Assembly: GCF_024623785.1 (NCBI RefSeq)
Contig: NZ_JANKBZ010000015.1
Coordinates: forward strand, 124,001 to 188,000
Length of the DNA: 64,000 bases
Origin: Archangium lipolyticum
GTDB lineage: Bacteria > Myxococcota > Myxococcia > Myxococcales > Myxococcaceae
Direction: 5' to 3'
Made by a program: the position numbers and the translations under genes. Below, in pieces: positions 1-64,000 of this stretch (the stretch's first letter is position 1; each line of letters opens with the position of its first letter). The notes under the pieces were generated by a model. It saw only the letters and a program-made list of their open reading frames with translations, had not been told where the DNA came from and searched no databases.

Positions 1-2278
1 GCGTGGGACCCCTGACGAGGGCACCCTCGGTGGGCGTGAGCACCTCGGGAGCCGCGGGCTCGGTGGTGTCCACGTAGAAGACGCGCGGCACGGGCGACAC
101 GGGGCTCTCGTTGCCCGCCGCGTCCCTGGCCCGGGTCTCCACCTGGTTCCTGTCCTCGGGCAGCGGCGTCGTCGGCGTGTAGCTCCACTTGCCGTCCGCA
201 CCCGCCTTCACCGGGCCATACTCCTCGCCGTTGATGATGACCGTCACATCGACGCCGGGCTCCGCCGTTCCCGTGATCTCCGGCCGGGTCTCCTTCGTGC
301 GGAGCCCCTCCGTGGGAGTGCTCACCGCCGGAATCCCCGGCGGCGTCTTGTCCACCGTGAAGGTGGTGGTGTCGGACACGGGGCCGATGTTGCCCGCCTC
401 ATCCGTGGCCCGGGCCTCCACCGTGTGCGAGGTCTCGGACAGGGGCGTGGTGGGCGTGTAGGTCCACTTGCCGTCCACGTCCGCCGTCACCGGACCGTAG
501 TCCTTGCCGTCGATGATGACCGTCACCTTGCTGCCGGGCTCCGCCGTGCCAGAGATCTCCGGCTGGGTCTCCTGCGTGGAGGAGCCAGTCGCGGGCACGA
601 GCACCGTCGGCTTCCCGGGAGGAGTGGTGTCCACCGTGAAGGTGTTGACCGTGCTCCTGGCGCTCTGCACGCCCTGGTACTCCGTGACCGCCTCGATCGT
701 ATGACGGCCCTCGGAGAGGTTCCTGGGCATGGGCAGCAAGAAGTCGCCATTGGCGTAGGGCGTCACCCGGTACTCGGACGTGTCGACGTAGACCCCATCG
801 ATGATGATGAGCACCCTGAGCGCCGTGACATCGGGGATGGGGCCCGAGGGGTTGACCGGGACCTTGCCCCTGATGTCTGGCCGGACGTTCCGGGTGGACA
901 AGCCATGGGCTGGCTCGGTCACGGAGGGTACGGGCGGCACGACGAACACACCGATGAGCCTCTCGGCGATACCCGGGGAGCCGGACCTCGCACCGTACTG
1001 GGGATCGAAATCATCCGACTGCGTCCCGGACGACACGCCGCTGACGCTGCGGATGCATGCATCAGTGCTGGCCTGGAACAGGATACGGCCGCCGCCGCCG
1101 CCGCCCCCAGGGCCCCTGAAGTCCGAGTTGGAGTTGCCGCCGATGCCGCCGTTCGCCCTGGTGCTGGCGCACTCGGCGGGCCCGGCGAGGCGCAGGTAGA
1201 TACTCCCACCCGCGCCGCCACCGCTGCCGGCATCGGACTCAGACAAATTGCTGGCGCCACCCGACGCGGTGATGGCGCCCGCCGTTCCCGCGAGTGCCCC
1301 CGCGCGAATGAAGATGGCACCACCGCCCGAGCCGCCTCGCTGTCCGGTCCCGGAAGGACCATGACCCGCGCCGCCGCCACCGCCAAACGTCAGGCGATAG
1401 AGGCCATCATACTGGAGCGCCGCGCCGCCCTGGCCGCCCACGGGGCGCTTCCCGTCGGAGGAAGAGCCACCCCGGCCACCCGCACCACCGTTGCCACCAC
1501 CACCGCCTCCGGACCATTTGCAGACCCCCCCACCTCCGCCATTGGTCACGTTGCCCAGGCCGGTGCTCTTCGTCGGCTCATACCGCGTGATGTCGAGACC
1601 CTCGCCCTTCTGCGCCCCTCGGGTGGAAGGCTCGTCCAGACCCGAGCAACTGGTGTTCGTCGCGGTATCGACGGTGGGCAGGCCCCCGCGGAACCCGCTC
1701 CGGTTGGCGGTGATGGTCCCCTCGTTCGTGATGGTACCCGTGGCCAGGAACGCGATGACGCCACCACTGGTGCCGTCCCAGTCCTGGGCGGACAGATTCA
1801 GCCCCGTGGGGATGACGAGGTCCGTGTACTCGGGCACCCGGATGACCTGGGTGACGTTCGACGGGTAGTCGCGGATGAGGGGCGCCGTCAGCTCGAGCGT
1901 CGTTCCCGTCACCGACTTCAGCCGCGCCAGTTCCCACAAGCCCACCTGGAACTTCGTTGGGTCGTTGATGACGATGGGGCCGGCATACCCCGAGGCAGCC
2001 TCCGGGGCGTCCGACCGGATCCCCGTGGTCTGCAGGACCATCACCAGATCGCCTTCCTGGAAGCACCGGGGCGCACCGGTGCACACCCCGACCTCGATGG
2101 TGTCGTCGCCCTTCAACAGAGGCATCTTCACCTGGGCGTAGCTGTTGACGGGACCGTTGGCCGTCACCGTGTGCGCGCCGTCGCGCCCGGTGCCCAGACC
2201 GAACGAGTCCGGCTCGGCCAGCGCCGCCGTCGAGCCGAGGGCCAGCACGCACAGCACGGCCGCGAGCCAGTTCTTCAT
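1..2278 (-). CDS. Secreted Gly-rich, Ig-repeat surface protein, AgmC-like (C-terminus outside window)
   Basis: The gene reads leftwards off the window edge, so only about 759 N-terminal residues are seen. A classical signal peptide (Lys-Asn, then a Leu/Ala/Val core ending at ALA) is followed by a roughly 200-residue region, a long Gly-rich stretch with runs of five to seven glycines and scattered Cys, then from about residue 440 tandem Ig-like modules of about 90 residues. Each module carries the pattern TPPG-P, ISGTAEPG, VTVIIDG and DGKWTYTPTTPL. That arrangement resembles myxobacterial proteins annotated as adventurous gliding protein AgmC and other Big-type adhesins; the name is from recall. 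It starts 33 bp after the OmpA gene and is probably co-transcribed with it. An in-frame ATG at 2293 is an alternative start; 2278 has a GAGG-type site about 8 bp upstream. Confidence 0.82.
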   Translation of the reverse strand, partial: MKNWLAAVLCVLALGSTAALAEPDSFGLGTGRDGAHTVTANGPVNSYAQVKMPLLKGDDTIEVGVCTGAPRCFQEGDLVMVLQTTGIRSDAPEAASGYAGPIVINDPTKFQVGLWELARLKSVTGTTLELTAPLIRDYPSNVTQVIRVPEYTDLVIPTGLNLSAQDWDGTSGGVIAFLATGTITNEGTITANRSGFRGGLPTVDTATNTSCSGLDEPSTRGAQKGEGLDITRYEPTKSTGLGNVTNGGGGGVCKWSGGGGGGNGGAGGRGGSSSDGKRPVGGQGGAALQYDGLYRLTFGGGGGAGHGPSGTGQRGGSGGGAIFIRAGALAGTAGAITASGGASNLSESDAGSGGGAGGSIYLRLAGPAECASTRANGGIGGNSNSDFRGPGGGGGGGRILFQASTDACIRSVSGVSSGTQSDDFDPQYGARSGSPGIAERLIGVFVVPPVPSVTEPAHGLSTRNVRPDIRGKVPVNPSGPIPDVTALRVLIIIDGVYVDTSEYRVTPYANGDFLLPMPRNLSEGRHTIEAVTEYQGVQSARSTVNTFTVDTTPPGKPTVLVPATGSSTQETQPEISGTAEPGSKVTVIIDGKDYGPVTADVDGKWTYTPTTPLSETSHTVEARATDEAGNIGPVSDTTTFTVDKTPPGIPAVSTPTEGLRTKETRPEITGTAEPGVDVTVIINGEEYGPVKAGADGKWSYTPTTPLPEDRNQVETRARDAAGNESPVSPVPRVFYVDTTEPAAPEVLTPTEGALVRGPT

Positions 2279-2311
2279 GAATGGATTCCTCATGATCTTC
2301 ACGTCCTTCAG

Positions 2312-4201
2312 CTACTTCAGCTCGCGCTCGGGGGTGGTGATGATGAAATCCACGCGGCGGTTGGTCGCGCGGCCCTTCTCCGTCTTGTTGGACGCGATGG
2401 GCCGGTCGGGACCGAAGCCCTTCGCCTCCAGGCGCGACGCCTCGACGCCCTTGCCCACCAGATAGCGCTTCACCGATTCGGCCCGCGCCAGCGACAGCTT
2501 GCGGTTGGCCTCCGCGTTGCCCCGGTCGTCCGTGTGACCCTCGATGACCATGCGGTCCACCTCCGGGTGCTGGCGGAGCACCTGGGCCACCTGGTCCAGC
2601 ATCTTGAAGGACCGCTTCTGGATGACGGCCTTGCCGGTGGCGAAGAACACCTGCTCCTTGATCTCCAGCTTGCCCGTCTGGATGGCCACGAGCTGCTTCT
2701 TCTGCACCGGGCAACCCTGGTTGGTGGCCACGCCCTTCTCTTCGGGGCAGTTGTCCAGGTGGTCCGCCACGGTGTCACCGTCGGTGTCCTTCACCGGGCA
2801 GCCGCGCAGCTCCATCAGGCCCGCCTCCGTGGGGCACCTGTCCGCGCCGTCCTCCAGGCCATCCTTGTCCGCGTCCCTCACCGGGCAGCCCTGACGCTCG
2901 GCCAGACCCGCCTCCAGGAGGCACTTGTCCGCGTTGTCCTCGACACCGTCCTGGTCCGCGTCCCTCACCGGGCAGCCCTGACGCTCGGCCAGACCCGCCT
3001 CCATGGGGCACTTGTCCGCGCTGTCCTCGACGCCGTCCTGGTCCGCGTCCTTCACCGGGCAGCCCTGGCGCTCGGCCGGGCCCGCCTCGGTGGGGCACGT
3101 GTCCGCACCGTCCTCCAGGCCGTCCTTGTCCGCGTCCTTCACCGGACAGCCCTGGCGCTCGGCCGGGCCCGCCTCCGCGGGACAGGTGTCCTCGCCATTC
3201 CTCACGCCATCGCCGTCGTCGTCGCGCCGCGAGGCATCCTGCCGCTCCCCACCGCCCACGGCCACGCCGAGCAGCAACCGGAAGGACGGCGTGCCCGGGG
3301 TGTCACCGAAGCCGGGACCGCCCAGCGCATAGAGCTCGGACGACGCGCCCAGGGGAAGCCGCAGACCGGCCAGCACCTCCAGCGACTTCGGCTCGCGCGA
3401 GAGCGGCACGGTGCCGCGCACGTTGAGCTCGCCGCGCAGCCCCTCGCCCGTGGTGGCCAGCACCGCGCCCAGACGCACCTCGTTGCCCAGCTCGTCCTGC
3501 ACCGTGCCCGTGTCACCGAGCACGACGGTGGGCCGCACCAGCGCGCCCGCCTCCACGCCGGCACGCAGCCAGCCGAAGCTCCGACCCACCATCACCTTGG
3601 GCGCGATGCGGACGATGCTGTCCCGCGAGAGCGCCTCCACGCTGCCCACGGGGAGCCCCACGCCCAGCTCGAGCGCCAGGTCCACCGGCGCCTCCCGCTG
3701 CTGCGCGAGCAGTCCCAACCGCACGTGCGCCGTGGGCGTGGACAGACCCGTGCGAGCCGGTGCCCCGATGCCCTGGGCGCTGAGGTCATCTCCGCGCTGC
3801 CAGGCCACCACCGGCAACTGCACACCCAGCTCGAGCCACCGCATCGGCGCCCAGGCCGCCAGCAGGTGCGCCGTCACCCGGTCTCCCACCACCGAGCCCA
3901 ACCGCGCACCATCGCGATACATCACCAGCGGATCATTCTCGTACTGCCCCGCGAGCGAGAGGCGGAAGCCACCGGCGGGCAGCAGCTCGCCGGTGCCCAT
4001 GAGCAGCGACCCCTTGCCGTTGGGGTTGAGCTCCAGACGCTCCAGTTCGAACCGCGGCAGGCCCGTGGGCTGCGCGAGCGCGGCCGGGGCGAGCAGCAAG
4101 GTGGCAACGGCGGACAGGCGCACGAATCCCGACGAACGCGTCGACGAGGGCGCGCCACGCTGGGTCGTCCCCCGGTGGAGGGACGGCTTCTTGTGGCTCA
4201 T
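2312..4201 (-). CDS. OmpA-family outer-membrane protein with thrombospondin type-3 calcium repeats
   Basis: A 629-residue envelope protein. After a signal peptide (hydrophobic segment ending ALAQ) comes a roughly 270-residue beta-rich region that looks like an outer-membrane barrel (alternating residues, many Gly/Leu pairs). Five to six tandem 33-residue repeats follow, with the motif D-x-D-x-DG-x-x-D ... C-P ... QGCPV, typical of calcium-binding TSP3 repeats. The C-terminus is an OmpA peptidoglycan-binding domain (IEGHTDDRGN, LSLARAESVKRYL, GFGPDRP, NRRVDF). The start at 4201 was chosen because GGAG lies 6 bp upstream; a longer frame exists but lacks a signal peptide at its end. It precedes the AgmC-like gene by 33 bp, suggesting a two-gene surface operon. 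Confidence 0.92.
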   Translation of the reverse strand: MSHKKPSLHRGTTQRGAPSSTRSSGFVRLSAVATLLLAPAALAQPTGLPRFELERLELNPNGKGSLLMGTGELLPAGGFRLSLAGQYENDPLVMYRDGARLGSVVGDRVTAHLLAAWAPMRWLELGVQLPVVAWQRGDDLSAQGIGAPARTGLSTPTAHVRLGLLAQQREAPVDLALELGVGLPVGSVEALSRDSIVRIAPKVMVGRSFGWLRAGVEAGALVRPTVVLGDTGTVQDELGNEVRLGAVLATTGEGLRGELNVRGTVPLSREPKSLEVLAGLRLPLGASSELYALGGPGFGDTPGTPSFRLLLGVAVGGGERQDASRRDDDGDGVRNGEDTCPAEAGPAERQGCPVKDADKDGLEDGADTCPTEAGPAERQGCPVKDADQDGVEDSADKCPMEAGLAERQGCPVRDADQDGVEDNADKCLLEAGLAERQGCPVRDADKDGLEDGADRCPTEAGLMELRGCPVKDTDGDTVADHLDNCPEEKGVATNQGCPVQKKQLVAIQTGKLEIKEQVFFATGKAVIQKRSFKMLDQVAQVLRQHPEVDRMVIEGHTDDRGNAEANRKLSLARAESVKRYLVGKGVEASRLEAKGFGPDRPIASNKTEKGRATNRRVDFIITTPERELK

Positions 4202-4528
4202 GAGTTCTCCATGTCGAGGCCCCTGCGGGTCCCGTTCCGACTGGACCGCCTCGCGGCGCTGCATCCCGGGTGGAAAGCTCGGGGAGCACTGCTCCTCGTG
4301 TGTCTTCCGGATGTCGCCGCGCGCATACAGACACCGGAAGGCCGAGGGCTGTCCAGGAGTTGTAGAGGGTATGGTGCACGCCCGCTCGTCCCTCTGGGAG
4401 CCCCGATTGCGGATTGCTCTGACTCCTCCGGGTGCGGCGCTCCGCCGAGGCCTCTGTCATTCAGTGACCGCTCCCTCCTACTGCCAGTGCATCCCGAGGG
4501 CAAAGAATCGTTGCCGGGCAGGCAGCAG
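4202..4528. promoter_or_regulatory. Divergent intergenic region
   Basis: This 327-bp stretch separates the leftward OmpA gene from the rightward histidine kinase and should hold both promoters. I see no convincing -35/-10 or -24/-12 pair, RNA gene or coding frame in it. The right limit depends on the GTG chosen for the kinase. Confidence 0.4.
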
Positions 4529-6880
4529 GTGAGCACCCTGGGCACGGTGAGCACCCTGAGGCGCATCGGATGGGGTCTGGGCCTCGGGCTGATCGGGTGG
4601 GTGGTGAACCTGGCGGCCCTGGAGGTACTGCCCGGGGTGCATCTGCTGCTCGGTCCCCTGGTGGTGCTGCTCGCCGCGGTCCTGTTCGGCCCTGTAGCGG
4701 GCGGGCTGGCGGGCGCCTTATCGGGCGCGGGGACGATCTGGCTGTGGGGCCACCCGTGGGGGTGGCTCAACATGATTCTCGAGGGCGTCTGCGTGGGCGC
4801 GCTGCGCCGGCGCCTCACGCCGCTGGTGGCGGATGCCTGCTACTGGGCGCTGAGCCCGCTGTACTTCCTCCTCACCTACCGGTGGGTGGAGGACATCCCC
4901 TTCGAGGCCACGCTGGTGGCGGGGGTGAAGCAGGCGGTGAACGGGTTGTTGGCGGCGCTCCTCCTCCAGGTGGTGCTGCTGCTGCCCGGGGTGCGCAGAC
5001 ACCTGCGGGCGCTGCTGCCGCTGCCGATGGCGGACGTGTCCATCGGGCGCGCGTTCGGCTCGGCGCTCACGCTGGGAGCCATCATCCCGCTGCTGGTGGT
5101 GGGCGGGGCCGAGGGCCGCGCGCGCTACGACACCGAGGTGCGGCAGGTGAACGAGGAGAACCTGCACGCGGCCCGGGTGGTGGCCAATGAAATCGAGAGC
5201 AGCCTGCAGCACTCGCGCCATGGCGTGTTCCGGCTGGCCCGCACGCTCTCGGCGAGCCTGTCGCCGGAAGGGGCGCTGCCGGGCCCGCACTTCCTCGAGG
5301 GCGAGCTGGACGCGCTGGTTTCCTACTCGCCGGAGGTGGTCAACGCCTACGTCGGCAGCCCGGAGGGGGTGGCGCTCGCCTTCTCCCCCCGCAACGACGC
5401 GGCGGGCCTTCCGCTGGCGGGGACCGACTTCTCGGATCGGCCCTACGTGCAGCAGGTGCGGCAGTCCCGCGAGCCGGTGGTGAGCGACGTCTTCCTCGGA
5501 CGAGGGGGGGTGCACGGGCCGCTGGTGGTGACGGCGGCCCCCATCCGCCGGGGAGAGAATTACGCGGGGTACGTGATGGCGGCGATGGACCTGCCGCGGC
5601 TGCGCCAGCACGCGTACACCCAGGTGAGGGACACCGAGCGGCGCATCCGGGTCATCGACGCGCGGGGCGGAGTGGTGCTCGACTCGTCCGAGGAGGGCAC
5701 CGGGCAGATGCGGAGCACCACCGGCTCGCCGCTGGCGAAGGCGCTGGAGCAGGTGGGCAGTGGCGGCACCGGGATTTACGAGAGCGAGCAGGACGCGGTG
5801 ATGCTCGTGCGCGCGGGGACGCTGCAACACTTCGGCATGGTCGAGGTGCCACGGTTGGGGTGGCGGGTGGTGGTGGAGCAGCCGGGGACACGGTTGCAGC
5901 GGGACGTGGAGCGCTCCTACTTCGCCCTGCTGGGGACGGTGGGACTGGCCACGGTGGCCGCGGTGCTGCTGGCGCTCACCTTCTCGCGCATCATCGTCTC
6001 GCCGGTGCATGGGGTGTCGCACGCGGCGGCGCGGCTGGCGGCGGGGGATCGCACGGCGCGCGCCTCCGAGGTGGCCGAGGACTCGCCGCGCGAGCTGAGC
6101 CAGCTGGCGGAGACGTTCGACCGGATGGCGTGGCAGCTGTCGCGGCAGATGGAGGCCGTCGAGCGCACCAGCCGGGAGAAGGACGCCTTCCTCTCCATCG
6201 CCTCGCACGAGCTGAAGACGCCGCTCACGGCGCTCAAGGCCCAGGTGCAGATACTGCGGCGCAAGGTGCCGGCCGAGCACGTGGAGCGGCTGGACACGGT
6301 GAGCCGGCAGGTGGACCGGGTGACGCGGCTGGTGAACCAGTTGCTGGACGCCTCGCAGCTCGGCCTGGAGCAGCTGCCGCTGGAGCGGGCGCGGCTGGAC
6401 CTGGGCGAGGTGGTGAGGAGGGTGGCGGAGCCCCTGGTGAGTGCCTCGCCACTGCACGCACTGGAGCTCGAGGTGTGCCCGCTGGTGGGCGAGTTCGACG
6501 AGCTGCGCATGGAGCAGGTGCTGCACAACCTGGTGACCAACGCCATCAAGTACAGCCCGACGGGAGGCACCATCGAGGTGCACACCCGGGTGCTGCCGGG
6601 CAACGAGGCGGAGGTGGTGGTGGCCGACCGGGGCATCGGCCTGCGGGTGCAGGACGAGGAGCAGCTCTTCGGACGGTTCGAGCGCGGAGACCGGCGAGAG
6701 CTGACGAGCATCTCGGGAATAGGGGTGGGGCTGTACGTGTCACGGGAGATCATCCGCCGCCACGGGGGACGCATCTCGCTGCGCCCACGCGAGGGAGGAG
6801 GAGCGGTGGCGACGGTGCGACTACCGCTGAGCGTGAAACCCGAGCACGACCACCACGTGCCCCACCGGACGGATCACTGA
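4529..6880 (+). CDS. Membrane sensor histidine kinase (multi-TM, extracytoplasmic sensor, HAMP, HisKA, HATPase)
   Basis: About 783 residues. The N-terminus has four to five hydrophobic segments (residues 10-150) resembling a membrane sensor domain. A probable extracytoplasmic Cache-like sensor follows at 195-465, then a TM helix, a HAMP linker (about 490-545) and HisKA with the intact phospho-acceptor His560 in ASHELKTPLT. The HATPase has N box NLVTNAIKYSP, G1 ADRGIGL and G2 GIGVGLY, so it should be catalytically competent. The reading frame stays open far upstream, but that part is antisense to the OmpA and AgmC-like genes. The first hydrophobic residues are preceded by GTGs at 4529 and 4547; 4529 is chosen without strong RBS support. 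No response regulator is adjacent. Confidence 0.87.
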   Translation: MSTLGTVSTLRRIGWGLGLGLIGWVVNLAALEVLPGVHLLLGPLVVLLAAVLFGPVAGGLAGALSGAGTIWLWGHPWGWLNMILEGVCVGALRRRLTPLVADACYWALSPLYFLLTYRWVEDIPFEATLVAGVKQAVNGLLAALLLQVVLLLPGVRRHLRALLPLPMADVSIGRAFGSALTLGAIIPLLVVGGAEGRARYDTEVRQVNEENLHAARVVANEIESSLQHSRHGVFRLARTLSASLSPEGALPGPHFLEGELDALVSYSPEVVNAYVGSPEGVALAFSPRNDAAGLPLAGTDFSDRPYVQQVRQSREPVVSDVFLGRGGVHGPLVVTAAPIRRGENYAGYVMAAMDLPRLRQHAYTQVRDTERRIRVIDARGGVVLDSSEEGTGQMRSTTGSPLAKALEQVGSGGTGIYESEQDAVMLVRAGTLQHFGMVEVPRLGWRVVVEQPGTRLQRDVERSYFALLGTVGLATVAAVLLALTFSRIIVSPVHGVSHAAARLAAGDRTARASEVAEDSPRELSQLAETFDRMAWQLSRQMEAVERTSREKDAFLSIASHELKTPLTALKAQVQILRRKVPAEHVERLDTVSRQVDRVTRLVNQLLDASQLGLEQLPLERARLDLGEVVRRVAEPLVSASPLHALELEVCPLVGEFDELRMEQVLHNLVTNAIKYSPTGGTIEVHTRVLPGNEAEVVVADRGIGLRVQDEEQLFGRFERGDRRELTSISGIGVGLYVSREIIRRHGGRISLRPREGGGAVATVRLPLSVKPEHDHHVPHRTDH

Positions 6881-6896
6881 ACGGGTTTCGCATGCT

Positions 6897-6930
6897 CCCT
6901 CTCCCCCTGGGAGAGGGCGGGGGGTGAGGG
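6897..6930 (-). repeat. Dispersed hairpin repeat, copy 1
   Basis: A perfect 9-bp stem (CCCTCTCCC / GGGAGAGGG) with a 3-nt loop, followed by GGGTGAGGG. It is the same element as at 19857, 19924 and 25169 but inverted. It lies 17 bp after the kinase stop codon and just before the convergent methyltransferase stop, so it may terminate one or both transcripts. Confidence 0.75.
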
Positions 6931-6953
6931 TAGTTAGACCCCTGGTTCGAATC

Positions 6954-9173
6954 TCAACCCAGCACGCCCAGCGCATGAGCCAACCGCCAGGCGACCACCA
7001 GCAGGTGGGCGTCCTGAACCACATCCAACTGACTGATGAGGACCTCGAGCGGCATCCAGTGCAGGCGCGGATCATGAGCCGAGTCCGCGTCGACCTCCAC
7101 GGCGAAAGGCCAGACCAGCTCGGGAGTAACACCCGGGGTCGTGTGATACGAGCCCCCGAGCTCCCAGGTGTGGCGCACCGAGACGGCGAACTCCTCGCGG
7201 AGGCGCTCGGCGATGAAGGCGGGCACCTGCGCGAGGTGGGTGAACGTCCGGGGAAGCCGCCAGGCGGGAGACACGGCGATGCGGGCGCTGCCCGTGAAGT
7301 GCTGAACCACCGGCAACTCGCGGTGCTCGATGCCCACCCGGATGCCCTCGCGCGTCCGCACCACGGGGAGGGCCACGGTGGTGTTGCGGCTGACCTCGCC
7401 ACGGGGCACGAGGTACTCGCGCGGCACGCTGGCCAGCACGCGGCCCTCCGCGTCGCGCTCGGAGAAGGTACCGGTACGCAGGTCCAGATAGCCGGCGGCA
7501 CCGTCCTCATGGGGAGAGAAGCCCACGTGGCGCGCGGGGGTCAACGCATCCTCGGCCCACGAGGGCCCACCGGACTGCTCGGTGAGCTGGATGGAGGCGC
7601 CGATCCACGGCCCCGGTGAGGAGCCCAGGTGGCGAAGCAGACGGTGGATGTTGAGCTCCAACCGGGCGTCCACCATGCCGCCCACGTGGCACGCGCGGAG
7701 CACCTGGCGCGCATCCAGCTCGCGCACCGAGCCGGAGCTGGTGAAGGGGCTGTAGTCGGGCACCGGCAACCCGGTGGAGGACGGGGCCACCTCCACGAGG
7801 TACGCGGACACGCGCTCGCTCACGCCACCGGGCGAGGTGAAGTAGCGCACCGGCTCACCGAGGGCGCGGATGCTGTCGGCGGGGAGCCCGGCCCGCTCGT
7901 GGAGGATGCGGGTGATGGCCTTGTCCGGCGGCTCACCGGCGTGGGTAATGGCTGCGAGGGGCTCGGTGACATAGCCGGACAGCGCCGCGCCGCCGAGGTT
8001 GGGATGATCCGCGCAGGCATTGACGATGGGGCGCGGAAAACCCTTCTTGGCCAGCACGAACACCTGACCGTCCTGGCGGAACCAGGGCAGCAGGTCGAGC
8101 GTGCGCCCTGGACGCTCCACCAATTCCCAGACGTGACCGGACTCCTCATGACGCCAGGCACTGAGGGACAGGAAGCGCGGCGTGGCGAGAGGCTCACTGC
8201 GCTCCTCGCGCAGCTCCACGCCCGCGCCGGGGGGCACCTTCTCGCCCACGATGAGGTAGTTGGTGGCGGGGAACGGCAGCGGCCTGCCGTCGACGTCGCT
8301 CAGGTGGAAGCGGCCCTCGTAGCGGTTGGCGATGATCCACGGGTTGCGGATGGGCATCGAGCTGAGGATGCGCAGCCCGCGGCGGCGGAAGGCGGACTCG
8401 AACTGGGACTGGGAGAAATAGGTGTACTCCTCGAGCAATTCCACGTCCCAGTCGGTGCGGTAGTCCTTGCGGAGGATGAACTCGTTGGCGGCGCGCAGGG
8501 CGAGCCGGTAGCGGACGTGCCCCGCGTGGGGCGAAGCGAGCCGCGTATAGGGCACGGGGCCGTCGCGGTTGACGCTGCAGCGGAAGTCGCGCGCGAAGCG
8601 CTCGAAGAGCGCGGCGGTGGAGAGCTCCGGAACGAGCCCCTCGGCGGACCCATCCGTCGTGGGCAGGTCGAGGAACACCTCCGAGGGTCCGTCGGGGATG
8701 AGGAAGTCGCGGATGATGATGACGCCGCCGGTGCGCAGCGCGCGCACCTGGTTGTCCAGACACTCCTCCAGGCGGGCGAGCGAGAAGGCATTGAAGCTGG
8801 TGACGTGGTGGAGCACCGACGAGTCGAGCACGCCATCGAGGGACTCGGGCGGGAAGACGGGGTCGGCGATGTCGCCCACGACGAAGCGGAGGTTGGGGCG
8901 CTGATAGGACTCGGCGGCCATCTTCACGGACACCGGGTTGATGTCCACGCCGACCAGCTCCAGACCGCTGTAGAGACAGGCGAGGTCATGGGTGCCACGG
9001 CCCGAGCCGCTGCCCATGTCGGCCACACGGCCGCGCGTGGGGAAGTGAGCAGTGGTGAGAGCCACCTTCTGCTGCATGGAGGCATCCATGCCAGCGAAGT
9101 AGGTGGCGTAGTGGTCCGCATTGCCGCGGTGCTGGGCCGCGTAGGTTTCCGCCGTGCTCGTCTTGGAGGCCAT
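6954..9173 (-). CDS. Class I SAM methyltransferase fused to two degenerate Nudix-like modules
   Basis: 739 residues. Residues 1-290 form a Rossmann methyltransferase: motif I VADMGSGSGRG near 48-58, the acidic LVGVDINP loop, FVVGDIADP, and a VLHHV segment like motif IV. The rest is not methyltransferase. Around 330-450 and again around 590-739 the sequence resembles ADP-ribose-pyrophosphatase-type Nudix folds. Each copy ends in a similar pattern (SPGGVSERVSAYLVEV and TTPGVTPELVWPFAVEV), but neither has a complete GX5EX7REUXEEXGU Nudix box. Those modules may bind a nucleotide-like ligand rather than hydrolyse it; that is inference. The gene stands alone, convergent with the kinase, with a well-placed ATG at 9173. 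Substrate unknown. Confidence 0.8.
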   Translation of the reverse strand: MASKTSTAETYAAQHRGNADHYATYFAGMDASMQQKVALTTAHFPTRGRVADMGSGSGRGTHDLACLYSGLELVGVDINPVSVKMAAESYQRPNLRFVVGDIADPVFPPESLDGVLDSSVLHHVTSFNAFSLARLEECLDNQVRALRTGGVIIIRDFLIPDGPSEVFLDLPTTDGSAEGLVPELSTAALFERFARDFRCSVNRDGPVPYTRLASPHAGHVRYRLALRAANEFILRKDYRTDWDVELLEEYTYFSQSQFESAFRRRGLRILSSMPIRNPWIIANRYEGRFHLSDVDGRPLPFPATNYLIVGEKVPPGAGVELREERSEPLATPRFLSLSAWRHEESGHVWELVERPGRTLDLLPWFRQDGQVFVLAKKGFPRPIVNACADHPNLGGAALSGYVTEPLAAITHAGEPPDKAITRILHERAGLPADSIRALGEPVRYFTSPGGVSERVSAYLVEVAPSSTGLPVPDYSPFTSSGSVRELDARQVLRACHVGGMVDARLELNIHRLLRHLGSSPGPWIGASIQLTEQSGGPSWAEDALTPARHVGFSPHEDGAAGYLDLRTGTFSERDAEGRVLASVPREYLVPRGEVSRNTTVALPVVRTREGIRVGIEHRELPVVQHFTGSARIAVSPAWRLPRTFTHLAQVPAFIAERLREEFAVSVRHTWELGGSYHTTPGVTPELVWPFAVEVDADSAHDPRLHWMPLEVLISQLDVVQDAHLLVVAWRLAHALGVLG

Positions 9174-9354
9174 CGGGGCACCAGTCTACCGCGAAGGACC
9201 CGTTGCGGGAGGGAGCCGGGAGTTTTCGCGAGGATCTCACCTGGGAGGGCATGGTCTTCCCGCAGCCTGCGGCCTCTAGTGACTCCTGGCTCCGCGTATG
9301 CCCAGGCAAGTGGAGCGGGAGGTGACCTTGAGTGCAGCCGTTGGGTATCTGGCC

Positions 9355-10392
9355 ATGTCCCGGGCCGCACGGTTTTGGGCGGCCCTGTTCTTCGTTTGGA
9401 TGCACGCCGGCTGCGCGAGCGCCCCCGGCATGCGGGCTTCATCTACCTGGAGCCAGGAAGTAACAAGGACCAGAGCGCCGCTGAGCCCTGCGCCAACGCC
9501 AGGAGCCCTATTGGTCATGAGCAACGGCCCAACGGCGAGTGGGGAGCCCACCGGCCCTGCAGTCCAGGGCTACAACGTTCCCGGCCGGAATCTGGATTCA
9601 GAGCTCCCCTGGGAACTCTTCCTTGGCAACGCAGCGCATCGAATGATTGCCTACATGTACGGTGTGGATCACCCTGGCAATGAAGTCTACTACAACAAAG
9701 AGACAATCAAAGTCATCCTCGAGAAGGCGAGGCTCGGAAATACATCCCGCTTGCGCCTGGACGAACGCAATCTACGCCCAGACATCACGGACGTTACCGT
9801 TCTGCATGCCTTTGAGATCAAGCCCTGGAACGAGCAGGGGCGCCAGGAAGGCCGGCAGGAAGTGCAGACCTACCTGGCCGCACTGAACCGGGCCGTGGCG
9901 CCGGAATCGAGTTTCTCAGGGGGAACGGGGTTCCAGGGGGAAATCCTGATCCGCTTCGCCCAGGGACAATACATCTGGCGTCTGGAGTGGCGGACCACTG
10001 AACCAGGAGTGGTCCAGTATCATTGGACGCGCAGCCAGCAACGCTTCGAGTCCGAGGCGGCGGCATACGAGGCCAGGCAATGGGTGGATCTCACGAAGGA
10101 AGAGATGCAGCAGTACGGCGGGTGGGTGGGTCAAGCCGTGGAAGGAATGATCAGCCGTCGCGAAAAACTCGCCAGTTTCAGCGGCTACGTGGGCATCGTC
10201 ATCGAGGTTGTCGGCACCGTCGCGACAGGGGTCTTCTCAGGTGAGATTTTCGGTCGGATGGGCTCGGGCACGAGGGCGCAGCAACCCCCCAGCCAAGGAG
10301 GTGGACAAGTCATCCCCTTTCCAGCACGGACGCAACCGCCTGCGCCTCCAGCACGGGCACCCGCCGCAGCGGGCATGACCCCTACTCGATGA
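9355..10392 (+). CDS. Candidate SitA-like lipoprotein toxin with PD-(D/E)XK nuclease-type motif
   Basis: 345 residues from ATG 9355. The N-terminus is a lipoprotein signal (SRAARF, hydrophobic core, MHAG-Cys20). The middle carries a PD-(D/E)XK-type signature: RPDITD (Asp143), then about ten residues later FEIKPW (Glu154, Lys156), then a Gln/Glu-rich helix. This is the core of many nuclease and toxin domains. Near residues 270-298 is a hydrophobic segment, followed by a Pro-rich tail. The next gene overlaps by 4 bp (ATGA), the arrangement expected of a toxin with its immunity gene. In Myxococcus, SitA lipoprotein toxins move between cells by TraA/B outer-membrane exchange; membership here is inferred from architecture and context. 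An upstream ATG at 9298 would place 19 residues before the signal peptide and is less likely. Confidence 0.7.
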   Translation: MSRAARFWAALFFVWMHAGCASAPGMRASSTWSQEVTRTRAPLSPAPTPGALLVMSNGPTASGEPTGPAVQGYNVPGRNLDSELPWELFLGNAAHRMIAYMYGVDHPGNEVYYNKETIKVILEKARLGNTSRLRLDERNLRPDITDVTVLHAFEIKPWNEQGRQEGRQEVQTYLAALNRAVAPESSFSGGTGFQGEILIRFAQGQYIWRLEWRTTEPGVVQYHWTRSQQRFESEAAAYEARQWVDLTKEEMQQYGGWVGQAVEGMISRREKLASFSGYVGIVIEVVGTVATGVFSGEIFGRMGSGTRAQQPPSQGGGQVIPFPARTQPPAPPARAPAAAGMTPTR

Positions 10393-11222
10393 GAGCCCGA
10401 TTTGATAGGACGCGCGCCATGGCGCCTGGACAGCCTTCTTCACTGCAAATGCCATCCTTCCTGCATGGCAGCTACGCCTCGGTCCAACAAAAGACGCGTA
10501 AGGAAGGGCTGTGGTGCGCTGAGCAGTACCAGAAGGACGGTACCTTCCCCGCCCCCCTGCGGCTGGTGGAAGTGCCCCCCGGCGAAGTGGTGGTGGCTCA
10601 TGGGGTGGCCGACTTCCAACGCGAGCGCCCGGCCTGGCGGCTGTACATGATGTCCAATGTCATGAACGGCTTGTCCGAAGACATGGAAGGACAGGATGCA
10701 TTTGTCGCAAGGGACGCTTACGAGGCGTTCTTCCGCGAGACGGCCTGGGGTGCACTGTACTTCGCGATTGACTCGGATGCGCCCAGGAGCGCGGAGCTCA
10801 TGGCGCTGCGCCTGCGAGCGGTATTGCGTTTCTGGGAAACACTCCAATCCGTGCGCTACCTCTTCAAGACCCTGGGGGCTTTACTCACCCTGGAGGAACT
10901 GATGCTGGCCGCCCGTGATTGGGCCATGGATGCGTGGTGCCCTGAGGAAGGAGCCTCGGTGCGCATGCGCCTGGAAACGGCGACGGAACGCATGGCGCGG
11001 GCAACACGGGAAGACAGCATCGAGGCCGTCCTCCGGCAGTTGCCCCGTGTGCTCACCTTCGCACGCGACCTGAAGCACCAACAGGTGTTGGCCGATCCCG
11101 CCTTCCAGCGTGAGCGCCTCGCCACGCTCGATCCTCGCACTTTCGAGCGGGTGTCTGGCGCCTGCACGTCGGATCTGCTGGGGCAGGTGTATGCCTGGGA
11201 CCGGCAGCTCGGGAAGCAATAA
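10389..11222 (+). CDS. Candidate immunity protein for the adjacent lipoprotein toxin
   Basis: 277 residues with no signal peptide or membrane segment, so probably cytoplasmic, as expected if it neutralises a nuclease entering the cell. I recognise no domain. It has an N-terminal Tyr/Arg/Trp-rich part (WRLYMMSNVMNGL) and a mainly helical C-terminal half. The ATG overlaps the stop of the toxin candidate by 4 bp, so the two are translationally coupled. A second ATG about 30 bp downstream (MAPGQP) is possible. The role is inferred only from context. Confidence 0.72.
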   Translation: MRARFDRTRAMAPGQPSSLQMPSFLHGSYASVQQKTRKEGLWCAEQYQKDGTFPAPLRLVEVPPGEVVVAHGVADFQRERPAWRLYMMSNVMNGLSEDMEGQDAFVARDAYEAFFRETAWGALYFAIDSDAPRSAELMALRLRAVLRFWETLQSVRYLFKTLGALLTLEELMLAARDWAMDAWCPEEGASVRMRLETATERMARATREDSIEAVLRQLPRVLTFARDLKHQQVLADPAFQRERLATLDPRTFERVSGACTSDLLGQVYAWDRQLGKQ

Positions 11223-11259
11223 AGACGGCCAGAGAGCCGCCCTGCTGGGGAGCACCGAC

Positions 11260-12177
11260 GTGACCGCTATCGTGCTTGCTGAGGCCCGCTATGCCCGCGC
11301 CTTCATCTCCGCCGCCGCGCGCGGCGGCAACCCCACCTGGGTATTGCCGGTGGGTATGGAGCCAGGTGCCTCCGCGGCGGCGGTCGACATGGCCCGGGCG
11401 CTTGCTCGCGAAACCAGCGTCGAGGTGACACTCGAGGCCGCGGGCAGGGACTTCCGGTTCATCGCGCCGGATGGAGAGCTGAGCTTGTGCCTCCACGGTC
11501 TGTTGGGTGGACTGGCGCTCGCCCGAAGCGAAGGGCGCATCACCGGTGAGGGGCGAGCCGTGGCGGTGACAACCCCCTCTGGGGAGCTCACGGCCCGGGT
11601 CGAGGTGGTGGATGCCATGACCTTCGAGGTCTCGGTGGAGCTGGGAAGGCAATTGCTGTCCCCGGTGGAGGTGGGACCGGAGATGCGAGCGGCACTGGCC
11701 GCGGCCCTCGGACTCACGCCGGGCGACCTGCCCGCGCGGCTGTGGAACGCGGGCGGAGCGCGCCTGAAGACCCTGATTCCGCTCGAAAGACGTGAGCGGC
11801 TGAAGGCGATGACCGTGGATCCCGCGGCCGTCGAGCGCATTGCCGCCCAGTTGGGCTGCACTGGCCTCTATGCCTTCGTCGTCGAGCATGCGGACGCGAC
11901 CCGTGCGCACCTCGCCGTGCGTCATTTCCCTGCTGGCATTGGCATCGTCGAGGACCCAGCCACGGGGGGTTCCGCCGCCGCCCCCGCCCTGTGGCTCAGG
12001 CGGGTGGGAGGGCATCCCGGGCTCGAGCACCTGACCCTTGCACAAGGCGAAGACATGGGACGGCCGTGCCGTCTGGTGGTGGAGCACACAGGCGATGACG
12101 ACGCGACCGGCTGGCGGGTGGGGGGCCGCGTCGTGCTGGAGCCGTCTCCCCCCGTCGTCAGGAGCGGACGCGGATGA
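11260..12177 (+). CDS. PhzF-family isomerase/epimerase-like protein
   Basis: 305 residues from GTG 11260, which has GGGGAG 8 bp upstream; the frame is open further upstream but overlaps the previous gene. PhzF hallmarks are recognisable: GGNPTWVLP near the N-terminus (the GNP motif), FRFIAPDGELSLCLHG at the position of the family's 'R.ftp..Evp.CGHAT' motif, and EDPATGGSAAAPA near the C-terminus (family EDPxTGSA). The family includes the phenazine-pathway enzyme PhzF and many stand-alone enzymes of unknown substrate. The CGH motif is altered to C-L-H and the usual N-terminal strand is shortened, so activity is uncertain. It ends inside the convergent dehydrogenase gene (20-bp overlap). No phenazine genes are nearby. 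Confidence 0.8.
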   Translation: MTAIVLAEARYARAFISAAARGGNPTWVLPVGMEPGASAAAVDMARALARETSVEVTLEAAGRDFRFIAPDGELSLCLHGLLGGLALARSEGRITGEGRAVAVTTPSGELTARVEVVDAMTFEVSVELGRQLLSPVEVGPEMRAALAAALGLTPGDLPARLWNAGGARLKTLIPLERRERLKAMTVDPAAVERIAAQLGCTGLYAFVVEHADATRAHLAVRHFPAGIGIVEDPATGGSAAAPALWLRRVGGHPGLEHLTLAQGEDMGRPCRLVVEHTGDDDATGWRVGGRVVLEPSPPVVRSGRG

Positions 12178-13174
12178 CGAGCTTGCCGAATGGCCCGCGG
12201 TCCAGGTGCTCCAGAGCCTTCGGGAACTCGGCCAAGGGATAGACCGCATCGATGACCGGCTCGAGCGCGAGCTGGTCCACCGCGCGCACCAGGTTCTCCA
12301 GCCCTCGCCGGTGGCCGACGAAGATGCCCTGGAGAACGCCCTGCGACTGAAGCACCGGAAGCACCGGGAAGCGGGCCTCGAACCCCTCCAGCACGCCAAT
12401 CAGGGAGATGCGCCCGCCAGGAGCGATGGCATTCGCCGAGCGGGCGAGGTTTTCGCCACCCACCACCTCCAGGATGTGGTCGGCGCCCTGCCCGTCCGTG
12501 AGGTCGAGCACCACCTTCGCCCAGTCGGGCGTGTGGCCACGATGGATGCCATGGGCCGCGCCCAGTTCCCTGGCGCGGGAGAGCTTGTCCTCGTCACCGG
12601 AGAGCACGATGACCCGCGCTCCCATGGCCGACGCGAGCTGCACCGCGAACAGGGACACGCCGCCCGTGCCCTGGGTGACCACCGTCTGCCCCGGACGGAG
12701 CGCGCCCAGTTCCACCAGCGCGGTCCAGGCCGTGAGTCCGGCGCATGGCAGCGTGCTCGCCCGCACGTCATCCAGCGTCGTGGGAGCGGCCACCAGCCAG
12801 CTCTCGGGCATGGCCACGTACTCGGCCAGCACGCCAGGCGCGCTGCCACCCAGGCTTCGCACCGGCCGGGGCGCCGGGCCCTCCAACCAGTCGGTCTGGA
12901 AGTTGGCGATGACCCGCGCTCCCTCCTTGAAGCGCCGCACACCCGCCCCGGTGGCGACGACCTCCCCCGCCATGTCGGAGGTGGGGACGAACGGCAGGGG
13001 CATGTCCGAGTTGCCTCCGCCGTCCAGGACGAGCTTCTCGCGGTAGTTGAGCGACACGGCCGAGACGCGGACCAACACCTCGCCCGGTCCCGGATTCGGA
13101 ATCGCCACGTCCGCCAGCTCCAGATGCGCCCGGCCGGGCTGCCGCAACTGCCAACGCTTCATCGTGCCGCTCAT
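12158..13174 (-). CDS. NAD(P)-dependent alcohol dehydrogenase / quinone oxidoreductase-type MDR protein
   Basis: 338 residues. A GroES-like N-terminal half (SLNYREKLVLDG, VPTSDMAGEVVATGAGVRRFKEGARV) is followed by a Rossmann NAD(P) domain (TGGVSLFAVQLASAMGARVI). The catalytic Cys-His pair and the structural four-Cys zinc lobe of classical alcohol dehydrogenases are absent, which places it with zinc-independent oxidoreductases. Start ATG 13174 has GGAG about 9 bp upstream; a longer frame adds 11 unlikely residues. It is divergent from a LysR regulator across a 119-bp gap with a palindrome, so LysR control is likely. Substrate not predictable. Confidence 0.88.
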   Translation of the reverse strand: MSGTMKRWQLRQPGRAHLELADVAIPNPGPGEVLVRVSAVSLNYREKLVLDGGGNSDMPLPFVPTSDMAGEVVATGAGVRRFKEGARVIANFQTDWLEGPAPRPVRSLGGSAPGVLAEYVAMPESWLVAAPTTLDDVRASTLPCAGLTAWTALVELGALRPGQTVVTQGTGGVSLFAVQLASAMGARVIVLSGDEDKLSRARELGAAHGIHRGHTPDWAKVVLDLTDGQGADHILEVVGGENLARSANAIAPGGRISLIGVLEGFEARFPVLPVLQSQGVLQGIFVGHRRGLENLVRAVDQLALEPVIDAVYPLAEFPKALEHLDRGPFGKLVIRVRS

Positions 13175-13228
13175 CGTCTGCTCCGTGCTGATGCGTGAAA
13201 GAGGCACGAGGGATATAGAGACGAATCC

Positions 13229-13246
13229 TGTTCGCCAGTGGCGACA
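13229..13246. promoter_or_regulatory. Candidate LysR operator palindrome
   Basis: The 18-bp near-palindrome TGTTCGCCAGTGGCGACA lies midway between the divergent dehydrogenase and LysR genes. It has the size and position of a LysR-type recognition site. No consensus check was possible. Confidence 0.4.
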
Positions 13247-13293
13247 CTTCGTCCACTCACCGCGGACATGAAGTCACCAATCGGAGCGGAGTC

Positions 13294-14205
13294 ATGACGG
13301 ATCGCCTCAGCGGAGTCCTCTCGTTCGTGCAAGCCGCCGAAGCCGGGAGCTTCGCGCTCGCCGCTCAGCGCATGGGCCTGTCGCGCTCGGCCATCGGCAA
13401 GAGCATTGCCCGGTTGGAGGAGCGGCTGGGAACGCGCCTGTTCCAGCGCACCACCCGCCGGCAGAGCCTCACCGATGATGGACAGGCCTTCTACGAGCGC
13501 TGTGTGCGCGCGCTGGCGGAATTGGAGGCCGCCGAGGCGGAGCTGGACTCCGGCCGCCGCGCGCCCACCGGCCGCCTGCGCGTGAGCGCGTCGGTGATGT
13601 TCGGCCGGCACTGCGCGGCGCCGCTGCTCTGGGAGCTGGCCCGCCAGCATCCCGGGTTGGAAGTGGAGCTCTCCTTCACCGACCGCGTGGTCGACCTCAT
13701 CGAGGACGGTTACGACCTGGCGGTCCGCGTCGCGCCCCTGGCGGACCAGGCCGGACTGACGGCCCGTCGGCTGGGAGTCCAGGAGATGGTGGTCTGCGCC
13801 GCGCCCGCCTACCTCGCCAGGCACGGCCGTCCCACCTCACTTGAGGAGTTGGAAGGTCACGAGGCCATCGCCTACGGGCGCAATGGCATTTCCAAACCCT
13901 GGCGGTTTCCGGATGGCCAGGGTGGCGAGAAGCTCGTGTCCGTTCCCTCGCGCCTGCGTTTCGACGACGGGGAGACCATCGCCGACGCGGCGGTGCAGGG
14001 GGTGGGGCTGGCATGGCTTCCGTGCTGGCTCGTCGCGGAGCGCGTGCGCGGAGGACAGCTCGTCATTGTCCTGGAGCAGGAGCGCCGCTACGGCAATGAA
14101 ATCTACGCCGTCTGGCCACAGAACAAGCACCTGCCCTCGAAGGTGCGCGCCGCCATCGACGTGCTCGTCGCACGCATCCCGGAACGGTTGTCGAGCGACA
14201 GATGA
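13294..14205 (+). CDS. LysR-family transcriptional regulator
   Basis: 303 residues, the usual LTTR length. N-terminal winged HTH: FVQAAEAGSFALAAQRMGLSRSAIGKSIARLEERLGTRLFQRTTR. The effector-binding domain from about residue 90 has the typical RLRVSASVMFG opening and the LLWELARQHPGLEVELSFTDRVVDLIEDGYDLAVRVAPL segment. ATG 13294 has GGAG just upstream. It is divergent from the MDR dehydrogenase and most likely controls that gene and itself in response to an aromatic or aldehyde-type ligand (inference from context). Confidence 0.93.
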   Translation: MTDRLSGVLSFVQAAEAGSFALAAQRMGLSRSAIGKSIARLEERLGTRLFQRTTRRQSLTDDGQAFYERCVRALAELEAAEAELDSGRRAPTGRLRVSASVMFGRHCAAPLLWELARQHPGLEVELSFTDRVVDLIEDGYDLAVRVAPLADQAGLTARRLGVQEMVVCAAPAYLARHGRPTSLEELEGHEAIAYGRNGISKPWRFPDGQGGEKLVSVPSRLRFDDGETIADAAVQGVGLAWLPCWLVAERVRGGQLVIVLEQERRYGNEIYAVWPQNKHLPSKVRAAIDVLVARIPERLSSDR

Positions 14206-14287
14206 CACCGAGGGCAGAGCAATCGTCATTGACCCGAGGGTTGAAGATTCATGAGAATGTCATCGAGGCCTTGCCGGAATCAATGCC

Positions 14288-15058
14288 ATGAGTCCCCAGT
14301 CCAATCTTCCGGCTACTCCGAGGCAGGTCGTCGCGTTGCTCGATGTACTCCTGCGCATTCGTCAGGACGTACAGGAGAAACGCACGGGACCCTATGTCTA
14401 CATCGGCATGGCCGATGCGGCTCGGCTCTCCACGTTCTCCATCGGCTATACGCAGTGCATGTGCAGCCTGGGCGTGCACGAAGGCAGCGATGTCCTGTTC
14501 CACGACTGGCTGGAGATTCTCACGAATCCACAGCGAGGCAGGGCCTGGGACGGCAGGTTCCTGGACGAGTGCGGTGGCGATCACGAATGTGCCGTCAGGA
14601 AGTACCTGGACCGCGTCGCGGAGTTCCGCTCTTTGTCTCCCGAGGCGCTGGCCGCCATTCCATACCATGGGCAAGGGGCTCATCCCTGGAACCAGCGGCC
14701 GTCCCTTCTCTCCACCAACCCTCCTGTTCCCACCCTCGACATGCTGCTGGAGGCTCGCCAGGCGATCGGCGATGTAGAGGGGCGCCTGGCCATGATCATC
14801 GGCGACATCAAGGTGCAGCGCATGGCAGGACTCATCGACGGCTACCGCCTGTGCCTGGAGCTCTCGGGCACCCGAGACGAGGAATATGCTCGGTTCGAGC
14901 AGTGGCTCCATCGGGAGAAGGAATTGCCCCCATGGCAGACCAGGGAGCAATCCCTGCTCCAAGCCAGTCATGGAGACCACGAGAAGGCCATCCGAGGGTT
15001 CCTCGAGAATGCCGCCGAATTCGTCAGGCGTTCCCGAACACCTTTCCCGGCGGTCTAG
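14288..15058 (+). CDS. Uncharacterised protein with two homologous halves
   Basis: 256 residues; I do not recognise a named domain. The protein seems to be an internal duplication. Residues about 35-118 and 155-248 share a layout: a short hydrophobic start, a Tyr/Cys-Leu segment (GYTQCMCSLG versus GYRLCLELSG), an acidic FxxWL helix (FHDWLEIL versus FEQWLHRE), and an ending GGDHECAVRKYLDRVAEF versus HGDHEKAIRGFLENAAEF. Such duplicated acidic proteins are frequent in myxobacterial accessory regions, where some are immunity-like; no toxin is adjacent here. No signal peptide. It precedes a methyltransferase by 30 bp and may share its transcript. Confidence 0.75.
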   Translation: MSPQSNLPATPRQVVALLDVLLRIRQDVQEKRTGPYVYIGMADAARLSTFSIGYTQCMCSLGVHEGSDVLFHDWLEILTNPQRGRAWDGRFLDECGGDHECAVRKYLDRVAEFRSLSPEALAAIPYHGQGAHPWNQRPSLLSTNPPVPTLDMLLEARQAIGDVEGRLAMIIGDIKVQRMAGLIDGYRLCLELSGTRDEEYARFEQWLHREKELPPWQTREQSLLQASHGDHEKAIRGFLENAAEFVRRSRTPFPAV

Positions 15059-15088
15059 AGTGCTCACGACCCCTTTCCTGGAGGGCCC

Positions 15089-15853
15089 ATGGGGCACCCC
15101 CCCGAGTACGACACCCTGGCCGAGGAATACCAGCAGTCCAAGCTGATCCCCTTCCGTCTCGAGCTCGAGCACTACAGCCTGTTCGAGCAGCTGGGCGATC
15201 TCCGGGGCAAGCGGGTGCTGGACCTCGCCTGCGGCGAGGGCTTCTACAGCCGGCAGATGAAGCGGCGGGGGGCGGCCACCGTTCATGGGGTAGACGTGTC
15301 CTCGGCGATGATCGAGCTGGCCCGCGAGGCCGAGCGCCGCGAGCCGCTCGGGTGCACCTATGCGGTGGGCGATGTGGCCGGGCTCGAGCGCCTGGGCGAC
15401 TTCGATCGGGTGGTCGGTTGTTACCTGCTCAATCAGGCGCGGACGCGCGAGCAGCTCCTGGACTTCTGCCGGGCCATCCGCCGCAACCTCGCGCCGGGCG
15501 GATGCTTCGTGGGTGTCGCCGACAACCCGCGCAGTGATCCAAAGCACTACGCGAGCTACCGCCCCTATGGCCTCACCAAGCAGGTCCCCTCGCCACGCAC
15601 CGAGGGGGACCTCATCACCCTCACCTTCTTCAACCCGGACGGCACGAGCTTCCAGCTCACCAATGCCTATCTGTCACCCGAGTCCTATGAGTGGGCCTTC
15701 CGGGAGGCGGGCTTCTCCTCCATCCAGTGGGTGCCCGTGAGGGCGCGCCCCAACCCGGACAGCGAGGCCGCCGCCTTCTGGCAACGGTTCGTGGAGATGG
15801 AGCCCCTGGTCCTCGTGGAGGCCCGCTCGGACGGCTCCTCCGTGAAGCAGTAG
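15089..15853 (+). CDS. Class I SAM-dependent methyltransferase
   Basis: 254 residues with strong motif I (RVLDLACGEGFYSRQM), an acidic loop (VHGVDVSSAMIELAR), motif II-like YAVGDVAGL, and FDRVVGCYLLNQAR. The C-terminal part (LTKQVPSPRTEGD, FQLTNAYLSPESYEWAFREAGF) matches small-molecule methyltransferases of the ToxA/UbiE-like type. The start is supported by GGAGG 4-5 bp upstream. It lies 30 bp after the duplicated-repeat protein and is convergent with a histidine kinase. Substrate unknown. Confidence 0.88.
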   Translation: MGHPPEYDTLAEEYQQSKLIPFRLELEHYSLFEQLGDLRGKRVLDLACGEGFYSRQMKRRGAATVHGVDVSSAMIELAREAERREPLGCTYAVGDVAGLERLGDFDRVVGCYLLNQARTREQLLDFCRAIRRNLAPGGCFVGVADNPRSDPKHYASYRPYGLTKQVPSPRTEGDLITLTFFNPDGTSFQLTNAYLSPESYEWAFREAGFSSIQWVPVRARPNPDSEAAAFWQRFVEMEPLVLVEARSDGSSVKQ

Positions 15854-15877
15854 AAGTCTACCCCTCGAGCAGGGATC

Positions 15878-16942
15878 TCAACCCGCCTCGTCCTCGACGA
15901 GACAGGGCAGCCGCACCGTGAAGGTGGTGCCACACCCCGGGATGCTCCGCACGGACAGTGAGCCCCCCAGCACTTGCGTCAGCTCCCTGGCGAGCACCAG
16001 CCCCAGGGGGGGACCGCCTCCCTTGCCTGGCTCTTCGAAGAGCAAGGGGAGCTCGTCCTCGGGAATGCCCCCTCCCGTGTCCTCGATGGTGAAGATGGCT
16101 TCCTGGCCCTCGGCGCACGCGGTGAGCGCGATGCGTCCGGACGGGGTGACGCTGGCCGCGTGGGACAGCAGGTGGAGCAGCACCTGGCGCAGCTTCAGCT
16201 CGTCTGTCCGCAGGATGTACACCTGCTCGGTGAGCTGGGTGGTGAGCTCGACGTCCTTGCCCTCGAGCTGCTCGCGCACCGTGTCGGCACACTCCTCGGT
16301 CAGCTCCCGGAAGTTCAACAACTCCCGCTCCACCAGCATCTGGCCCGCGTCGATCTTGATCAGCTCCAGGACGTCATTGATGAGCGAGAGCAGCGCCTTG
16401 CCACTCTTCTTGATCATGCCGAGGTCACGCTGCCCGCGCGGCGTCAGGTGGCCGCCCTCCTCGAGCAGCAGGAGCTCGCAATAACCGATGATGCCGTTGA
16501 GGGGTGAGCGGATGTCATGGTTGAGGCTGGCCACGAGCTCGCTCCTGCGCTGGCGCCGGGCCCGCCGCACCTCACGCTGGACTTCCAGCACCACCTGCGC
16601 CAGCCGCCCCATGTCCAGGTAGCCATGCGCTCCCGCCGCCAGGGCCGCGTGCAGCTCCGCCTCATCCCACCGCGGCGTGAGCACGAGGAAGGCCAGTGCC
16701 TTCTCGCGCAACAGCGGCGCCACCTCCTGGAAGCCCAGCCCCGCCAGCTCCGCCCCACACACGGCCAGGTCCCACGGACGCTCCAGCGCCGCCTTCAGCG
16801 ACTCCGGTGTGCCCACCCGCTCCGAGGAGACCTCCAGCCCCGTTCCCCTCAGCCGCTCCAATACCTGCCGCGTCTCGCCCTCTCCCGCCACGAAGAGCAG
16901 GCGCGCGGCATCGGCCTCCCTCACCGGCTCCTGACTGGTCAT
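15878..16942 (-). CDS. Cytoplasmic hybrid histidine kinase with pseudo-receiver and altered N box
   Basis: 354 residues, no membrane segment. Residues 14-125 have a receiver-like fold, but the aspartate expected after DLAV is replaced by Cys62-Gly63, so it is probably a pseudo-receiver. HisKA is intact ([12 protein letters not shown], His142). In the HATPase the G1 box EDTGGGIP is normal and the lid and G2 region PPLGLVLA are recognisable, but the N-box asparagine is His261 ([12 protein letters not shown] where LLNLLSNA is usual), which should weaken ATP binding. The gene is convergent with the methyltransferase; no partner regulator is adjacent. One of three kinases in this window with a lost key residue. 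Confidence 0.87.
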
Positions 16943-17115
16943 CCCTCAACGCCTCCTGGATGCGAGGACCCCCGGCATCGTATCGCCGTGGAGTCCCGAA
17001 CAGACCGCGAAGTGCACGCCGGGTCCAGCGCCCGGCGGGGAAGATGACCTGTTATGGACCGCCTACTTCTTTCCCGGGTCACCCGGTGAGCCACCACCCC
17101 CGCAGGAGGCAACAC

Positions 17116-18003
17116 ATGGCGGAGACGAGCGCGAAGACGAGCGGCACATTCAAGATTGGCGGAGACCTGGAGGTGTACCGGCTGGGATTCGGCGCGATGC
17201 GCATCACCGGCCAGGGCATCTGGGGACCCCCGGAGGACCCCGCGGAGGCCCGGAGGACCCTCAAGCGCGTGCCCGAGCTGGGCATCAACTTCATCGACAC
17301 CGCGGACAGCTACGGCCCGCACGTGAGCGAGGAGCTGCTCGCGGAGGTGCTGGCCCCCTACCCCAAGGGAATGGTCATCGCCACCAAGGGCGGCCTCACC
17401 CGCCACGGGCCCAACGTCTGGCCCCCCCTCGGACGGCCCGAGTACCTGCGCCAGTGCGTGCTGATGAGCCTGCGCCGGCTGAAGCAGGAGCGCATCGACC
17501 TCTGGCAGTTGCACCGCATCGACCCGAAGGTGCCGCGCGACGAGCAGTTCGGCGTCATGGCGGACATGCAGCGCGAGGGCCTCATCCGGCACCTCGGCCT
17601 GAGCGAGGTGAATGTCGAGGAGGTCAAGGCCGCCGGCCGCTTCTTCAAGGTGGCGACGGTGCAGAACCTCTACAACCTCGTGAACCGTCAGAGCGAGGAG
17701 GTGCTCGACTACTGCGCCGCGCAAGGCATCGGGTTCATCCCCTGGTACCCGCTGGCCGCGGGAAGCCTCGCCGCCCCCGGCGGCCTGCTCGACACCCTCG
17801 CGAAGAAGCTCTCCGCCTCGCCCTCGCAGGTGGCGCTCGCGTGGGTGCTCCAGCGCAGCCCCGTCATGCTCCCCATCCCGGGCACGGGCAAGGTCCGCCA
17901 CCTCGAGGAGAACACCGCGGCCGCCGGCATCACCCTCTCCAGCGACGACTTCCGCGCGCTCGATGCCCAGGGACGCGAGGCGTGGCAGCGCAGCCGGAGG
18001 TAG
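17116..18003 (+). CDS. Aldo/keto reductase
   Basis: 295 residues. TIM-barrel AKR features: [10 protein letters not shown] at the N-terminus, FIDTADSYG with catalytic Asp and Tyr, VIATKGG (Lys), [10 protein letters not shown] (His), then VQNLYNL and [17 protein letters not shown] for NADP(H) binding. Start ATG 17116 is chosen for the GGAGG 7 bp upstream; the long upstream extension is antisense to the kinase. Expected to reduce aldehydes or ketones with NADPH in the cytoplasm. It is followed 68 bp later by the M50-like protein. Confidence 0.93.
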
Positions 18004-18071
18004 CGCGCCCGGAAGGCAGGCGAGCGGGACGAGAGCTGGAACGAATCCGTCCGTGTTAGCGTCCAAGCGCC

Positions 18072-18872
18072 ATGCGTCCCGTCCCCGAGCCACCGCCGAT
18101 GACCACCCGCGCCCTGCTGGCGTGCCTGGTGCTCGCCACCGTGGCCAGCCTCTTCCTCTGGCAGACGGTGTGGCTGTACCCCTTCCGGCTACTCGTCACC
18201 CTCATGCACGAGAGCGGGCACGCCTTCACCGCCTGGGCCCTGGGCGCTCAGGTGGGCAGCGTCACCATCAGCCCCGCCACGGGTGGGCTCACCTACCACT
18301 CCGGCACCGGCTCTCTCTGGAAGGAGCTGCTCATCTCCTCCGGCGGCTATGTGGGCTCCTCGGTGGCCGGTGCGCTGCTGCTGGTCGCCGCCGGCCGCAT
18401 GCGCAGCGGACGGGCCCTGCTGTGGGGCCTCGTCGCCTGGATGGTGGCCGTGGCCGTCCTCTGGGTCCCCCTGCTCCCGCCCGACCCCGGCTCCGCCCAC
18501 GCGCTCGCCACCGGCTCGTCTCGCTCGGATGGGCTCTTCACCCTCGGCTTCATCGCCGGCATGGGCGCCCTGCTCGGACTCGTCGCGTGGAAGGGTCCCG
18601 TCTGGCTCCGCCGGGGACTCGTGGTGTGGATCGCCGCGCTCTCCTGTCTCATGGCCCTGCAGGACATCAAGGGCCTGCTCGGCTTCGGCCTGGAAGTAGG
18701 CGTCTCCGACGCGCACACCATGGCACGGCTCACGTACCTGCCCGCTCCCCTCTGGGCCGCGGTGTGGATGGCCGTGTCGCTCGGGGCCATGTGGCTGGGA
18801 TTGCGCTCCATCCTCCGGCGCCGGCGCCTCATGGCCTCCCGCGGCCCCATGGCCGGCCTGTCCTTCCGGTAG
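18072..18872 (+). CDS. M50-like integral-membrane metallopeptidase
   Basis: 266 residues, mostly hydrophobic, with seven or so membrane segments. The first segment is followed by LVTLMHESGHAFTAWALGA, the HExxH zinc motif of site-2-protease-like M50 peptidases. A later QDIKGLLGFG resembles the distal aspartate-containing motif. The C-terminus is basic. Some M50B proteins of this size have no proven activity, so the proteolytic role is inferred from the motif. A second ATG 27 bp downstream is also possible as the start; no strong RBS distinguishes them. Confidence 0.83.
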   Translation: MRPVPEPPPMTTRALLACLVLATVASLFLWQTVWLYPFRLLVTLMHESGHAFTAWALGAQVGSVTISPATGGLTYHSGTGSLWKELLISSGGYVGSSVAGALLLVAAGRMRSGRALLWGLVAWMVAVAVLWVPLLPPDPGSAHALATGSSRSDGLFTLGFIAGMGALLGLVAWKGPVWLRRGLVVWIAALSCLMALQDIKGLLGFGLEVGVSDAHTMARLTYLPAPLWAAVWMAVSLGAMWLGLRSILRRRRLMASRGPMAGLSFR

Positions 18873-18884
18873 GCCCGCGGTGAT

Positions 18885-19439
18885 TCAGAAGGGCAGCGAG
18901 GCCCTCCCGTCCCGGTGGTCCCGGAAGAACTGCCGCACCTGCTGGACCGCCGTGTGCCCGGCCAGCGGACTCACGTCCACCGTCTCCAGACGCCGGCACA
19001 GCTCCTCGTCGAGGCGCAACTTCTCGAGCCCGAGCAGTTCCTCCAGCACCAGGAGCGGCTCGGCCCGTCCCCGGGTCACCTCCTCCTCCGTCGGCTCCCG
19101 CCCGAGCACCTGACGCAGCACGCTCGGCTCCTGGAAGAGCAGCACCTCCGCGTCCGGCACCACCAGGACCACCTTCCACAGGTCCGGATAGTCGATCTGC
19201 ACCAGCGCGTAGATGAGGAAGCGGTATAGCTCGCGGATCTTCTGGCGCTCGGCCGACCGTGTCCCCGCCACGAGCGCCACGATGGCCTTGCGATTGCCAA
19301 GGACGGACCTCGCCAGGGAGACGCTCTCCGAGAACACGTCTGTCTCGAGCACTCGCAGCTCGGGGCCGAACTCCGGCTCGAGCAGCTTGCGGAACACCAG
19401 GGCGTTCGCCACTCCTCGTATGACGAGACATGGAATCAT
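18885..19439 (-). CDS. Uncharacterised protein, possible TOPRIM/RloB-like partner of a degraded nuclease gene
   Basis: 184 residues from ATG 19439, which has GGAGG 7 bp upstream; the frame runs further upstream but without homology-like content. Predicted alpha/beta: CLVIRGVANALVFRKLLEP at the start, KAIVALVAGTRSAERQKI in the middle, and VVLVVPDAEVLLFQEPSVL later. This layout loosely recalls TOPRIM-type nuclease subunits (OLD/RloB-like), but the diagnostic Glu and DxD are not clear, so I do not assign function. The start overlaps by 4 bp the stop of a frameshifted restriction-endonuclease-like remnant, implying a former two-gene operon. Confidence 0.7.
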   Translation of the reverse strand: MIPCLVIRGVANALVFRKLLEPEFGPELRVLETDVFSESVSLARSVLGNRKAIVALVAGTRSAERQKIRELYRFLIYALVQIDYPDLWKVVLVVPDAEVLLFQEPSVLRQVLGREPTEEEVTRGRAEPLLVLEELLGLEKLRLDEELCRRLETVDVSPLAGHTAVQQVRQFFRDHRDGRASLPF

Positions 19440-19748
19440 CGCAGATCCTCCGCCTTCAACTCGTAGTCCACCAGGGCTTCCTCCACGGCCTTTCGCCACG
19501 CGAGAGACACGTCCCTGCCGTGCCACAGCAGGACGTTGCGCAGGGGCTGCGAGCCACCCGAACCTTGAACTTTGCGATCGGACTGAAGTCGACGGGCTCC
19601 TGCCAATGCTTGCACTCGACACCCGCTCCCACGAGTCGAGCAGGCCCACCCTTTCCATCGAACGCACCCAGCCCACGTACTTCTCATCCCTCTCCACCCC
19701 CCCGACCACGCCCTCACATCGTGAAAGGCTAACCAACCCCTCTGACAC
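19436..19748 (-). pseudogene. Frameshifted restriction-endonuclease-like remnant
   Basis: Three successive frames read on the minus strand make one plausible protein. VERDEKYVGWVRSMERVG leads in; after a one-base shift comes GVECKHWQEPVDFSPIAKFK, an ExK nuclease motif as in Mrr-type restriction domains. After another shift comes QPLRNVLLWHGRDVSL followed by a helical tail ending EDLR, with its stop overlapping the next start codon. No single frame contains all three. The upstream part is replaced by hairpin repeats. I interpret this as a decayed nuclease gene paired with the downstream ORF; sequencing error at two sites is the alternative. Confidence 0.45.
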
Positions 19749-19856
19749 GCTCGTCGATCGGATCTCGCCTCACATGTCGGGATTATCGAAGGGACGACTT
19801 GAAACGTCAAGTGCCCGGGTCGACCTGATGGGTCATCCACTTGCACCTGGGATTGA

Positions 19857-19890
19857 CCCTCACCCCGGCCCTCTCCCAGAGGGAGAGGGG
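19857..19890 (+). repeat. Dispersed hairpin repeat, copy 2
   Basis: CCCTCACCCC, two bases, then the 9-bp stem CCCTCTCCC / GGGAGAGGG with loop AGA. It lies 33 bp before copy 3 in the same orientation, between the decayed nuclease gene and the M1-peptidase gene. Confidence 0.8.
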
Positions 19891-19923
19891 GCTGACACGG
19901 ATTCAGCCTGGGGCCCGCACATA

Positions 19924-19957
19924 CCCTCACCCCGACCCTCTCCCGGTGGGAGAGGGA
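19924..19957 (+). repeat. Dispersed hairpin repeat, copy 3
   Basis: Same element with loop GGT. It ends about 5 bp from the stop codon of the permease/M1-peptidase gene and could act as its transcript end. Confidence 0.8.
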
Positions 19958-19962
19958 GGGGT

Positions 19963-22900
19963 TCAGAGCTTCTCCACCACCACCGTGTTGTCGTTCGGCT
20001 TTCGGTCGATCAGCTTGTTGAACGGATCCACTCCCGCCCTCGCCGGAAGCTTGTCCACCAGCGCCGTGAACTCCACGTCCCCCTTCGTCACCTGAACCTT
20101 CTCCAGATAGAGCGGCTTGCCCTCCTCATCGAGCACTCCCACATCCATCCAGTCCGCCAGCTTCAGGTCCGACTCCGTTCCCGTTCCATTCGCCTCCAGC
20201 TTGCGCACCTTCGCCGTCACCTTCACCTCGTACTTCCCTCCCCCCACCTCCGTGTACGTCGCCTTCAACGCACGGTTCTCGTACAGCGTCAGGCGCTCGA
20301 AGAAGTCGTGGATGACGTATTGCAGGTGCTCCGGTGTCACCGCCCTCAGCTCGGCCACCAGCTCCAGTGAGCTCGTGAAGGGCGGCTGCTGGAACCCCAC
20401 CTTCTTCAGGTACGTGGACAACGCGCGGTTCACGTTCTCCTCCCCCACGTAGTCCTGCAGCGCGTACATCACGAGGCTGCCCTTCTTGTAGTGCACGTAC
20501 CCCTGGTTCTCTACCTTCACCAGCGGCATCTCCTGCTTGCGCTCGAAGGTGCGTCCCCGCAGGTACTCGTCCAGCTCGTAGCGCAGGAAGCGCCCCATCT
20601 TCTCCGCGCCGAACTTCTTCTTCATCACCATCAGCGCCGAGTACTGCGACAGCGTCTCGGACAGCATCGTCGAGCCCTGCACGTTCCCGCCGATGACCTG
20701 GTGCGCCCACCACTGGTGCGCCACCTCGTGCGCCGTCACGTAGTAGGGATAGTCCACGTCCTCGGGATCCTCCGGATCCACCTTCGCGATGAACCCGATG
20801 CTCTCCGAGTAGGGAATGGTGTTGGGGAACGATTGGGCGAAGCGCGCGTACCTCGGGAACTCCAGGATGCGCACCTGCCGGTGCTGATACGGCCCGAAGT
20901 TCTTCGTGTAGTAGTCCAGCGAGTCCTTCACCGCCTGGATCATCCCGTCCACGTTGTAAGCGTGACCCGGGTGATGGAACACCTCGATGGCCACGTCGTT
21001 CCACTTGTCCCGCTTCACCTCGTAGCGCGCCGACAGGAACGAGTAGAAGTTCAGGATCGGGCTGTCCATCGTGTAGCGGAAGTAGCGGCGGCCGTTCTCC
21101 GTCCACTCCTTCTGGAGGTAGCCGGGTGCCAGGGCGATCTGGTCCGGCGAGGTGCTCACCGTCGCCTCGAAGGTCACCCAGTCCGAGTCCGAGGCGATGT
21201 ATGTGTTGCGCCGGGCCTCCATGTCACTCGCGTCCGCCATGTGCGGCCGCGGGGCCAATCCCTGCTTCTTGCGCTGCTGATCGTCCTGGAGCTCCCGGCC
21301 CTCCGAATATCCGAGCGACGGCAGCACGCCGCTGTTGAGGAAGGTGCCGTTCTCCACCAGCGACGTCACCGCCCCCGTGTTGCGGAAGCCCTTCGGCTCC
21401 ATCCCCAGCTCGAACTGGAGCTCGGCCGAGGCCCCCGGCGCCAGCGGCGTGGGCAGCGTGTACGTGAAGAAGCCCAGCCGCGTGTCCTGTGCGCTCGGCG
21501 TCTCCGCTCCCGCCACCACCATCCGGTACACCTTCAGCTCCGGCGGCAGGTTGACGTACACCGTCTTCACCGGCTCGGCCGTCTTGTTGACCAGCCCGAA
21601 GGTGCCTCGCGCCCTCATGCGCGGCTCCTCGGGGAACAGGTCCATCTCCACCTTCACCGAGACGATGCGCGGCTGCGCCACCTTCGCCAATGTCTTGTAT
21701 TGCTTCTCGTAGTCGGCGTTCTCCGCCTGGTCCTCGTGCTCCGTCTTGAAGGTGTTGAGCCGGTTGGTGTTGTGGAAGATGAAGGCACCCGCCCCCACCG
21801 CCGCCACCACCGACAGCGCCAGGCCCGCCCGCACCGGCAGCGAGGCCCTCGCGCCCGCCAGCCGCAACCGCCAGCGCACATGCGTCTCGGTGCCTCGCAC
21901 CCAGAGCAGGTGCGTGACGAAGGCCAGCGCCAGCGCGGCGAGCGCCCAGTACGCGCGGAACCACACCATCTGCGCCACGAACGGACCGAAGCCGTTCATG
22001 TCCGAGTACGTCTCCGGCGGCGCGGTGCCGTACTTGTAGAGGTTGTGCTGGAAGCCGAACTCCGAGGCGAACTGGCCCGCCAGCAGGTAGAGCACCATCA
22101 CGAAGTGGCCCACGTACTTGTGGTTCACCAGCACGTGCACGAGCACCGCCAGCACGCACAGCAGCCACAAGTCCAACAGCCGGTAGCCGAAGAGGTCCGT
22201 CGCGTAGAGGCCGAGCTCGAAGTTCGTGTAGCCGTGGAAGAGCTGCACCAGCATGCCGCAGACGAGCACCACCGCGTTGAGCAGCACCTGCACGCCCATG
22301 AGCGCCAGCAGCTTCGAGGCGAAGGGCAGCCACCCGGGCACGGGCAGCGAGTCGTAGAGCTGGTTCATCCGCGCGTCCCGCTCGCGCCAGATGAGCTCGC
22401 CCGAATAGAAGGTGATGATGATGAAGTGGAAGAGCGCGAAGGTGCCGCCCACCAGCTCCAGCACCATGTATGTCACCGGGTAGACGGCGGTGCCGAACAT
22501 CACGCCGATGACGCGCGAGGTCCCCAGCACGAAGATGACGCCCGCCAGAACGATCACCAGGAAGTAGACGTTCTTCACCGTCTCCTTCAGGTCCAGCCAC
22601 GCCAGGCGCGGCAGCATCCGCAGGTAGGTGGCGCCCCGGAAGTCACGCGAGACGGAGAGGGACGCGAGCGGTACCTGCCCGGAAGAGGACTCGGCCGGCG
22701 TCTCCGCCGAGCGGCCTCCCGCCAGCGCGTGGGTGCGCTGGAAGCGCACGAGCGTGTAGCCGAGCACGGCGGCCCCCACCGAGACCCAGAGCAGGCGGTT
22801 GGCGAGGAACCAGCCCTCGAGCGGCACCAGGCGCGTGTTCTTCTCCGCCACCGTCCAGTACTCCGTCAGCAGGCGCAGCGCGTTCATGCCGAACGGGTCC

Positions 22901-23538
22901 ACCAGCGCGGCCACCCACTTCGTGTCCAGCTCCCGCAGCAGGCTGCTGCCTATCAGGTAGCCCACGAGCAACACCACGCTCGCCACGTAGACGGGGAGGA
23001 TGCGGCGCGTGAGCGCGGCCATCCCGAAGAAGAGCGCACCGGTGAAGAACAGGTTCGGCAGGATGCTGAGGAGGTAGGGCCGCAGGTAGGAGCCCGACAC
23101 CGTGGGGCCAATCAGGCTCTGGTCCAGCCAGGGCATGGTGGCGCCGAACCTCGCCCCCAGGCCGATGCTCGAGAAGATGAGCAGCAGCGTGAGCAGCGCT
23201 CCCAGGAAGCGCCCGAGCAGGTACTGCACCCGCGAGATGGGCGCGGTGAAGAAGAGCGGGTGCGTCCCATTGGCGAAGTCCTGGTACACCGCCTGCCCCA
23301 TCACTCCACCGGTGATGATGACTCCGGCGAAGCCGAGCAGGGTGAGCAGCGAGTTCAACGAGAAGGGCGAGTTGGCGAGCACCTTGCTGCCTCCCGCCGC
23401 GCCGAACATCACCGTCTTGAAGGCGCCTCCCGCCGCGTTCATCGCGAGGCAGGCGAGCACGAAGAAGATGCCGAAGTAGACCCAGGTGGACAGCATCTTG
23501 AGCCGCCGACGCAGCTCGAAGAGGGCGATCGTGAGCAT
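19963..23538 (-). CDS. ABC-2 permease fused to an M1-type zinc aminopeptidase
   Basis: 1191 residues from ATG 23538, 13 bp after the ABC ATPase gene. The N-terminal half has about a dozen membrane segments in two ABC-2-like blocks, beginning LFELRRRLKMLSTWVYFG and including YQDFANGTHPLFFTAPISR. From about residue 620 a soluble part contains the M1 gluzincin motif HEVAHQWW (His937, His941) with the SET glutamate at 961, GSLVMYALQDYVGE, and a C-terminal domain. The family is known as 'ABC transporter permease/M1 family aminopeptidase'; its substrate is not established. The fusion suggests export or membrane remodelling coupled to peptide processing on the far side. It ends next to hairpin repeat copy 3. 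Confidence 0.92.
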   Translation of the reverse strand: MLTIALFELRRRLKMLSTWVYFGIFFVLACLAMNAAGGAFKTVMFGAAGGSKVLANSPFSLNSLLTLLGFAGVIITGGVMGQAVYQDFANGTHPLFFTAPISRVQYLLGRFLGALLTLLLIFSSIGLGARFGATMPWLDQSLIGPTVSGSYLRPYLLSILPNLFFTGALFFGMAALTRRILPVYVASVVLLVGYLIGSSLLRELDTKWVAALVDPFGMNALRLLTEYWTVAEKNTRLVPLEGWFLANRLLWVSVGAAVLGYTLVRFQRTHALAGGRSAETPAESSSGQVPLASLSVSRDFRGATYLRMLPRLAWLDLKETVKNVYFLVIVLAGVIFVLGTSRVIGVMFGTAVYPVTYMVLELVGGTFALFHFIIITFYSGELIWRERDARMNQLYDSLPVPGWLPFASKLLALMGVQVLLNAVVLVCGMLVQLFHGYTNFELGLYATDLFGYRLLDLWLLCVLAVLVHVLVNHKYVGHFVMVLYLLAGQFASEFGFQHNLYKYGTAPPETYSDMNGFGPFVAQMVWFRAYWALAALALAFVTHLLWVRGTETHVRWRLRLAGARASLPVRAGLALSVVAAVGAGAFIFHNTNRLNTFKTEHEDQAENADYEKQYKTLAKVAQPRIVSVKVEMDLFPEEPRMRARGTFGLVNKTAEPVKTVYVNLPPELKVYRMVVAGAETPSAQDTRLGFFTYTLPTPLAPGASAELQFELGMEPKGFRNTGAVTSLVENGTFLNSGVLPSLGYSEGRELQDDQQRKKQGLAPRPHMADASDMEARRNTYIASDSDWVTFEATVSTSPDQIALAPGYLQKEWTENGRRYFRYTMDSPILNFYSFLSARYEVKRDKWNDVAIEVFHHPGHAYNVDGMIQAVKDSLDYYTKNFGPYQHRQVRILEFPRYARFAQSFPNTIPYSESIGFIAKVDPEDPEDVDYPYYVTAHEVAHQWWAHQVIGGNVQGSTMLSETLSQYSALMVMKKKFGAEKMGRFLRYELDEYLRGRTFERKQEMPLVKVENQGYVHYKKGSLVMYALQDYVGEENVNRALSTYLKKVGFQQPPFTSSLELVAELRAVTPEHLQYVIHDFFERLTLYENRALKATYTEVGGGKYEVKVTAKVRKLEANGTGTESDLKLADWMDVGVLDEEGKPLYLEKVQVTKGDVEFTALVDKLPARAGVDPFNKLIDRKPNDNTVVVEKL

Positions 23539-23551
23539 GTGTGGTGGTCCC

Positions 23552-24463
23552 TCAGCCCACGGCCACGCGAGGAGCGGAAGCGGCGTCCTGCGCCAGGTGG
23601 CCCTTGATGGTCGCGAAGTAGGCGTCCTCCAGGTCCGGCACCGCCGGAGAGAAGGAGCCGTCCGGCGCACCCTCGCTGTAGACGTGGACGAGCGTGCGTC
23701 CCATCAGCAGCCGGTGGGAGATGACCGGCAACGCGGACTGCAAGCCCGACAGCTCCGCCTTGTCCACGAACTTCTTCCAGATGCGGCCCTCCAGCCGGGC
23801 GATGATGTCCTCGGGCGCGCCGGTGAGCAGCACCCGGCCCCCGTTGAGCACCGCCATCTGCGGGCACAGATCCCTCACGTCCGAGACGATGTGCGTGGAG
23901 AGGATGACGATGACGTCCTGCCCGATTTCACTCAGCAGGTTGTGAAAGCGGACGCGCTCCTCCGGATCCAGACCCGCCGTGGGCTCGTCCACGATGAGCA
24001 GCTTGGGGTTGCCCAGCAGCGCCTGGGCGATGCCGAAGCGCTGGCGCATGCCTCCGGAGAAGCCTCCCAGCTGCTTGCGGCGCGCGTGGTGCAGGTTCGT
24101 CTGGTGCAGCAGCGCGTCCACCACCTTCCTGCGCTCGAAGGGGTTCGAGATGCCCTTGAGCGTCGCCAGGTGGTTGAGCAGCTCCTCCGCCGTCACCTTC
24201 GGATAGAGGCCGAAGTCCTGGGGCAGGTAGCCCAATACCCGGCGCACCCCGTCCTTGTCCTTCAGCATGTCGATGTCGCCGAGGAACGCGCTGCCGCTGT
24301 CCGCCTCCTGGAGGGTGGCCAGCGTGCGCATCAGCGTGGACTTGCCCGCCCCGTTGGGGCCGAGCAGCCCGAACATGCCGGGCTTGATGGTGAGCGTGAC
24401 GTCCTGCAGCGCCTGCGTGCCGTTCGGGTAGCGCTTGGACAGGTTCTGGATGCGGAGCTCCAT
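23552..24463 (-). CDS. ABC transporter ATP-binding protein
   Basis: 303 residues. Walker A GPNGAGKST, Q-loop YLPQDFG, signature FSGGMRQRFG, Walker B LLIVDEPTAGLDPEE and switch His (ILSTHIV) are all present, so it should hydrolyse ATP. The C-terminal region after LEGRIWKKF is the regulatory tail common in ABC-2 exporters. Start ATG 24463 is supported by GGAGGG 5 bp upstream; the longer frame is antisense. It is directly upstream of the permease/peptidase gene, with which it forms one transporter. Confidence 0.96.
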   Translation of the reverse strand: MELRIQNLSKRYPNGTQALQDVTLTIKPGMFGLLGPNGAGKSTLMRTLATLQEADSGSAFLGDIDMLKDKDGVRRVLGYLPQDFGLYPKVTAEELLNHLATLKGISNPFERRKVVDALLHQTNLHHARRKQLGGFSGGMRQRFGIAQALLGNPKLLIVDEPTAGLDPEERVRFHNLLSEIGQDVIVILSTHIVSDVRDLCPQMAVLNGGRVLLTGAPEDIIARLEGRIWKKFVDKAELSGLQSALPVISHRLLMGRTLVHVYSEGAPDGSFSPAVPDLEDAYFATIKGHLAQDAASAPRVAVG

Positions 24464-24546
24464 TGAGCCCTCCGAAAGTGAGAAGGGCATCATGGAAGGT
24501 CCTGCCGCGCTCCGTCCACTGCTCGACACCCCGGCTCCACCAGACT

Positions 24547-25092
24547 TCAGGGGTTGAGTCGGACGATCTCCTCGTTGAGCGCGCTGGCGAAACCCACCCA
24601 GGCGAGGTAGGGCGCCATCATCCACGCCGCGCCCCGGTCCACCTCTCGCGCCGTCGCCGTGTACGCGGCGAGGCTCACCCCCAGTGCGGCGATGTCCGCC
24701 AGGGCCGCCCTCTGGCGGTGCTTGCCGAAGAAGAGCGGCGACCAGAGCGCGTTGAAGCCGAGCTGAAGCCCCCAGAGCATGAGCGCCCAGGAGCGCTTCC
24801 GGCCCGCGGGCCCGTTCCACACCCGCCACGCCGAGAAGGACATCAGTCCGTACAGCGCCGTCCACACCGGTCCGAAGACCCACGAGGGCGGCTGGAAGGA
24901 GGGTTTGCGCAGCTTCCGGTACCAGAGCTGCGAGCTGTTCGAGGCCCGCGCTCCCAGCACCGCCGCCCCCGTGGTCAGGGCTCCGAAGGCACCCAGGGCC
25001 ACGAGCGACTCCGTGCGCAGCGAGGGGTTCTTCAGCGTCGTGAGCGACGGACTGCTCAGGTCGTACGGCTCCTGCATCATCTCTGCCTCCAA
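24547..25092 (-). CDS. tspO: TspO/MBR family tryptophan-rich sensory protein
   Basis: 181 residues. A 30-40-residue N-terminal extension precedes five membrane helices with TspO signatures: KPSFQPPSWVFGPVWTALYGLM, WALMLWGLQLGFNALWSPLFFG, and the C-terminal WVGFASALNEEIVRLNP. Family members bind porphyrins and cholesterol-like ligands and have been linked to tetrapyrrole and stress signalling. It is located 83 bp upstream of the ABC ATPase start in the same direction, but the gap makes co-transcription only possible. Preceded by hairpin repeat copy 4. Confidence 0.93.
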   Translation of the reverse strand: MEAEMMQEPYDLSSPSLTTLKNPSLRTESLVALGAFGALTTGAAVLGARASNSSQLWYRKLRKPSFQPPSWVFGPVWTALYGLMSFSAWRVWNGPAGRKRSWALMLWGLQLGFNALWSPLFFGKHRQRAALADIAALGVSLAAYTATAREVDRGAAWMMAPYLAWVGFASALNEEIVRLNP

Positions 25093-25168
25093 GCGTGCCT
25101 GAACGGGAACCGGCTCCGGAGGAAGTCGCCTTCCTCCTGGAGCCGGGCTCTCTTCTCGCGAGGGAAAT

Positions 25169-25202
25169 CCCTCACCCCAGCCCTCTCCCAGAGGGAGAGG
25201 GG
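25169..25202 (+). repeat. Dispersed hairpin repeat, copy 4
   Basis: CCCTCACCCC, two bases, stem CCCTCTCCC / GGGAGAGGG, loop AGA; nearly identical to copy 2. It lies 10 bp after the stop codon of the ferritin-like gene and upstream of tspO, a position suited to transcript termination. Confidence 0.8.
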
Positions 25203-25212
25203 GCGACGACGG

Positions 25213-25971
25213 CTAGACAGGCGCTCCCGCGGCCTCCTCGCCGATCCTCGCCTCCAGCCGCGTCCCGGACGCCAGCCAGCTGCGCACCAGCACCAGGTGC
25301 TCCTGCTCCACCTCCAACGCCCGCTGGAAGTCGTCCGCCAGCCCGTTGTGCCCCAGCTCCCGCGCCAGCTGGATGAGCAGCTCCCAGCTCGCGTTGTCCA
25401 CCAGCTCCGCCGTCAGCAGCCCCTCCAGCGACTGCAGCAGGTTGACGTGCGGATCCACCAGCATCTTGGGCACGCCTTCCGACATGTTCGCCTGCAGCTC
25501 CGCCGCCGGCGTGAGCGCCGTGGGGTCTCCCCCCAGCTTCTCGATGCACCGCTTCACCAGCGCGAAGTGCGACAGCTCATCCAGGCGGATCTTCTCCAGC
25601 TGCTCCCGTGAGGGTCCTCCCTCCCACGTGCCGAACACGTCCAGCTTCGACAGGGCCGCCTCGTACAGCCGGACCCCCGTGCGCTCGAAGCCCGCGCGCT
25701 GCCCCAGCTTGTCGATGAAGACCTGGGACCGTCCTCCCTTCAGCAGGTCCACCGCCGTCTTGGCCATCCCCTTCAGGGTTCCCGGAGGTGGCACCGAGCC
25801 CAAGCCGTCCACCTCCCGGGAGAACTCCTGGCGCACCTTCCAGATACCCGAGGCATCACCCAGGCTGCTGGGCGGCCTCTGCTCGGCGCCCTCGATGGCC
25901 TTCTTGCTGTGCACCGGAGAGGTCTGGATTCCCGTCCGGTTCATCCCCAACTCGCTCGCCTTGCGCTCCAT
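25213..25971 (-). CDS. Ferritin-like domain protein
   Basis: 252 residues. A 60-residue polar N-terminus precedes a helical bundle with ferritin-like iron-ligand patterns: RLYEAALSKL, then KIRLDELSHFALVKRC (E-x2-H), ELVDNASWELLIQLA, and FQRALEVEQEHLVLVRSWL (E-x2-H). It resembles DUF892/YciE-type stress ferritins. Its ATG overlaps the TAA of the upstream ferritin-like gene by one base, so the two are translationally coupled and may form a complex. A role in oxidative or metal stress is inferred from the family. Confidence 0.83.
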   Translation of the reverse strand: MERKASELGMNRTGIQTSPVHSKKAIEGAEQRPPSSLGDASGIWKVRQEFSREVDGLGSVPPPGTLKGMAKTAVDLLKGGRSQVFIDKLGQRAGFERTGVRLYEAALSKLDVFGTWEGGPSREQLEKIRLDELSHFALVKRCIEKLGGDPTALTPAAELQANMSEGVPKMLVDPHVNLLQSLEGLLTAELVDNASWELLIQLARELGHNGLADDFQRALEVEQEHLVLVRSWLASGTRLEARIGEEAAGAPV

Positions 25972-27170
25972 TACTGAATCCTCCCCTCGACCATGGTGGT
26001 GGACACACGCTCGGCCTCGTCAGCCAGCTCGGTGCCCGGACGCCACCGGTAACCCGCGGAGGCGATGTCGGACGGCGAGCCCTCCGAATTGAGCTGCTGG
26101 CGGTAGAGCACCGTGCGCTCCGCCTCCTCGGCGCGCGGCACGAACTCGGTGCCCTTCGCGCTCAGGCCCTCCTCGTCGCGCAGCACCTGGCGCACGAACT
26201 CGCGGTGGCTGTCGAAGCGCACCGGCTCCGGCAGCTCCCGGGGCAGCACTTCCGCCGGATCCCTCCCCTCCAACCGTTGGAAGAGCTCCATCACGTAGTG
26301 CAGATGTCCCAGCTCGTAGTCCACGAACCGCTGCCACACTTCCTTGATGCGCGGGTTCGACTCGTAGTGCAGGCAGCTGTAGTAGTTGTAGACCTCGGTG
26401 GCCTCGTGCAGCAGCCACTTCTCCAGCCACGTCTCGCCCGGGTCGCTCAGCGACTCGTACTGCGTGACGTGCTGCTCCTCGATGGCGGCGATCTCCGCGT
26501 AGAGCATGCGCGCCACCGGGTCGGAGAACATGGGCCCGATGTTCATGTAGTAGGTGTGGACCTGGTTCTCCGCCGAGACGATGGTCAGCGCGTTGAGCTT
26601 GGTGATGGGCTCCGCGGTGCGCGCGTCATAGGGCCGGCGCACGTCGTCCAGCGGGTGGCGGTGCTCGACCACCGTGGGCCGCCCGGGGATGATGTCCGTG
26701 TAGCTCTGGACGATGTAGTTCGGATCCCTCCCCGTCAGCCGGTCGTACAGCGCCGAGTAGCGGTAGAGGTGATCGAAGTCCTCGAGCATCCCGAAGCGGT
26801 AGGCCTGCGCCAGGTACGGATCCGGCTCGTGCTGCGCCACGCTCGCCGTCACCTCGATGGCCGTCTGCTCGTAGCCGAGCGTGGTCTCGATCGGGTTCTG
26901 GTTCGGGGGGTTCAACCAGTTGACCACCGTCTGCTGGAAGTGCTCCACCCGGCGGATGATGGCGAGAGGTTCACGCAGCTCGCGGTTCATCCGGGCGCAC
27001 GCGTGGCTGAAGCGCACCGACTCGGCTTCGATGCCGTTCATCAGGATGACGCGCACTCGCGTGAAGGCGTCGTCGTCCAGCTTGCTGATGGTGCGCCGCG
27101 TGAGATCCTTCCAGGTGAACTTCTGGCGATCCAGCGAGACACCCTTCTCCTTGAAGAGGTCCAGGGCCAC
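25971..27170 (-). CDS. Large ferritin-like (probable di-metal) helical protein
   Basis: 399 residues from GTG 27170, preceded by AAAGGAG at 6 bp. Glu/His pairs typical of di-metal four-helix bundles recur through the protein: NGIEAESVRFSHA, FGMLEDFDHLYRYSALYDRL, YAEIAAIEEQHVTQYE, LHEATEVYNYYSCLHYE and FVDYELGHLHYVMELF. There may be two bundles in tandem. No signal peptide. It is the first gene of a coupled pair with the smaller ferritin-like protein. The exact reaction is unknown; oxidase, demetallase or iron storage are all possible. Confidence 0.8.
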   Translation of the reverse strand: MALDLFKEKGVSLDRQKFTWKDLTRRTISKLDDDAFTRVRVILMNGIEAESVRFSHACARMNRELREPLAIIRRVEHFQQTVVNWLNPPNQNPIETTLGYEQTAIEVTASVAQHEPDPYLAQAYRFGMLEDFDHLYRYSALYDRLTGRDPNYIVQSYTDIIPGRPTVVEHRHPLDDVRRPYDARTAEPITKLNALTIVSAENQVHTYYMNIGPMFSDPVARMLYAEIAAIEEQHVTQYESLSDPGETWLEKWLLHEATEVYNYYSCLHYESNPRIKEVWQRFVDYELGHLHYVMELFQRLEGRDPAEVLPRELPEPVRFDSHREFVRQVLRDEEGLSAKGTEFVPRAEEAERTVLYRQQLNSEGSPSDIASAGYRWRPGTELADEAERVSTTMVEGRIQ

Positions 27171-27366
27171 GTATGACTCCTTTATCTGTCGCTCGGGGAT
27201 GCGCGTTCGGCCGGAAGGGCCCCAGGCCCCCCGGGTTCGCGGGTAAAGCTCAGACGCACTCCCAGCTCCGGCAACGCAGCCAACCGTCTTCGCCCGGATG
27301 GCATGGGGCATGACGACGGCTCGGCCGCCCGGACGCTCCACGAGCCACGCGCCACGAGAAACGACG

Positions 27367-27400
27367 AAGCCCGCCGGGTCACGAGGACCCAGGCGGGCTT
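27367..27400 (-). terminator. Hairpin terminator after pomX
   Basis: A long stem-loop: AAGCCCGCC...GGCGGGCTT with an inner GGGTC/GACCC stem. It lies about 32 bp downstream of the pomX stop, followed on the minus strand by CGTCGTTTC. A strong hairpin with a weak U-tract. Confidence 0.65.
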
Positions 27401-27431
27401 GCGGGGCACGGCGCGAGGAAGTCGCGGGAGC

Positions 27432-28451
27432 TCAGCGCACCACGGCGTGGCTGAGGGCGCGGTGCACGGCCTCGAGCGCCTTGCGGGCCTCGAGCAGCTC
27501 GGCGCGCTCGGCGGTGAGCGAGGCCACCTGCTGGGCCAGCACGTCCCGCTCGCCCTGGAGCGCGTCCACGGCACGGCGCAACGCGGAGGCATCGTCCTTG
27601 GCCGCCTCCAGCTCGCCGGCGAGCCGCTCCTCCTCGGAGAGGCTGTCGGCCAGGGCCTTCTTGGCCTCGGCGACGGCGGCCTCCAGCGTCATGCGCTCCT
27701 GTGCGGACGCCTGCATGGCCTGACGCGCCTCCTGCAGCGACAGCAGGGCCTCGTCTCGCTCGCCCTCCAGCGCCGCCAGCTCGCGCTCGAGGTCGGCCAG
27801 CAGCTTCACCCGGCCCTCCATGTCGGTGGCCAGCCGGCGCGCCTCGTCCATGCGCAGACGGGCCTCCTCCGTGGCCTTCTCCGCCTGGCGCCGCGACACC
27901 TCCAGTTCCTGCGTGAGCGAGAGGTTGAGCGCCTTCACCTTCGTGAGCTCCGCCTGCAGCGCGGAGATGCGCTCCACCGCACGCAGGCCCGCCTCGGCCA
28001 CGCTGGCCGGCAGGGGCTCGGGACGCGGGTTCTCGCGCACCGCCTTGAGGCGCTCCTTCAGCCGCTCGCGGCGGGCGTGGGAGTCCAGCTCCTCACGGGG
28101 CGGGGCCGGCGTCTGCACCTCCACCTCGTGCTCGGGCGCCTCCACGTGCGCCACCGGGGCGGCCACCTCCACCGCCTGATGGGCGCGGGCGCGCTCGATG
28201 CGGGCACGCACCTCGGTGGACAGGTCATTGGCCGGAGCCGGAGCCGGCTCGGGGGCCCGCGGCGGCTCGGGGGCCCGGGCCTGCTCGGGCTCCACGGACT
28301 GCTCCGGAGCCTGCTCCTGCTCGGGCGCCTGCACCTGCGCCTCGGGCTCCTGCGCCTCGTCGGGCGCGACGGGGTCGACTACACCGGTGAACGCCCCCAG
28401 GCGGAGGCGCGGCTTGGCGCGGGACACGTTCTGTTCGAAGGCCTTCTTCAT
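27432..28451 (-). CDS. pomX: PomX, scaffold of the PomXYZ cell-division positioning cluster
   Basis: 339 residues. The first 20 residues (MKKAFEQNVSRAKPRLRLGA) form the short basic peptide by which Myxococcus PomX stimulates PomZ ATPase; Lys13 and Arg15, the key residues there, are conserved. A Glu/Pro/Ala-rich disordered region (about 30-150) follows, then a long C-terminal coiled coil (about 155-330) that in Myxococcus self-assembles into filaments. It is shorter than the roughly 400-residue Myxococcus protein, mostly in the linker. The start at 28451 rather than 11 codons upstream is fixed by this conserved N-terminus. It is 29 bp after pomZ in one operon. PomX nucleates the midcell-positioning complex with PomY and PomZ. 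Confidence 0.93.
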   Translation of the reverse strand: MKKAFEQNVSRAKPRLRLGAFTGVVDPVAPDEAQEPEAQVQAPEQEQAPEQSVEPEQARAPEPPRAPEPAPAPANDLSTEVRARIERARAHQAVEVAAPVAHVEAPEHEVEVQTPAPPREELDSHARRERLKERLKAVRENPRPEPLPASVAEAGLRAVERISALQAELTKVKALNLSLTQELEVSRRQAEKATEEARLRMDEARRLATDMEGRVKLLADLERELAALEGERDEALLSLQEARQAMQASAQERMTLEAAVAEAKKALADSLSEEERLAGELEAAKDDASALRRAVDALQGERDVLAQQVASLTAERAELLEARKALEAVHRALSHAVVR

Positions 28452-28480
28452 GGACGGGCTCGAGAGCGGAAAGGTGGACG

Positions 28481-29440
28481 TCAACCGGCCTGCTGCGCAC
28501 CGGTATCGCTACCGGGAGCCGCGTTCGCTCGCAAGCGCGGAAGTACGTTCTGGATGAGGGCCTCGATGTCGGTGGCCCCCTTGGAAGACGGGTCCGCCAC
28601 GAAGACGGGCCGGCCCTCGCTCGAGGCCTGCGCGAACTTCGTGCACTGCCGGATGATCGTCGGCAGCAGGTACTCCGGGTAATGCGTCTGCAGCGCCTCC
28701 AGCGCCTCCTTGGCCAGCTTGAAGGTGGCGTTGAAGGAGTTGACCACGATGAAGACGTGGTCCAGCACGTGGTTGAGGTCCTCCTCCAGGCTCTGCACCG
28801 TCTCGAAGAGCAGCTTGAGGCCGTGGAAGGAGAGGAAGTCGGCCAGCACCGGGACGAACAGGTCGTTGGCCGCCATCAGCGCGTTGAGGTTGAGCAGCCC
28901 GAAGGACGGTGGCGCGTCGAAGACGATGACGTCGTACTGGGCCTCCACCTCCTTGAGGGCGTTGCGCAGCTTGAACTCACGCCCCGCCATGGGCATCAGC
29001 GCCAGGTCCACCGTGGACATGGTGAGGTTGGAGGGCACGAAGTGCAGGTTGGGCAGGGAGGACTTCTGGATGACCTCCGACATGGGTGACTTGCGCACCA
29101 GCACGTTGAGGAGCGTCTTGTCGAAGTCCTCGCCCTCGAAGCCCAGGCACTTGGTGGCGTGGCCCTGGCTGTCGAGGTCGACGATGAGGACGTTGTGGCC
29201 CAGCTCCGCCAGGCGCCAGGCATAGGAGGTGGACAGGGACGTCTTGCCCGTACCGCCCTTGAAGTTGAGGAAGAGCTGCTTGCGCCGGCCGAGCGGCTGC
29301 GGGTACGCGCCGAGCTGCGCCCGCAACGCCCACACCTCCGTGCCGGTGTAGCTGTCCTGCTTCAGCACCGAGGCGATGGACTTTGGCGGCAGGCCGAGCA
29401 TCTCGGCGACCTGCTTGGTGCTGTACGTCGGCGCATCCAT
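28481..29440 (-). CDS. pomZ: PomZ, ParA/MinD-family ATPase for division-site positioning
   Basis: 319 residues, the same length I recall for Myxococcus PomZ. An N-terminal HTH-like segment (YSTKQVAEMLGLPPKSIASVLK) is followed by the deviant Walker A KGGTGKT (Lys61, Lys66), IVDLDSQGHAT with Asp90, VFDAPPSFG and a C-terminal DNA-contact region with Lys268. Residues 66, 90 and 268 coincide with the ATP-binding, hydrolysis and DNA-binding residues studied in Myxococcus. It moves the PomX/PomY cluster over the nucleoid to midcell, where FtsZ assembles. It lies between pomY (41 bp upstream) and pomX. Confidence 0.96.
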   Translation of the reverse strand: MDAPTYSTKQVAEMLGLPPKSIASVLKQDSYTGTEVWALRAQLGAYPQPLGRRKQLFLNFKGGTGKTSLSTSYAWRLAELGHNVLIVDLDSQGHATKCLGFEGEDFDKTLLNVLVRKSPMSEVIQKSSLPNLHFVPSNLTMSTVDLALMPMAGREFKLRNALKEVEAQYDVIVFDAPPSFGLLNLNALMAANDLFVPVLADFLSFHGLKLLFETVQSLEEDLNHVLDHVFIVVNSFNATFKLAKEALEALQTHYPEYLLPTIIRQCTKFAQASSEGRPVFVADPSSKGATDIEALIQNVLPRLRANAAPGSDTGAQQAG

Positions 29441-29481
29441 GGAGAACCCTTCGTCGAACCCTTAAGGGCGCATACCTTGCC

Positions 29482-31164
29482 TCAAGCGGCGAAGTATTTG
29501 TGACCTCGCCGCACGATCGCTCCCCTGGCGACCAACAGGGCGAGCGCCTCCTCGGCTACCTCGGCGGACGCGGAGACCCCCGAGGCCAGCTCACCGAGCG
29601 AGCGGCCCCGGATGGCCGCGCGAATCTCCGACATCAGGGGACCGCACAGGGCCTCCACCGGCGAGGCCGCCTTCCGGGCCGCGGGACGCGGTGCGGACTG
29701 GACCGCCGCCTGCTTGGGTGCCACGGGAGTGGCGGCCGTCCGGACGGCCTGTACCGCGCTCCGGACCGATGCGGCGGCGGCGGGCGCGGAACGCACCACC
29801 GGGACCGGCGGCGGAGCCACGGGGGGCAGCGCGCGGACGGCGGCCACCGGGGCAGGGGCCGGAGCGGGCTCGGGGGCGCGCACGGGCGGCGGCGGAGCCT
29901 TCGGGGCGAGGGAGGCCCGCACGGGCTGCACGGGGAGCCCCGCGAGCCGGCGGATCTCCCGGCGGCGCCGGCCCTCGTCCATGTCCACCACGGAGGAGAC
30001 GTCCTGGCCGAGGATGCGCGAGAGGCTCTGCGCGGCCGAGCGGCGCACACGCACTTCAGGGTCCTTGAGGGCCTCCAGCAGCATCGACCGGGCGGACTCC
30101 CCACTGCCGGCCCCAAGAGCCAGGGCGGCGAGGCTGCGCACCTCGGCGTCCGGGTCGTGGATGGCCTCCTCGCCGAGACGCCGGGCGCCCTCCCCCTCCA
30201 GCCCGAGCGCCAGCAGCGAGGCGCGCCGGCGCACGGAGCGGTCCGGGTCCTTCACGGCCTGGGCGAGGTGGGGCGCGGCCTCCAGGGGCGACAGGGTGAG
30301 CAGCGCCTTGAGGGCGGCGATGCGCACCTCGGGGACGGAGGAGGCCAGCAGGGGCGACACCACCGAGGCCCCCTGCTCCTTGCCCACCTCGGAGAAGGCG
30401 GCCAGCAGGGCCACCTGGACCGTGGGGTCCGTCTCCGCGTGCAGCGCGGTGGCGAGCGCGGGCGCGGCGGCCGGCTGGCCCAGGGCCTTGAGGCGCTCGG
30501 CGGCGCGCACGCGCGAAGTGGCATCCGGCGCCGACAGCTCGCGCACGGAGAAGCCGAAGAGGGTCTCGTCGCTGCCACCGCCGAGCTCCGCCATCTGCCC
30601 CGGGCTCACCGCCAGCCGCCCCTCCAACATGAGGCGCTGGGCGTGCTGCACCACGGGAGAGACGTTCGCCGCCGCCCCGGCCGCCCCCACCACCGCGAGC
30701 GCGGGGGCCTGCTCCACCTCGGCCTGCGAGGGCCAGGGGAACTGGGCCGCGGTCACCGCCGGGCGGCCGAGCGCCTCGCTGCGCAGCTGCGAGATGAACG
30801 AGGCCAGGTCGATGCCCAGGTCGTCCTCCTCGTCCTCGTCGCGCTCGCGCCGGTCCGAGGCGCGGATGCGGCTGGCCTCCAGCAGCTTGCCGAGCAGCTG
30901 GCTGCGCTCGGTGCGCAGGGCCTGGTTGAGGCGCGTGAGCTCTTCACGCTCGGCGCTCATCCGGCCCACGCGCACCTCCAGCTCCGCCACCTCGCGCCGC
31001 AGGGCCAGCTCGCGCTGTTCCGAGTGGGACAGCTCGCGCCGCAGGTGCTCCAGCTCCTCGTGCGTGGACATCAGCTCGTGGTGCAGCTGCTCGGCACGGG
31101 CCTCGAAGTAGACGATCTTTTCGAGTGCGCTCTTGAGCAGCGCGTCCGGACGCTCGTCGCTCAC
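29482..31164 (-). CDS. pomY: PomY, HEAT-repeat partner of PomX and PomZ
   Basis: 560 residues with the three-part PomY layout: an N-terminal coiled coil (residues 10-95), central HEAT repeats (about 200-375, repeats like DPDRSVRRRASLLALGLEGE and DPEVRVRRSAAQSLSRILG), and a Pro/Ala/Val-rich disordered region (about 400-500), then a small C-terminal domain. In Myxococcus PomY forms condensates on PomX and promotes FtsZ ring assembly. It is first in the pomY-pomZ-pomX transcript, with a GTG start and AGGAG upstream. It is shorter than the Myxococcus protein, as I recall it, mainly in the disordered part. Confidence 0.92.
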   Translation of the reverse strand: MSDERPDALLKSALEKIVYFEARAEQLHHELMSTHEELEHLRRELSHSEQRELALRREVAELEVRVGRMSAEREELTRLNQALRTERSQLLGKLLEASRIRASDRRERDEDEEDDLGIDLASFISQLRSEALGRPAVTAAQFPWPSQAEVEQAPALAVVGAAGAAANVSPVVQHAQRLMLEGRLAVSPGQMAELGGGSDETLFGFSVRELSAPDATSRVRAAERLKALGQPAAAPALATALHAETDPTVQVALLAAFSEVGKEQGASVVSPLLASSVPEVRIAALKALLTLSPLEAAPHLAQAVKDPDRSVRRRASLLALGLEGEGARRLGEEAIHDPDAEVRSLAALALGAGSGESARSMLLEALKDPEVRVRRSAAQSLSRILGQDVSSVVDMDEGRRRREIRRLAGLPVQPVRASLAPKAPPPPVRAPEPAPAPAPVAAVRALPPVAPPPVPVVRSAPAAAASVRSAVQAVRTAATPVAPKQAAVQSAPRPAARKAASPVEALCGPLMSEIRAAIRGRSLGELASGVSASAEVAEEALALLVARGAIVRRGHKYFAA

Positions 31165-31589
31165 GGCCTGATCAGCCCTCTCCTAAACCCGTGGCACACC
31201 AGGAGCCCCGCGCCTGGGAACGCAGGGGACTCCGGTACCCGGGAACCTCCGGGAGGGCGCCACCATATGTCAGACCGTCATGAGAGGTAAACCCCTGAAA
31301 TGGTTGGGACTTTTCCGAATGGACCCACCTGGGGGATTGACAATCGCGCCGGGGCCGATTTCTCGGGCCTCCGAGCGCTCGCGCCCCCGGGACGAGGAGC
31401 GGAGCGAGCGCCCGCCTCCTTGAAATAGGCAACACCCTTCCCCGCCCGCCCTGGCATGGACATTGGACAGGGCCAGGAAAAGAGGTGTTTCCGCCAACCG
31501 ACTTCAAAAGTTATCCGCTGACACATGACTCAATAAGTCATATAACCTCATGAGTCAGGACGTGAGTCAGGACGGAGCCAAGAGGATCC
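31165..31589. promoter_or_regulatory. Divergent control region between pomY and an XRE regulator
   Basis: About 425 bp without a supported gene. The right third is locally AT-rich (31500-31550) and carries the TGACTCA/TGAGTCA array described separately. The left part should hold the pomY promoter. I see no RNA gene. Confidence 0.5.
31525..31574. promoter_or_regulatory. Operator-like array: inverted repeat plus perfect tandem 12-bp repeat
   Basis: ATGACT-CAATA-AGTCAT (31525-31541) is an inverted repeat. It is followed by TGAGTCAGGACG twice in perfect tandem (31551-31562, 31563-31574). All contain TGACTCA or its complement TGAGTCA. The array ends 15 bp before the XRE start codon, suggesting autoregulation. 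Confidence 0.55.
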
Positions 31590-32075
31590 ATGGCGTCGAA
31601 GACTACTTTTCCAGTCCCCCCCGAGCAGTCGTCCTCCACCTCCCGGCGCGCCACGCGGGGCAAGGAGGCAGTTCCCCAGGCTGGCGCACCCCGAGGAAAG
31701 CGAGAGGCCAAGCAGAAGCTGGCCAAGGCATTGGGAGACTCGGCCCGGGAGGCGCGGCAGCGGGCAGGGCTGACGCAGGCGGACGTGGCCGAGCGTATCG
31801 GGGTGGCCACCGAGGTGTACGGGCGGTTGGAGCGGGGGCTGCTGATGCCCAGCGTCCCCACGCTGCGGCGGCTGTGCCTGGCCCTGCACCTGCCCGCCGA
31901 TGCGCTGCTGGCGCTCGGCTCCCCCCATACGCCCGCCTGGGCCGAGGCGCCCCTCCCCCCACCCCATGACGAGGGCCCGCAGATGCGGCGGTTGATGCGG
32001 CATGTCCGCAAGCTGAATCCCACCCAGCTCCGCGCCCTGTCCCTGGTGGCCGCCACGCTCCGCCGCGAGGACTGA
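31590..32075 (+). CDS. XRE-family helix-turn-helix regulator
   Basis: 161 residues. A basic, disordered 45-residue N-terminus is followed by a Cro/CI-type HTH: ALGDSAREARQRAGLTQADVAERIGVATEVYGRLERGLLMPSVPTLRRLCLALHLP. The C-terminus is Pro-rich and then has a helical MRRLMRHVRKLNPTQLRALSLVAATL, likely for dimerisation. No effector domain. It is divergent from pomY across a region with TGACTCA-type repeats, so it probably represses itself and might influence the pom operon (inference). Confidence 0.9.
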   Translation: MASKTTFPVPPEQSSSTSRRATRGKEAVPQAGAPRGKREAKQKLAKALGDSAREARQRAGLTQADVAERIGVATEVYGRLERGLLMPSVPTLRRLCLALHLPADALLALGSPHTPAWAEAPLPPPHDEGPQMRRLMRHVRKLNPTQLRALSLVAATLRRED

Positions 32076-32184
32076 GCCCGTCTCCAGGGAGGCCACCCGT
32101 CCGGGCAGCTGGATCGGTCGTCTGGTGGACCTCCCTCCATCCCACATGGGTCGCCCGGCTCGTCAGGCGCTATGCTGCCGCACC

Positions 32185-33000
32185 GTGCGCCCCGCAGCAG
32201 GACTCGACGACTATCTCCGAGAACCCATCGGTCACTACCTCACGGGGGAGAACTTCCTCCATTGGTACGCGTCGGCCGAGTTATGCGGGTTCATCGTGTG
32301 GGGAAGACCGGGGGAGACGCAGATCCAGCGGCTCACCCAGGTGCTGGACGTGGAGCTCGCGCCCGCGCTCCCCCATGTGTCGCTGGTGGACACGCGCCGC
32401 GTGGAGGCTCCGGACGCCAACGGCCTCTCCGTGCTGGTGAAGTACATGGTGCCGCGCATCAACGGCTTCTCCCAGACGGTGAAGCGTCAGGCCCTGGTGC
32501 GGCCCGAGGGAATGACGGGCGCGGTGGTGGGCGGCTTCTACAGCCTCGTCAGCTCCGGCTACCCCACCCGCGCCTTCGCCGAGCCGCTCGAGGCACTCGC
32601 CTGGCTGGGCCGTCCCCTGGACGAGGCCCAGTCGCTCATGAACAAGTTGAACGACCTGGTGATGCAGGCCATGGGGCAGTCCCCGGTGCTCGGCGAGCTG
32701 CACCGGGTGCTGCGCAACCGGCTGGTGGGGGCCAACCTCGCGGAGATCGCCCGGGAGCTGGGCATGTCCGAGCGCACCCTCCAGCGGCGCCTGCGCGAGG
32801 CCGGCACCTCCTTCCAGTCCGAGCTCAACACCGTGCAGGTGCGCACCGCCCAGTCGCTCCTGCTGGAGAGCGACGCCAAGCTCACCGCGGTGGCCGTGGA
32901 GGTGGGGTGCGCGTCGCTCCAGCACTTCAGCAGCCTGTTCCGCAAGATGACCGGGGAGTCCCCCAGCGCCTGGCGGGCCCGGCACCGCAACACGCTCTAA
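32185..33000 (+). CDS. AraC-family regulator with STAS-like N-terminal region
   Basis: About 271 residues from GTG 32185; GTG 32125 and ATG 32146 are alternatives. The C-terminal 100 residues are an AraC/XylS double HTH (LAEIARELGMSERTLQRRLREAGTSFQ, then VAVEVGCASLQHFSSLFRKMTGESPSAWRAR). The N-terminal part (GFIVWGRPGETQIQRLTQVLDVELAP, HVSLVDTRRVEAPDANGLSVLVKY) lacks the cupin common in this family and looks like a STAS-type alpha/beta sensor. It is the next gene after the XRE regulator, 109 bp away. The convergent PLD gene overlaps its last 4 bases. Confidence 0.85.
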   Translation: MRPAAGLDDYLREPIGHYLTGENFLHWYASAELCGFIVWGRPGETQIQRLTQVLDVELAPALPHVSLVDTRRVEAPDANGLSVLVKYMVPRINGFSQTVKRQALVRPEGMTGAVVGGFYSLVSSGYPTRAFAEPLEALAWLGRPLDEAQSLMNKLNDLVMQAMGQSPVLGELHRVLRNRLVGANLAEIARELGMSERTLQRRLREAGTSFQSELNTVQVRTAQSLLLESDAKLTAVAVEVGCASLQHFSSLFRKMTGESPSAWRARHRNTL

Positions 33001-33614
33001 CGCGAGCGCCCGCGCACCAGCCGCCGCGTCTTGCCCAGGCGGATGCCGTTGGCGGCGCCCTTCTTCGCCGCCTCCGCCCCCGCGGGCAGGATGGGATCCG
33101 GACATACCGCGCGCAGCCGGCAGCCCCGGCACTCCGCCCCGCTCCACACCGACTCGAACAGGGCCGTCGTCCGGTCGATGACGTCGAAGTCCTCGGTGAC
33201 GAAGCCCAGCTCGAAGTTGCGCACGTCCTCGCCCTTGGCCCCCAGCCCCGCTCCGGTGAGGTTGGCGCTGCCCAGGTAGGCCCACGCCCCGTCCACCAGC
33301 ACCGCCTTGAAGTGCACGCGCGGGCACACCTTCAGCTCCAGCCCTCCCTTCACCAGCCGCGCGCGCTTGTCGAACTCCGCCCGGAAGGGCCGGCTGGGCA
33401 GCTCCGCGTGCAGCAGCCTCAGCGCCACCCCACGCGCCGCCAGCCCGTCCAATACCTGCAGCAGTGGCACGAAGCGCCCCGCCTGCTCCACGTACATGGC
33501 CTTCACGTTCGCGGTGGCGATCCACACCGACTCGCGCGCGTGCGCCAGCTTGCCGAGCACCACCTCCCGGTACAGCGCGCCACCGTCGAGGAGCTCCGCT
33601 TGAATGGGCCGCAT
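32997..33614 (-). CDS. Phospholipase D-like phosphodiesterase
   Basis: About 205 residues from ATG 33614 (a GTG six codons upstream is possible). One HKD motif is clear: VHFKAVLVDGAWAYLGSANLTGAG, with the His-x-Lys-x4-Asp and GSxN pattern. The N-terminal half (LAHARESVWIATANVKAMYVE) has the strand-helix of the PLD fold. A single HKD motif means it must dimerise, as Nuc-type endonucleases do. A C-terminal cluster CRGCRLRAVCPDP plus a basic tail (Lys/Arg-rich) suggests a metal-binding or nucleic-acid-contact end. No signal peptide. Substrate (DNA or phospholipid) not determinable. Confidence 0.85.
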   Translation of the reverse strand: MRPIQAELLDGGALYREVVLGKLAHARESVWIATANVKAMYVEQAGRFVPLLQVLDGLAARGVALRLLHAELPSRPFRAEFDKRARLVKGGLELKVCPRVHFKAVLVDGAWAYLGSANLTGAGLGAKGEDVRNFELGFVTEDFDVIDRTTALFESVWSGAECRGCRLRAVCPDPILPAGAEAAKKGAANGIRLGKTRRLVRGRSR

Positions 33615-33721
33615 GCACACATGCTCGCACACCGGGCGGACCGGCGCGAGGTTACCGGCCGACCCTGTGAATGACCTGGGGTCACTTGACAGCCGACCCG
33701 GGCCCCCTTAACTGATGACTC

Positions 33722-34396
33722 ATGGTCAGCAATGACGCGAAGCGCGTGATGCCCCAGCGAGCGCGGAAGGAAGAGGACAAGGAGGCGCGGCGGCGGCAGT
33801 TGCTGGACGCGGCGATGGCGCTCTACCAGGGCAGCTCGTACGCCGAGGTGAAGATGGCGGACGTGGCGGAGCGGGCGCAGCTGGCCAAGGGGACGGTGTT
33901 CCTCTACTTCCCCACGAAGGAGGCGCTCTTCCTGGCGCTCCTGGAGGAGCGGCTCTTCGCCTGGTTCGCGCGGGTGGAGGAGGCGCTGTCGCGAGGCGAG
34001 AGCCGGTGGACGGGGGCGCGGGTGGCGCGCACGCTGGCGGAGTCGCTGGAGGGAGAGGAGTCGCTCACGCGGCTGCTGGCCCGGCTGCAGACGGTGCTGG
34101 AGCAGAACGTCACCGAGGAGCAGGTGCGCGGCTTCAAGGAGCGGTTGCTGGAGGCGGTGGTGCGGGCGGGGGCGTTGGTGGAGAAGCGGCTGGCCTTCCT
34201 GAAGGCGGGAGAGGGCGTGCGCTTCTTCCTCCAGGTGCATGCCCTGGTGACGGGCCTGCGGCAGATGGCGGACCTGGCGCCCGTGGCCCGCGCGGTCCAC
34301 GAGGCCGCCCCCCACCTCGAGCCCCTGCGGGTGGACTTCACCCGGGAGCTGACGGACTCGCTCACCACCCTGCTGCGCGGGCTGGAAGCGCGCTGA
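33722..34396 (+). CDS. TetR/AcrR-family transcriptional regulator
   Basis: 224 residues. The TetR HTH is clear: RRRQLLDAAMALYQGSSYAEVKMADVAERAQLAKGTVFLYFPTKEALFLALLEERL. The ligand-binding C-terminal domain is helical and variable. The start at 33722 lacks a clear Shine-Dalgarno; ATG 33749 is an alternative. The sequence ATGACTCAT, a small palindrome, covers the start region and might be an operator half. The aldehyde dehydrogenase gene follows after 110 bp in the same direction and is a likely target. Confidence 0.92.
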   Translation: MVSNDAKRVMPQRARKEEDKEARRRQLLDAAMALYQGSSYAEVKMADVAERAQLAKGTVFLYFPTKEALFLALLEERLFAWFARVEEALSRGESRWTGARVARTLAESLEGEESLTRLLARLQTVLEQNVTEEQVRGFKERLLEAVVRAGALVEKRLAFLKAGEGVRFFLQVHALVTGLRQMADLAPVARAVHEAAPHLEPLRVDFTRELTDSLTTLLRGLEAR

Positions 34397-34506
34397 CCAG
34401 CCGTGAACATTCCCATCGCCCCGCCCGGGCCGGGCCGATAGAGGATGACGTAGAGCCCGGGAGCGGTGGAACCGAAGGCGGACGCGGTACCCGAGGAGAC
34501 GAAGCG

Positions 34507-35946
34507 ATGCGCATGGTGAGCATGGATGAGCAGTCCCGGAAGAACCCCTTCCAGGAAGCCTTCGAGCGCCTGCGGGCCCGGCGCTGGGAGATGTCGAGGA
34601 CGACCGCCCGGGAGCGCATCGCGCGGCTGGAGAAGCTGCGGCGCGCCATCGTCGAGCGGCGCGAGGCCATCTATCAGGCCATCCACAAGGACTTCCGCAA
34701 GCCGGCCGCCGAGGTGGAGACGACGGAAATCCTCATGGCGCTCACGGAGATCGACCACATCGTCAAGAACCTGGCGAAGTGGATGAAGCCGCGCAAGGTG
34801 GGCACGCCCGTGCTGCTCACCGGCACGCGCAGCGAGGTGCGCTACGAGGCCAAGGGCGTGGTGCTCATCATCTCGCCATGGAACTACCCCTTCCAGCTGC
34901 TCATCGCGCCGCTGGTGGCGGCGGTGGCGGCGGGCAACTGCGTGCTGCTCAAGCCCAGCGAGAAGACGCCGCACACGGCGGCCCTCATCGACCAGCTCAT
35001 CCGCGACGTGTTCGACCCGTCCGAGGTGACGGTGGCGCTGGGTGGGCCGGAGGTGAGCCAGGCGCTGCTGGAGCTGCCCTTCGACCACTTCTTCTTCACC
35101 GGCGGCCCGAAGGTGGGGCGCAAGGTGATGGAGGCGGCGGCGAAGTTCCTGGCCGGGGTGACGCTGGAGCTGGGCGGCAAGTCGCCCGCCGTGGTGGACG
35201 AGACGGCGGACCTCGACGCCGCGGCCGAGCGCATCGCCTTCGGCAAGTTCATCAACGGCGGGCAGACGTGCGTGGCGCCGGACTACGTGATGGTGCACGC
35301 CTCGAAGGAGGCGGAGTTCCTCTCGAAGCTGGGCCAGACGCTCGCGCGCTTCTACGGCACGACGGAGGAGGCGCGGAAGGCCACGCCGGACTTCTGCCGC
35401 ATGGTGGATGACGGTCAGTTCAACCGGGTCAACAAGCTGCTGGAGCGCTCGGTGGCCAGCGGGGTGCGCGTGGTGGAGGGCGGCACGGCGGACCCGACCA
35501 GCCGCTACATCGCCCCCACGGTGCTGGCGGACGTGAAGCCGGACTCGCCCATCATGGAGGAGGAGATCTTCGGCCCGGTGCTGCCGGTGCTGCGCTACCA
35601 GCGGCTGGACGAGGCGGTGCGGCAGATCCGCGAGGGCACCAAGCCCCTGGCCATGTACATCTTCAGCCACGACCGCCAGAACATCGAGCGGCTGCTGTCG
35701 GAGACGTCCGCGGGCGGCACGTGCGTGAACACCACGGTGGTGCACTTCAGCAACGCGGATCTGCCCTTCGGCGGCATCGGCGAGAGCGGCGTGGGCAACT
35801 ACCACGGCGAGTTCGGCTTCCGCACCTTCAGCCACGAACGGGCGGTGCTGCGCCAGGGGCCCCTGTCCTTCCTGCGCACCATGTTCCCGCCGTACACGGA
35901 GAAGGTGAGGAAGATGCAGCGCATGGCCACCCGACTCTTCGAGTAG
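34507..35946 (+). CDS. Aldehyde dehydrogenase, class 3 / fatty-aldehyde type
   Basis: 479 residues. NAD(P)-dependent ALDH with SPWNYPFQLLIAPLVAAVAAGNCVLLKPSE, catalytic Glu in LELGGKSPAVVDE and catalytic Cys in GGQTCVAPDYV. The missing N-terminal extension, the motif GGIGESGVGNYHGEFGFRTFSHERAVL and the basic-aromatic tail place it with AlkH/ALDH3-type enzymes that oxidise medium to long chain fatty aldehydes. ATG 34507 has GGAG about 9 bp upstream; nearby in-frame ATGs would shorten it by up to six residues. Probably regulated by the adjacent TetR protein. Confidence 0.94.
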   Translation: MRMVSMDEQSRKNPFQEAFERLRARRWEMSRTTARERIARLEKLRRAIVERREAIYQAIHKDFRKPAAEVETTEILMALTEIDHIVKNLAKWMKPRKVGTPVLLTGTRSEVRYEAKGVVLIISPWNYPFQLLIAPLVAAVAAGNCVLLKPSEKTPHTAALIDQLIRDVFDPSEVTVALGGPEVSQALLELPFDHFFFTGGPKVGRKVMEAAAKFLAGVTLELGGKSPAVVDETADLDAAAERIAFGKFINGGQTCVAPDYVMVHASKEAEFLSKLGQTLARFYGTTEEARKATPDFCRMVDDGQFNRVNKLLERSVASGVRVVEGGTADPTSRYIAPTVLADVKPDSPIMEEEIFGPVLPVLRYQRLDEAVRQIREGTKPLAMYIFSHDRQNIERLLSETSAGGTCVNTTVVHFSNADLPFGGIGESGVGNYHGEFGFRTFSHERAVLRQGPLSFLRTMFPPYTEKVRKMQRMATRLFE

Positions 35947-35959
35947 TAGAACGCCGGCC

Positions 35960-36220
35960 GTGTTCACCGTCGATCCCCATCCCCTGCTGGACCCGGTGGT
36001 CTTCACGGCCACCATCCCGTCCCCGCTGTCCGCCAGCCCCTCGCCCGAGTGGCTGGTGGCGCTGCTGAAGCTGGACGCCCGGGCGCCCCTGCGCGCCGAC
36101 GACGCCGTGCGCGGCCTGGGAAGAGACCTGTTGCGTCATGGCGGCTACAAGCAGCAGACCTTCACCTGGTACCGCGAGCTGCTCGAAAAGCTGGGCGCGG
36201 CGGTGGAGCGCCAGCCCTGA
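35960..36220 (+). CDS. Small uncharacterised protein, possibly a truncated remnant
   Basis: 86 residues from GTG 35960. The first 60 residues (VDPHPLLDPVVFTATIPSPL, SPEWLVALLKLDARAPL, RDLLRHGGYK) look conserved and resemble, from recall, the N-terminus of larger B3/B4-domain proteins. After HGGYK the sequence changes to an unrelated helical end, so this could be a truncated copy. It starts 13 bp after the aldehyde dehydrogenase and its stop overlaps the presumed CTG start of the phosphotransferase. Function unknown. Confidence 0.55.
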   Translation: MFTVDPHPLLDPVVFTATIPSPLSASPSPEWLVALLKLDARAPLRADDAVRGLGRDLLRHGGYKQQTFTWYRELLEKLGAAVERQP

Positions 36221-37332
36221 GCACCCCCGACCTGACCCAACTGCTGGCGGACGGAGCGCGCGCGCTGTCGGCGGCCTGGAACCGTCCGGTGCTGCTCAGC
36301 GGGCCCGAGCTCCTCAAGGCGGAGACCCGCAGCGTGGTGGTGCGTGCCCAGGTGCGCGGAGGCCCGGTGCCGTCCGTCGTCCTCAAGCACTTCCGGGACG
36401 ACCTGGTGTGCGGGCTCGACGACTGGGCGGGCGCGGAGTTCCTCACCCACCGCGGACTGGAGACGGGCCCCCGCTTCCTCGCGGGCAACGTGGACGCACG
36501 CCTCTTCGTGATGGAGGACCTCGGGCGCGGGCCCACGCTGGAGGCCCTGCTGCGCGGCGGGGACGCACGCGCGGCCAACGCGGGGTTGATGGCCACCGCG
36601 CGCCTCACCGGCCAGCTCCACGCCCGGACACTGGGCTCACAGTCCGACTACGAGCTCGTCCGACTGGCGCTGCCTCCCCGCCACGAGCGGATACGGGTGG
36701 AGAACGCGCGCTTCCTGCTCGACCACGAGGGACGGTTGCTGCGCTGGCTCAACGCGGTGGACGCCCAGGCCGCGCCGGGCCTGAGCGAGGACCTGGAGGC
36801 GGTGGCGCGCGCGCTCGCGGACCCGGGCCCCTTCTTCTCCTTCACCCATGGGGACATGGCGCCGAGCAACGTCCTCTTCACGCCCAACGGCCCGCGCCTG
36901 CTCGACTTCGAGTACGCGGGCATGCGTCACGCCATGTACGACGCGCTGATGTGGCTCGTCAGCGTGCCCTTCCCCGAGGAGCTCGTGGCCCGCGCGGACA
37001 TCACCTACCGCATCACCCTGTCGGCCGACTGCGAGGCGGCCCAGGTGGACTCGCTCTGGGCCCGGGCCCGCGCCACGGTGGCGCTGGCGCGCACGGTGAA
37101 CCTCTTCCAGTGGCTCAACCCCCAGGTGCTCGAGGAGGACCGGGAGTGGGCCCCGGGCTTCTCCGCGCGCACCGCCCTGCTGCACCACCTGGCGCGCTGC
37201 CGGGCCCTGCTCGCCCCAGCCGATGGCTTCCCGGGACTCGCCCACACGTTGGAGGCGCTGGAGACCCGCCTGCGCGAGCGATGGACGGTGACGCCCTTCG
37301 TCTGGCCCGCCTTCCGTCAGGAAGACCGCTGA
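36217..37332 (+). CDS. APH-type phosphotransferase with probable CTG start
   Basis: About 371 residues. Kinase-like fold: VVLKHFRDD supplies the ATP-binding Lys, FFSFTHGDMAPSNVLF is the Brenner-type catalytic loop (Asp, Asn), and RLLDFEYAGM the metal-binding Asp. This matches the aminoglycoside phosphotransferase/choline kinase superfamily. No ATG, GTG or TTG lies in frame at the expected N-terminus; CTG 36217, overlapping the preceding TGA (CTGA) with GGAG 8-9 bp upstream, is the best candidate. The next standard start, near 36334, would delete N-lobe strands. Substrate unknown. Ends inside the convergent gluconokinase gene. Confidence 0.82.
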   Translation: MSTPDLTQLLADGARALSAAWNRPVLLSGPELLKAETRSVVVRAQVRGGPVPSVVLKHFRDDLVCGLDDWAGAEFLTHRGLETGPRFLAGNVDARLFVMEDLGRGPTLEALLRGGDARAANAGLMATARLTGQLHARTLGSQSDYELVRLALPPRHERIRVENARFLLDHEGRLLRWLNAVDAQAAPGLSEDLEAVARALADPGPFFSFTHGDMAPSNVLFTPNGPRLLDFEYAGMRHAMYDALMWLVSVPFPEELVARADITYRITLSADCEAAQVDSLWARARATVALARTVNLFQWLNPQVLEEDREWAPGFSARTALLHHLARCRALLAPADGFPGLAHTLEALETRLRERWTVTPFVWPAFRQEDR

Positions 37333-37814
37333 AGCTCCAGGCCCCGGAGCAGGGTGGCCACCACCGTGTCCGGGTCCGGAGAGACGTCCACCGCCAGCGC
37401 GCCCTCGGGCACCTCCAGCGTCGCGAGCTGGCTGTCGAGCAGCGTCGTCGGCATGTAGTGGCCCCGCCGCCGTGCCAGCCGCTCGGCGAGCACCTCGCGC
37501 GGCGCCCACAGGTACACCCACCGTTGCCGCGCCGTGTCCACCGTCAGCAGCTCCCGGTAGGAGCGCTTGAGCGCCGAGCACGCCAGCACCAGGTCTTCCC
37601 CCGACTCCAGCGCCCTCCGGACGACGTCCCGTAGCGCGGCCAGCCAGGGCGCCCGATCCTCGTCCGTGAGCGGAATGCCCGCCGCCATCTTCGCGACGTT
37701 CTCGCGGGAGTGGAGATCATCCGCGTCCCGGAAACGCCACCCGAGCGCCGCGGCGAGCCGCTGTCCCACCGTCGTCTTCCCCGCCCCGGACACTCCCATC
37801 ACGATGACCACCAC
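37317..37814 (-). CDS. gntK: Gluconokinase
   Basis: 165 residues, standard size for GntK. P-loop GVSGAGKTTVGQRLA, DADDLHSRENVAKMAAGIPLTDEDRAPWLAAL (gluconate-binding signature), ACSALKRSYRELL and RRGHYMPTTLLDSQLATLE are all diagnostic. It phosphorylates D-gluconate to 6-phosphogluconate with ATP, feeding the pentose-phosphate pathway. The GTG start has GAGG 9 bp upstream. It overlaps the phosphotransferase tail-to-tail by 16 bp. No gluconate transporter or dehydratase is adjacent. Confidence 0.95.
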   Translation of the reverse strand: MVVIVMGVSGAGKTTVGQRLAAALGWRFRDADDLHSRENVAKMAAGIPLTDEDRAPWLAALRDVVRRALESGEDLVLACSALKRSYRELLTVDTARQRWVYLWAPREVLAERLARRRGHYMPTTLLDSQLATLEVPEGALAVDVSPDPDTVVATLLRGLELQRSS

Positions 37815-38041
37815 GCGTGTGACCTCTCAGAAGTTCCAACCAACCCCGGGAGATGTGGAAGTTTTGATCAATCCCCACAACCTCCAGCTGAACGAATTGA
37901 GCATCCGACACGAGGATCCGCCAGACGTACGGTGCTGGGCATTGCAAGCACGCGGATTCCCGTCCCCCGTCCATCACGAAACGCAGCATGGCCCTTGCAG
38001 GTCATTCACTGCCTTTCATCCATCACTCCGAGCCGGTCCCC

Positions 38042-39478
38042 ATGCACTGCGAGCACTGTTCGTCAGAGCACCCCGCGAGCGTCCCGTGCGACCAGCAGGT
38101 CACCTGCTCCGGCGCCGAGTTCGCGAGCCCGGCGCGGCGGTCCGTCTCCACGGGGAAGCCGCCGGTGGTGGACCTGCGAGGCCGCACGCTGGGCCACTAC
38201 CGGCTGACACGCCTGCTGGGCAGTGGCGGCATGGGGACGGTGTACCTCGCCGAGCAGACGCTCATCGGGGCCCGTGTGGCGGTGAAGGTGCTACACCCGA
38301 ACCTGGCGCAGGACGCCCGGCTGCGCGCGCGCTTCTACGCCGAGGCGCGCACGGTGAACCTCATCGGCCACCCCAACATCGTCCGCATCTTCGACATCAG
38401 CGAGTCGGAGGATGGGCTGCACTACTTCGTCATGGAGCACCTGGAGGGCCAGCCCCTGTCTCGGCTGCCGCGCCCGATGGAGCCGGGGCTGGTGGCCTGG
38501 CTGCTCGCCCAGGCCTGTGACGCGCTGGAGGCCGTCCACCGCAGCGGCGTGGTGCACAGGGACTTGAAGCCGGACAACCTCCTCATGGTGGAACGCCCGG
38601 GGGAGCGCCCCGCCCTCAAGGTGCTCGACTTCGGCGTGGCCAAGGCGCTGCGCGACACCGGCCAGGAGCAGACGATGGCCGGGCAGGTCCTCGGCACCCC
38701 CGCGTACATGGCCCCCGAGCAGTGGAGCGGCCAGCCCGTGGATGGGCGCTCGGACCTCTACTCGCTGGGAGTCACCGGCTACCTGCTCCTCACCGGGCAG
38801 CTGCCCTATCCCCGAGGGCAGCTCGCGGAGCTGGTGCTCGCGCCGGAGCCCCTGCCCCCGCTGCGCCCCCCGCATACACTCGTCCCCTCCGTGCCGGAGG
38901 CGCTCTCCCAGGCACTGCTGCGCGCCCTGGCCCGCAGCCCGGCGGAGCGCTTCGCCACCGCGCTCGACTTCAAGCGGGCCCTGCTCTCCTCGGTGCGCCC
39001 GACCCTCGCCTCGCGACCCACCCCTCCCCGCGCCGTCCAGGTCCCTCCCCTCCCCCCCACCAGCACACCCATCCCCGCGGCACCACCCCGGCCCGAGCCC
39101 AATGATCCCACGCCCCTGCCCACCTGGACGGCCCGGGTACGCCGCGGCGGCGGGAGCCCCGGCTCCGTGGTGGTGCACTGCAGTGAGCTCAGCCGCGGCG
39201 GCCTCTTCATGTGCTGCGCCGAGCCCTTCCCTCCACTCTTCACCCGGCTCGAGTTCACGCTCCAGCTCGGCGGCGAGGAGGTGGAGTGCGTCGGGGAGGT
39301 GGTGCGGCACGTGGACTCGGCCCTGGCACGCAACTGGCACATGTCCCCGGGCGTGGGCCTCCAGTTCATCAACCCCTCCGCCCGGCTGCGGGACATGCTG
39401 ATGAGGCTCCGGTCCACGCGGCGTCCGTCCGCGGCACCACACTCCATCCTCGCGAAGGAAGCCCTCGCGCACATCTGA
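38042..39478 (+). CDS. Ser/Thr protein kinase with C-terminal PilZ-like domain
   Basis: 478 residues from ATG 38042 (ATG 37988 also possible). A small Cys-rich N-terminus (MHCEHCSSEH...C) may bind zinc. The Hanks kinase domain (about 50-315) is complete: GSGGMGTVY, VAVKVLH, HRDLKPDN, DFGVAK, GTPAYMAPEQW. A Pro-rich linker follows, then a PilZ-like beta-barrel (about 375-465; VVHCSELSRGGLFMCC, VECVGEVVRHVDS, GVGLQFI). The first Arg-x3-Arg of c-di-GMP-binding PilZ domains is not evident, so ligand binding is uncertain. No membrane segment. Kinase-PilZ fusions would link phosphorylation to second-messenger or surface signalling. Confidence 0.92.
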   Translation: MHCEHCSSEHPASVPCDQQVTCSGAEFASPARRSVSTGKPPVVDLRGRTLGHYRLTRLLGSGGMGTVYLAEQTLIGARVAVKVLHPNLAQDARLRARFYAEARTVNLIGHPNIVRIFDISESEDGLHYFVMEHLEGQPLSRLPRPMEPGLVAWLLAQACDALEAVHRSGVVHRDLKPDNLLMVERPGERPALKVLDFGVAKALRDTGQEQTMAGQVLGTPAYMAPEQWSGQPVDGRSDLYSLGVTGYLLLTGQLPYPRGQLAELVLAPEPLPPLRPPHTLVPSVPEALSQALLRALARSPAERFATALDFKRALLSSVRPTLASRPTPPRAVQVPPLPPTSTPIPAAPPRPEPNDPTPLPTWTARVRRGGGSPGSVVVHCSELSRGGLFMCCAEPFPPLFTRLEFTLQLGGEEVECVGEVVRHVDSALARNWHMSPGVGLQFINPSARLRDMLMRLRSTRRPSAAPHSILAKEALAHI

Positions 39479-39593
39479 AGCCCCGCGCGTGTCCGTTTCC
39501 CGTCACTCCGGGGGAGCGAAACGTTTCCTGCCGGACGGCGGTGGGAGATCAGCACGGCCCCCGCTGTGGGCGATGGATACCCTGGTGTGTGCC

Positions 39594-40433
39594 ATGATGC
39601 GCGGATCAGGTGATCGAACCCGGGGGGGTTGGAGTCGCGTCGGGTGGCGTGGCGCGTGGGTGCTCGTGTGGGCGGTGCTGCTGGGAGCCTGTAGGGATCC
39701 AGACGCCGTCTCCGGGACGGCGCTCTACGTCACCACCGAGTTCACCCCCACGCTGCTGCTCACCCAGGTGCGCGTGTGGGGTGAGGTGGAGGGAGGGCCT
39801 TCGTTCGGCCCGCACCTGCTGCCCGAGCAACCGGAACGGCTGCTACAGAGTGGGGAGACGTTGCGCATCCTGCTGGGGGATGCTCCCAATGGCGCGCGGA
39901 CGACGGTCTATATCGAGGGACTGAACGACTCCGGCACGGTGGCGCGCGGCGAGAACAGCACGCACATCCGGGATGGGTACGAGGTGAAAGTCGCCATCCG
40001 GCTGGAGGCCAAGAACCCGGACGGGGGCAACGGCACCTTCTGCATCGAGTGTAACGGCTGCTGCATCGAGGGCATCTGCACCCGCCCCACCTTCCAGACG
40101 TGCGGAGCGGGAGGCATCAGCTGCGTGGCCTGTGACGAGGCGCGAGCCAATGCCTGTGACGCACGGGGCGTCTGTGTCTGCGGCACCCAGCCCTCCTGCA
40201 CCGGGGTGAACGTGGACCGCTGCGAGAACGGGCAGTGCAAGTGCGGGAGCAGCGGGCCCTGTGGCGCGGGACAGGCATGCGTGAACGGCACCTGCCAATG
40301 CACGCCGGACTCCTGCGATGGCTGCTGCTCGGGTAATACGTGCGAGCCGGGCAACACGAAGGACAAGTGTGGCAAGGGCGGCGAGGCCTGCAGCAAGTGC
40401 AAGAGCTGCAACGCGGACCGGACCTGCGGCTGA
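39594..40433 (+). CDS. Cys-rich lipoprotein with EGF-like repeats
   Basis: 279 residues. A signal with Arg residues, a hydrophobic WVLVWAVLLGAC core and a lipobox Cys mark it as an outer-membrane lipoprotein. A 110-residue beta-rich domain is followed from about residue 140 by a region with more than 20 cysteines in short spacings (CIECNGCCIEGIC, CVACDEARANACDARGVCVCG, CKCGSSGPCGAGQACVNGTCQC, CDGCCSGNTC), resembling the tag-rich surface proteins of myxobacteria. A start at 39597 is equally possible. It is convergent with the ceramidase. Function unknown; surface structure or adhesion is likely. Confidence 0.85.
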   Translation: MMRGSGDRTRGGWSRVGWRGAWVLVWAVLLGACRDPDAVSGTALYVTTEFTPTLLLTQVRVWGEVEGGPSFGPHLLPEQPERLLQSGETLRILLGDAPNGARTTVYIEGLNDSGTVARGENSTHIRDGYEVKVAIRLEAKNPDGGNGTFCIECNGCCIEGICTRPTFQTCGAGGISCVACDEARANACDARGVCVCGTQPSCTGVNVDRCENGQCKCGSSGPCGAGQACVNGTCQCTPDSCDGCCSGNTCEPGNTKDKCGKGGEACSKCKSCNADRTCG

Positions 40434-40451
40434 GCGCCACCCGGCGCCGGC

Positions 40452-42539
40452 TCACTTCACGGTGAAGGGGCGCGAGGCGCCCTTGTAGGGGCGCACCCTG
40501 CCATCCCAGCCGGACTTCCAGTCGCCCTCGTGGACGATGCGGTAGGTGCCCGGTTCCGCGTCCTGGGGGATGGCCCACTCGATGATGACGTGCGAGCACG
40601 CCAGGGTGGGCAGGCAGTAGCCGCGCCGCCACGTGTACTTCGTCTCCCAGTCCCAGTCATACGCCACGTCATCCCAGAAGAGGCCCCGGCGGCGCTGCAC
40701 GCGCAGGAAGGTGCCCTGGATGTGCGGATCGTTCTTCGGGTGCCCGCCCCAGAAGGTGACGCGCACCGTCTCCCCGCGCGCATAGGACTCCCGCGCGTCG
40801 ACGAAGACATCCCCGAAGCGCCCCCACAGCGGCTTGTCGTCGAAGAGGACGCCGGGCCGCAGGTGGTTCTGCAGGCCTTGCAGCTCGCGCGGCGCCGGTC
40901 CCGGGGGAACGGACGTGCCCTCGCGCAGCGCCCGGGCCAGCCCGTCGAACTCCTGCTGGAGGGCCGCCAGCGTCCACGGGCCGAAGTGGGTGGAGGCCCC
41001 CTCATACTCCTGCTTCGCGTACTCCTCGCGCGTGGCGATGTAGCCGGAGTAGGCGTTGGACAGGCCGGCGATGACCACCTCCGTCACCCCCGCCGGGGCC
41101 AACCGCGCCCGCACCGTCTCACGCAGGCGGCGGCCCGCCATGGTGGTCAGCTCGAAGGGCACCGCCACCAGCGCCACGTTCCCCACGGTGACGAGCTGCA
41201 GCGGCAGCACCTCGGGGCTCCACGGGAAGGGCTGCATCGTGCCCATCTCCAGCACGATGGGCTTCTCCGCCTGGCAGGGCGTGGTGGTGGTGGTGCAGGT
41301 GAAGGCGCTCCACACGTCGTGCATGGCGGCGCAGGTGGCCCCCTCGTGTCCCACGCCCGGCCCGTCCTCGGCGCCCGCCAGCATGGAGATGCCGATGGCC
41401 GCCGGGCAGGTGTGCCCCTCGGTGCCTCCCGTGAAGGCCGGCGACACCGTCACGTCGTCCATCTTCACGTACACGTGCCGGTAGTCCACGCCGCCCGTGA
41501 GGGGCGTGATGGCGCTCTCGTAGAGGGCCACGGCGCGTGCGTACTGCTTGCGGCCGGAGAGCTCCGTGCTCTCGAAGTCGTCCTCGCCACCCCCATCCTC
41601 GCCCCCGTGGATGTTGGGCGTGACATCCCCCTCGTTGCTCTGCGCGAAGGCGGCCACGAAGGTCTCCCCGGTGGCGTCGTAGCGCGTGCCCTTCGCCTTC
41701 TCGAAGAGATAGGAGGCGTACCCCTTGTTGTCGCCGCTGATGTAGCGGTACTTCATCCCCATCGAGGTGGCGTGCACCGCGAACCAGTCGATGAGCCCCA
41801 CCTCCACGCCCGAGTCCTTGGTGAAGCGCAGCAGCGTCATCCGCTTGTCCGTGTCGTACGCGTAGCGCGCGCGCTCCTCGGGAGGGTTGAGACGGTAGGC
41901 CTCGGGCGAGCGGTTGCGGCTCGCGTCGAGCAGGTCCCCCGCCGCCAGGGTGATGCGGCCCGGGCCCAGGTGCGCGTGCGCGCGGACGATGGACTGGTAG
42001 ATGCCGTCGACGATGACCTCGAAGTTGCGTGGGACGAAGCCGAACGTGCTCAGGTTGTAGAGCGCGTAGTGCGAGTAGCCCCCCGGCCCGCTGTGGGTAT
42101 GGGTGGCGCTCAGCAGCACGTTCTCATCGGAGTAGAGCCCGCCGAAGGTGTCGCGCAGCCGCTTCACCACCTGCTGCTTCACGCCCTGGAACATCATGCC
42201 CAGGTCCGCGCTCACGAACACCACGCGCTTGCCGTTGCACGGCGAGGCGATGACGAAGGCGCGCGAGCGCAAGCGCTGGTGGATGCCGGCCGTCTGCTGC
42301 TCCAGCTCCACGTAGCCCATCATCCCCACCTCGGCGGCGGGGCCGGTGATGTCGTACAGACCGCTGCCGATGAGGAACGACTGCTGCCCGGCGCAGGAGC
42401 CACCGAGCCCCTGTCCCTCCGGCCCCAGCGTCTGCCCGGCGTCCGCCTGTCCGCTCCGCGAGCCACGATGGCCACAGCCGGCGAGCGCCAGGAGCAGTGC
42501 CAGCACGAGCGCACCGTGGCGGATGATGGACGAGCGCAC
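40452..42539 (-). CDS. Neutral/alkaline ceramidase, lipoprotein
   Basis: About 695 residues. Signal with lipobox (LALAGC). Neutral ceramidase signatures: GLYDITGPAAEVGMMGY, RLRSRAFVIASP, VVFVSADLGMMFQGV, SATHTHSGPGGYSHYALYN (zinc His and catalytic Ser), AVHATSMG, GDNKGYASYLFE, AFAQSNEGDVTPN and the C-terminal Ig-like domain with FWGGHPKNDPH. It hydrolyses ceramide to sphingosine and fatty acid, probably on the cell surface, fitting a bacterivorous lifestyle and membrane-lipid remodelling. GTG 42539 gives better spacing to GGAGG than GTG 42545. Confidence 0.95.
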   Translation of the reverse strand: MRSSIIRHGALVLALLLALAGCGHRGSRSGQADAGQTLGPEGQGLGGSCAGQQSFLIGSGLYDITGPAAEVGMMGYVELEQQTAGIHQRLRSRAFVIASPCNGKRVVFVSADLGMMFQGVKQQVVKRLRDTFGGLYSDENVLLSATHTHSGPGGYSHYALYNLSTFGFVPRNFEVIVDGIYQSIVRAHAHLGPGRITLAAGDLLDASRNRSPEAYRLNPPEERARYAYDTDKRMTLLRFTKDSGVEVGLIDWFAVHATSMGMKYRYISGDNKGYASYLFEKAKGTRYDATGETFVAAFAQSNEGDVTPNIHGGEDGGGEDDFESTELSGRKQYARAVALYESAITPLTGGVDYRHVYVKMDDVTVSPAFTGGTEGHTCPAAIGISMLAGAEDGPGVGHEGATCAAMHDVWSAFTCTTTTTPCQAEKPIVLEMGTMQPFPWSPEVLPLQLVTVGNVALVAVPFELTTMAGRRLRETVRARLAPAGVTEVVIAGLSNAYSGYIATREEYAKQEYEGASTHFGPWTLAALQQEFDGLARALREGTSVPPGPAPRELQGLQNHLRPGVLFDDKPLWGRFGDVFVDARESYARGETVRVTFWGGHPKNDPHIQGTFLRVQRRRGLFWDDVAYDWDWETKYTWRRGYCLPTLACSHVIIEWAIPQDAEPGTYRIVHEGDWKSGWDGRVRPYKGASRPFTVK

Positions 42540-42622
42540 ACACACCTCCAGAAAGGGCCGGGCGGCCCCTGCAGAGGTATAGGACAGCGCGGGTGGCCGT
42601 GCAGGGCGGCCGGTGGCCCTGC

Positions 42623-43807
42623 TCAGGAGGCCCTGGGCAGCGTCACCCGGAAGACGGTGCCCTCACCCCACGAGGAGGAGACGCAGATGCTCCCTCCCAA
42701 GCCTCGCAGGATGTCATGACACACGGAGAGCGAGGGGCCCTGCTTCGCCTCCCGCGGCGTGAAGAGCGGCTCGAAGAGGCGCGACAGTTGCTCGGGTGGG
42801 ATGCAGGCGCCGGTGTGGTGCACTTCCACCACCACGTGGCCCTCGCCATCCTCGCGGGTGACCAGGCGCACCTCGTTCTCATTCGTGTCCCCGTGGTCCG
42901 GCAGCGACAGCACCGCGTGGAGGACGAGGTTGAGGAAGGCCTGGCGCAGCACGCCCTCGCCGCAGGCCACCGTGGCCCGCGAGCCGTAGTCCCGCACCAG
43001 CCGTCCGCGCGAGCGCAGCGTGCTGGACACCATCTGCCCCACCAGGTCGAGCAGGCGGTTCACGTCCACCGGTCCCTGGCTCGGGTCCGCCCGGAAGCTG
43101 CGCAGGTGGCCGATGAGCTGCCGCAGCCGCTCGGCGCCCTCGCGCACCTCGCCCACCGCCTCGCGCCACTCGGCCACCTGCTCCGGCCGGGTGGCCCCGG
43201 CCACGTCGCCCATGCTGGACAGCAGGTAGTCGAGGTTGGCGAGCATGAAGGCCAGCGGGTTGTTCATGTCGTGCGCGAAGCCCGGCACGAGCATCCCCAG
43301 GGTGGCCAGCTGATCCGACTGCTGGAGGCGCGCCTGCATCTGCCGGCGCTCGGTGCGGTCCGTCAGCGTGCCCAGCACCTCGCCCTGCCCCGTCGGCGAG
43401 CTGTGGGCGGCCAGCTCCACCCACAACGGGCCTCCAGCCGCCAGGAGCCGCAGCTCGATGCGGAAGGAGGGCTGGACGCGCGCGGCGAGCGCATCCAGCA
43501 CGGCCTGCACCCGCGGCCTGTCCTCCGGGTGCGCCATCTCCACCAGCGGCTGCCCGAGCACCTCCTCCACCTCCAGCCCCGTCAGCGACGTCCAGGTGGG
43601 GCCCAGGAAGGTGAGCGCGCCCAGGCCGTCGAGGTGGAAGACGACCTCACTCAGCTGCTCCGCCAGGAAGTGGTAGCGCAGCGCGTCCGCCGACAATCCC
43701 GAGCGGAGGCCCGCGGCGAGCGCCAGCATGTCCATACGTGAGAGCGAACCCGGCGCCGGGCTCTCGGCCTCGAAGACGCTGGCCTGCGACAGCTGCTGGT
43801 ACACCAT
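42623..43807 (-). CDS. PAS-domain histidine kinase with degenerate ATPase domain
   Basis: 394 residues, cytoplasmic. A PAS domain (about 45-155: FHLDGLGALTFLGPTWTSLTGLEVEEVLG, MAHPEDRPRV) is followed by HisKA with His179 in GFAHDMNNPLAFML. The HATPase is odd: the N-box Asn is His297 (LNLVLHAVLS) and the G1 Asp is His331 (EVHHTGACIP). The lid keeps FEPLFTPREAKQGPSLSVC. Loss of both residues predicts no ATP binding, so it may be a pseudokinase phosphorylated by another kinase. AAAGGAG lies 7 bp before the ATG. No partner regulator is adjacent. Confidence 0.88.
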   Translation of the reverse strand: MVYQQLSQASVFEAESPAPGSLSRMDMLALAAGLRSGLSADALRYHFLAEQLSEVVFHLDGLGALTFLGPTWTSLTGLEVEEVLGQPLVEMAHPEDRPRVQAVLDALAARVQPSFRIELRLLAAGGPLWVELAAHSSPTGQGEVLGTLTDRTERRQMQARLQQSDQLATLGMLVPGFAHDMNNPLAFMLANLDYLLSSMGDVAGATRPEQVAEWREAVGEVREGAERLRQLIGHLRSFRADPSQGPVDVNRLLDLVGQMVSSTLRSRGRLVRDYGSRATVACGEGVLRQAFLNLVLHAVLSLPDHGDTNENEVRLVTREDGEGHVVVEVHHTGACIPPEQLSRLFEPLFTPREAKQGPSLSVCHDILRGLGGSICVSSSWGEGTVFRVTLPRAS

Positions 43808-44024
43808 TCCCGCGCTCCTTTCCCCCGGGGAGGACGGTCGAGAGGAAACGATTTCCCCGTCCGTCTCCCTTGGGCCCCTCGCGCATCCCCCCCTCGGCTC
43901 CGAGTGGACCCATTTTCTTTTTCCGAGAGCATAAGGCCTCGGAATGAAAGCGCGTCAAATCAGCCATCGCTCGCGGATGCGAGGTTGTCCGGCGTTGAAA
44001 GAATGCCGTGAGACTGTTGGACGG

Positions 44025-44699
44025 TCAGTCCTGGGAATCGTCCACTGGTGGCCAGGAGGCATCCGGAGCGCCGGAGCGATGGCGGTCGCGGCGATCGCCG
44101 ATGACCCGCGCGGGGACGCCGGCGACGATGGCCCAGGCGGGCACGTCCCGGGTGACGACGGCGCCCATGCCCACCACGGCATGGTCTCCAATGCGCACGC
44201 CATCGGTGATGCCCGCGTTGGCGCCCACCCAGACGTCCTTGCCGAGCACGATGCCGCGCGAGGTGACGGGCTGGGAGCGCACGGGCCGATCCGGGGCGAG
44301 CCCATGGTCGAAGGCGTAGAGGGTGGCGCCGGTGGCGACGCGGCTGCCCTCGCCGATGTGGATGCCGCCCGCCCCGCCGTCCAGGCTAACGCGCGCGTTG
44401 AGGCTCACCCCGGCCTCGAGCACCACGGGCCCGTGGACGAAGGCGTTGGCGGCGATGCTCACCCCGGGGCCGACGATGCGGATGGGCCGGCCCGGCTCGG
44501 CGAACAGCCGCGCCTCCGGGGCGATGAAGCAGCCCTCGGCGATTTCGACTGTCTCCAGTTCGCGCAGCTGGTCCTGCACCTCCTTCTGCCAGGCCTCGGC
44601 CCAGGCGCGGTGGCGCGGCTTGAGCGTGAAGTAGAGCCACGGCATCCAGGAGAGACGCAGCTTGTGCTGCTCACGGCGGCGGGCGTCGAGATCGTCCAC
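44025..44699 (-). CDS. Hexapeptide-repeat acyltransferase
   Basis: 224 residues from GTG 44699. Left-handed beta-helix repeats (IAEGCFIAPEARLF, GVSIAANAFVHGPVVLEAGVSLNARVSLDGGAGGIHIGEGSRVATGATLYAFDHG) with the acetyltransferase-type ending IVLGKDVWVGANAGITDGVRIGDHAVVGMGAVVTRDVPAWAIVAGVPARVIG. This is the maltose/galactoside or O-antigen acetyltransferase family, using acetyl-CoA. The basic N-terminal helical region may dock to a membrane glycan enzyme. It is divergent from the second lipoprotein-toxin pair. Substrate unknown. Confidence 0.9.
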   Translation of the reverse strand: MDDLDARRREQHKLRLSWMPWLYFTLKPRHRAWAEAWQKEVQDQLRELETVEIAEGCFIAPEARLFAEPGRPIRIVGPGVSIAANAFVHGPVVLEAGVSLNARVSLDGGAGGIHIGEGSRVATGATLYAFDHGLAPDRPVRSQPVTSRGIVLGKDVWVGANAGITDGVRIGDHAVVGMGAVVTRDVPAWAIVAGVPARVIGDRRDRHRSGAPDASWPPVDDSQD

Positions 44700-44758
44700 G
44701 GCTCTTGAGTACCACGGCCTCGCGCGAGGTGGGCGCCGCGTGCTATCCGCCCCCCCGT

Positions 44759-45343
44759 ATGGCCCCAGCAAGACTCCTCACCTCGATCCTCTGCCTGCTG
44801 CTCGCCTCTTGTGGCGCCACGCGCCACACCACCGCCCCTGACGTCGAGGAGCTCACCCGCTACGTGCTCGTCATCGAGGAATCATCCAGCGGCCAGGTCA
44901 CCCACGACTGGCGGCCCGCCAAGGATTTCGACCTCTCGCGGTACGGGTCGCTATCGGGCGCCCGTGCACCCCATGGACGCAGCGCCCCCGTGTCGTGCCA
45001 CCAACGCGACTGCGATGAGGAGAACCGCGAGTGCGTCCGCGAATGCATGAGCCGCCCTCTTGCTCGGGGATTTGGACACATGACGACTGGGAATCGGGGC
45101 AAGGGCGGGAAGCAGGTGTACTGTGAGCACCGATGTATGCAACCCTACATCGATTGCAAGGAACTACAGGAGCGCCGCCCCCAGGAATTCTCTGCCGTGG
45201 ACGAAGCGATTGACTGGTTGAAGCACAACCGTCAGATGCTCTTGGTGGGAAGCGTTGTCATCATCGCAGGGATTGCCTTTGTCACGGTTTCCGCTGGTGC
45301 GGGGGTCGTTATCCTCGCGCCAGCGGTGCTTCTGGCATCATGA
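44759..45343 (+). CDS. SitA-like Cys-rich lipoprotein, apparently without a toxin domain
   Basis: 194 residues. Lipoprotein signal ILCLLLAS-Cys18. A conserved-looking scaffold domain (ELTRYVLVIEESSSGQVTHDW) is followed by a Cys-rich motif (SCHQRDCDEENRECVRECMSRPL, then C-x3-C-x6-C) and a final hydrophobic segment AIDWLKHNRQMLLVGSVVIIAGIAFVTVSAGAGVVI. From recall, this layout is common in myxobacterial lipoproteins paired with small cytoplasmic proteins, where a variable toxin would come after the hydrophobic segment. Here the protein stops right after it, so it is either truncated, a carrier, or itself membrane-active. The start at 44759 is set by the lipoprotein signal. The downstream candidate immunity gene follows after 32 bp. 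Confidence 0.78.
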   Translation: MAPARLLTSILCLLLASCGATRHTTAPDVEELTRYVLVIEESSSGQVTHDWRPAKDFDLSRYGSLSGARAPHGRSAPVSCHQRDCDEENRECVRECMSRPLARGFGHMTTGNRGKGGKQVYCEHRCMQPYIDCKELQERRPQEFSAVDEAIDWLKHNRQMLLVGSVVIIAGIAFVTVSAGAGVVILAPAVLLAS

Positions 45344-45362
45344 TGAGCCCTGCTCGCCTCTC

Positions 45363-45375
45363 ATGACGGCGTCAT
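45363..45375. promoter_or_regulatory. 13-bp perfect palindrome before the immunity-like gene
   Basis: ATGACG-G-CGTCAT abuts the ATG at 45376, between the lipoprotein and its partner. It may be an operator or an RNA hairpin that limits translation of the downstream gene. Confidence 0.4.
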
Positions 45376-45999
45376 ATGGAAATCGGAAAACTCATTCTCG
45401 AAGCAATAGAGTTCCTCGGTCGGCTCCATGAAACGAATCAATCCCGAGAGGAGCGGGAGTTGCTTCTCGCCGCAGCTGAAGCACTCAGATTCATAGATAC
45501 GACCGGCCAACAGTATGATTTCGAGGACTACCGAAAGGAACTTGGGACCGAAGGACCTGCTCAAGTGATCGCCGCTTTCAACACGCGCGAGGAGGCGGAT
45601 GCCTGGCTAAAAGACAATCCCAAACCACCTCATATGGCCAGCGTACTGATCGCGGACGAGTACTACACTGTCTATTACTGGCGTGAGCGCAATCGCCGCG
45701 GGCTACTCCACAGTCCCACTCTCGAGTTCCATCTTGAGGAGATGATGCAGAATGGCCTTCCTCCCGCGATGGCCGCCTTCCACACGCGTGAGGAAGCAAA
45801 AGCCTGGTTCTACAGCCTGCCAGAACGTCCCTCGCAAGCCGTCATCCAGCTCGGGGGCGAGCACTACCTGGCGGCGTATCATCGTAACATTGACCATCTC
45901 GCCTTTCACCCATTCTCCATCGTCGAGAGACTGAAGGAGTGGAGGAAGAAAAAGGAAGAGGAGGGGAAAGAAACGAAGAAACCCGAGCCGCAAGCCTGA
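45376..45999 (+). CDS. Immunity-like cytoplasmic partner protein with tandem repeat
   Basis: 207 residues, no signal peptide, Lys/Glu-rich C-terminal tail (EWRKKKEEEGKETKKPEP). Two homologous modules: AAFNTREEADAWLKDNPKPPHMASVLIADEYYTVYY (about 68-104) and AAFHTREEAKAWFYSLPERPSQAVIQLGGEHYLAAYH (about 134-170). From recall, proteins with this module commonly sit after lipoproteins in myxobacteria. Its codons look less GC-biased than those of its neighbours, hinting at transfer. An immunity role for the SitA-like gene upstream is inferred from order. Confidence 0.78.
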   Translation: MEIGKLILEAIEFLGRLHETNQSREERELLLAAAEALRFIDTTGQQYDFEDYRKELGTEGPAQVIAAFNTREEADAWLKDNPKPPHMASVLIADEYYTVYYWRERNRRGLLHSPTLEFHLEEMMQNGLPPAMAAFHTREEAKAWFYSLPERPSQAVIQLGGEHYLAAYHRNIDHLAFHPFSIVERLKEWRKKKEEEGKETKKPEPQA

Positions 46000-46139
46000 T
46001 CTCCCCTCGCTCCATCCCGGACGAGCACGTCCTCCGGATGCTCTCCGTCCCAGCAGGCGGGCTCCGGACATGTGGTCCCACATCGAATGTTGCGTGGCCG
46101 GATGCCCCTGCTAGGAGTCTCCCTCCCGGAGAACGATCG

Positions 46140-47405
46140 ATGAAGGCAGCCCCGCCCCATCCCCAGGAGGAAGCGCGCCTCGCGGCGCTCGACACCCTGG
46201 AAATCCTCGACACGCTGCCGGAGGCCGGCTTCGACGATCTGACGCGCCTGGCCTCGCAGCTGTGCGGCACGCCCATCGCCCTGGTGTCCCTGGTCGACCA
46301 CTACCGCCAGTGGTTCAAGTCCCGCGTCGGGCTTGACGCCCCGGAGACGCCGCGCGACCTCGCATTCTGCGCTCACGCCATCCTCGGCGAGCAGCTCTTC
46401 GTCGTGGAGGACTCGCACAACGACGAGCGCTTCCACGACAACCCGCTCGTCACCCAGGGGCCTCATGTGCGCTTCTACGCTGGCATCCCCATCAGGAGCG
46501 CGAGCGGACATCCCCTCGGCACCCTCTGCGTCATCGACCACCAGCCGCGTCAGCTCACCCCCAGTCAGGCGGACGCGCTAGCGGTGCTCGGGCGTCAGGT
46601 CGAGGCCCAGCTGCTCCTGCGGCTGCGCGTGCGCGAGCTGGAGCGGCGCGAGGAGGAGCTCCGCTCCCAGCGCGACACACTGGCCAGCCTCCAGCAGCAG
46701 AAGGACACACTGCTCTTCAAGGTGATGCGCGACTTCAAGGCGCCCCTGTCCAGCATCCTCACCAACGCCACCTTCACCCTCTACCGACCCCACCTGCCGG
46801 AGGACCTGCTGCGCGCCACTCGCGACATCCGCGACGCGGCCGACGGCCTGCAGCGCACCGTGTCCAACCTGCTGGACGCCAGCGGTGACGAGGCGACCTT
46901 CGCCTTCAACGCGACGGAGTTCGATGCCCACCTGCTGCTCTCCGAGGTGGCTCGCGACTTCCAGCAGCGGCTGGTGAGCTCCCCGCGCCGCTTCGCCCAG
47001 AACATCAAGCTGGTGGAGCCGCACCTCACCGCCGACCGCGAGCTGCTGCGGCGCACCCTCCTCAACCTGCTGGACAACTCCTTCCAATACACCGCGCTGG
47101 GCAGCAGCAAGGTGACGCTCGAGGCCTCCAACCCCGAGCCGGGACTGCTGGAGCTGCGGGTGCGGGACGAGGGCCCCCACATCGCCCCCGCCGCGCGCGC
47201 GCACCTCTTCGACGCCCACGTGCCCGAGCACACGCCCACCACCGGGCGCGCCGAGGGCGGCAACCGGCTGGCCCTCGCCTTCTGCCGCCGCGCCGTGCAG
47301 GCCCACGGTGGGTGGCTCTGGGTGGAGGACAACCACCCCAAAGGCGTCGCCTTCTGCGTGCGGCTGCCCACTCGCCCCCACGGGCCCCTCTTCCCCATCT
47401 CATGA
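46140..47405 (+). CDS. GAF-domain histidine kinase lacking the phospho-acceptor histidine
   Basis: 421 residues. GAF domain (about 20-160: RLASQLCGTPIALVSLVDHYRQWFKSRVGLDAPETPRDLAFCAHAI, FYAGIPIRSASGHPLGTLCVID). A coiled linker leads to a HisKA-like helix LLFKVMRDFKAPLSSIL, in which Arg197 stands where His is expected (usual pattern sHDLKtPL). The HATPase retains N box LLNLLDNSFQYT, G1 VRDEGPHIAP and a G2-like GGNRLALAFC. So ATP binding may persist but autophosphorylation should not. It could be a trans-acting kinase or scaffold. The ATG has GGAG 9 bp upstream. It ends over the convergent PAP2 gene. Confidence 0.87.
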   Translation: MKAAPPHPQEEARLAALDTLEILDTLPEAGFDDLTRLASQLCGTPIALVSLVDHYRQWFKSRVGLDAPETPRDLAFCAHAILGEQLFVVEDSHNDERFHDNPLVTQGPHVRFYAGIPIRSASGHPLGTLCVIDHQPRQLTPSQADALAVLGRQVEAQLLLRLRVRELERREEELRSQRDTLASLQQQKDTLLFKVMRDFKAPLSSILTNATFTLYRPHLPEDLLRATRDIRDAADGLQRTVSNLLDASGDEATFAFNATEFDAHLLLSEVARDFQQRLVSSPRRFAQNIKLVEPHLTADRELLRRTLLNLLDNSFQYTALGSSKVTLEASNPEPGLLELRVRDEGPHIAPAARAHLFDAHVPEHTPTTGRAEGGNRLALAFCRRAVQAHGGWLWVEDNHPKGVAFCVRLPTRPHGPLFPIS

Positions 47406-48143
47406 CGGGGTGGTTTCGCCCCGGGCCTCCTCCTGGAGCTCGGGGCTGCGCCGCTTGGCCGCTCGCGCCACCAACGCCGTCAGCAGCGCCCACGCCAGTC
47501 CCGCCATCCACCCGCCCAGCACGTCCGTCGGGTAGTGCACCCCGAGGTACACCCGCGTCACCCCGATGAACATCGTCAGCAGCAGCGCCACCGCCACCAG
47601 GTAGGCCTTGAGCCGCCGCCGCTCGGTGAGCTGCGCCAGCAGCGCCCCCAACGTCAGGTAGACGATGGCCGACAGCATCGCGTGCCCGCTCGGAAAGCTC
47701 TCCGTCAGCACCGAGGTGAGGTGTGGCACCACCGTGGGCCTCGGCCTCGCGAAGAGGCCCTTGAGGAGCGTGTTCAACAGCGCCCCTCCCACCGTGGAGC
47801 CCACCACCAGCCCCAGCGTGCGCCAGCGCCTCACCAGCAGGAGGAAGCCGCTCACCGCGCACACCACCAGCGTCAGCACCGACACGCTGCCCAGCGCCGT
47901 CACGTCCCGCGCCGCCTCGGCCAGCCACAGCGGGCCCACCGGCTCCCCCGGATTGTCCGGGCGCCTCAGCGACAACAGCACGCGCTCGTCCACGTGCTGT
48001 GTCTCCTTCTCCCTCACCTCATCCGACAGCGCGATGAAGCCCAGCACCACCGTCACCAGTGCCAGCAATGTAGCCAACAGGCCGATACCGTCCGCTCCCA
48101 TCCCACGGACGCGCTCCCGCAGCGCATTCAGCGCGAGTCGCAT
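47400..48143 (-). CDS. PAP2-family membrane phosphatase
   Basis: About 247 residues from ATG 48143 (GTG 48227 is an alternative with a long polar leader). Six membrane segments and the three PAP2 motifs: KGLFARPRP, SFPSGHAMLSA and RVYLGVHYPTDVLGG. Members dephosphorylate phosphatidic acid, undecaprenyl pyrophosphate or related lipids on the outer face of the inner membrane. Convergent, 6-bp overlap with the GAF kinase. Confidence 0.9.
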   Translation of the reverse strand: MRLALNALRERVRGMGADGIGLLATLLALVTVVLGFIALSDEVREKETQHVDERVLLSLRRPDNPGEPVGPLWLAEAARDVTALGSVSVLTLVVCAVSGFLLLVRRWRTLGLVVGSTVGGALLNTLLKGLFARPRPTVVPHLTSVLTESFPSGHAMLSAIVYLTLGALLAQLTERRRLKAYLVAVALLLTMFIGVTRVYLGVHYPTDVLGGWMAGLAWALLTALVARAAKRRSPELQEEARGETTPS

Positions 48144-48390
48144 ATGCCCCCACGTTAAGCGCTCCTGGCACTGCTCGACGACCTCTCCCTTCTGATCCTC
48201 ACCTCCCATCCGTGCGCTCTCCGACACTGCGCCCCGGGGATTCGTGCTCCGGAGGGCAGACCATGCCTCGGGGGCTTGGGGATCTCCCCCACCGTCACCA
48301 GCTTACGGGCACCAAGCTGTGCTCGTGCCGGGCACACAGGTGGTTTCGGACGCGCATGTCCGGCCTCCTCCCCGGCCAGCTCTGGGAGTG

Positions 48391-48885
48391 ATGGTCCCCA
48401 TGTTCGCTTCCGCTACGACTTCCAAGTCCTCTTCAATTCCCGCTCCGAACTTCAAGACGGCCCACATCCACAGGGTCTTCTTCATCCGCTGGGAGCAGCC
48501 TCCCACGCCACAGGAGCTCATGGTGGTGGCCTCGCGCTTCCGCGAGGCCTACGAGAAGAACCGCCAGCAGCTGTGCGCCGTCATCACCACCGCGCCCAAG
48601 GCACGGGTGCCCAACAGCGAGGAGCGCAAGGGCCTCTTCAAGCTGCTGGAGGACCACCGCAAGTACATCTGCGAGCTCCACCTCGTCATGGAGGGCAACG
48701 AGCTGCAGCACAACCTCCAGCGCATCATCGCGTCCGCTCAGCTCATCGTGACGCGCATCTACGACAACAACTACGCGCGCCTGCACAAGCGCGCGGATGA
48801 CATCGCGCCCTTCCTCACCAACCGCCTGAAGGTGGACGGCAACCGCATCATCTCCGACGCCCGCCTGCTGGGCCTGGTCGCCTAG
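48391..48885 (+). CDS. Uncharacterised small STAS-like protein
   Basis: 164 residues from ATG 48391 with GGGAG just upstream (ATG 48400 possible). After a 20-residue Ser/Thr-rich tail the sequence is compact alpha/beta: AHIHRVFFIRWEQPPTPQELMVVASRFREAYEKN, QLCAVITTAPKARVP, LLEDHRKYICELHLVMEG, QRIIASAQLIVTRIYDNN. The layout resembles SpoIIAA/STAS-type folds seen in many myxobacterial paralogues, but I cannot name a family. The preceding frame is open but lies over the PAP2 leader. Function unknown. Confidence 0.78.
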   Translation: MVPMFASATTSKSSSIPAPNFKTAHIHRVFFIRWEQPPTPQELMVVASRFREAYEKNRQQLCAVITTAPKARVPNSEERKGLFKLLEDHRKYICELHLVMEGNELQHNLQRIIASAQLIVTRIYDNNYARLHKRADDIAPFLTNRLKVDGNRIISDARLLGLVA

Positions 48886-48903
48886 GCCCTCGTGGCGGGG
48901 GAG

Positions 48904-48924
48904 GGGCCCGGGTCCACCGGGCCC
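48904..48924. terminator. Hairpin between convergent genes
   Basis: An 8-bp perfect stem GGGCCCGG / CCGGGCCC with loop GTCCA lies between the stops of two convergent genes, so it may terminate both. No T-tract follows. Confidence 0.45.
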
Positions 48925-48931
48925 ACCGGCC

Positions 48932-49630
48932 CTACCGGGCCACGCAGACGTAGTAGTTCTCGCCGTAGTAGTCGTCGCTGTCGGCCGCCACCACGCGCGA
49001 GAAGCCCAGGCCCCGCAGCGTGTCCACCAGGGCCTCCGTCTCGAAGAAGGTCACCATCTCGTTGGGGTCGGACACCAGCCGGCGCGTCACGTCCGCGTGG
49101 TAGGTGGTGGCGGACTTGAGCGCCTCGTCCCAGCGGCCCTCCGCCTTCCACTCCTCGATGGAGCTCATCATCACCTTCTGCAGGTCCGGCCGCTTCCGCG
49201 GCCCGGTGACGATGAGCACGCCTCCTGGCTTGAGGCGCTCGAAGCCCTCACACAGCACCGCCCCCGGCTCGCGCACGTAGAAGAGGACGTTGTTGAGCAC
49301 CACGGCGTCCGCCTCGCCCGGCACTCCCTGGGGGAAGGAGCGCACATCCCCCTCCAGAATCTTCCAGCGGCGCCGCGCCTCCTCGGGGGCCTGGGCGTGC
49401 TTGCGCAGCGCCAGCCCGAGCATCGCCACGTTGTTGTCGAAGCCCACCACCGTGTGCCCACGCTCGACGAGCGGCTGGCTCACCAGGCCCGTGCCGCACC
49501 CCGCGTCGATGACGTACCGGCGGCCCTTGGTGTCGCGCAGAATCTTGGCCACCATCCTCCGGTAGCAGTTGAGCTGGGAGCAGATGGCATCGTAGCTCCA
49601 CGCGAATTCGGACCAGATGTTGTCGACCAT
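48932..49630 (-). CDS. Class I SAM-dependent methyltransferase
   Basis: 232 residues. Motif I YVIDAGCGTGLVSQPL, acidic loop VVGFDNNVAMLGLAL, ILEGDVRSF, AVVLNNVLFYV and GFERLKPGGVLIVTGP are typical of Methyltransf_11/25 enzymes. The N-terminus (WSEFAWSYDAICSQLNCYRRMV) is the substrate cap common in small-molecule methyltransferases. The start is supported by GGAGG at 8-13 bp. It is a lone gene flanked by terminator-like hairpins. Substrate unknown. Confidence 0.9.
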   Translation of the reverse strand: MVDNIWSEFAWSYDAICSQLNCYRRMVAKILRDTKGRRYVIDAGCGTGLVSQPLVERGHTVVGFDNNVAMLGLALRKHAQAPEEARRRWKILEGDVRSFPQGVPGEADAVVLNNVLFYVREPGAVLCEGFERLKPGGVLIVTGPRKRPDLQKVMMSSIEEWKAEGRWDEALKSATTYHADVTRRLVSDPNEMVTFFETEALVDTLRGLGFSRVVAADSDDYYGENYYVCVAR

Positions 49631-49731
49631 GGCTGGGACTCCCTCCCTCCGGGTTGGCGGGATAGACCCGGAGCGCAGGGTTCCAATCTAAGTCGTGTGG
49701 CAAGCCCTCCCCCGGCGCGCACCCGGGCCAC

Positions 49732-49766
49732 AAAAAAACCGGGCCCCGCGAATCCGCGAGGCCCGG
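49732..49766 (-). terminator. Intrinsic terminator after the lipoprotein hydrolase gene
   Basis: CCGGGCC-C-CGCG ... CGCG-A-GGCCCGG is a long stem with a 4-nt loop, preceded on the plus strand by seven A. On the minus strand this is a GC hairpin followed by T7, a textbook intrinsic terminator, 28 bp after the hydrolase stop. Confidence 0.82.
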
Positions 49767-49794
49767 CGGGAGGGCGGCAGGTGCGCCCGGACGC

Positions 49795-51216
49795 TCAGTG
49801 ACGCTTCATCCACTTATAGATGGGCTCCCAGACATGCTCCGGCGCGTCCTCGGCCAGGAACAGGTCCGCGTGGCCGAAGTCGGCGAAGCGCGCGTCGTTC
49901 GACTCGCGCTGCACCCGCTTCACCGTCACGTCCCTGCTGCCCAGCAGATTCTTGGGCAGGTGCTCGCCGTAGCTGCCGAAGCCGCCCGCGGCGCCCACGT
50001 GCAGCACCGGCACGGAGATCTTGTTCAGGTGGTCGTCGTACGGCAGGTCTTCCTGGCCGCACAGCAACTGCTCGGACTCGACGATCTCCTTGAAGCTCTG
50101 GAAGGGGTGGGCCGAGCGCATGAAGTCGAAGAACTGCCGCTCCTTCACGTACCGGAGCGCCGTCAGGTCGCCGCCCTCGCCGAACTGGCCGGCGTTGAAG
50201 TGGTAGACGGGCACCGTCGGCTGGACGCCGAGCTCCGGGGCCGAGATGAACGAGAAGGTCGCCGCGCCCAGGGTGATGGCCAGCTGCTTGTTGGGCAGCG
50301 GCGGCAGCGGCGGCAGGTTCGCGGGCTCATCCGGGTACGCGATGGCCGCCTCACCCAGGAGCTTGATGGCCACGCCCGCGCCGGCGCCCAGCAGACCGCC
50401 CTCGACGCGCCCCGCCTCGAGCTGCACCTTGGCCAGCTCCGCGCGCGCGCACGCCCACTGGCGCTGCGACTCGCCCTCCGGCCCGAACTTCACCACCATG
50501 TCCACCGGGATGAAGCCGCTCACGTTGCGCAGCCCCGGAGGCAGCTGCGTCTCCGCGTTGAGGTAGGCGTAGGCCACCATCGCCCCGCGGCTCCAGCCCA
50601 GCAGGTTCACCTTGCCGCCGCCGTTGCCCGTCAGCGCGCGCACCGCCCGCGCCACCGTCAGGCCCGTGCCCACGTCCCGCGCGTGCATGCCCAGGTCCCA
50701 GTTCTTCATGAAGGAGAAGTCCTCGGTCCCCAGCGGCACGTGCGTCCACCGCAGGTCGATGCCCCACACGTCCACGCCGCGTTGCGCCAGGTAGACGGCG
50801 ATGGAGTGGTCCACCGGCACCGCGCTCGTCTGCGTGCTGGCCATGAAGGCGCCCCGGAAGTCCCAGGCATCGCCGTGCACCATGAAGACGGCCTCGGAGC
50901 CCTTCTTCGGCGACCACACCCTCCGCTCCCGCACCACGCGGTGCAGGGTGATGGTGTCATACACCGTGGGGCCCACCCGCACGTCGACGCTGTAGTGGTA
51001 GATGTCGTCCACCACCCGCTCGCGAGAGAAGCCTCCCACGAGCCGGGCACCCTCCGTCCCCTTCAGGCAATCGGAGCAGTCGAAATCCCGGAGCATCGAC
51101 TGCTCCTGGGCCAGCTCCTCGGCCTGCGCGGGCAGGGCCTCGGAGACGGACGGCTCGGCACCGCAACCCAGCCAGAGCAGGGCGAACGGGACGATGTGGC
51201 GGAGATTGAATCGCAT
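49795..51216 (-). CDS. Lipoprotein alpha/beta hydrolase (PHA-synthase/depolymerase-like fold)
   Basis: 473 residues. Lipoprotein signal (LLWLGCGAEPS) sets the start at 51216; CGAGG lies 8 bp upstream. Hydrolase features: VFMVHGDAWDFRGAFM, SIAVYLAQRGVDVWGIDLRW, nucleophile elbow LLGWSRGAMVAYAYLN (Ser in GWSRG), SVPVLHVGAAGGFGSY and a C-terminal FGHADLFLAEDAPE with the catalytic His. The expected acid is less certain. It is exported and anchored, probably outer membrane. Substrate unknown; lipid or polyester hydrolysis are possibilities. Confidence 0.88.
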   Translation of the reverse strand: MRFNLRHIVPFALLWLGCGAEPSVSEALPAQAEELAQEQSMLRDFDCSDCLKGTEGARLVGGFSRERVVDDIYHYSVDVRVGPTVYDTITLHRVVRERRVWSPKKGSEAVFMVHGDAWDFRGAFMASTQTSAVPVDHSIAVYLAQRGVDVWGIDLRWTHVPLGTEDFSFMKNWDLGMHARDVGTGLTVARAVRALTGNGGGKVNLLGWSRGAMVAYAYLNAETQLPPGLRNVSGFIPVDMVVKFGPEGESQRQWACARAELAKVQLEAGRVEGGLLGAGAGVAIKLLGEAAIAYPDEPANLPPLPPLPNKQLAITLGAATFSFISAPELGVQPTVPVYHFNAGQFGEGGDLTALRYVKERQFFDFMRSAHPFQSFKEIVESEQLLCGQEDLPYDDHLNKISVPVLHVGAAGGFGSYGEHLPKNLLGSRDVTVKRVQRESNDARFADFGHADLFLAEDAPEHVWEPIYKWMKRH

Positions 51217-51633
51217 TGGGTTCCTCGAAAAGGTTTGCTGCCAGCAGGGTGAAGCAACGTTTCTGCCGCCCCCCCCTGGTACGACTTGCGCGAGCTCGAA
51301 GCAGGAATCGCACCAACCCGCCAAGCGCTTGAAAGGACTGGAATGCCCCCGTGGGCATGCCGTCAGCGCTGAAACATGTCGCTGTTACTGAACAAAGGAA
51401 AGCCTGATTTTCAGAGGCAGCGGATGTTCCGCGTCGAAATTGAAATCCACGCTTCAAGAATGAATCAGAAAACATGCAATCGCCGTGAAGTACGACAGCC
51501 GCGCCATCAACGAACGAACCGCTCGCGCGTTACACCCCTCCCCGGAGGACACGTCCGGGAGTGAGCGGCGGACACACACACGCCTTGTTGCCACCCCGCG
51601 GCGGGCCCACACTCCGCGCCCCGGGAGGAAACC
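51217..51633. promoter_or_regulatory. Divergent intergenic region with hairpin
   Basis: About 417 bp between the lipoprotein hydrolase and an aldehyde dehydrogenase; parts (51380-51490) are less GC-rich than the surroundings. It contains an inverted repeat ATGCCC-CCGT-GGGCAT (51343-51358). No supported gene. It should hold both promoters. Confidence 0.45.
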
Positions 51634-53043
51634 ATGGCCTTCGCCACCATCGACCCCACGACCGGCAAGACGCTGCGCACCTTCGCGGCCCACTCACAGG
51701 AGGAGGTGGAGGCGCGGCTGCGGCGGGCCGGGGAGACGTTCCACACGTACCGCCACACCTCGTTCGCCGAGCGCGCCGGGTGGATGCGCCGGGCCGGGCA
51801 GCTGCTGGAGGACGAGGCGGAGCGCTACGGGCGGATGATGACGGAGGAGATGGGCAAGCCGCTGGAGGCCGCGCGCGCCGAGGCCCGCAAGTGCGCCACC
51901 GCCTGTCACTATTATGCGGAGCACGCCGAGCGCTTCCTCGTCGACGAGCCGGTGGACACCCCGCCGGACAGGAGCTTCGTGCGCTACCAGCCGCTCGGGC
52001 CGGTGCTGGCCATCATGCCGTGGAACTTCCCCTTCTGGCAGGTGGTGCGCTTCGCCGCCCCGGCCCTCATGGCCGGCAACGTGGGCCTGCTCAAGCACGC
52101 GCACAACGTGCCCCAGTGCGCGCTCGCGCTGGAGGAGCTCTTCGTGCGCGCGGGCTTCCCCCAGGGCGTCTTCCAGACGCTGCTGGTGGACGTGGCCGGG
52201 GTGCGCAAGCTCATCGAGGATCCACGGATTCGCGCGGTGACGATTACGGGCAGCGAGGGCGCCGGCCGCGACGTGGGCCAGCGCGCGGGCCAGCAGCTCA
52301 AGAAGGTGGTGCTGGAGCTGGGTGGGAGCGACCCGTTCGTGGTGCTGCCGAGCGCGGACCTGGAGCTGGCGGTGGAGACGGCGGTGAAGGCCCGCCTCAT
52401 CAACAACGGCCAGTCCTGCATCGCCGCCAAGCGCTTCATCGTCACCGAGCCCGTCTATGACGAGTTCGAGCGCCGCTTCGTCGAGCGGATGCGCCGCGCC
52501 GTGGTGGGAGACCCCACGGACGCGAAGACGGAGGTGGGCCCGCTGGCCACGGCGAGCATCCGCGACGGGCTGCACGACCAGGTGGAGCGCAGCATGGCCT
52601 CGGGGGCGAAGCTGCTGCTCGGGGGACTCAAGCCGCCCGGCCCCGGCTTCTGGTACCCGCCCACCGTGCTGGCCAACCCCCCTCCGGGCACTCCGGCCTA
52701 CGGCGAGGAGATGTTCGGCCCCGTCGCCGTCCTCTTCCGCGCGAAGGACGCGAAGGACGCGCTGCGCCTCGCCAACGACTCACCCTACGGACTGGGCTCC
52801 TCGGTGTGGACGCGCGACGAGGCCGAGCAGCGCCTCTTCATCGACGGGCTGGAGGCCGGCTCCGTGTTCATCAACGGCATGGTGGCGAGCGACACCCGCC
52901 TGCCCTTCGGCGGGGTGAAGGCCTCGGGCCACGGGCGCGAGCTGGCACGCCACGGGCTGCTCGAGTTCCTCAACATCAAGACGGTGCGCGTGGCGCACCC
53001 ATCCTCGCTCCCGGACCGGACGCAGGCCCAGGCTAACGAGTAG
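51634..53043 (+). CDS. NAD(P)-dependent succinate-semialdehyde dehydrogenase-type ALDH
   Basis: 469 residues with GGAGG just upstream. ALDH motifs: MPWNFPFWQVVRFAAPALMAGNVGLLKHA, TGSEGAGRDVG, catalytic Glu in VLELGGSDPFVVL, catalytic Cys in NNGQSCIAAKRF, EEMFGPVAVLF and PFGGVKASGHGRELARHG. It resembles the Sad/GabD group, and from the motifs it should oxidise a semialdehyde. It is divergent from the hydrolase gene and overlaps the next gene tail-to-tail by 11 bp. No GABA transaminase is adjacent. Confidence 0.94.
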   Translation: MAFATIDPTTGKTLRTFAAHSQEEVEARLRRAGETFHTYRHTSFAERAGWMRRAGQLLEDEAERYGRMMTEEMGKPLEAARAEARKCATACHYYAEHAERFLVDEPVDTPPDRSFVRYQPLGPVLAIMPWNFPFWQVVRFAAPALMAGNVGLLKHAHNVPQCALALEELFVRAGFPQGVFQTLLVDVAGVRKLIEDPRIRAVTITGSEGAGRDVGQRAGQQLKKVVLELGGSDPFVVLPSADLELAVETAVKARLINNGQSCIAAKRFIVTEPVYDEFERRFVERMRRAVVGDPTDAKTEVGPLATASIRDGLHDQVERSMASGAKLLLGGLKPPGPGFWYPPTVLANPPPGTPAYGEEMFGPVAVLFRAKDAKDALRLANDSPYGLGSSVWTRDEAEQRLFIDGLEAGSVFINGMVASDTRLPFGGVKASGHGRELARHGLLEFLNIKTVRVAHPSSLPDRTQAQANE

Positions 53044-54208
53044 GCACCCGCTCGCGCGGCGGCGCATCGCGGTGGACCTCTTCCACCGCCTCGGCCACCG
53101 CGTCCATCTCCAGGCCGAGCTGCTCCACGCTCCGGCGCAGCCCCGCGCCCGCCACGTCCGCGCTCGCCGCGTCCGCCGAGCGCACCCGCAGCACCTGCGT
53201 GTAGAGGTTCTCCAGCGTGTAGTAGAGGCGCATGTGCTCGGCCTCCAGCCGCGAGGCCGCCGTGGCCAGCTCCGCCCGCTGCCGCCGCTGCTCGTCCAGC
53301 AGGCGCAGCGCCCCCTCCAGCCGCTCCTTCACCACCGCGTCGCGCTCGGACTCCACCCGGGCCGACAGCTGCGCGCGCTCGTCCTCCAGCCGGCGCTCGT
53401 CCTCGGGCGAGGAGAGCGAGCGCAGCTCCCGCTCGCGGCGCACCAGCTCGTGGCAGCTCTTGCGCAACCCCTCCACCGTCTGCTCCGGCTGGTGCACCAC
53501 CTCCCGCAGCACCCCCGGCCCCGAGCGCAGCTCCGCCAGCAGCTTGTCGCACAGCGTGTCCACCCGCGCCTTCCTCGGGTCCTCCGACGCCCCGGGGGCC
53601 ACGGTCTTCTCCGGCTCCCCGGAGGCCTCCTCGCCTTCGGACTCGAGCGCGGCCGTCCCCTCCCGCTTGCCCTCCTGGAGCCGGTGCTGCCGGGCGCGGC
53701 CCAGGATGCTCGCCGAGGATATCCCCAGGCCGAGCGCCACGAAGACGAGCCACCACATCTGAGGGCGGAGGAACGCCATCCCCGTGAGCACGAGCGAGGC
53801 CATGGCGAACACCCACCCCACCAACGGCTCGGCCTCCTCGTTGCGCCGCTGCCGCTTCAGGGCGCGCCGCTGCTCGCGCACCATCTGCCGTTGCAGTTGC
53901 CGCTCCAACTTGCGGCGCTCCCGCTTGCCCAGGTTCTGCCCCCACTCCTCCCACCTCCGCGCCTGCTGCTCGCCCCACCGCTCCCACTTGCGGACCTGGT
54001 GGTCCACCCGCGCCTCCCAGTCCTTCCCGTGGTGGCGCGCCCACTTCTCCCGCTCCTGGGCCTCGTAGCGCGCCCACATCTCCATCCATCGGGCATGGTG
54101 TTTCTGGCCCTCGGCGAGGGCCTCCATCATGCGGCGCAGGTGCTTCTGGAGCGGGGATTCCGGAGGAGAACCGGGGGGTTGAGGTGGAAAGGGTGGTTGC
54201 GGAGCCAT
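53033..54208 (-). CDS. Coiled-coil protein with one hydrophobic hairpin
   Basis: 391 residues. Pro-rich start, then a Trp/Arg/Glu/Lys-rich helix (about 20-120; repeated W-x2-W and RRWEEWGQ patterns), a double hydrophobic segment (LVGWVFAMASLVLTGMAFL, MWWLVFVALGLGI; about 130-170), a polar linker, and a long coiled coil (about 210-340). The C-terminus has EAVEEVHRD and a basic end. Some resemblance to '2TM domain' proteins. The start at 54208 is supported by GAGGAGG 8 bp upstream. Convergent with the aldehyde dehydrogenase, divergent from the sigma54 activator. Function unknown. Confidence 0.8.
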   Translation of the reverse strand: MAPQPPFPPQPPGSPPESPLQKHLRRMMEALAEGQKHHARWMEMWARYEAQEREKWARHHGKDWEARVDHQVRKWERWGEQQARRWEEWGQNLGKRERRKLERQLQRQMVREQRRALKRQRRNEEAEPLVGWVFAMASLVLTGMAFLRPQMWWLVFVALGLGISSASILGRARQHRLQEGKREGTAALESEGEEASGEPEKTVAPGASEDPRKARVDTLCDKLLAELRSGPGVLREVVHQPEQTVEGLRKSCHELVRRERELRSLSSPEDERRLEDERAQLSARVESERDAVVKERLEGALRLLDEQRRQRAELATAASRLEAEHMRLYYTLENLYTQVLRVRSADAASADVAGAGLRRSVEQLGLEMDAVAEAVEEVHRDAPPRERVPTR

Positions 54209-54351
54209 GGCGAGCGCCTCCTCTGGAACCACGATTGCACCGATTCCACCCTCCGGCCAGGGAAGCCGTTGGCTTCCGAATCCTCCTCCGGGGGATGGAA
54301 GCACCGGGCTCACCTGTTGGCGGGCCCGCGGAGTTTGCCCTTCCACGCCAA

Positions 54352-57324
<2,973 letters not shown>

Positions 57325-57388
57325 TGACGCTGGCGTCAGGGCGGTGGGGCATACTGGAGGACAGTGCCCACGCCGCAGGAGGCTCCGC

Positions 57389-58774
57389 ATGACCGACCCC
57401 ATCCGCCCTGGTCTTTCCTCTCTCCTCCAGACGGCCACCCAGGTGGCACGCACCGTCACCGAGGTCGCGAAGAAGGTGGGTGAGCAGGTGGCGTCCGCGG
57501 CAGGCAACGCCGCGAGCACGGCCCAGAGCGTCTTCGAGGCGGCCAGCAACGCCCCCGCGGTGGTGGACATCAACGGAGGCACACCCGTTTCCCAGGGCCC
57601 GGTGGTGCGGGATGGCGGCCCGGCCACGGCGCTCGCCTGGGCCAACGAGCAGATGGGCAACACCGGCTACGACGACGCGTGCCTCAACTTCGTGATCCGC
57701 GCGTACGCCATCCACCAGACCGCCGCGCGGGCTCCGGAGATCAACTACGCCAGTGGCACCAACAACGCCATCGGCGCCTTCAACGGCCTCCAGCGGGAAG
57801 ACAAGATAAGGACAGCGAGCCCGGAGACCCCGTTGGACGCGGGCGCCATCGTCTTCTTCGATGCCACCGAGGACAACGACGACGATGGCCACATCTGCAT
57901 CGCCACGGGCCGCATGGCGGCGGATGGCACCCCCGAGGTCATCACCTCCGGCTACGAGGGCGCCCCGGGCGTGCACCTCTCGTCCATCGGCCAGCTCATC
58001 GAGGACTCGGGCCCGTACCTCGGCTACACCACGCCCGAGCTGGCCTTCGCGGAGGGGATGTGGCCCGGCCCCTCGGAAACCAGCGCCAGCGGGGGTGCCA
58101 CACCGACCGCCGCGCCCCGGCCCACCACCACTCCGGAGGCCACCAACCCCTCGGGCAACGCGCCCCAGGCGTGGAACAACACCTGCGGCGCCAACGCCCT
58201 CATGTCCATGGAGGCCTCGTTGGATCCGGAACGCGCGGCCCGGTTCGCGACCCTGTCCCCCGACGAGCGCGCGGCCTATGAGGGCGCGGTGCTCCGCTCG
58301 CATCCGGACAACGACGGCTTCGCGCTGGGCTCGCGGCCGGGCGGCACCACGACGGGCTGGGGCCTGGACATGATGAAGTGGCAGGTGAGCGATCGCTTCG
58401 GCGGCGAGGCCACCGTGGTCAAACCCGACAATCGCAAACAGGCCGTGGACGCGCTCACCACGCAGCTGGCCGAGGGCAAGCCCGTGGCCATCGGACTCGC
58501 CGACCACTGGCTGAGCGCCACGGCGATGCGGCAGGGAGAGTCCGGGCAGGAGCTCCTCATCCACGACTCGTGGACGGGCACGAGCGCATGGGTCCCCGAG
58601 GCCGACCTGCGCGAGCCGGGCAGCGGCTGGATGCGCACGTACTTCCCGAACGCGCCCTTCGAGGGGGCCATCCACCTGCTCGTGGCCCCGGGAGAACCCG
58701 TGCTGGAGCCGGACTCCGTCTACCGCGGGACCGAGGCCGGCCTGCTCGAGGGCGTCCGCGCCGAGATGCGCTGA
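57389..58774 (+). CDS. Two-domain cysteine-peptidase-like protein
   Basis: 461 residues, start backed by GCAGGAGG. No signal peptide; an amphipathic helical N-terminus (about 8-55) is followed by two cysteine-hydrolase-like domains. Domain 1 (about 80-215): Cys98 in YDDACLNFVIRAY and His168 in GHICIATG, like CHAP/NlpC amidases. Domain 2 (about 262-435): Cys266 in NNTCGANALMSM, His373 in ADHWLSATA and Asp393 in IHDSWTG, a C39/papain-like triad. The Pro/Thr linker between them is typical of exported effectors. It directly follows the sigma54 activator (64 bp). A cell-wall or peptide effector exported by a non-Sec route is my guess. Confidence 0.82.
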   Translation: MTDPIRPGLSSLLQTATQVARTVTEVAKKVGEQVASAAGNAASTAQSVFEAASNAPAVVDINGGTPVSQGPVVRDGGPATALAWANEQMGNTGYDDACLNFVIRAYAIHQTAARAPEINYASGTNNAIGAFNGLQREDKIRTASPETPLDAGAIVFFDATEDNDDDGHICIATGRMAADGTPEVITSGYEGAPGVHLSSIGQLIEDSGPYLGYTTPELAFAEGMWPGPSETSASGGATPTAAPRPTTTPEATNPSGNAPQAWNNTCGANALMSMEASLDPERAARFATLSPDERAAYEGAVLRSHPDNDGFALGSRPGGTTTGWGLDMMKWQVSDRFGGEATVVKPDNRKQAVDALTTQLAEGKPVAIGLADHWLSATAMRQGESGQELLIHDSWTGTSAWVPEADLREPGSGWMRTYFPNAPFEGAIHLLVAPGEPVLEPDSVYRGTEAGLLEGVRAEMR

Positions 58775-59205
58775 GTCGTGACGGGTGAGGAGGAAAAAGA
58801 ACACCGCGGGCCAGGACAGGGGGCGAACCCGACCCGCGGTGCATGGCTACGACTACACCCGCGAAAAGATGCGTCCGGGGGCCGAGGTGGGGGGGCCCCC
58901 GACCCACGGACGCTTCGGGCACCGAAGCGCCCGAACCCGAAATCGTTGTCGAGCAGACACGTAGCATCCGGCATGCCAGGAGCCGGAGGCCGCTGGAAGC
59001 CGGATGGAAATCATCCAAAGGCCTTCCGCGAGCAGGCGGGCATATCCAAAGCGACCCTCCCTGGAAACGGGGGTGGGTATTGGATGCCCCGGTGGATATG
59101 AGCGAAGGAGACCCCGGAGAGCGGCCAGGCGAAGGCTCCGGGCCGGAGAGCGGGGCACGTGGAGGGGGCGCTCGGGGGCAAAGTGAGTTAGGGAGGAGAC
59201 ACCCG
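58775..59205 (+). other. Hairpin-rich 430-bp non-coding stretch upstream of heme A synthase
   Basis: No gene is supported. It contains three inverted repeats in a row: ACCGCGGG (58803) / CCCGCGGT (58833), GCGTCC (58871) with GGACGC (58908) enclosing GGGGGCC/GGCCCCC, and CGCTTCG-GGCAC-CGAAGCG (58911-58929). The remainder, to the RBS AGGGAGGAG at 59189, is less structured. The first hairpin could terminate the upstream gene; the set could also be a leader RNA of the heme gene. Confidence 0.45.
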
Positions 59206-60177
59206 ATGAGCACCTCCGTCTCCTCCCGTGCCTACCGCGTCTTCAGCTGGTTCACCCTCGCCTACACGCTGGCCGTGGTGCTGTGGGGCGCCTACGTGCG
59301 AGCCACGAAATCGGGAGCGGGGTGTGGAGACCACTGGCCGGTGTGCAACGGCGAGGTGGTGCCGCTGGCGCCGAGCGTGCAGACGCTCATCGAGTACACG
59401 CACCGGGTGACGAGCGGGCTGGCGATGGTGCTGGCGGTGGTGCTGTGCGTGTGGGGCCTGAGGGCGCACGCGAAGGGGCACCCGGTGCGCATGGCGGCGG
59501 CGGCCTCGCTCTTCTTCATGCTGACGGAGGCGGCGGTGGGGGCGGGGCTGGTGCTCTTCAAGATGGTGGCGGACAACGAGTCCATCGCCCGGGCCTTCTG
59601 GATGGCGGTGCACCTCATCAACACGTTCCTGCTGGTGGGGGCGATGGCGCTGACGTCGTGGTGGGCGGAAGGCCGGGAGCGGCTGACGCTGAAGCGGCAG
59701 GGGCTGACGGGGTGGCTGCTGGCGGGGAGTCTGGTGGGGCTGCTGGTGTTGGGGGTGAGCGGGGCCATCGCGGCGCTGGGAGACACGCTCTTCCCGGCGA
59801 CGAGCCTGGCGGAGGGACTGCGCCAGGACCTGTCGCCGACGGCGCACGTGCTGCTGCGGCTGCGGGTGTTGCACCCCGTGCTGGCGGTGGTCGTGGGGGC
59901 ACTGGTGGTGTTCTCGGCGGGGATGGTGACGCGGCTGCGGCCCTCGCCAGCGGTGCGGAAGGCGGCGTGGCAGCTCGGCGTGCTGTACGCGGTGCAGCTG
60001 CTGGCGGGGATGGTGAACGTGGTGCTGCTGGCGCCCGTGTGGATGCAGTTGGTGCACCTATTGCTGGCGGACCTGGTGTGGGTGGTGCTGGTGCGGCTGA
60101 GCGCGGCGGGGCTCGCGCTGGGCGCGCCGCGAGCGGACGTGAAGACCCGGCCCGACCTGGATCCCTCGGTGGCCTGA
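59206..60177 (+). CDS. ctaA: Heme A synthase, COX15/CtaA family
   Basis: 323 residues, eight membrane segments. Typical motifs: LRATKSGAGC-like VRATKSGAGCGDHWPVC (Cys pair), IEYTHRVTSGL (the catalytic Glu-His), ARAFWMAVHLINTFLLVGAMAL, HPVLAVVVG, and VWMQLVHLLLADLVWV with the C-terminal heme His. It converts heme O to heme A for cytochrome oxidase, in the inner membrane. ATG 59206 has AGGGAGGAG upstream. The usual neighbours (ctaB, oxidase genes) are not in this window. A long structured region precedes it. Confidence 0.95.
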   Translation: MSTSVSSRAYRVFSWFTLAYTLAVVLWGAYVRATKSGAGCGDHWPVCNGEVVPLAPSVQTLIEYTHRVTSGLAMVLAVVLCVWGLRAHAKGHPVRMAAAASLFFMLTEAAVGAGLVLFKMVADNESIARAFWMAVHLINTFLLVGAMALTSWWAEGRERLTLKRQGLTGWLLAGSLVGLLVLGVSGAIAALGDTLFPATSLAEGLRQDLSPTAHVLLRLRVLHPVLAVVVGALVVFSAGMVTRLRPSPAVRKAAWQLGVLYAVQLLAGMVNVVLLAPVWMQLVHLLLADLVWVVLVRLSAAGLALGAPRADVKTRPDLDPSVA

Positions 60178-60253
60178 GTCCTTGGACCTGAAACGGTCCT
60201 ACGCAGGTTTCCCCACAATCAAAACTGAAGCATCGGAACACACCGGATGCCAC

Positions 60254-60294
60254 GGACAGGTGTCCGGACAGGTGTCCGGGACGGACAGCTGTCC
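60254..60294. repeat. Triple 12-bp palindrome
   Basis: GGACAGGTGTCC at 60254-60265 and 60266-60277 (head-to-tail), then GGACAGCTGTCC at 60283-60294. The last is a perfect palindrome; the first two differ by one base. They lie between the convergent ends of ctaA and the GHKL-ATPase gene. Confidence 0.8.
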
Positions 60295-60358
60295 GGGCCC
60301 TCGACGAGCAGGAACCGCGTTCCGAGACCGATTTCGGAAGTGCGCCCTGCCAGCCGCA

Positions 60359-61804
60359 TCACCCTACCCGCTTCTTCGGGCTCGCGTAGGGCTCCAGGAG
60401 ACCGGGCTGGTCCACCAGACAGCGCAGCGCCCTCCCGGCGAAGCTCTCCAGCCGGTCGATGAAGGCGAAGTCGTGCTCTTCACCCGCCTCGTGCGCCAGC
60501 TCGTGCAGGACGATGCCGAGCGTCCGCGACTCCAGCGGATCATCCAGCCGCACCTGTCCCCGCATGTTCACGCGGAGCACACGGCGCTCCCGGTCGTACT
60601 CCGCGTCCACCTGGGCGCTCGGATCCCTCACCTTGCGCTCGAAGAACTCCACGCGCACCTCGCGCCCGATGAGCTCTCGCGAGAGGCAGCGCACCAGCCC
60701 CACGAAGCGCTCGGCGCGCGCCCCGGGGTTCACCAGCACATCGCGCGGCGGGCCCTCCATCCGCTCCACGTACGCGTCCGCGGACTCCACCACCGTCTCG
60801 AGTTGCTCCAGTGCCGTGAGCGGCATCCCCCGCAGGTCCACCACCTTCGCTCCGAGCTGGCGCGCCCGGTCATCCATTCGCGGTCCCACCGACAGCACCG
60901 CCCGCGCCGGCAGCACCTTCTCCACGTAGGCCTCGATCGCCTCCGGGCCGAGCGTGAAGTGCGAGAGCACCTCCGTCACCCACGCGCCCGACAACTCCTG
61001 CCGGCTCAGCTCGGGCGCCAGCGATTCGAGGAGGATGGCCGCCAGGATGCGCTTGTACGGGTCTCTCGCCGCATCACGCTCGGCGGCCAGCGGGATGCGC
61101 TGCTGCACGTCGACGTGCCACGGGAGGTGATGCGGCTCCACCGGCAGCCCCAGCTCGAACAGGTGCGGCGTCTCACCGGGCCGCGGATGGTACAGGTCCA
61201 CCCGCGTGGCCCGCTCGACGTACCGCTCCACCCCGCGGTGCAGCTCCACCGTCTCCAGCAGGCAGTCCTCCAGCGACTCCTTGACCCTCGGCATCCGCAC
61301 CGTGCGGCCATTGATGATCAGCTCGACGCCCGGCGGTGGGAGCGTGAGGCGCAGCAACTGGACGGCGGCCTCGCGCTCGCTGGCGCTCGTGCGGCGGAAG
61401 AGCCGCAGGCACGTGCCCACCAGGCGCGTGTTGGGCTTCACGTGGCGCCCGGTGTCGTCGAAGACGAGCGTGCGGCCCACCGTCTCCACCTCGGCGCGGT
61501 CGCTCGAGGCGATCATCTCCTTCAGGCCCCGGCCCTTGCGCCCGCGCCACGTGGGCGGCGTGTCCTTCTCCCCGAGGAAGACGGTGAAGGCGAACTCGTC
61601 ACGGGCCAGGCCCGCGGGGGCATCGTCCTCGATGCGGACCTCGTCCTCCTCCAGGCGCACCTTCACCCGGCGGGCGCGCTGGTCGAACGCGTTCTGCAAC
61701 GCCTCGCGAACGAGCTGACCAAGCGGCCGGGCGCGGTTGGAACGCCTCCATCCCTCCTCCGACAACTCGAACCACTCCGAACGGCCGTTCCGGGCCTGGC
61801 GCAT
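60359..61804 (-). CDS. GHKL-type ATPase with C-terminal HExxH metallopeptidase-like motif
   Basis: 481 residues from ATG 61804 (GGAGAG upstream). The N-terminus has the GHKL/Bergerat pattern of Hsp90/MutL/histidine-kinase ATPases: LVREALQNAFDQ (Glu35, Asn38, Asp41), RIEDDAPAG (Asp) and RKGRGLKEM as the Gly-rich lid. A middle region of about 250 residues is unfamiliar. The C-terminus contains HELAHEAGEEHDFAF (His434-x3-His438, His444), a zinc-binding HExxH-x5-H pattern of SprT-like or minigluzincin-type peptidases. This combination is not one I can name. It could be a chaperone-like switch with protease output, possibly in defence. Stands alone. Confidence 0.82.
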   Translation of the reverse strand: MRQARNGRSEWFELSEEGWRRSNRARPLGQLVREALQNAFDQRARRVKVRLEEDEVRIEDDAPAGLARDEFAFTVFLGEKDTPPTWRGRKGRGLKEMIASSDRAEVETVGRTLVFDDTGRHVKPNTRLVGTCLRLFRRTSASEREAAVQLLRLTLPPPGVELIINGRTVRMPRVKESLEDCLLETVELHRGVERYVERATRVDLYHPRPGETPHLFELGLPVEPHHLPWHVDVQQRIPLAAERDAARDPYKRILAAILLESLAPELSRQELSGAWVTEVLSHFTLGPEAIEAYVEKVLPARAVLSVGPRMDDRARQLGAKVVDLRGMPLTALEQLETVVESADAYVERMEGPPRDVLVNPGARAERFVGLVRCLSRELIGREVRVEFFERKVRDPSAQVDAEYDRERRVLRVNMRGQVRLDDPLESRTLGIVLHELAHEAGEEHDFAFIDRLESFAGRALRCLVDQPGLLEPYASPKKRVG

Positions 61805-61901
61805 CGAGACTCTCCGTGCTCCGGGCTCTCGCGAGCGCATGAGCCGCTCGCGAGGCAACCGGACCGGATGAAACACCCGGGGCCGCGAGTCTCTTCCCAG
61901 C

Positions 61902-63350
61902 CTATCTGTCGAGGCCGAGCAGGAAGAGATCGTTCGGGCTCTTCTGGGGCCACTCCTCGCCGTCGAGGATGAGCGAGCCCGACCTGAAGCTGCCGAGGAC
62001 AGAGGGGCGGCCATCCTTCGTCGTCACCACGGACGAGGGCTCGGCGAGGCCCGCGGGGAAGCCGCGCGTCCAGAGAGGCTCGCCGTCGATGCGGTCGAAC
62101 TTCGCGACGAACAGGTTGCTGCTGCCATTGCCCTTGCCCGGCAGCGGCCCCAGGCCGAGATCGTCCCCGTCATGGTAGGAGCCCGTGACGACCACCCCGT
62201 CCTTCTGGTCCATGGCGATGCGCTCGCCGAAGAAGCCAAAGTTCCTCGACCAGCGCTCCTTGCCCTCGCGGGTGTAGGCCACCAGGAAGGCATCACCCTG
62301 AACGGGCCGGCTGGTATCCGAGGTGACGGTGCGTCCCCCGAAGGTGAAGGTGCCCGTGAACGTACCGGTCAGGACGATCCGGTCCCCGTGAGCCGCGACG
62401 TCGCTGGCCCGGCCGGTGCCGTAGCCGGAGAACCGGATGTAGCGCTCCCAGCGCAGCTGTCCGTCCGGAGAGAGCCGGAGGACGAAGGGAGTGGAGCCCT
62501 GGGAGCTGATGCTCCCGCACAGCAGGATGTGGTCCTGACTGTCCACGGTGGCGCCCAGTCCCTCTCCGAATTGCGGAGCGACGTGGACATAGGCCCACAG
62601 GTTCTCCCCCCCGGGGGAGTATTTGGTGACGAAGGCACTGGGACCGAAGAAGCCCTCATCCGGATCCGGCCTCGAGGTGATGCGTCCGCTCCCGAAGTCC
62701 ACCGAGCCCACCAGGGTCCCGGTCATGAGGATGTTGTCGTGGCTGTCCGTCAGGAGGTCGAACACGGAGAGGAACCCGGGGTCGGCCTCCCACGAGCGCT
62801 TCCACAGAAGCCGTCCCTGACGGTCGAACTTCAACAGGTACTCCCCTTCCCAGACGGGGCCATCTCCGAAGTCCACGCCCAGCGCACCGACCGCGATGAG
62901 GATGTTGTGCTTGGAGTCCACGACGACACGGCGGCCGAAGACACCGCCATCCACGCCGGGGCCGGGACCGAAGACCTTCACCCACTCCAGACAGCCGCTC
63001 TCCTGGTCGTAGCGCGCGAGCGCGATCGCCGAGCTGGTCGGGCCTCCCGGTGCCGTCAGGACCCTGTCGCCCAGGTCGATGTTCCCGGTGAAGCTATACA
63101 AGGCGAGCAGGTGTTCCTCCCCATCCTTGACGAGCGTTCCATACTTCTCCGCGGGGAACTCGCCGAGGATGACCGGCTCTCCGGAGATCTGCCGGGCCCA
63201 CCGGATGGCGCCGGTGAGGGGCCCCTGCTCGTGGGCCTGCGCCGTCGTCGCGAGCGTCCCGGGCTCGTCGAGCGCCGGCCCACCGCACGCGGCGAGCCCC
63301 GCGACCAGCAGCAGCGGCAACACACCCCTTCTTCCACTTGAACGTCCCAT
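61902..63350 (-). CDS. Lipoprotein with beta-propeller-like repeats
   Basis: 482 residues from ATG 63350, with GGAGGGGG 8 bp upstream. Lipoprotein signal PLLLVAGLAACGG. The mature part consists of seven or so repeats with the pattern D-x-x-HNILxxGxxxGxxDFGxG and xxxxxFVxKxxxxGxxLW (KHNILIAVGALGVDFGDG, HDNILMTGTLVGSVDFGSG, DRIVLTGTFTGTFTFGG), as in SBBP-type beta-propellers of myxobacteria. It is probably anchored to the outer membrane. No enzyme motif. Preceded at the right edge by a partial amidase-like gene in the same direction. Confidence 0.88.
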   Translation of the reverse strand: MGRSSGRRGVLPLLLVAGLAACGGPALDEPGTLATTAQAHEQGPLTGAIRWARQISGEPVILGEFPAEKYGTLVKDGEEHLLALYSFTGNIDLGDRVLTAPGGPTSSAIALARYDQESGCLEWVKVFGPGPGVDGGVFGRRVVVDSKHNILIAVGALGVDFGDGPVWEGEYLLKFDRQGRLLWKRSWEADPGFLSVFDLLTDSHDNILMTGTLVGSVDFGSGRITSRPDPDEGFFGPSAFVTKYSPGGENLWAYVHVAPQFGEGLGATVDSQDHILLCGSISSQGSTPFVLRLSPDGQLRWERYIRFSGYGTGRASDVAAHGDRIVLTGTFTGTFTFGGRTVTSDTSRPVQGDAFLVAYTREGKERWSRNFGFFGERIAMDQKDGVVVTGSYHDGDDLGLGPLPGKGNGSSNLFVAKFDRIDGEPLWTRGFPAGLAEPSSVVTTKDGRPSVLGSFRSGSLILDGEEWPQKSPNDLFLLGLDR

Positions 63351-63504
63351 GGTGAATCCCCCTCCGTCTTGCCCGGGCATTGCATCCCGGCGCGGGGGAA
63401 CCGTGCTCACGCTCGCGGTCGTTACCTCTGTCCCTCAGGGTGATTCCGGCGTTCACCGGAAGACGCTGGTGCCTGGCTGCATGGTGGGCGCGTGGCCGAT
63501 GAAG

Positions 63505-64000
63505 TCAGCGCGGCCAGCGGTAGCCGTGGACCTCGTAGGAGCCGAGCGGGAACTTGGAGATCTTCACGGAGTCGCTCTGGTTGCCGCCCAGCAGCTCGAT
63601 GTGGGTCGCCGTCGAGCCGACGTAGAACGCGACATGGAACCCCGTCGAGGAGCCCGTGGCGGCGTCGCTCTGGGCGCCCTTGCGCTTGATGACGGTGATG
63701 GCCCCATAGCGCGGCGAGGAGAGGGGCTCGCCCCACTCCAGCCAGCTCCTGGCCTGCGCGTTGTTCGTCCCGGAGTATCCCGCCTTCTTCATGACCCAGT
63801 TGACGAACGAGGAGCACCAGGGCGTCTCGTCATCCTTGGCGCGGAGGCTCGTCGCGCCGTGGTACTCGACGATGCGGCTGTTGTTCTGACCCGCCCCTTT
63901 CTCCTCGCTCTCGCCCACCTCGCCGGAGGCGATGGTCATCCACGGTGCGCGCCCCGCTTCCGAGGGCTCCGCGGACGGAGCCGCGAACGCCTGCCTTGAG
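63505..64000 (-). CDS. TIGR02594-type putative amidase/peptidase (N-terminus outside window)
   Basis: The frame stays open to the window edge, so the N-terminus is missing. The visible 165 residues contain PWMTIASGEVGESEEKGAGQ, KDDETPWCSSFVNWVMKKAGY with the catalytic Cys, ARSWLEWGEPLSSPRYGAITVI and TGFHVAFYVGS with the His. This is the TIGR02594/CHAP-like family of cell-wall or peptide hydrolases found with phages and secretion effectors. Upstream of Met at 63937 the residues are a Pro/Ala-rich linker, implying a larger modular protein. The stop is at 63505. Confidence 0.85.
   Translation of the reverse strand, partial: SRQAFAAPSAEPSEAGRAPWMTIASGEVGESEEKGAGQNNSRIVEYHGATSLRAKDDETPWCSSFVNWVMKKAGYSGTNNAQARSWLEWGEPLSSPRYGAITVIKRKGAQSDAATGSSTGFHVAFYVGSTATHIELLGGNQSDSVKISKFPLGSYEVHGYRWPR

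Follow-up and report, generated by a model that had tools for sequence, protein, structure and literature searches.

A GHKL ATPase and a Wss1-like zincin in one chain: a candidate ATP-gated metalloprotease in Archangium, plasmids and uncultured phages

Does a single bacterial protein carry both a GHKL ATPase and a zincin metalloprotease, and if so what might it do? The question is raised by a gene in the window (i.e. the whole stretch of 64,000 nucleotides of Archangium lipolyticum DNA that was analysed, from an assembly of 12.6 Mb in 75 contigs). Read on the minus strand, the gene occupies positions 60359 to 61804 and encodes 481 amino acids followed by a stop codon. A first-pass annotation gave the position and the length correctly, without the strand, and proposed that GHKL and HExxH zincin elements are joined in a single chain. 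This is borne out, and both are kept across very distant relatives.

FtsH and other AAA+ proteases combine an ATPase with a zincin in a single chain, and ATP-driven proteases are generally regarded as AAA+ machines. The window protein differs in having a GHKL clamp as its predicted motor; the four families listed in a Pfam scan of the protein include no AAA family. We found no description of a GHKL-zincin fusion in the open-access literature, which was the extent of the search.

The gene and conservation of its two active sites

The minus-strand reading is supported by comparison with the other 12 myxobacterial orthologues, since dN/dS between these and the window copy is 0.05 to 0.20, and the 14 residues checked are all identical across the 13 sequences (window included). 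An antisense open reading frame on the plus strand, 60182 to 61972, was ruled out, given this range of dN/dS in the minus frame. Sequence comparison thus indicates that the myxobacterial copies are under purifying selection. The median dN/dS over 78 pairs is 0.11 for the GHKL and S5 parts together, 0.18 for the small middle part and 0.22 for the zincin; the zincin part is under weaker selection and evolves faster than GHKL plus S5. The maximum hydropathy of the protein over 19 residues is 1.19, and a strongly hydrophobic stretch is absent.

Conservation was analysed in an alignment (A2) of the window protein with 99 relatives, prepared from 120 open reading frames by removal of 17 near-duplicates and four broken or truncated rows. 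Identity to the window protein is 88-89% in two Archangium rows, 44-48% in three from metagenome-assembled genomes (MAGs) of Myxococcota or Deltaproteobacteria, and 21-31% in the remainder. Despite this range, N38, D41, G65, R87, G88, G93, K95, G130, E217, G219, Q235, R243 and H438 are invariant in all 100 sequences.

The N-box, E34-A-L-Q-N38-A-F-D41, is encoded at 61682 to 61705 (this and all other features of the protein are on the minus strand). The first-pass annotation had identified Asn38 and Asp41 correctly and placed the catalytic Glu at 35; the translation puts it at 34, where 95 sequences have Glu and five Asp. In the G1 box, D61-A-P-A-G65 (61610 to 61624), D61 is conserved in 91 of 100 sequences, the others having N (5), E (2), T (1) and S (1). 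The ATP lid, K80...R87-G88...G93-x-K95 (61520 to 61567), contains four of the invariant residues, with K80 found in 97/100. A GHKL site with the catalytic Glu, Asn and Asp and the glycine motifs that the Hsp90 family demands is therefore present in A2. Toward the C-terminus the HELAH sequence, residues 434 to 438 (60491 to 60505), is presumed to provide zinc-binding and catalytic residues, with H434 in 98, E435 in 99 and H438 in 100 of the 100 sequences. The presumed third zinc ligand, H444 (60473 to 60475; 98/100), aligns with the His found downstream in both Wss1 and abylysin. The translation confirms the HELAH-x5-H motif of the first-pass annotation as H434, E435, H438 and H444.

If D34 and N or E at 61 are allowed, the ATPase core is complete in 98/100 sequences of A2, the zinc set in 98/100 and both in 96/100; if E34 and D61 are held unchanged both sites are complete in 85/100, and 15 rows depart. 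The spacing from HExxH to the third His is x5 in 74/100, x4 in 16 and another length in seven, with no match to the regular expression in three. Loss of the HExxH motif in homologues would have spoken against the zincin assignment; the zinc set is retained in 98/100 and lost in two (L100 and L104). Both keep the GHKL motifs, and in L104 residue 61 is N. A looser expression, HExxHx4-7[HED], matches 115 of the 120 raw reading frames, the misses being L100, L104, L055 (where the motif is in another frame), L059 (where the frame ends early) and L088 (at a contig end). The number of matches expected by chance at this composition is 0.03 per protein for HExxH and 0.0006 for HExxHx5H, and a chance motif is excluded by the conservation across A2 (n=100). 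Note that the zinc residues invariant in a further alignment, A3 (89 rows), add no independent evidence, because this alignment was built without the two ligand-loss rows and nine others.

Predicted folds of the ATPase, middle and zincin parts

The GHKL (Bergerat) ATPase domain extends over approximately residues 10 to 170 (61295 to 61777), as judged from profile matches below cut-off (HATPase_c, E 0.0024; HATPase_c_3, E 0.0031), a match to MutL and the structural model. P_loop_sacsin also matches the window protein at 1.5e-4, below cut-off, and no match to Pfam or NCBIfam lies above cut-off. With the A2 profile, MutL structures come first, at 0.005. AlphaFold2 run on A2 gave a confident model, with pLDDT 93.2 and pTM 0.83.

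The middle of the protein had been described in the first-pass annotation as unfamiliar. On comparison of the model by Foldseek and VIA-align, it aligns with the S5 domain and following region of GHKL ATPases, and the model suggests a GHKL-type middle region that is probably Hsp90-like. The S5-fold, or large, part of this region comprises approximately residues 171 to 266 (61007 to 61294), which align with the ATPase regions of TRAP1, topoisomerase II, MutL and MORC2. GHKL-S5 proteins form a dimeric clamp that ATP closes, and their site is completed by an Arg or Lys of S5. Within the S5 part, P238-L-x-x-x-R243 (61076 to 61093) is a possible counterpart of the PLNxSR loop of Hsp90, the Arg of which we take to be the Hsp90 catalytic arginine. 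The context of the invariant R243 in A2 is P[LM]x..R in 93/100 and strictly PLN..R in 53/100; LNxSR is found in 10/10 HtpG proteins from genomes of the phylum.

Helices and a small alpha-beta-alpha unit follow, at approximately residues 267 to 351 (60752 to 61006), assigned from the alignment with TRAP1 and the secondary structure of the model. The layout of Hsp90 is GHKL, S5 and a small alpha-beta-alpha part in the middle domain, and the model leans to an Hsp90-like placement of residues ~267-351. This is not decisive, because while most topoisomerase II and MutL rows of VIA-align stop at model residue 267-274, some of gyrase, ParE, topoisomerase and MORC2 extend to 300-348, and one ParE row spans 4-348.

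The two structural searches differ on the nearest fold of the GHKL and middle parts, and in both the results are the matches listed, where absence of a family proves nothing. Foldseek favours Hsp90; its PDB matches 1 to 31 are all of Hsp90 type (TRAP1, Hsp90, HtpG and GRP94), beginning at E 9.5e-13, followed by MutL, MORC and topoisomerase II. The top row of VIA-align is TRAP1 (4z1i_B), with Z 16.3 and an rmsd of 7.0 over 316 residues of model residues 1-348. Rows within Z 1 are treated as tied, so that TRAP1 is inseparable from African swine fever virus topoisomerase II at Z 15.5, and Hsp90, topoisomerase II and MutL are tied overall. Multi-domain Hsp90 structures fit at rmsd 5.5-11.7 Å. Comparison with an HtpG profile by HHalign joins the GHKL part alone (118 columns, probability 46, E 0.0002), with no match past it. 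The Hsp90 family PF00183 is not among Pfam matches with E up to 10, noting that the filters drop most matches above 0.1.

The C-terminal domain, residues 352 to 481 (60362 to 60751), is predicted to be a zincin of the Wss1/minigluzincin kind from a separate model, VIA-align and profile matches. Modelled alone, these 130 residues gave pLDDT 94.5. The best VIA-align match is Wss1 (5xbn), at Z 7.9 and 2.9 Å over 103 residues, a little short of the Z of 8 below which the tool advises caution; the minigluzincins abylysin and selecase (both Z 7.5) are tied with it. Next come the SPRTN-type structures 6mdx (Z 6.5) and 6mdw (Z 6.4), both titled 'Mechanism of protease dependent DPC repair'. Rows 1-25 are zincin-fold proteins, some of them judged by their titles, and row 26 is the HtpG C-terminal domain (Z 5.0, 5.4 Å). 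Foldseek gave no match to this domain below E 0.001 (best 0.0042). Profile comparison matched myroilysin (0.00065), Wss1 (0.0026; best single stretch 0.095) and proabylysin (0.0043), with HExxH placed on HExxH. The Pfam family WLM matches residues 430-460 at 12.1 bits against a cut-off of 26; among seven relatives scanned (E up to 1) L023 (25.4 bits) and L026 (20.6 bits) also match below cut-off, and five do not match.

In the model HELAH lies on a helix (426-440 by DSSP) that follows three strands, and H444 lies directly ahead of helix 446-465. Burial of the HExxH in a non-catalytic helix had been named as a sign against a protease; the predicted helix is of zincin type. The HExxH, downstream third His and zincin fold of WLM and Wss1 are thus all present in the prediction (Z 7.9 for the fold).

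The order of the domains, the conservation of both active sites and the predicted folds emerge directly from the computation. With Hsp90, HtpG and TRAP1 the protein probably shares the order GHKL, S5 and small alpha-beta-alpha unit, and it has a conserved Arg in a PLNxxR-like loop. It differs in that a predicted zincin-fold domain occupies the site of the Hsp90 C-terminal dimerisation domain, and in its length (481 amino acids, against reading frames of 621-735 for the ten HtpG proteins aligned). With Wss1/WLM and the minigluzincins it shares the HExxH, the downstream His and the predicted fold, while differing in scoring under the WLM cut-off and in being fused to a GHKL ATPase. MutL, paraMORC and MORC share the GHKL and S5 module, and MutL is also matched in sequence.

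Distribution, neighbourhood and related families

The gene is present in 13/58 genomes of the host family (its own included), distributed over 3/26 genera, with the other 12 copies at 88-98% identity. Of 195 genomes of the phylum, 62 match the A2 profile at least in part, and only the same 13 do so at full length; the matches in the remaining 49 are partial, and nearly always to the GHKL domain. Beyond these genomes, tblastn gave six plasmid records and one phage record of 485 kb; pattern searches contributed 40 loci in genomes and, from 96 viral loci, 80 that were kept. Isolate phage records are nearly devoid of the family (1/50,697), which is frequent on contigs of uncultured phages.

In a maximum-likelihood tree of 103 rows, rooted for drawing only, the window protein falls in a set of seven rows from cellular assemblies (support 95) containing Archangium, Myxococcota and Deltaproteobacteria MAGs and an actinomycete MAG. 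Another set of 83 rows (support 98) holds all 62 viral rows and 18 from genomes. Some assignments of origin should be read with care. The contig of L026, in the set of the window protein, looks phage-like by eye, with a ribonucleotide reductase-like gene and others. The sequence L073, 'viral' by IMG/VR, is identical to a copy on a Rhodovastum plasmid, so some viral labels of IMG/VR may be wrong. The single row assigned to archaea (L028, on a 4.2-kb MAG contig) clusters with viral rows in the tree, and may not be archaeal.

The window gene is flanked downstream by a haem A synthase-like gene on the opposite strand (by eye), and upstream by a lipoprotein-like gene with its stop 97 bases ahead of the start codon. 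Neither is adjacent to the gene in any of 12 related genomes, with 8 kb examined. In the nearest relative (L141) some 6 kb separate the gene from that for haem A synthase, and a counterpart of the CHAP-like gene of the window (63505 to 63939) is immediately upstream; in L151 a stretch 25% identical to the lipoprotein-like protein lies ~4 kb away. Neighbourhoods are shared within the groups L142-144, L146/148/151/152 and L147/149/150, while L145 has none in common with the others. These neighbourhoods are distinct from one another and from that of the window and L141 pair. A block of ~95 bp immediately upstream (61805 to 61898, minus strand) accompanies the gene and is alignable in most of the 13 orthologues, being kept although the neighbouring genes differ. 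It contains GGGAAGAG, identical in 13/13; L145 and L148 lack the rest of the block or have only a short part of it. Upstream of the gene in L142 there is also a stretch of 41-44 bp with 12 matches listed in three related genomes.

Divergence was compared with that of HtpG. Within the genus the gene is more diverged in 5/5 pairs, while against one genome outside the genus (G015) it is less diverged, with dS 0.35 vs 0.46 and dN 0.07 vs 0.14. This single pair hints at transfer between genera. Taking together the neighbourhoods that vary by clade, the upstream block and the divergence relative to HtpG, the gene may move singly with its own upstream region.

Clustering of 2131 reading frames (homologues included) around 120 loci revealed no recurrent partner gene. 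The largest other clusters, among those listed as occurring in at least four loci, are found in 7 of 102 non-duplicate loci, at varying distances from the gene. Of 139 same-strand neighbours scanned in viral loci (from 200 candidates), matches were found to 94 PHROG and 31 Pfam families, yet no family was matched by more than four proteins among the 25 listed for each database.

Other GHKL proteins that end in a zincin-like part are encoded beside the gene or in other Myxococcota. If we term the family of the window protein family 1, then family 2 is the phrog_6077 group, GHKL proteins with HExxHx9-11H in 15/16 phage loci. Both have a GHKL ATPase and a terminal zincin motif, and family 2 differs in being a separate sequence group with longer spacing to the third His. 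The phrog_6077 profile matches the window protein at E 0.41 across 29 residues, and four of seven family-1 relatives at 1.5e-3 to 4.4e-6, with no match to the other three; none of these eight proteins is a clear member of a PHROG (the Pfam, PHROG and PADLOC scans of relatives used chosen sets of ten proteins). In one relative (L061) the match covers residues 62-355, from which it is likely that families 1 and 2 are distant kin. Their co-occurrence on contigs appears weak. A full-length family-1 gene is found on 5/16 family-2 contigs, falling to 2/13 when three that were seeds (L213, L214 and L225) are removed. The reverse search took 50 of the first 64 listed family-1 contigs, leaving out three seeds and 11 others, and found some match to A6 (the family-2 search) in 6/50, full length in 1/50.

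Proteins of 619-662 residues in one Myxococcota family match HATPase, as well as WLM at E 3.5e-4 and 9.8e-4, and are encoded beside another GHKL gene. In a third phage family, phrog_8203, the GHKL motifs are in permuted order and EExxH replaces HExxH. In a review of jumbo phages, the sections consulted treat SprT-like zincins apart from rIIA, a GHKL protein whose C end varies, and do not mention a GHKL-zincin fusion (PMC7824862).

How the protein might act

The reading that we favour, with a probability of approximately 0.55, is that the protein is a cytosolic, stand-alone ATP-gated metalloprotease, in which an Hsp90-like GHKL clamp offers a client to a Wss1-like zincin. That it stands alone follows from the lack of a recurrent partner gene in the clustering. 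ATP binding would close and dimerise the clamp formed by GHKL, S5 (with R243 acting in trans) and the small alpha-beta-alpha unit, and the closed clamp would grip a folded or complexed client. Turnover of ATP would then remodel the client or present a flexible segment to the zincin, which, placed where Hsp90 has its C-terminal domain, would cut it. As clients our first choice would be damaged or regulatory proteins and complexes, as for Hsp90, and our second a protein stuck on DNA, as for Wss1 and SPRTN. Activity of both sites, dimerisation, ATP control of cleavage and the nature of the client are what we infer from the domains; control of the protease by ATP is plausible by analogy. The clamp-protease is favoured by conservation of both sites at mostly 21-31% identity, and by recurrence of the GHKL-zincin pairing in other families. 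It is also in keeping with the confident model, the leading Hsp90-type matches of Foldseek, the likeness of the zincin to Wss1 and minigluzincins, the invariant R243, the purifying selection and the absence of a strongly hydrophobic stretch. Set against it are the ties in VIA-align, the high rmsd of the multi-domain Hsp90 fits, the restriction of the HtpG profile match to GHKL, the Z score of the zincin below 8, the WLM matches below cut-off, the weaker selection on the zincin part and the loss of zinc ligands in L100 and L104.

The same domains could be arranged around DNA. The GHKL-S5 part would close round DNA, as in MutL, MORC and topoisomerases, and the zincin would remove stuck or crosslinked proteins like Wss1 or SPRTN; in phages it would serve to clear away host proteins or to repair the phage's DNA. 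We regard such a role as rather unlikely. Wss1 is the top solved match of the zincin domain with 6mdx and 6mdw next, the latter pair from Z 6.5, but the minigluzincins score equally in the tied Z values, and in PMC4559962 Wss1 and Spartan are themselves placed in the minigluzincin family, so likeness to Wss1 alone is no proof of a DNA role. The A2 profile finds MutL first, and VIA-align does not separate topoisomerase II and MutL from Hsp90; against this, no DNA-binding domain was identified in the protein, and the MORC S5 motif, given as GhXhhpXXRhl in the accessible text of PMC2292703 (where the word 'peptidase' does not appear), is found in 0/100 sequences of A2. Recurrent restriction-modification neighbours of the MORC or paraMORC kind were likewise absent across the loci examined; single methyltransferase genes lie near some of them. 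Some phage, plasmid and MAG neighbours encode DnaB, topoisomerase, primosomal protein and dUTPase, or ThyX and thymidylate kinase (by eye), yet families of replication type occur once each among the 139 neighbours scanned.

It is less probable still that the protein is an ATP-dependent remodeller or chaperone whose zincin fold binds metal or another ligand without cutting. The two sequences of 100 that have lost zinc ligands and kept the GHKL motifs would fit such a role, as would the EExxH of the permuted GHKL family and the faster evolution of the zincin part; by contrast H434, E435, H438 and H444 are all retained in 98/100 diverged sequences, and the catalytic Glu in 99. A function in anti-phage defence or counter-defence, where the GHKL part senses infection and the zincin cuts a target protein, seems very improbable to us. 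It would accord with the patchy distribution, the chromosomal location that varies between myxobacterial clades, the hint of transfer between genera and the occurrence on large phage contigs, and one plasmid copy is a few genes from SIR2-HerA. However, PADLOC matched the window protein to no family, and in 6/6 family-1 relatives scanned only to TmtA, with best E values from 0.0062 to 3.7e-6 and confined to the GHKL part; recurrent defence neighbours were absent at the loci examined. Moreover the tree clade of the window protein comprises sequences from cellular assemblies, although the contig of L026 there looks phage-like. The suggestion of a defence factor in the first-pass annotation thus finds no support, many members of the family being on phage contigs; quality control or remodelling may be the role.

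Returning to the ATP-gated protease, we see about an even chance that it represents a new class of energy-dependent protease, built on a GHKL/Hsp90-type clamp and not an AAA+ motor, and comprising several bacterial and phage families with an N-terminal GHKL and a C-terminal zincin. Several full-model rows span nearly all of TRAP1, and the lone zincin model finds the HtpG C-terminal domain; on this basis one might imagine the zincin as an ancestor or replacement of that domain of Hsp90, an idea to which we give very little credence.

Distant relatives in other bacteria, on plasmids and in large uncultured phages retain the pairing, and this conservation points to an ATP-driven protease of a type that may not have been described. 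If true, an Hsp90/MutL-type clamp and a Wss1-type protease in one chain of 480 residues would be an alternative solution to ATP-driven proteolysis, in a protein small enough for direct biochemistry. It would allow a direct test of the ability of Hsp90-like clamps to feed a protease, and the family may reveal how large phages remodel host proteins.

A second GHKL family ending in a zincin motif

The phrog_6077 proteins, a GHKL family of unknown function, form a second GHKL group that closes with a zincin motif, HExxHx9-11H being found at the C-terminal end in 15 of 16 phage loci (L213-L228). Further proteins of this type are encoded at L070:5504-6883, L074:6085-7401, L035:5017-6357 and L134:1586-2947.

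GHKL genes with permuted motif order, and paired GHKL genes

In five GHKL-like proteins (L077:10319-11746, L097:7241-8680, L098:10321-11760, L108:9765-11210 and L031:3798-5318) the glycine box precedes the N-box, an order that resembles that expected of a circular permutation, and at the C-terminal end EExxH replaces HExxH. The L108 protein matches phrog_8203.

Two GHKL genes lie side by side in Myxococcota loci L203 (1060-5180) and L204 (4059-8259). The product of the second gene is 619-662 amino acids long, with HELAH at its C-terminal end and matches to WLM of 3.5e-4 and 9.8e-4. Genes resembling NADH dehydrogenase by eye lie immediately downstream of both pairs.

Surroundings of the window gene and its relatives

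Two ORFs that by eye resemble CHAP peptidases (57344-58774 and 63505-63939) lie close to the window gene, and in its nearest relative, L141, the counterpart of the latter is immediately upstream of the orthologue. Upstream of the orthologue in L142, a sequence of 41-44 bp (L142:7837-7880) matches at least 12 places in three related genomes with 84-88% identity, and is perhaps a short interspersed repeat.

On a cyanobacterial Picosynechococcus plasmid (L003) the family copy is flanked by an annotated diadenylate cyclase gene and a CHAT-TPR gene, with an additional CHAT gene close by. The protein of IMG/VR 'viral' contig IMGVR_UViG_2887198475_000005 (L073) is identical to that of Rhodovastum atsumiense plasmid RHOApd, so that some viral labels may denote plasmids.
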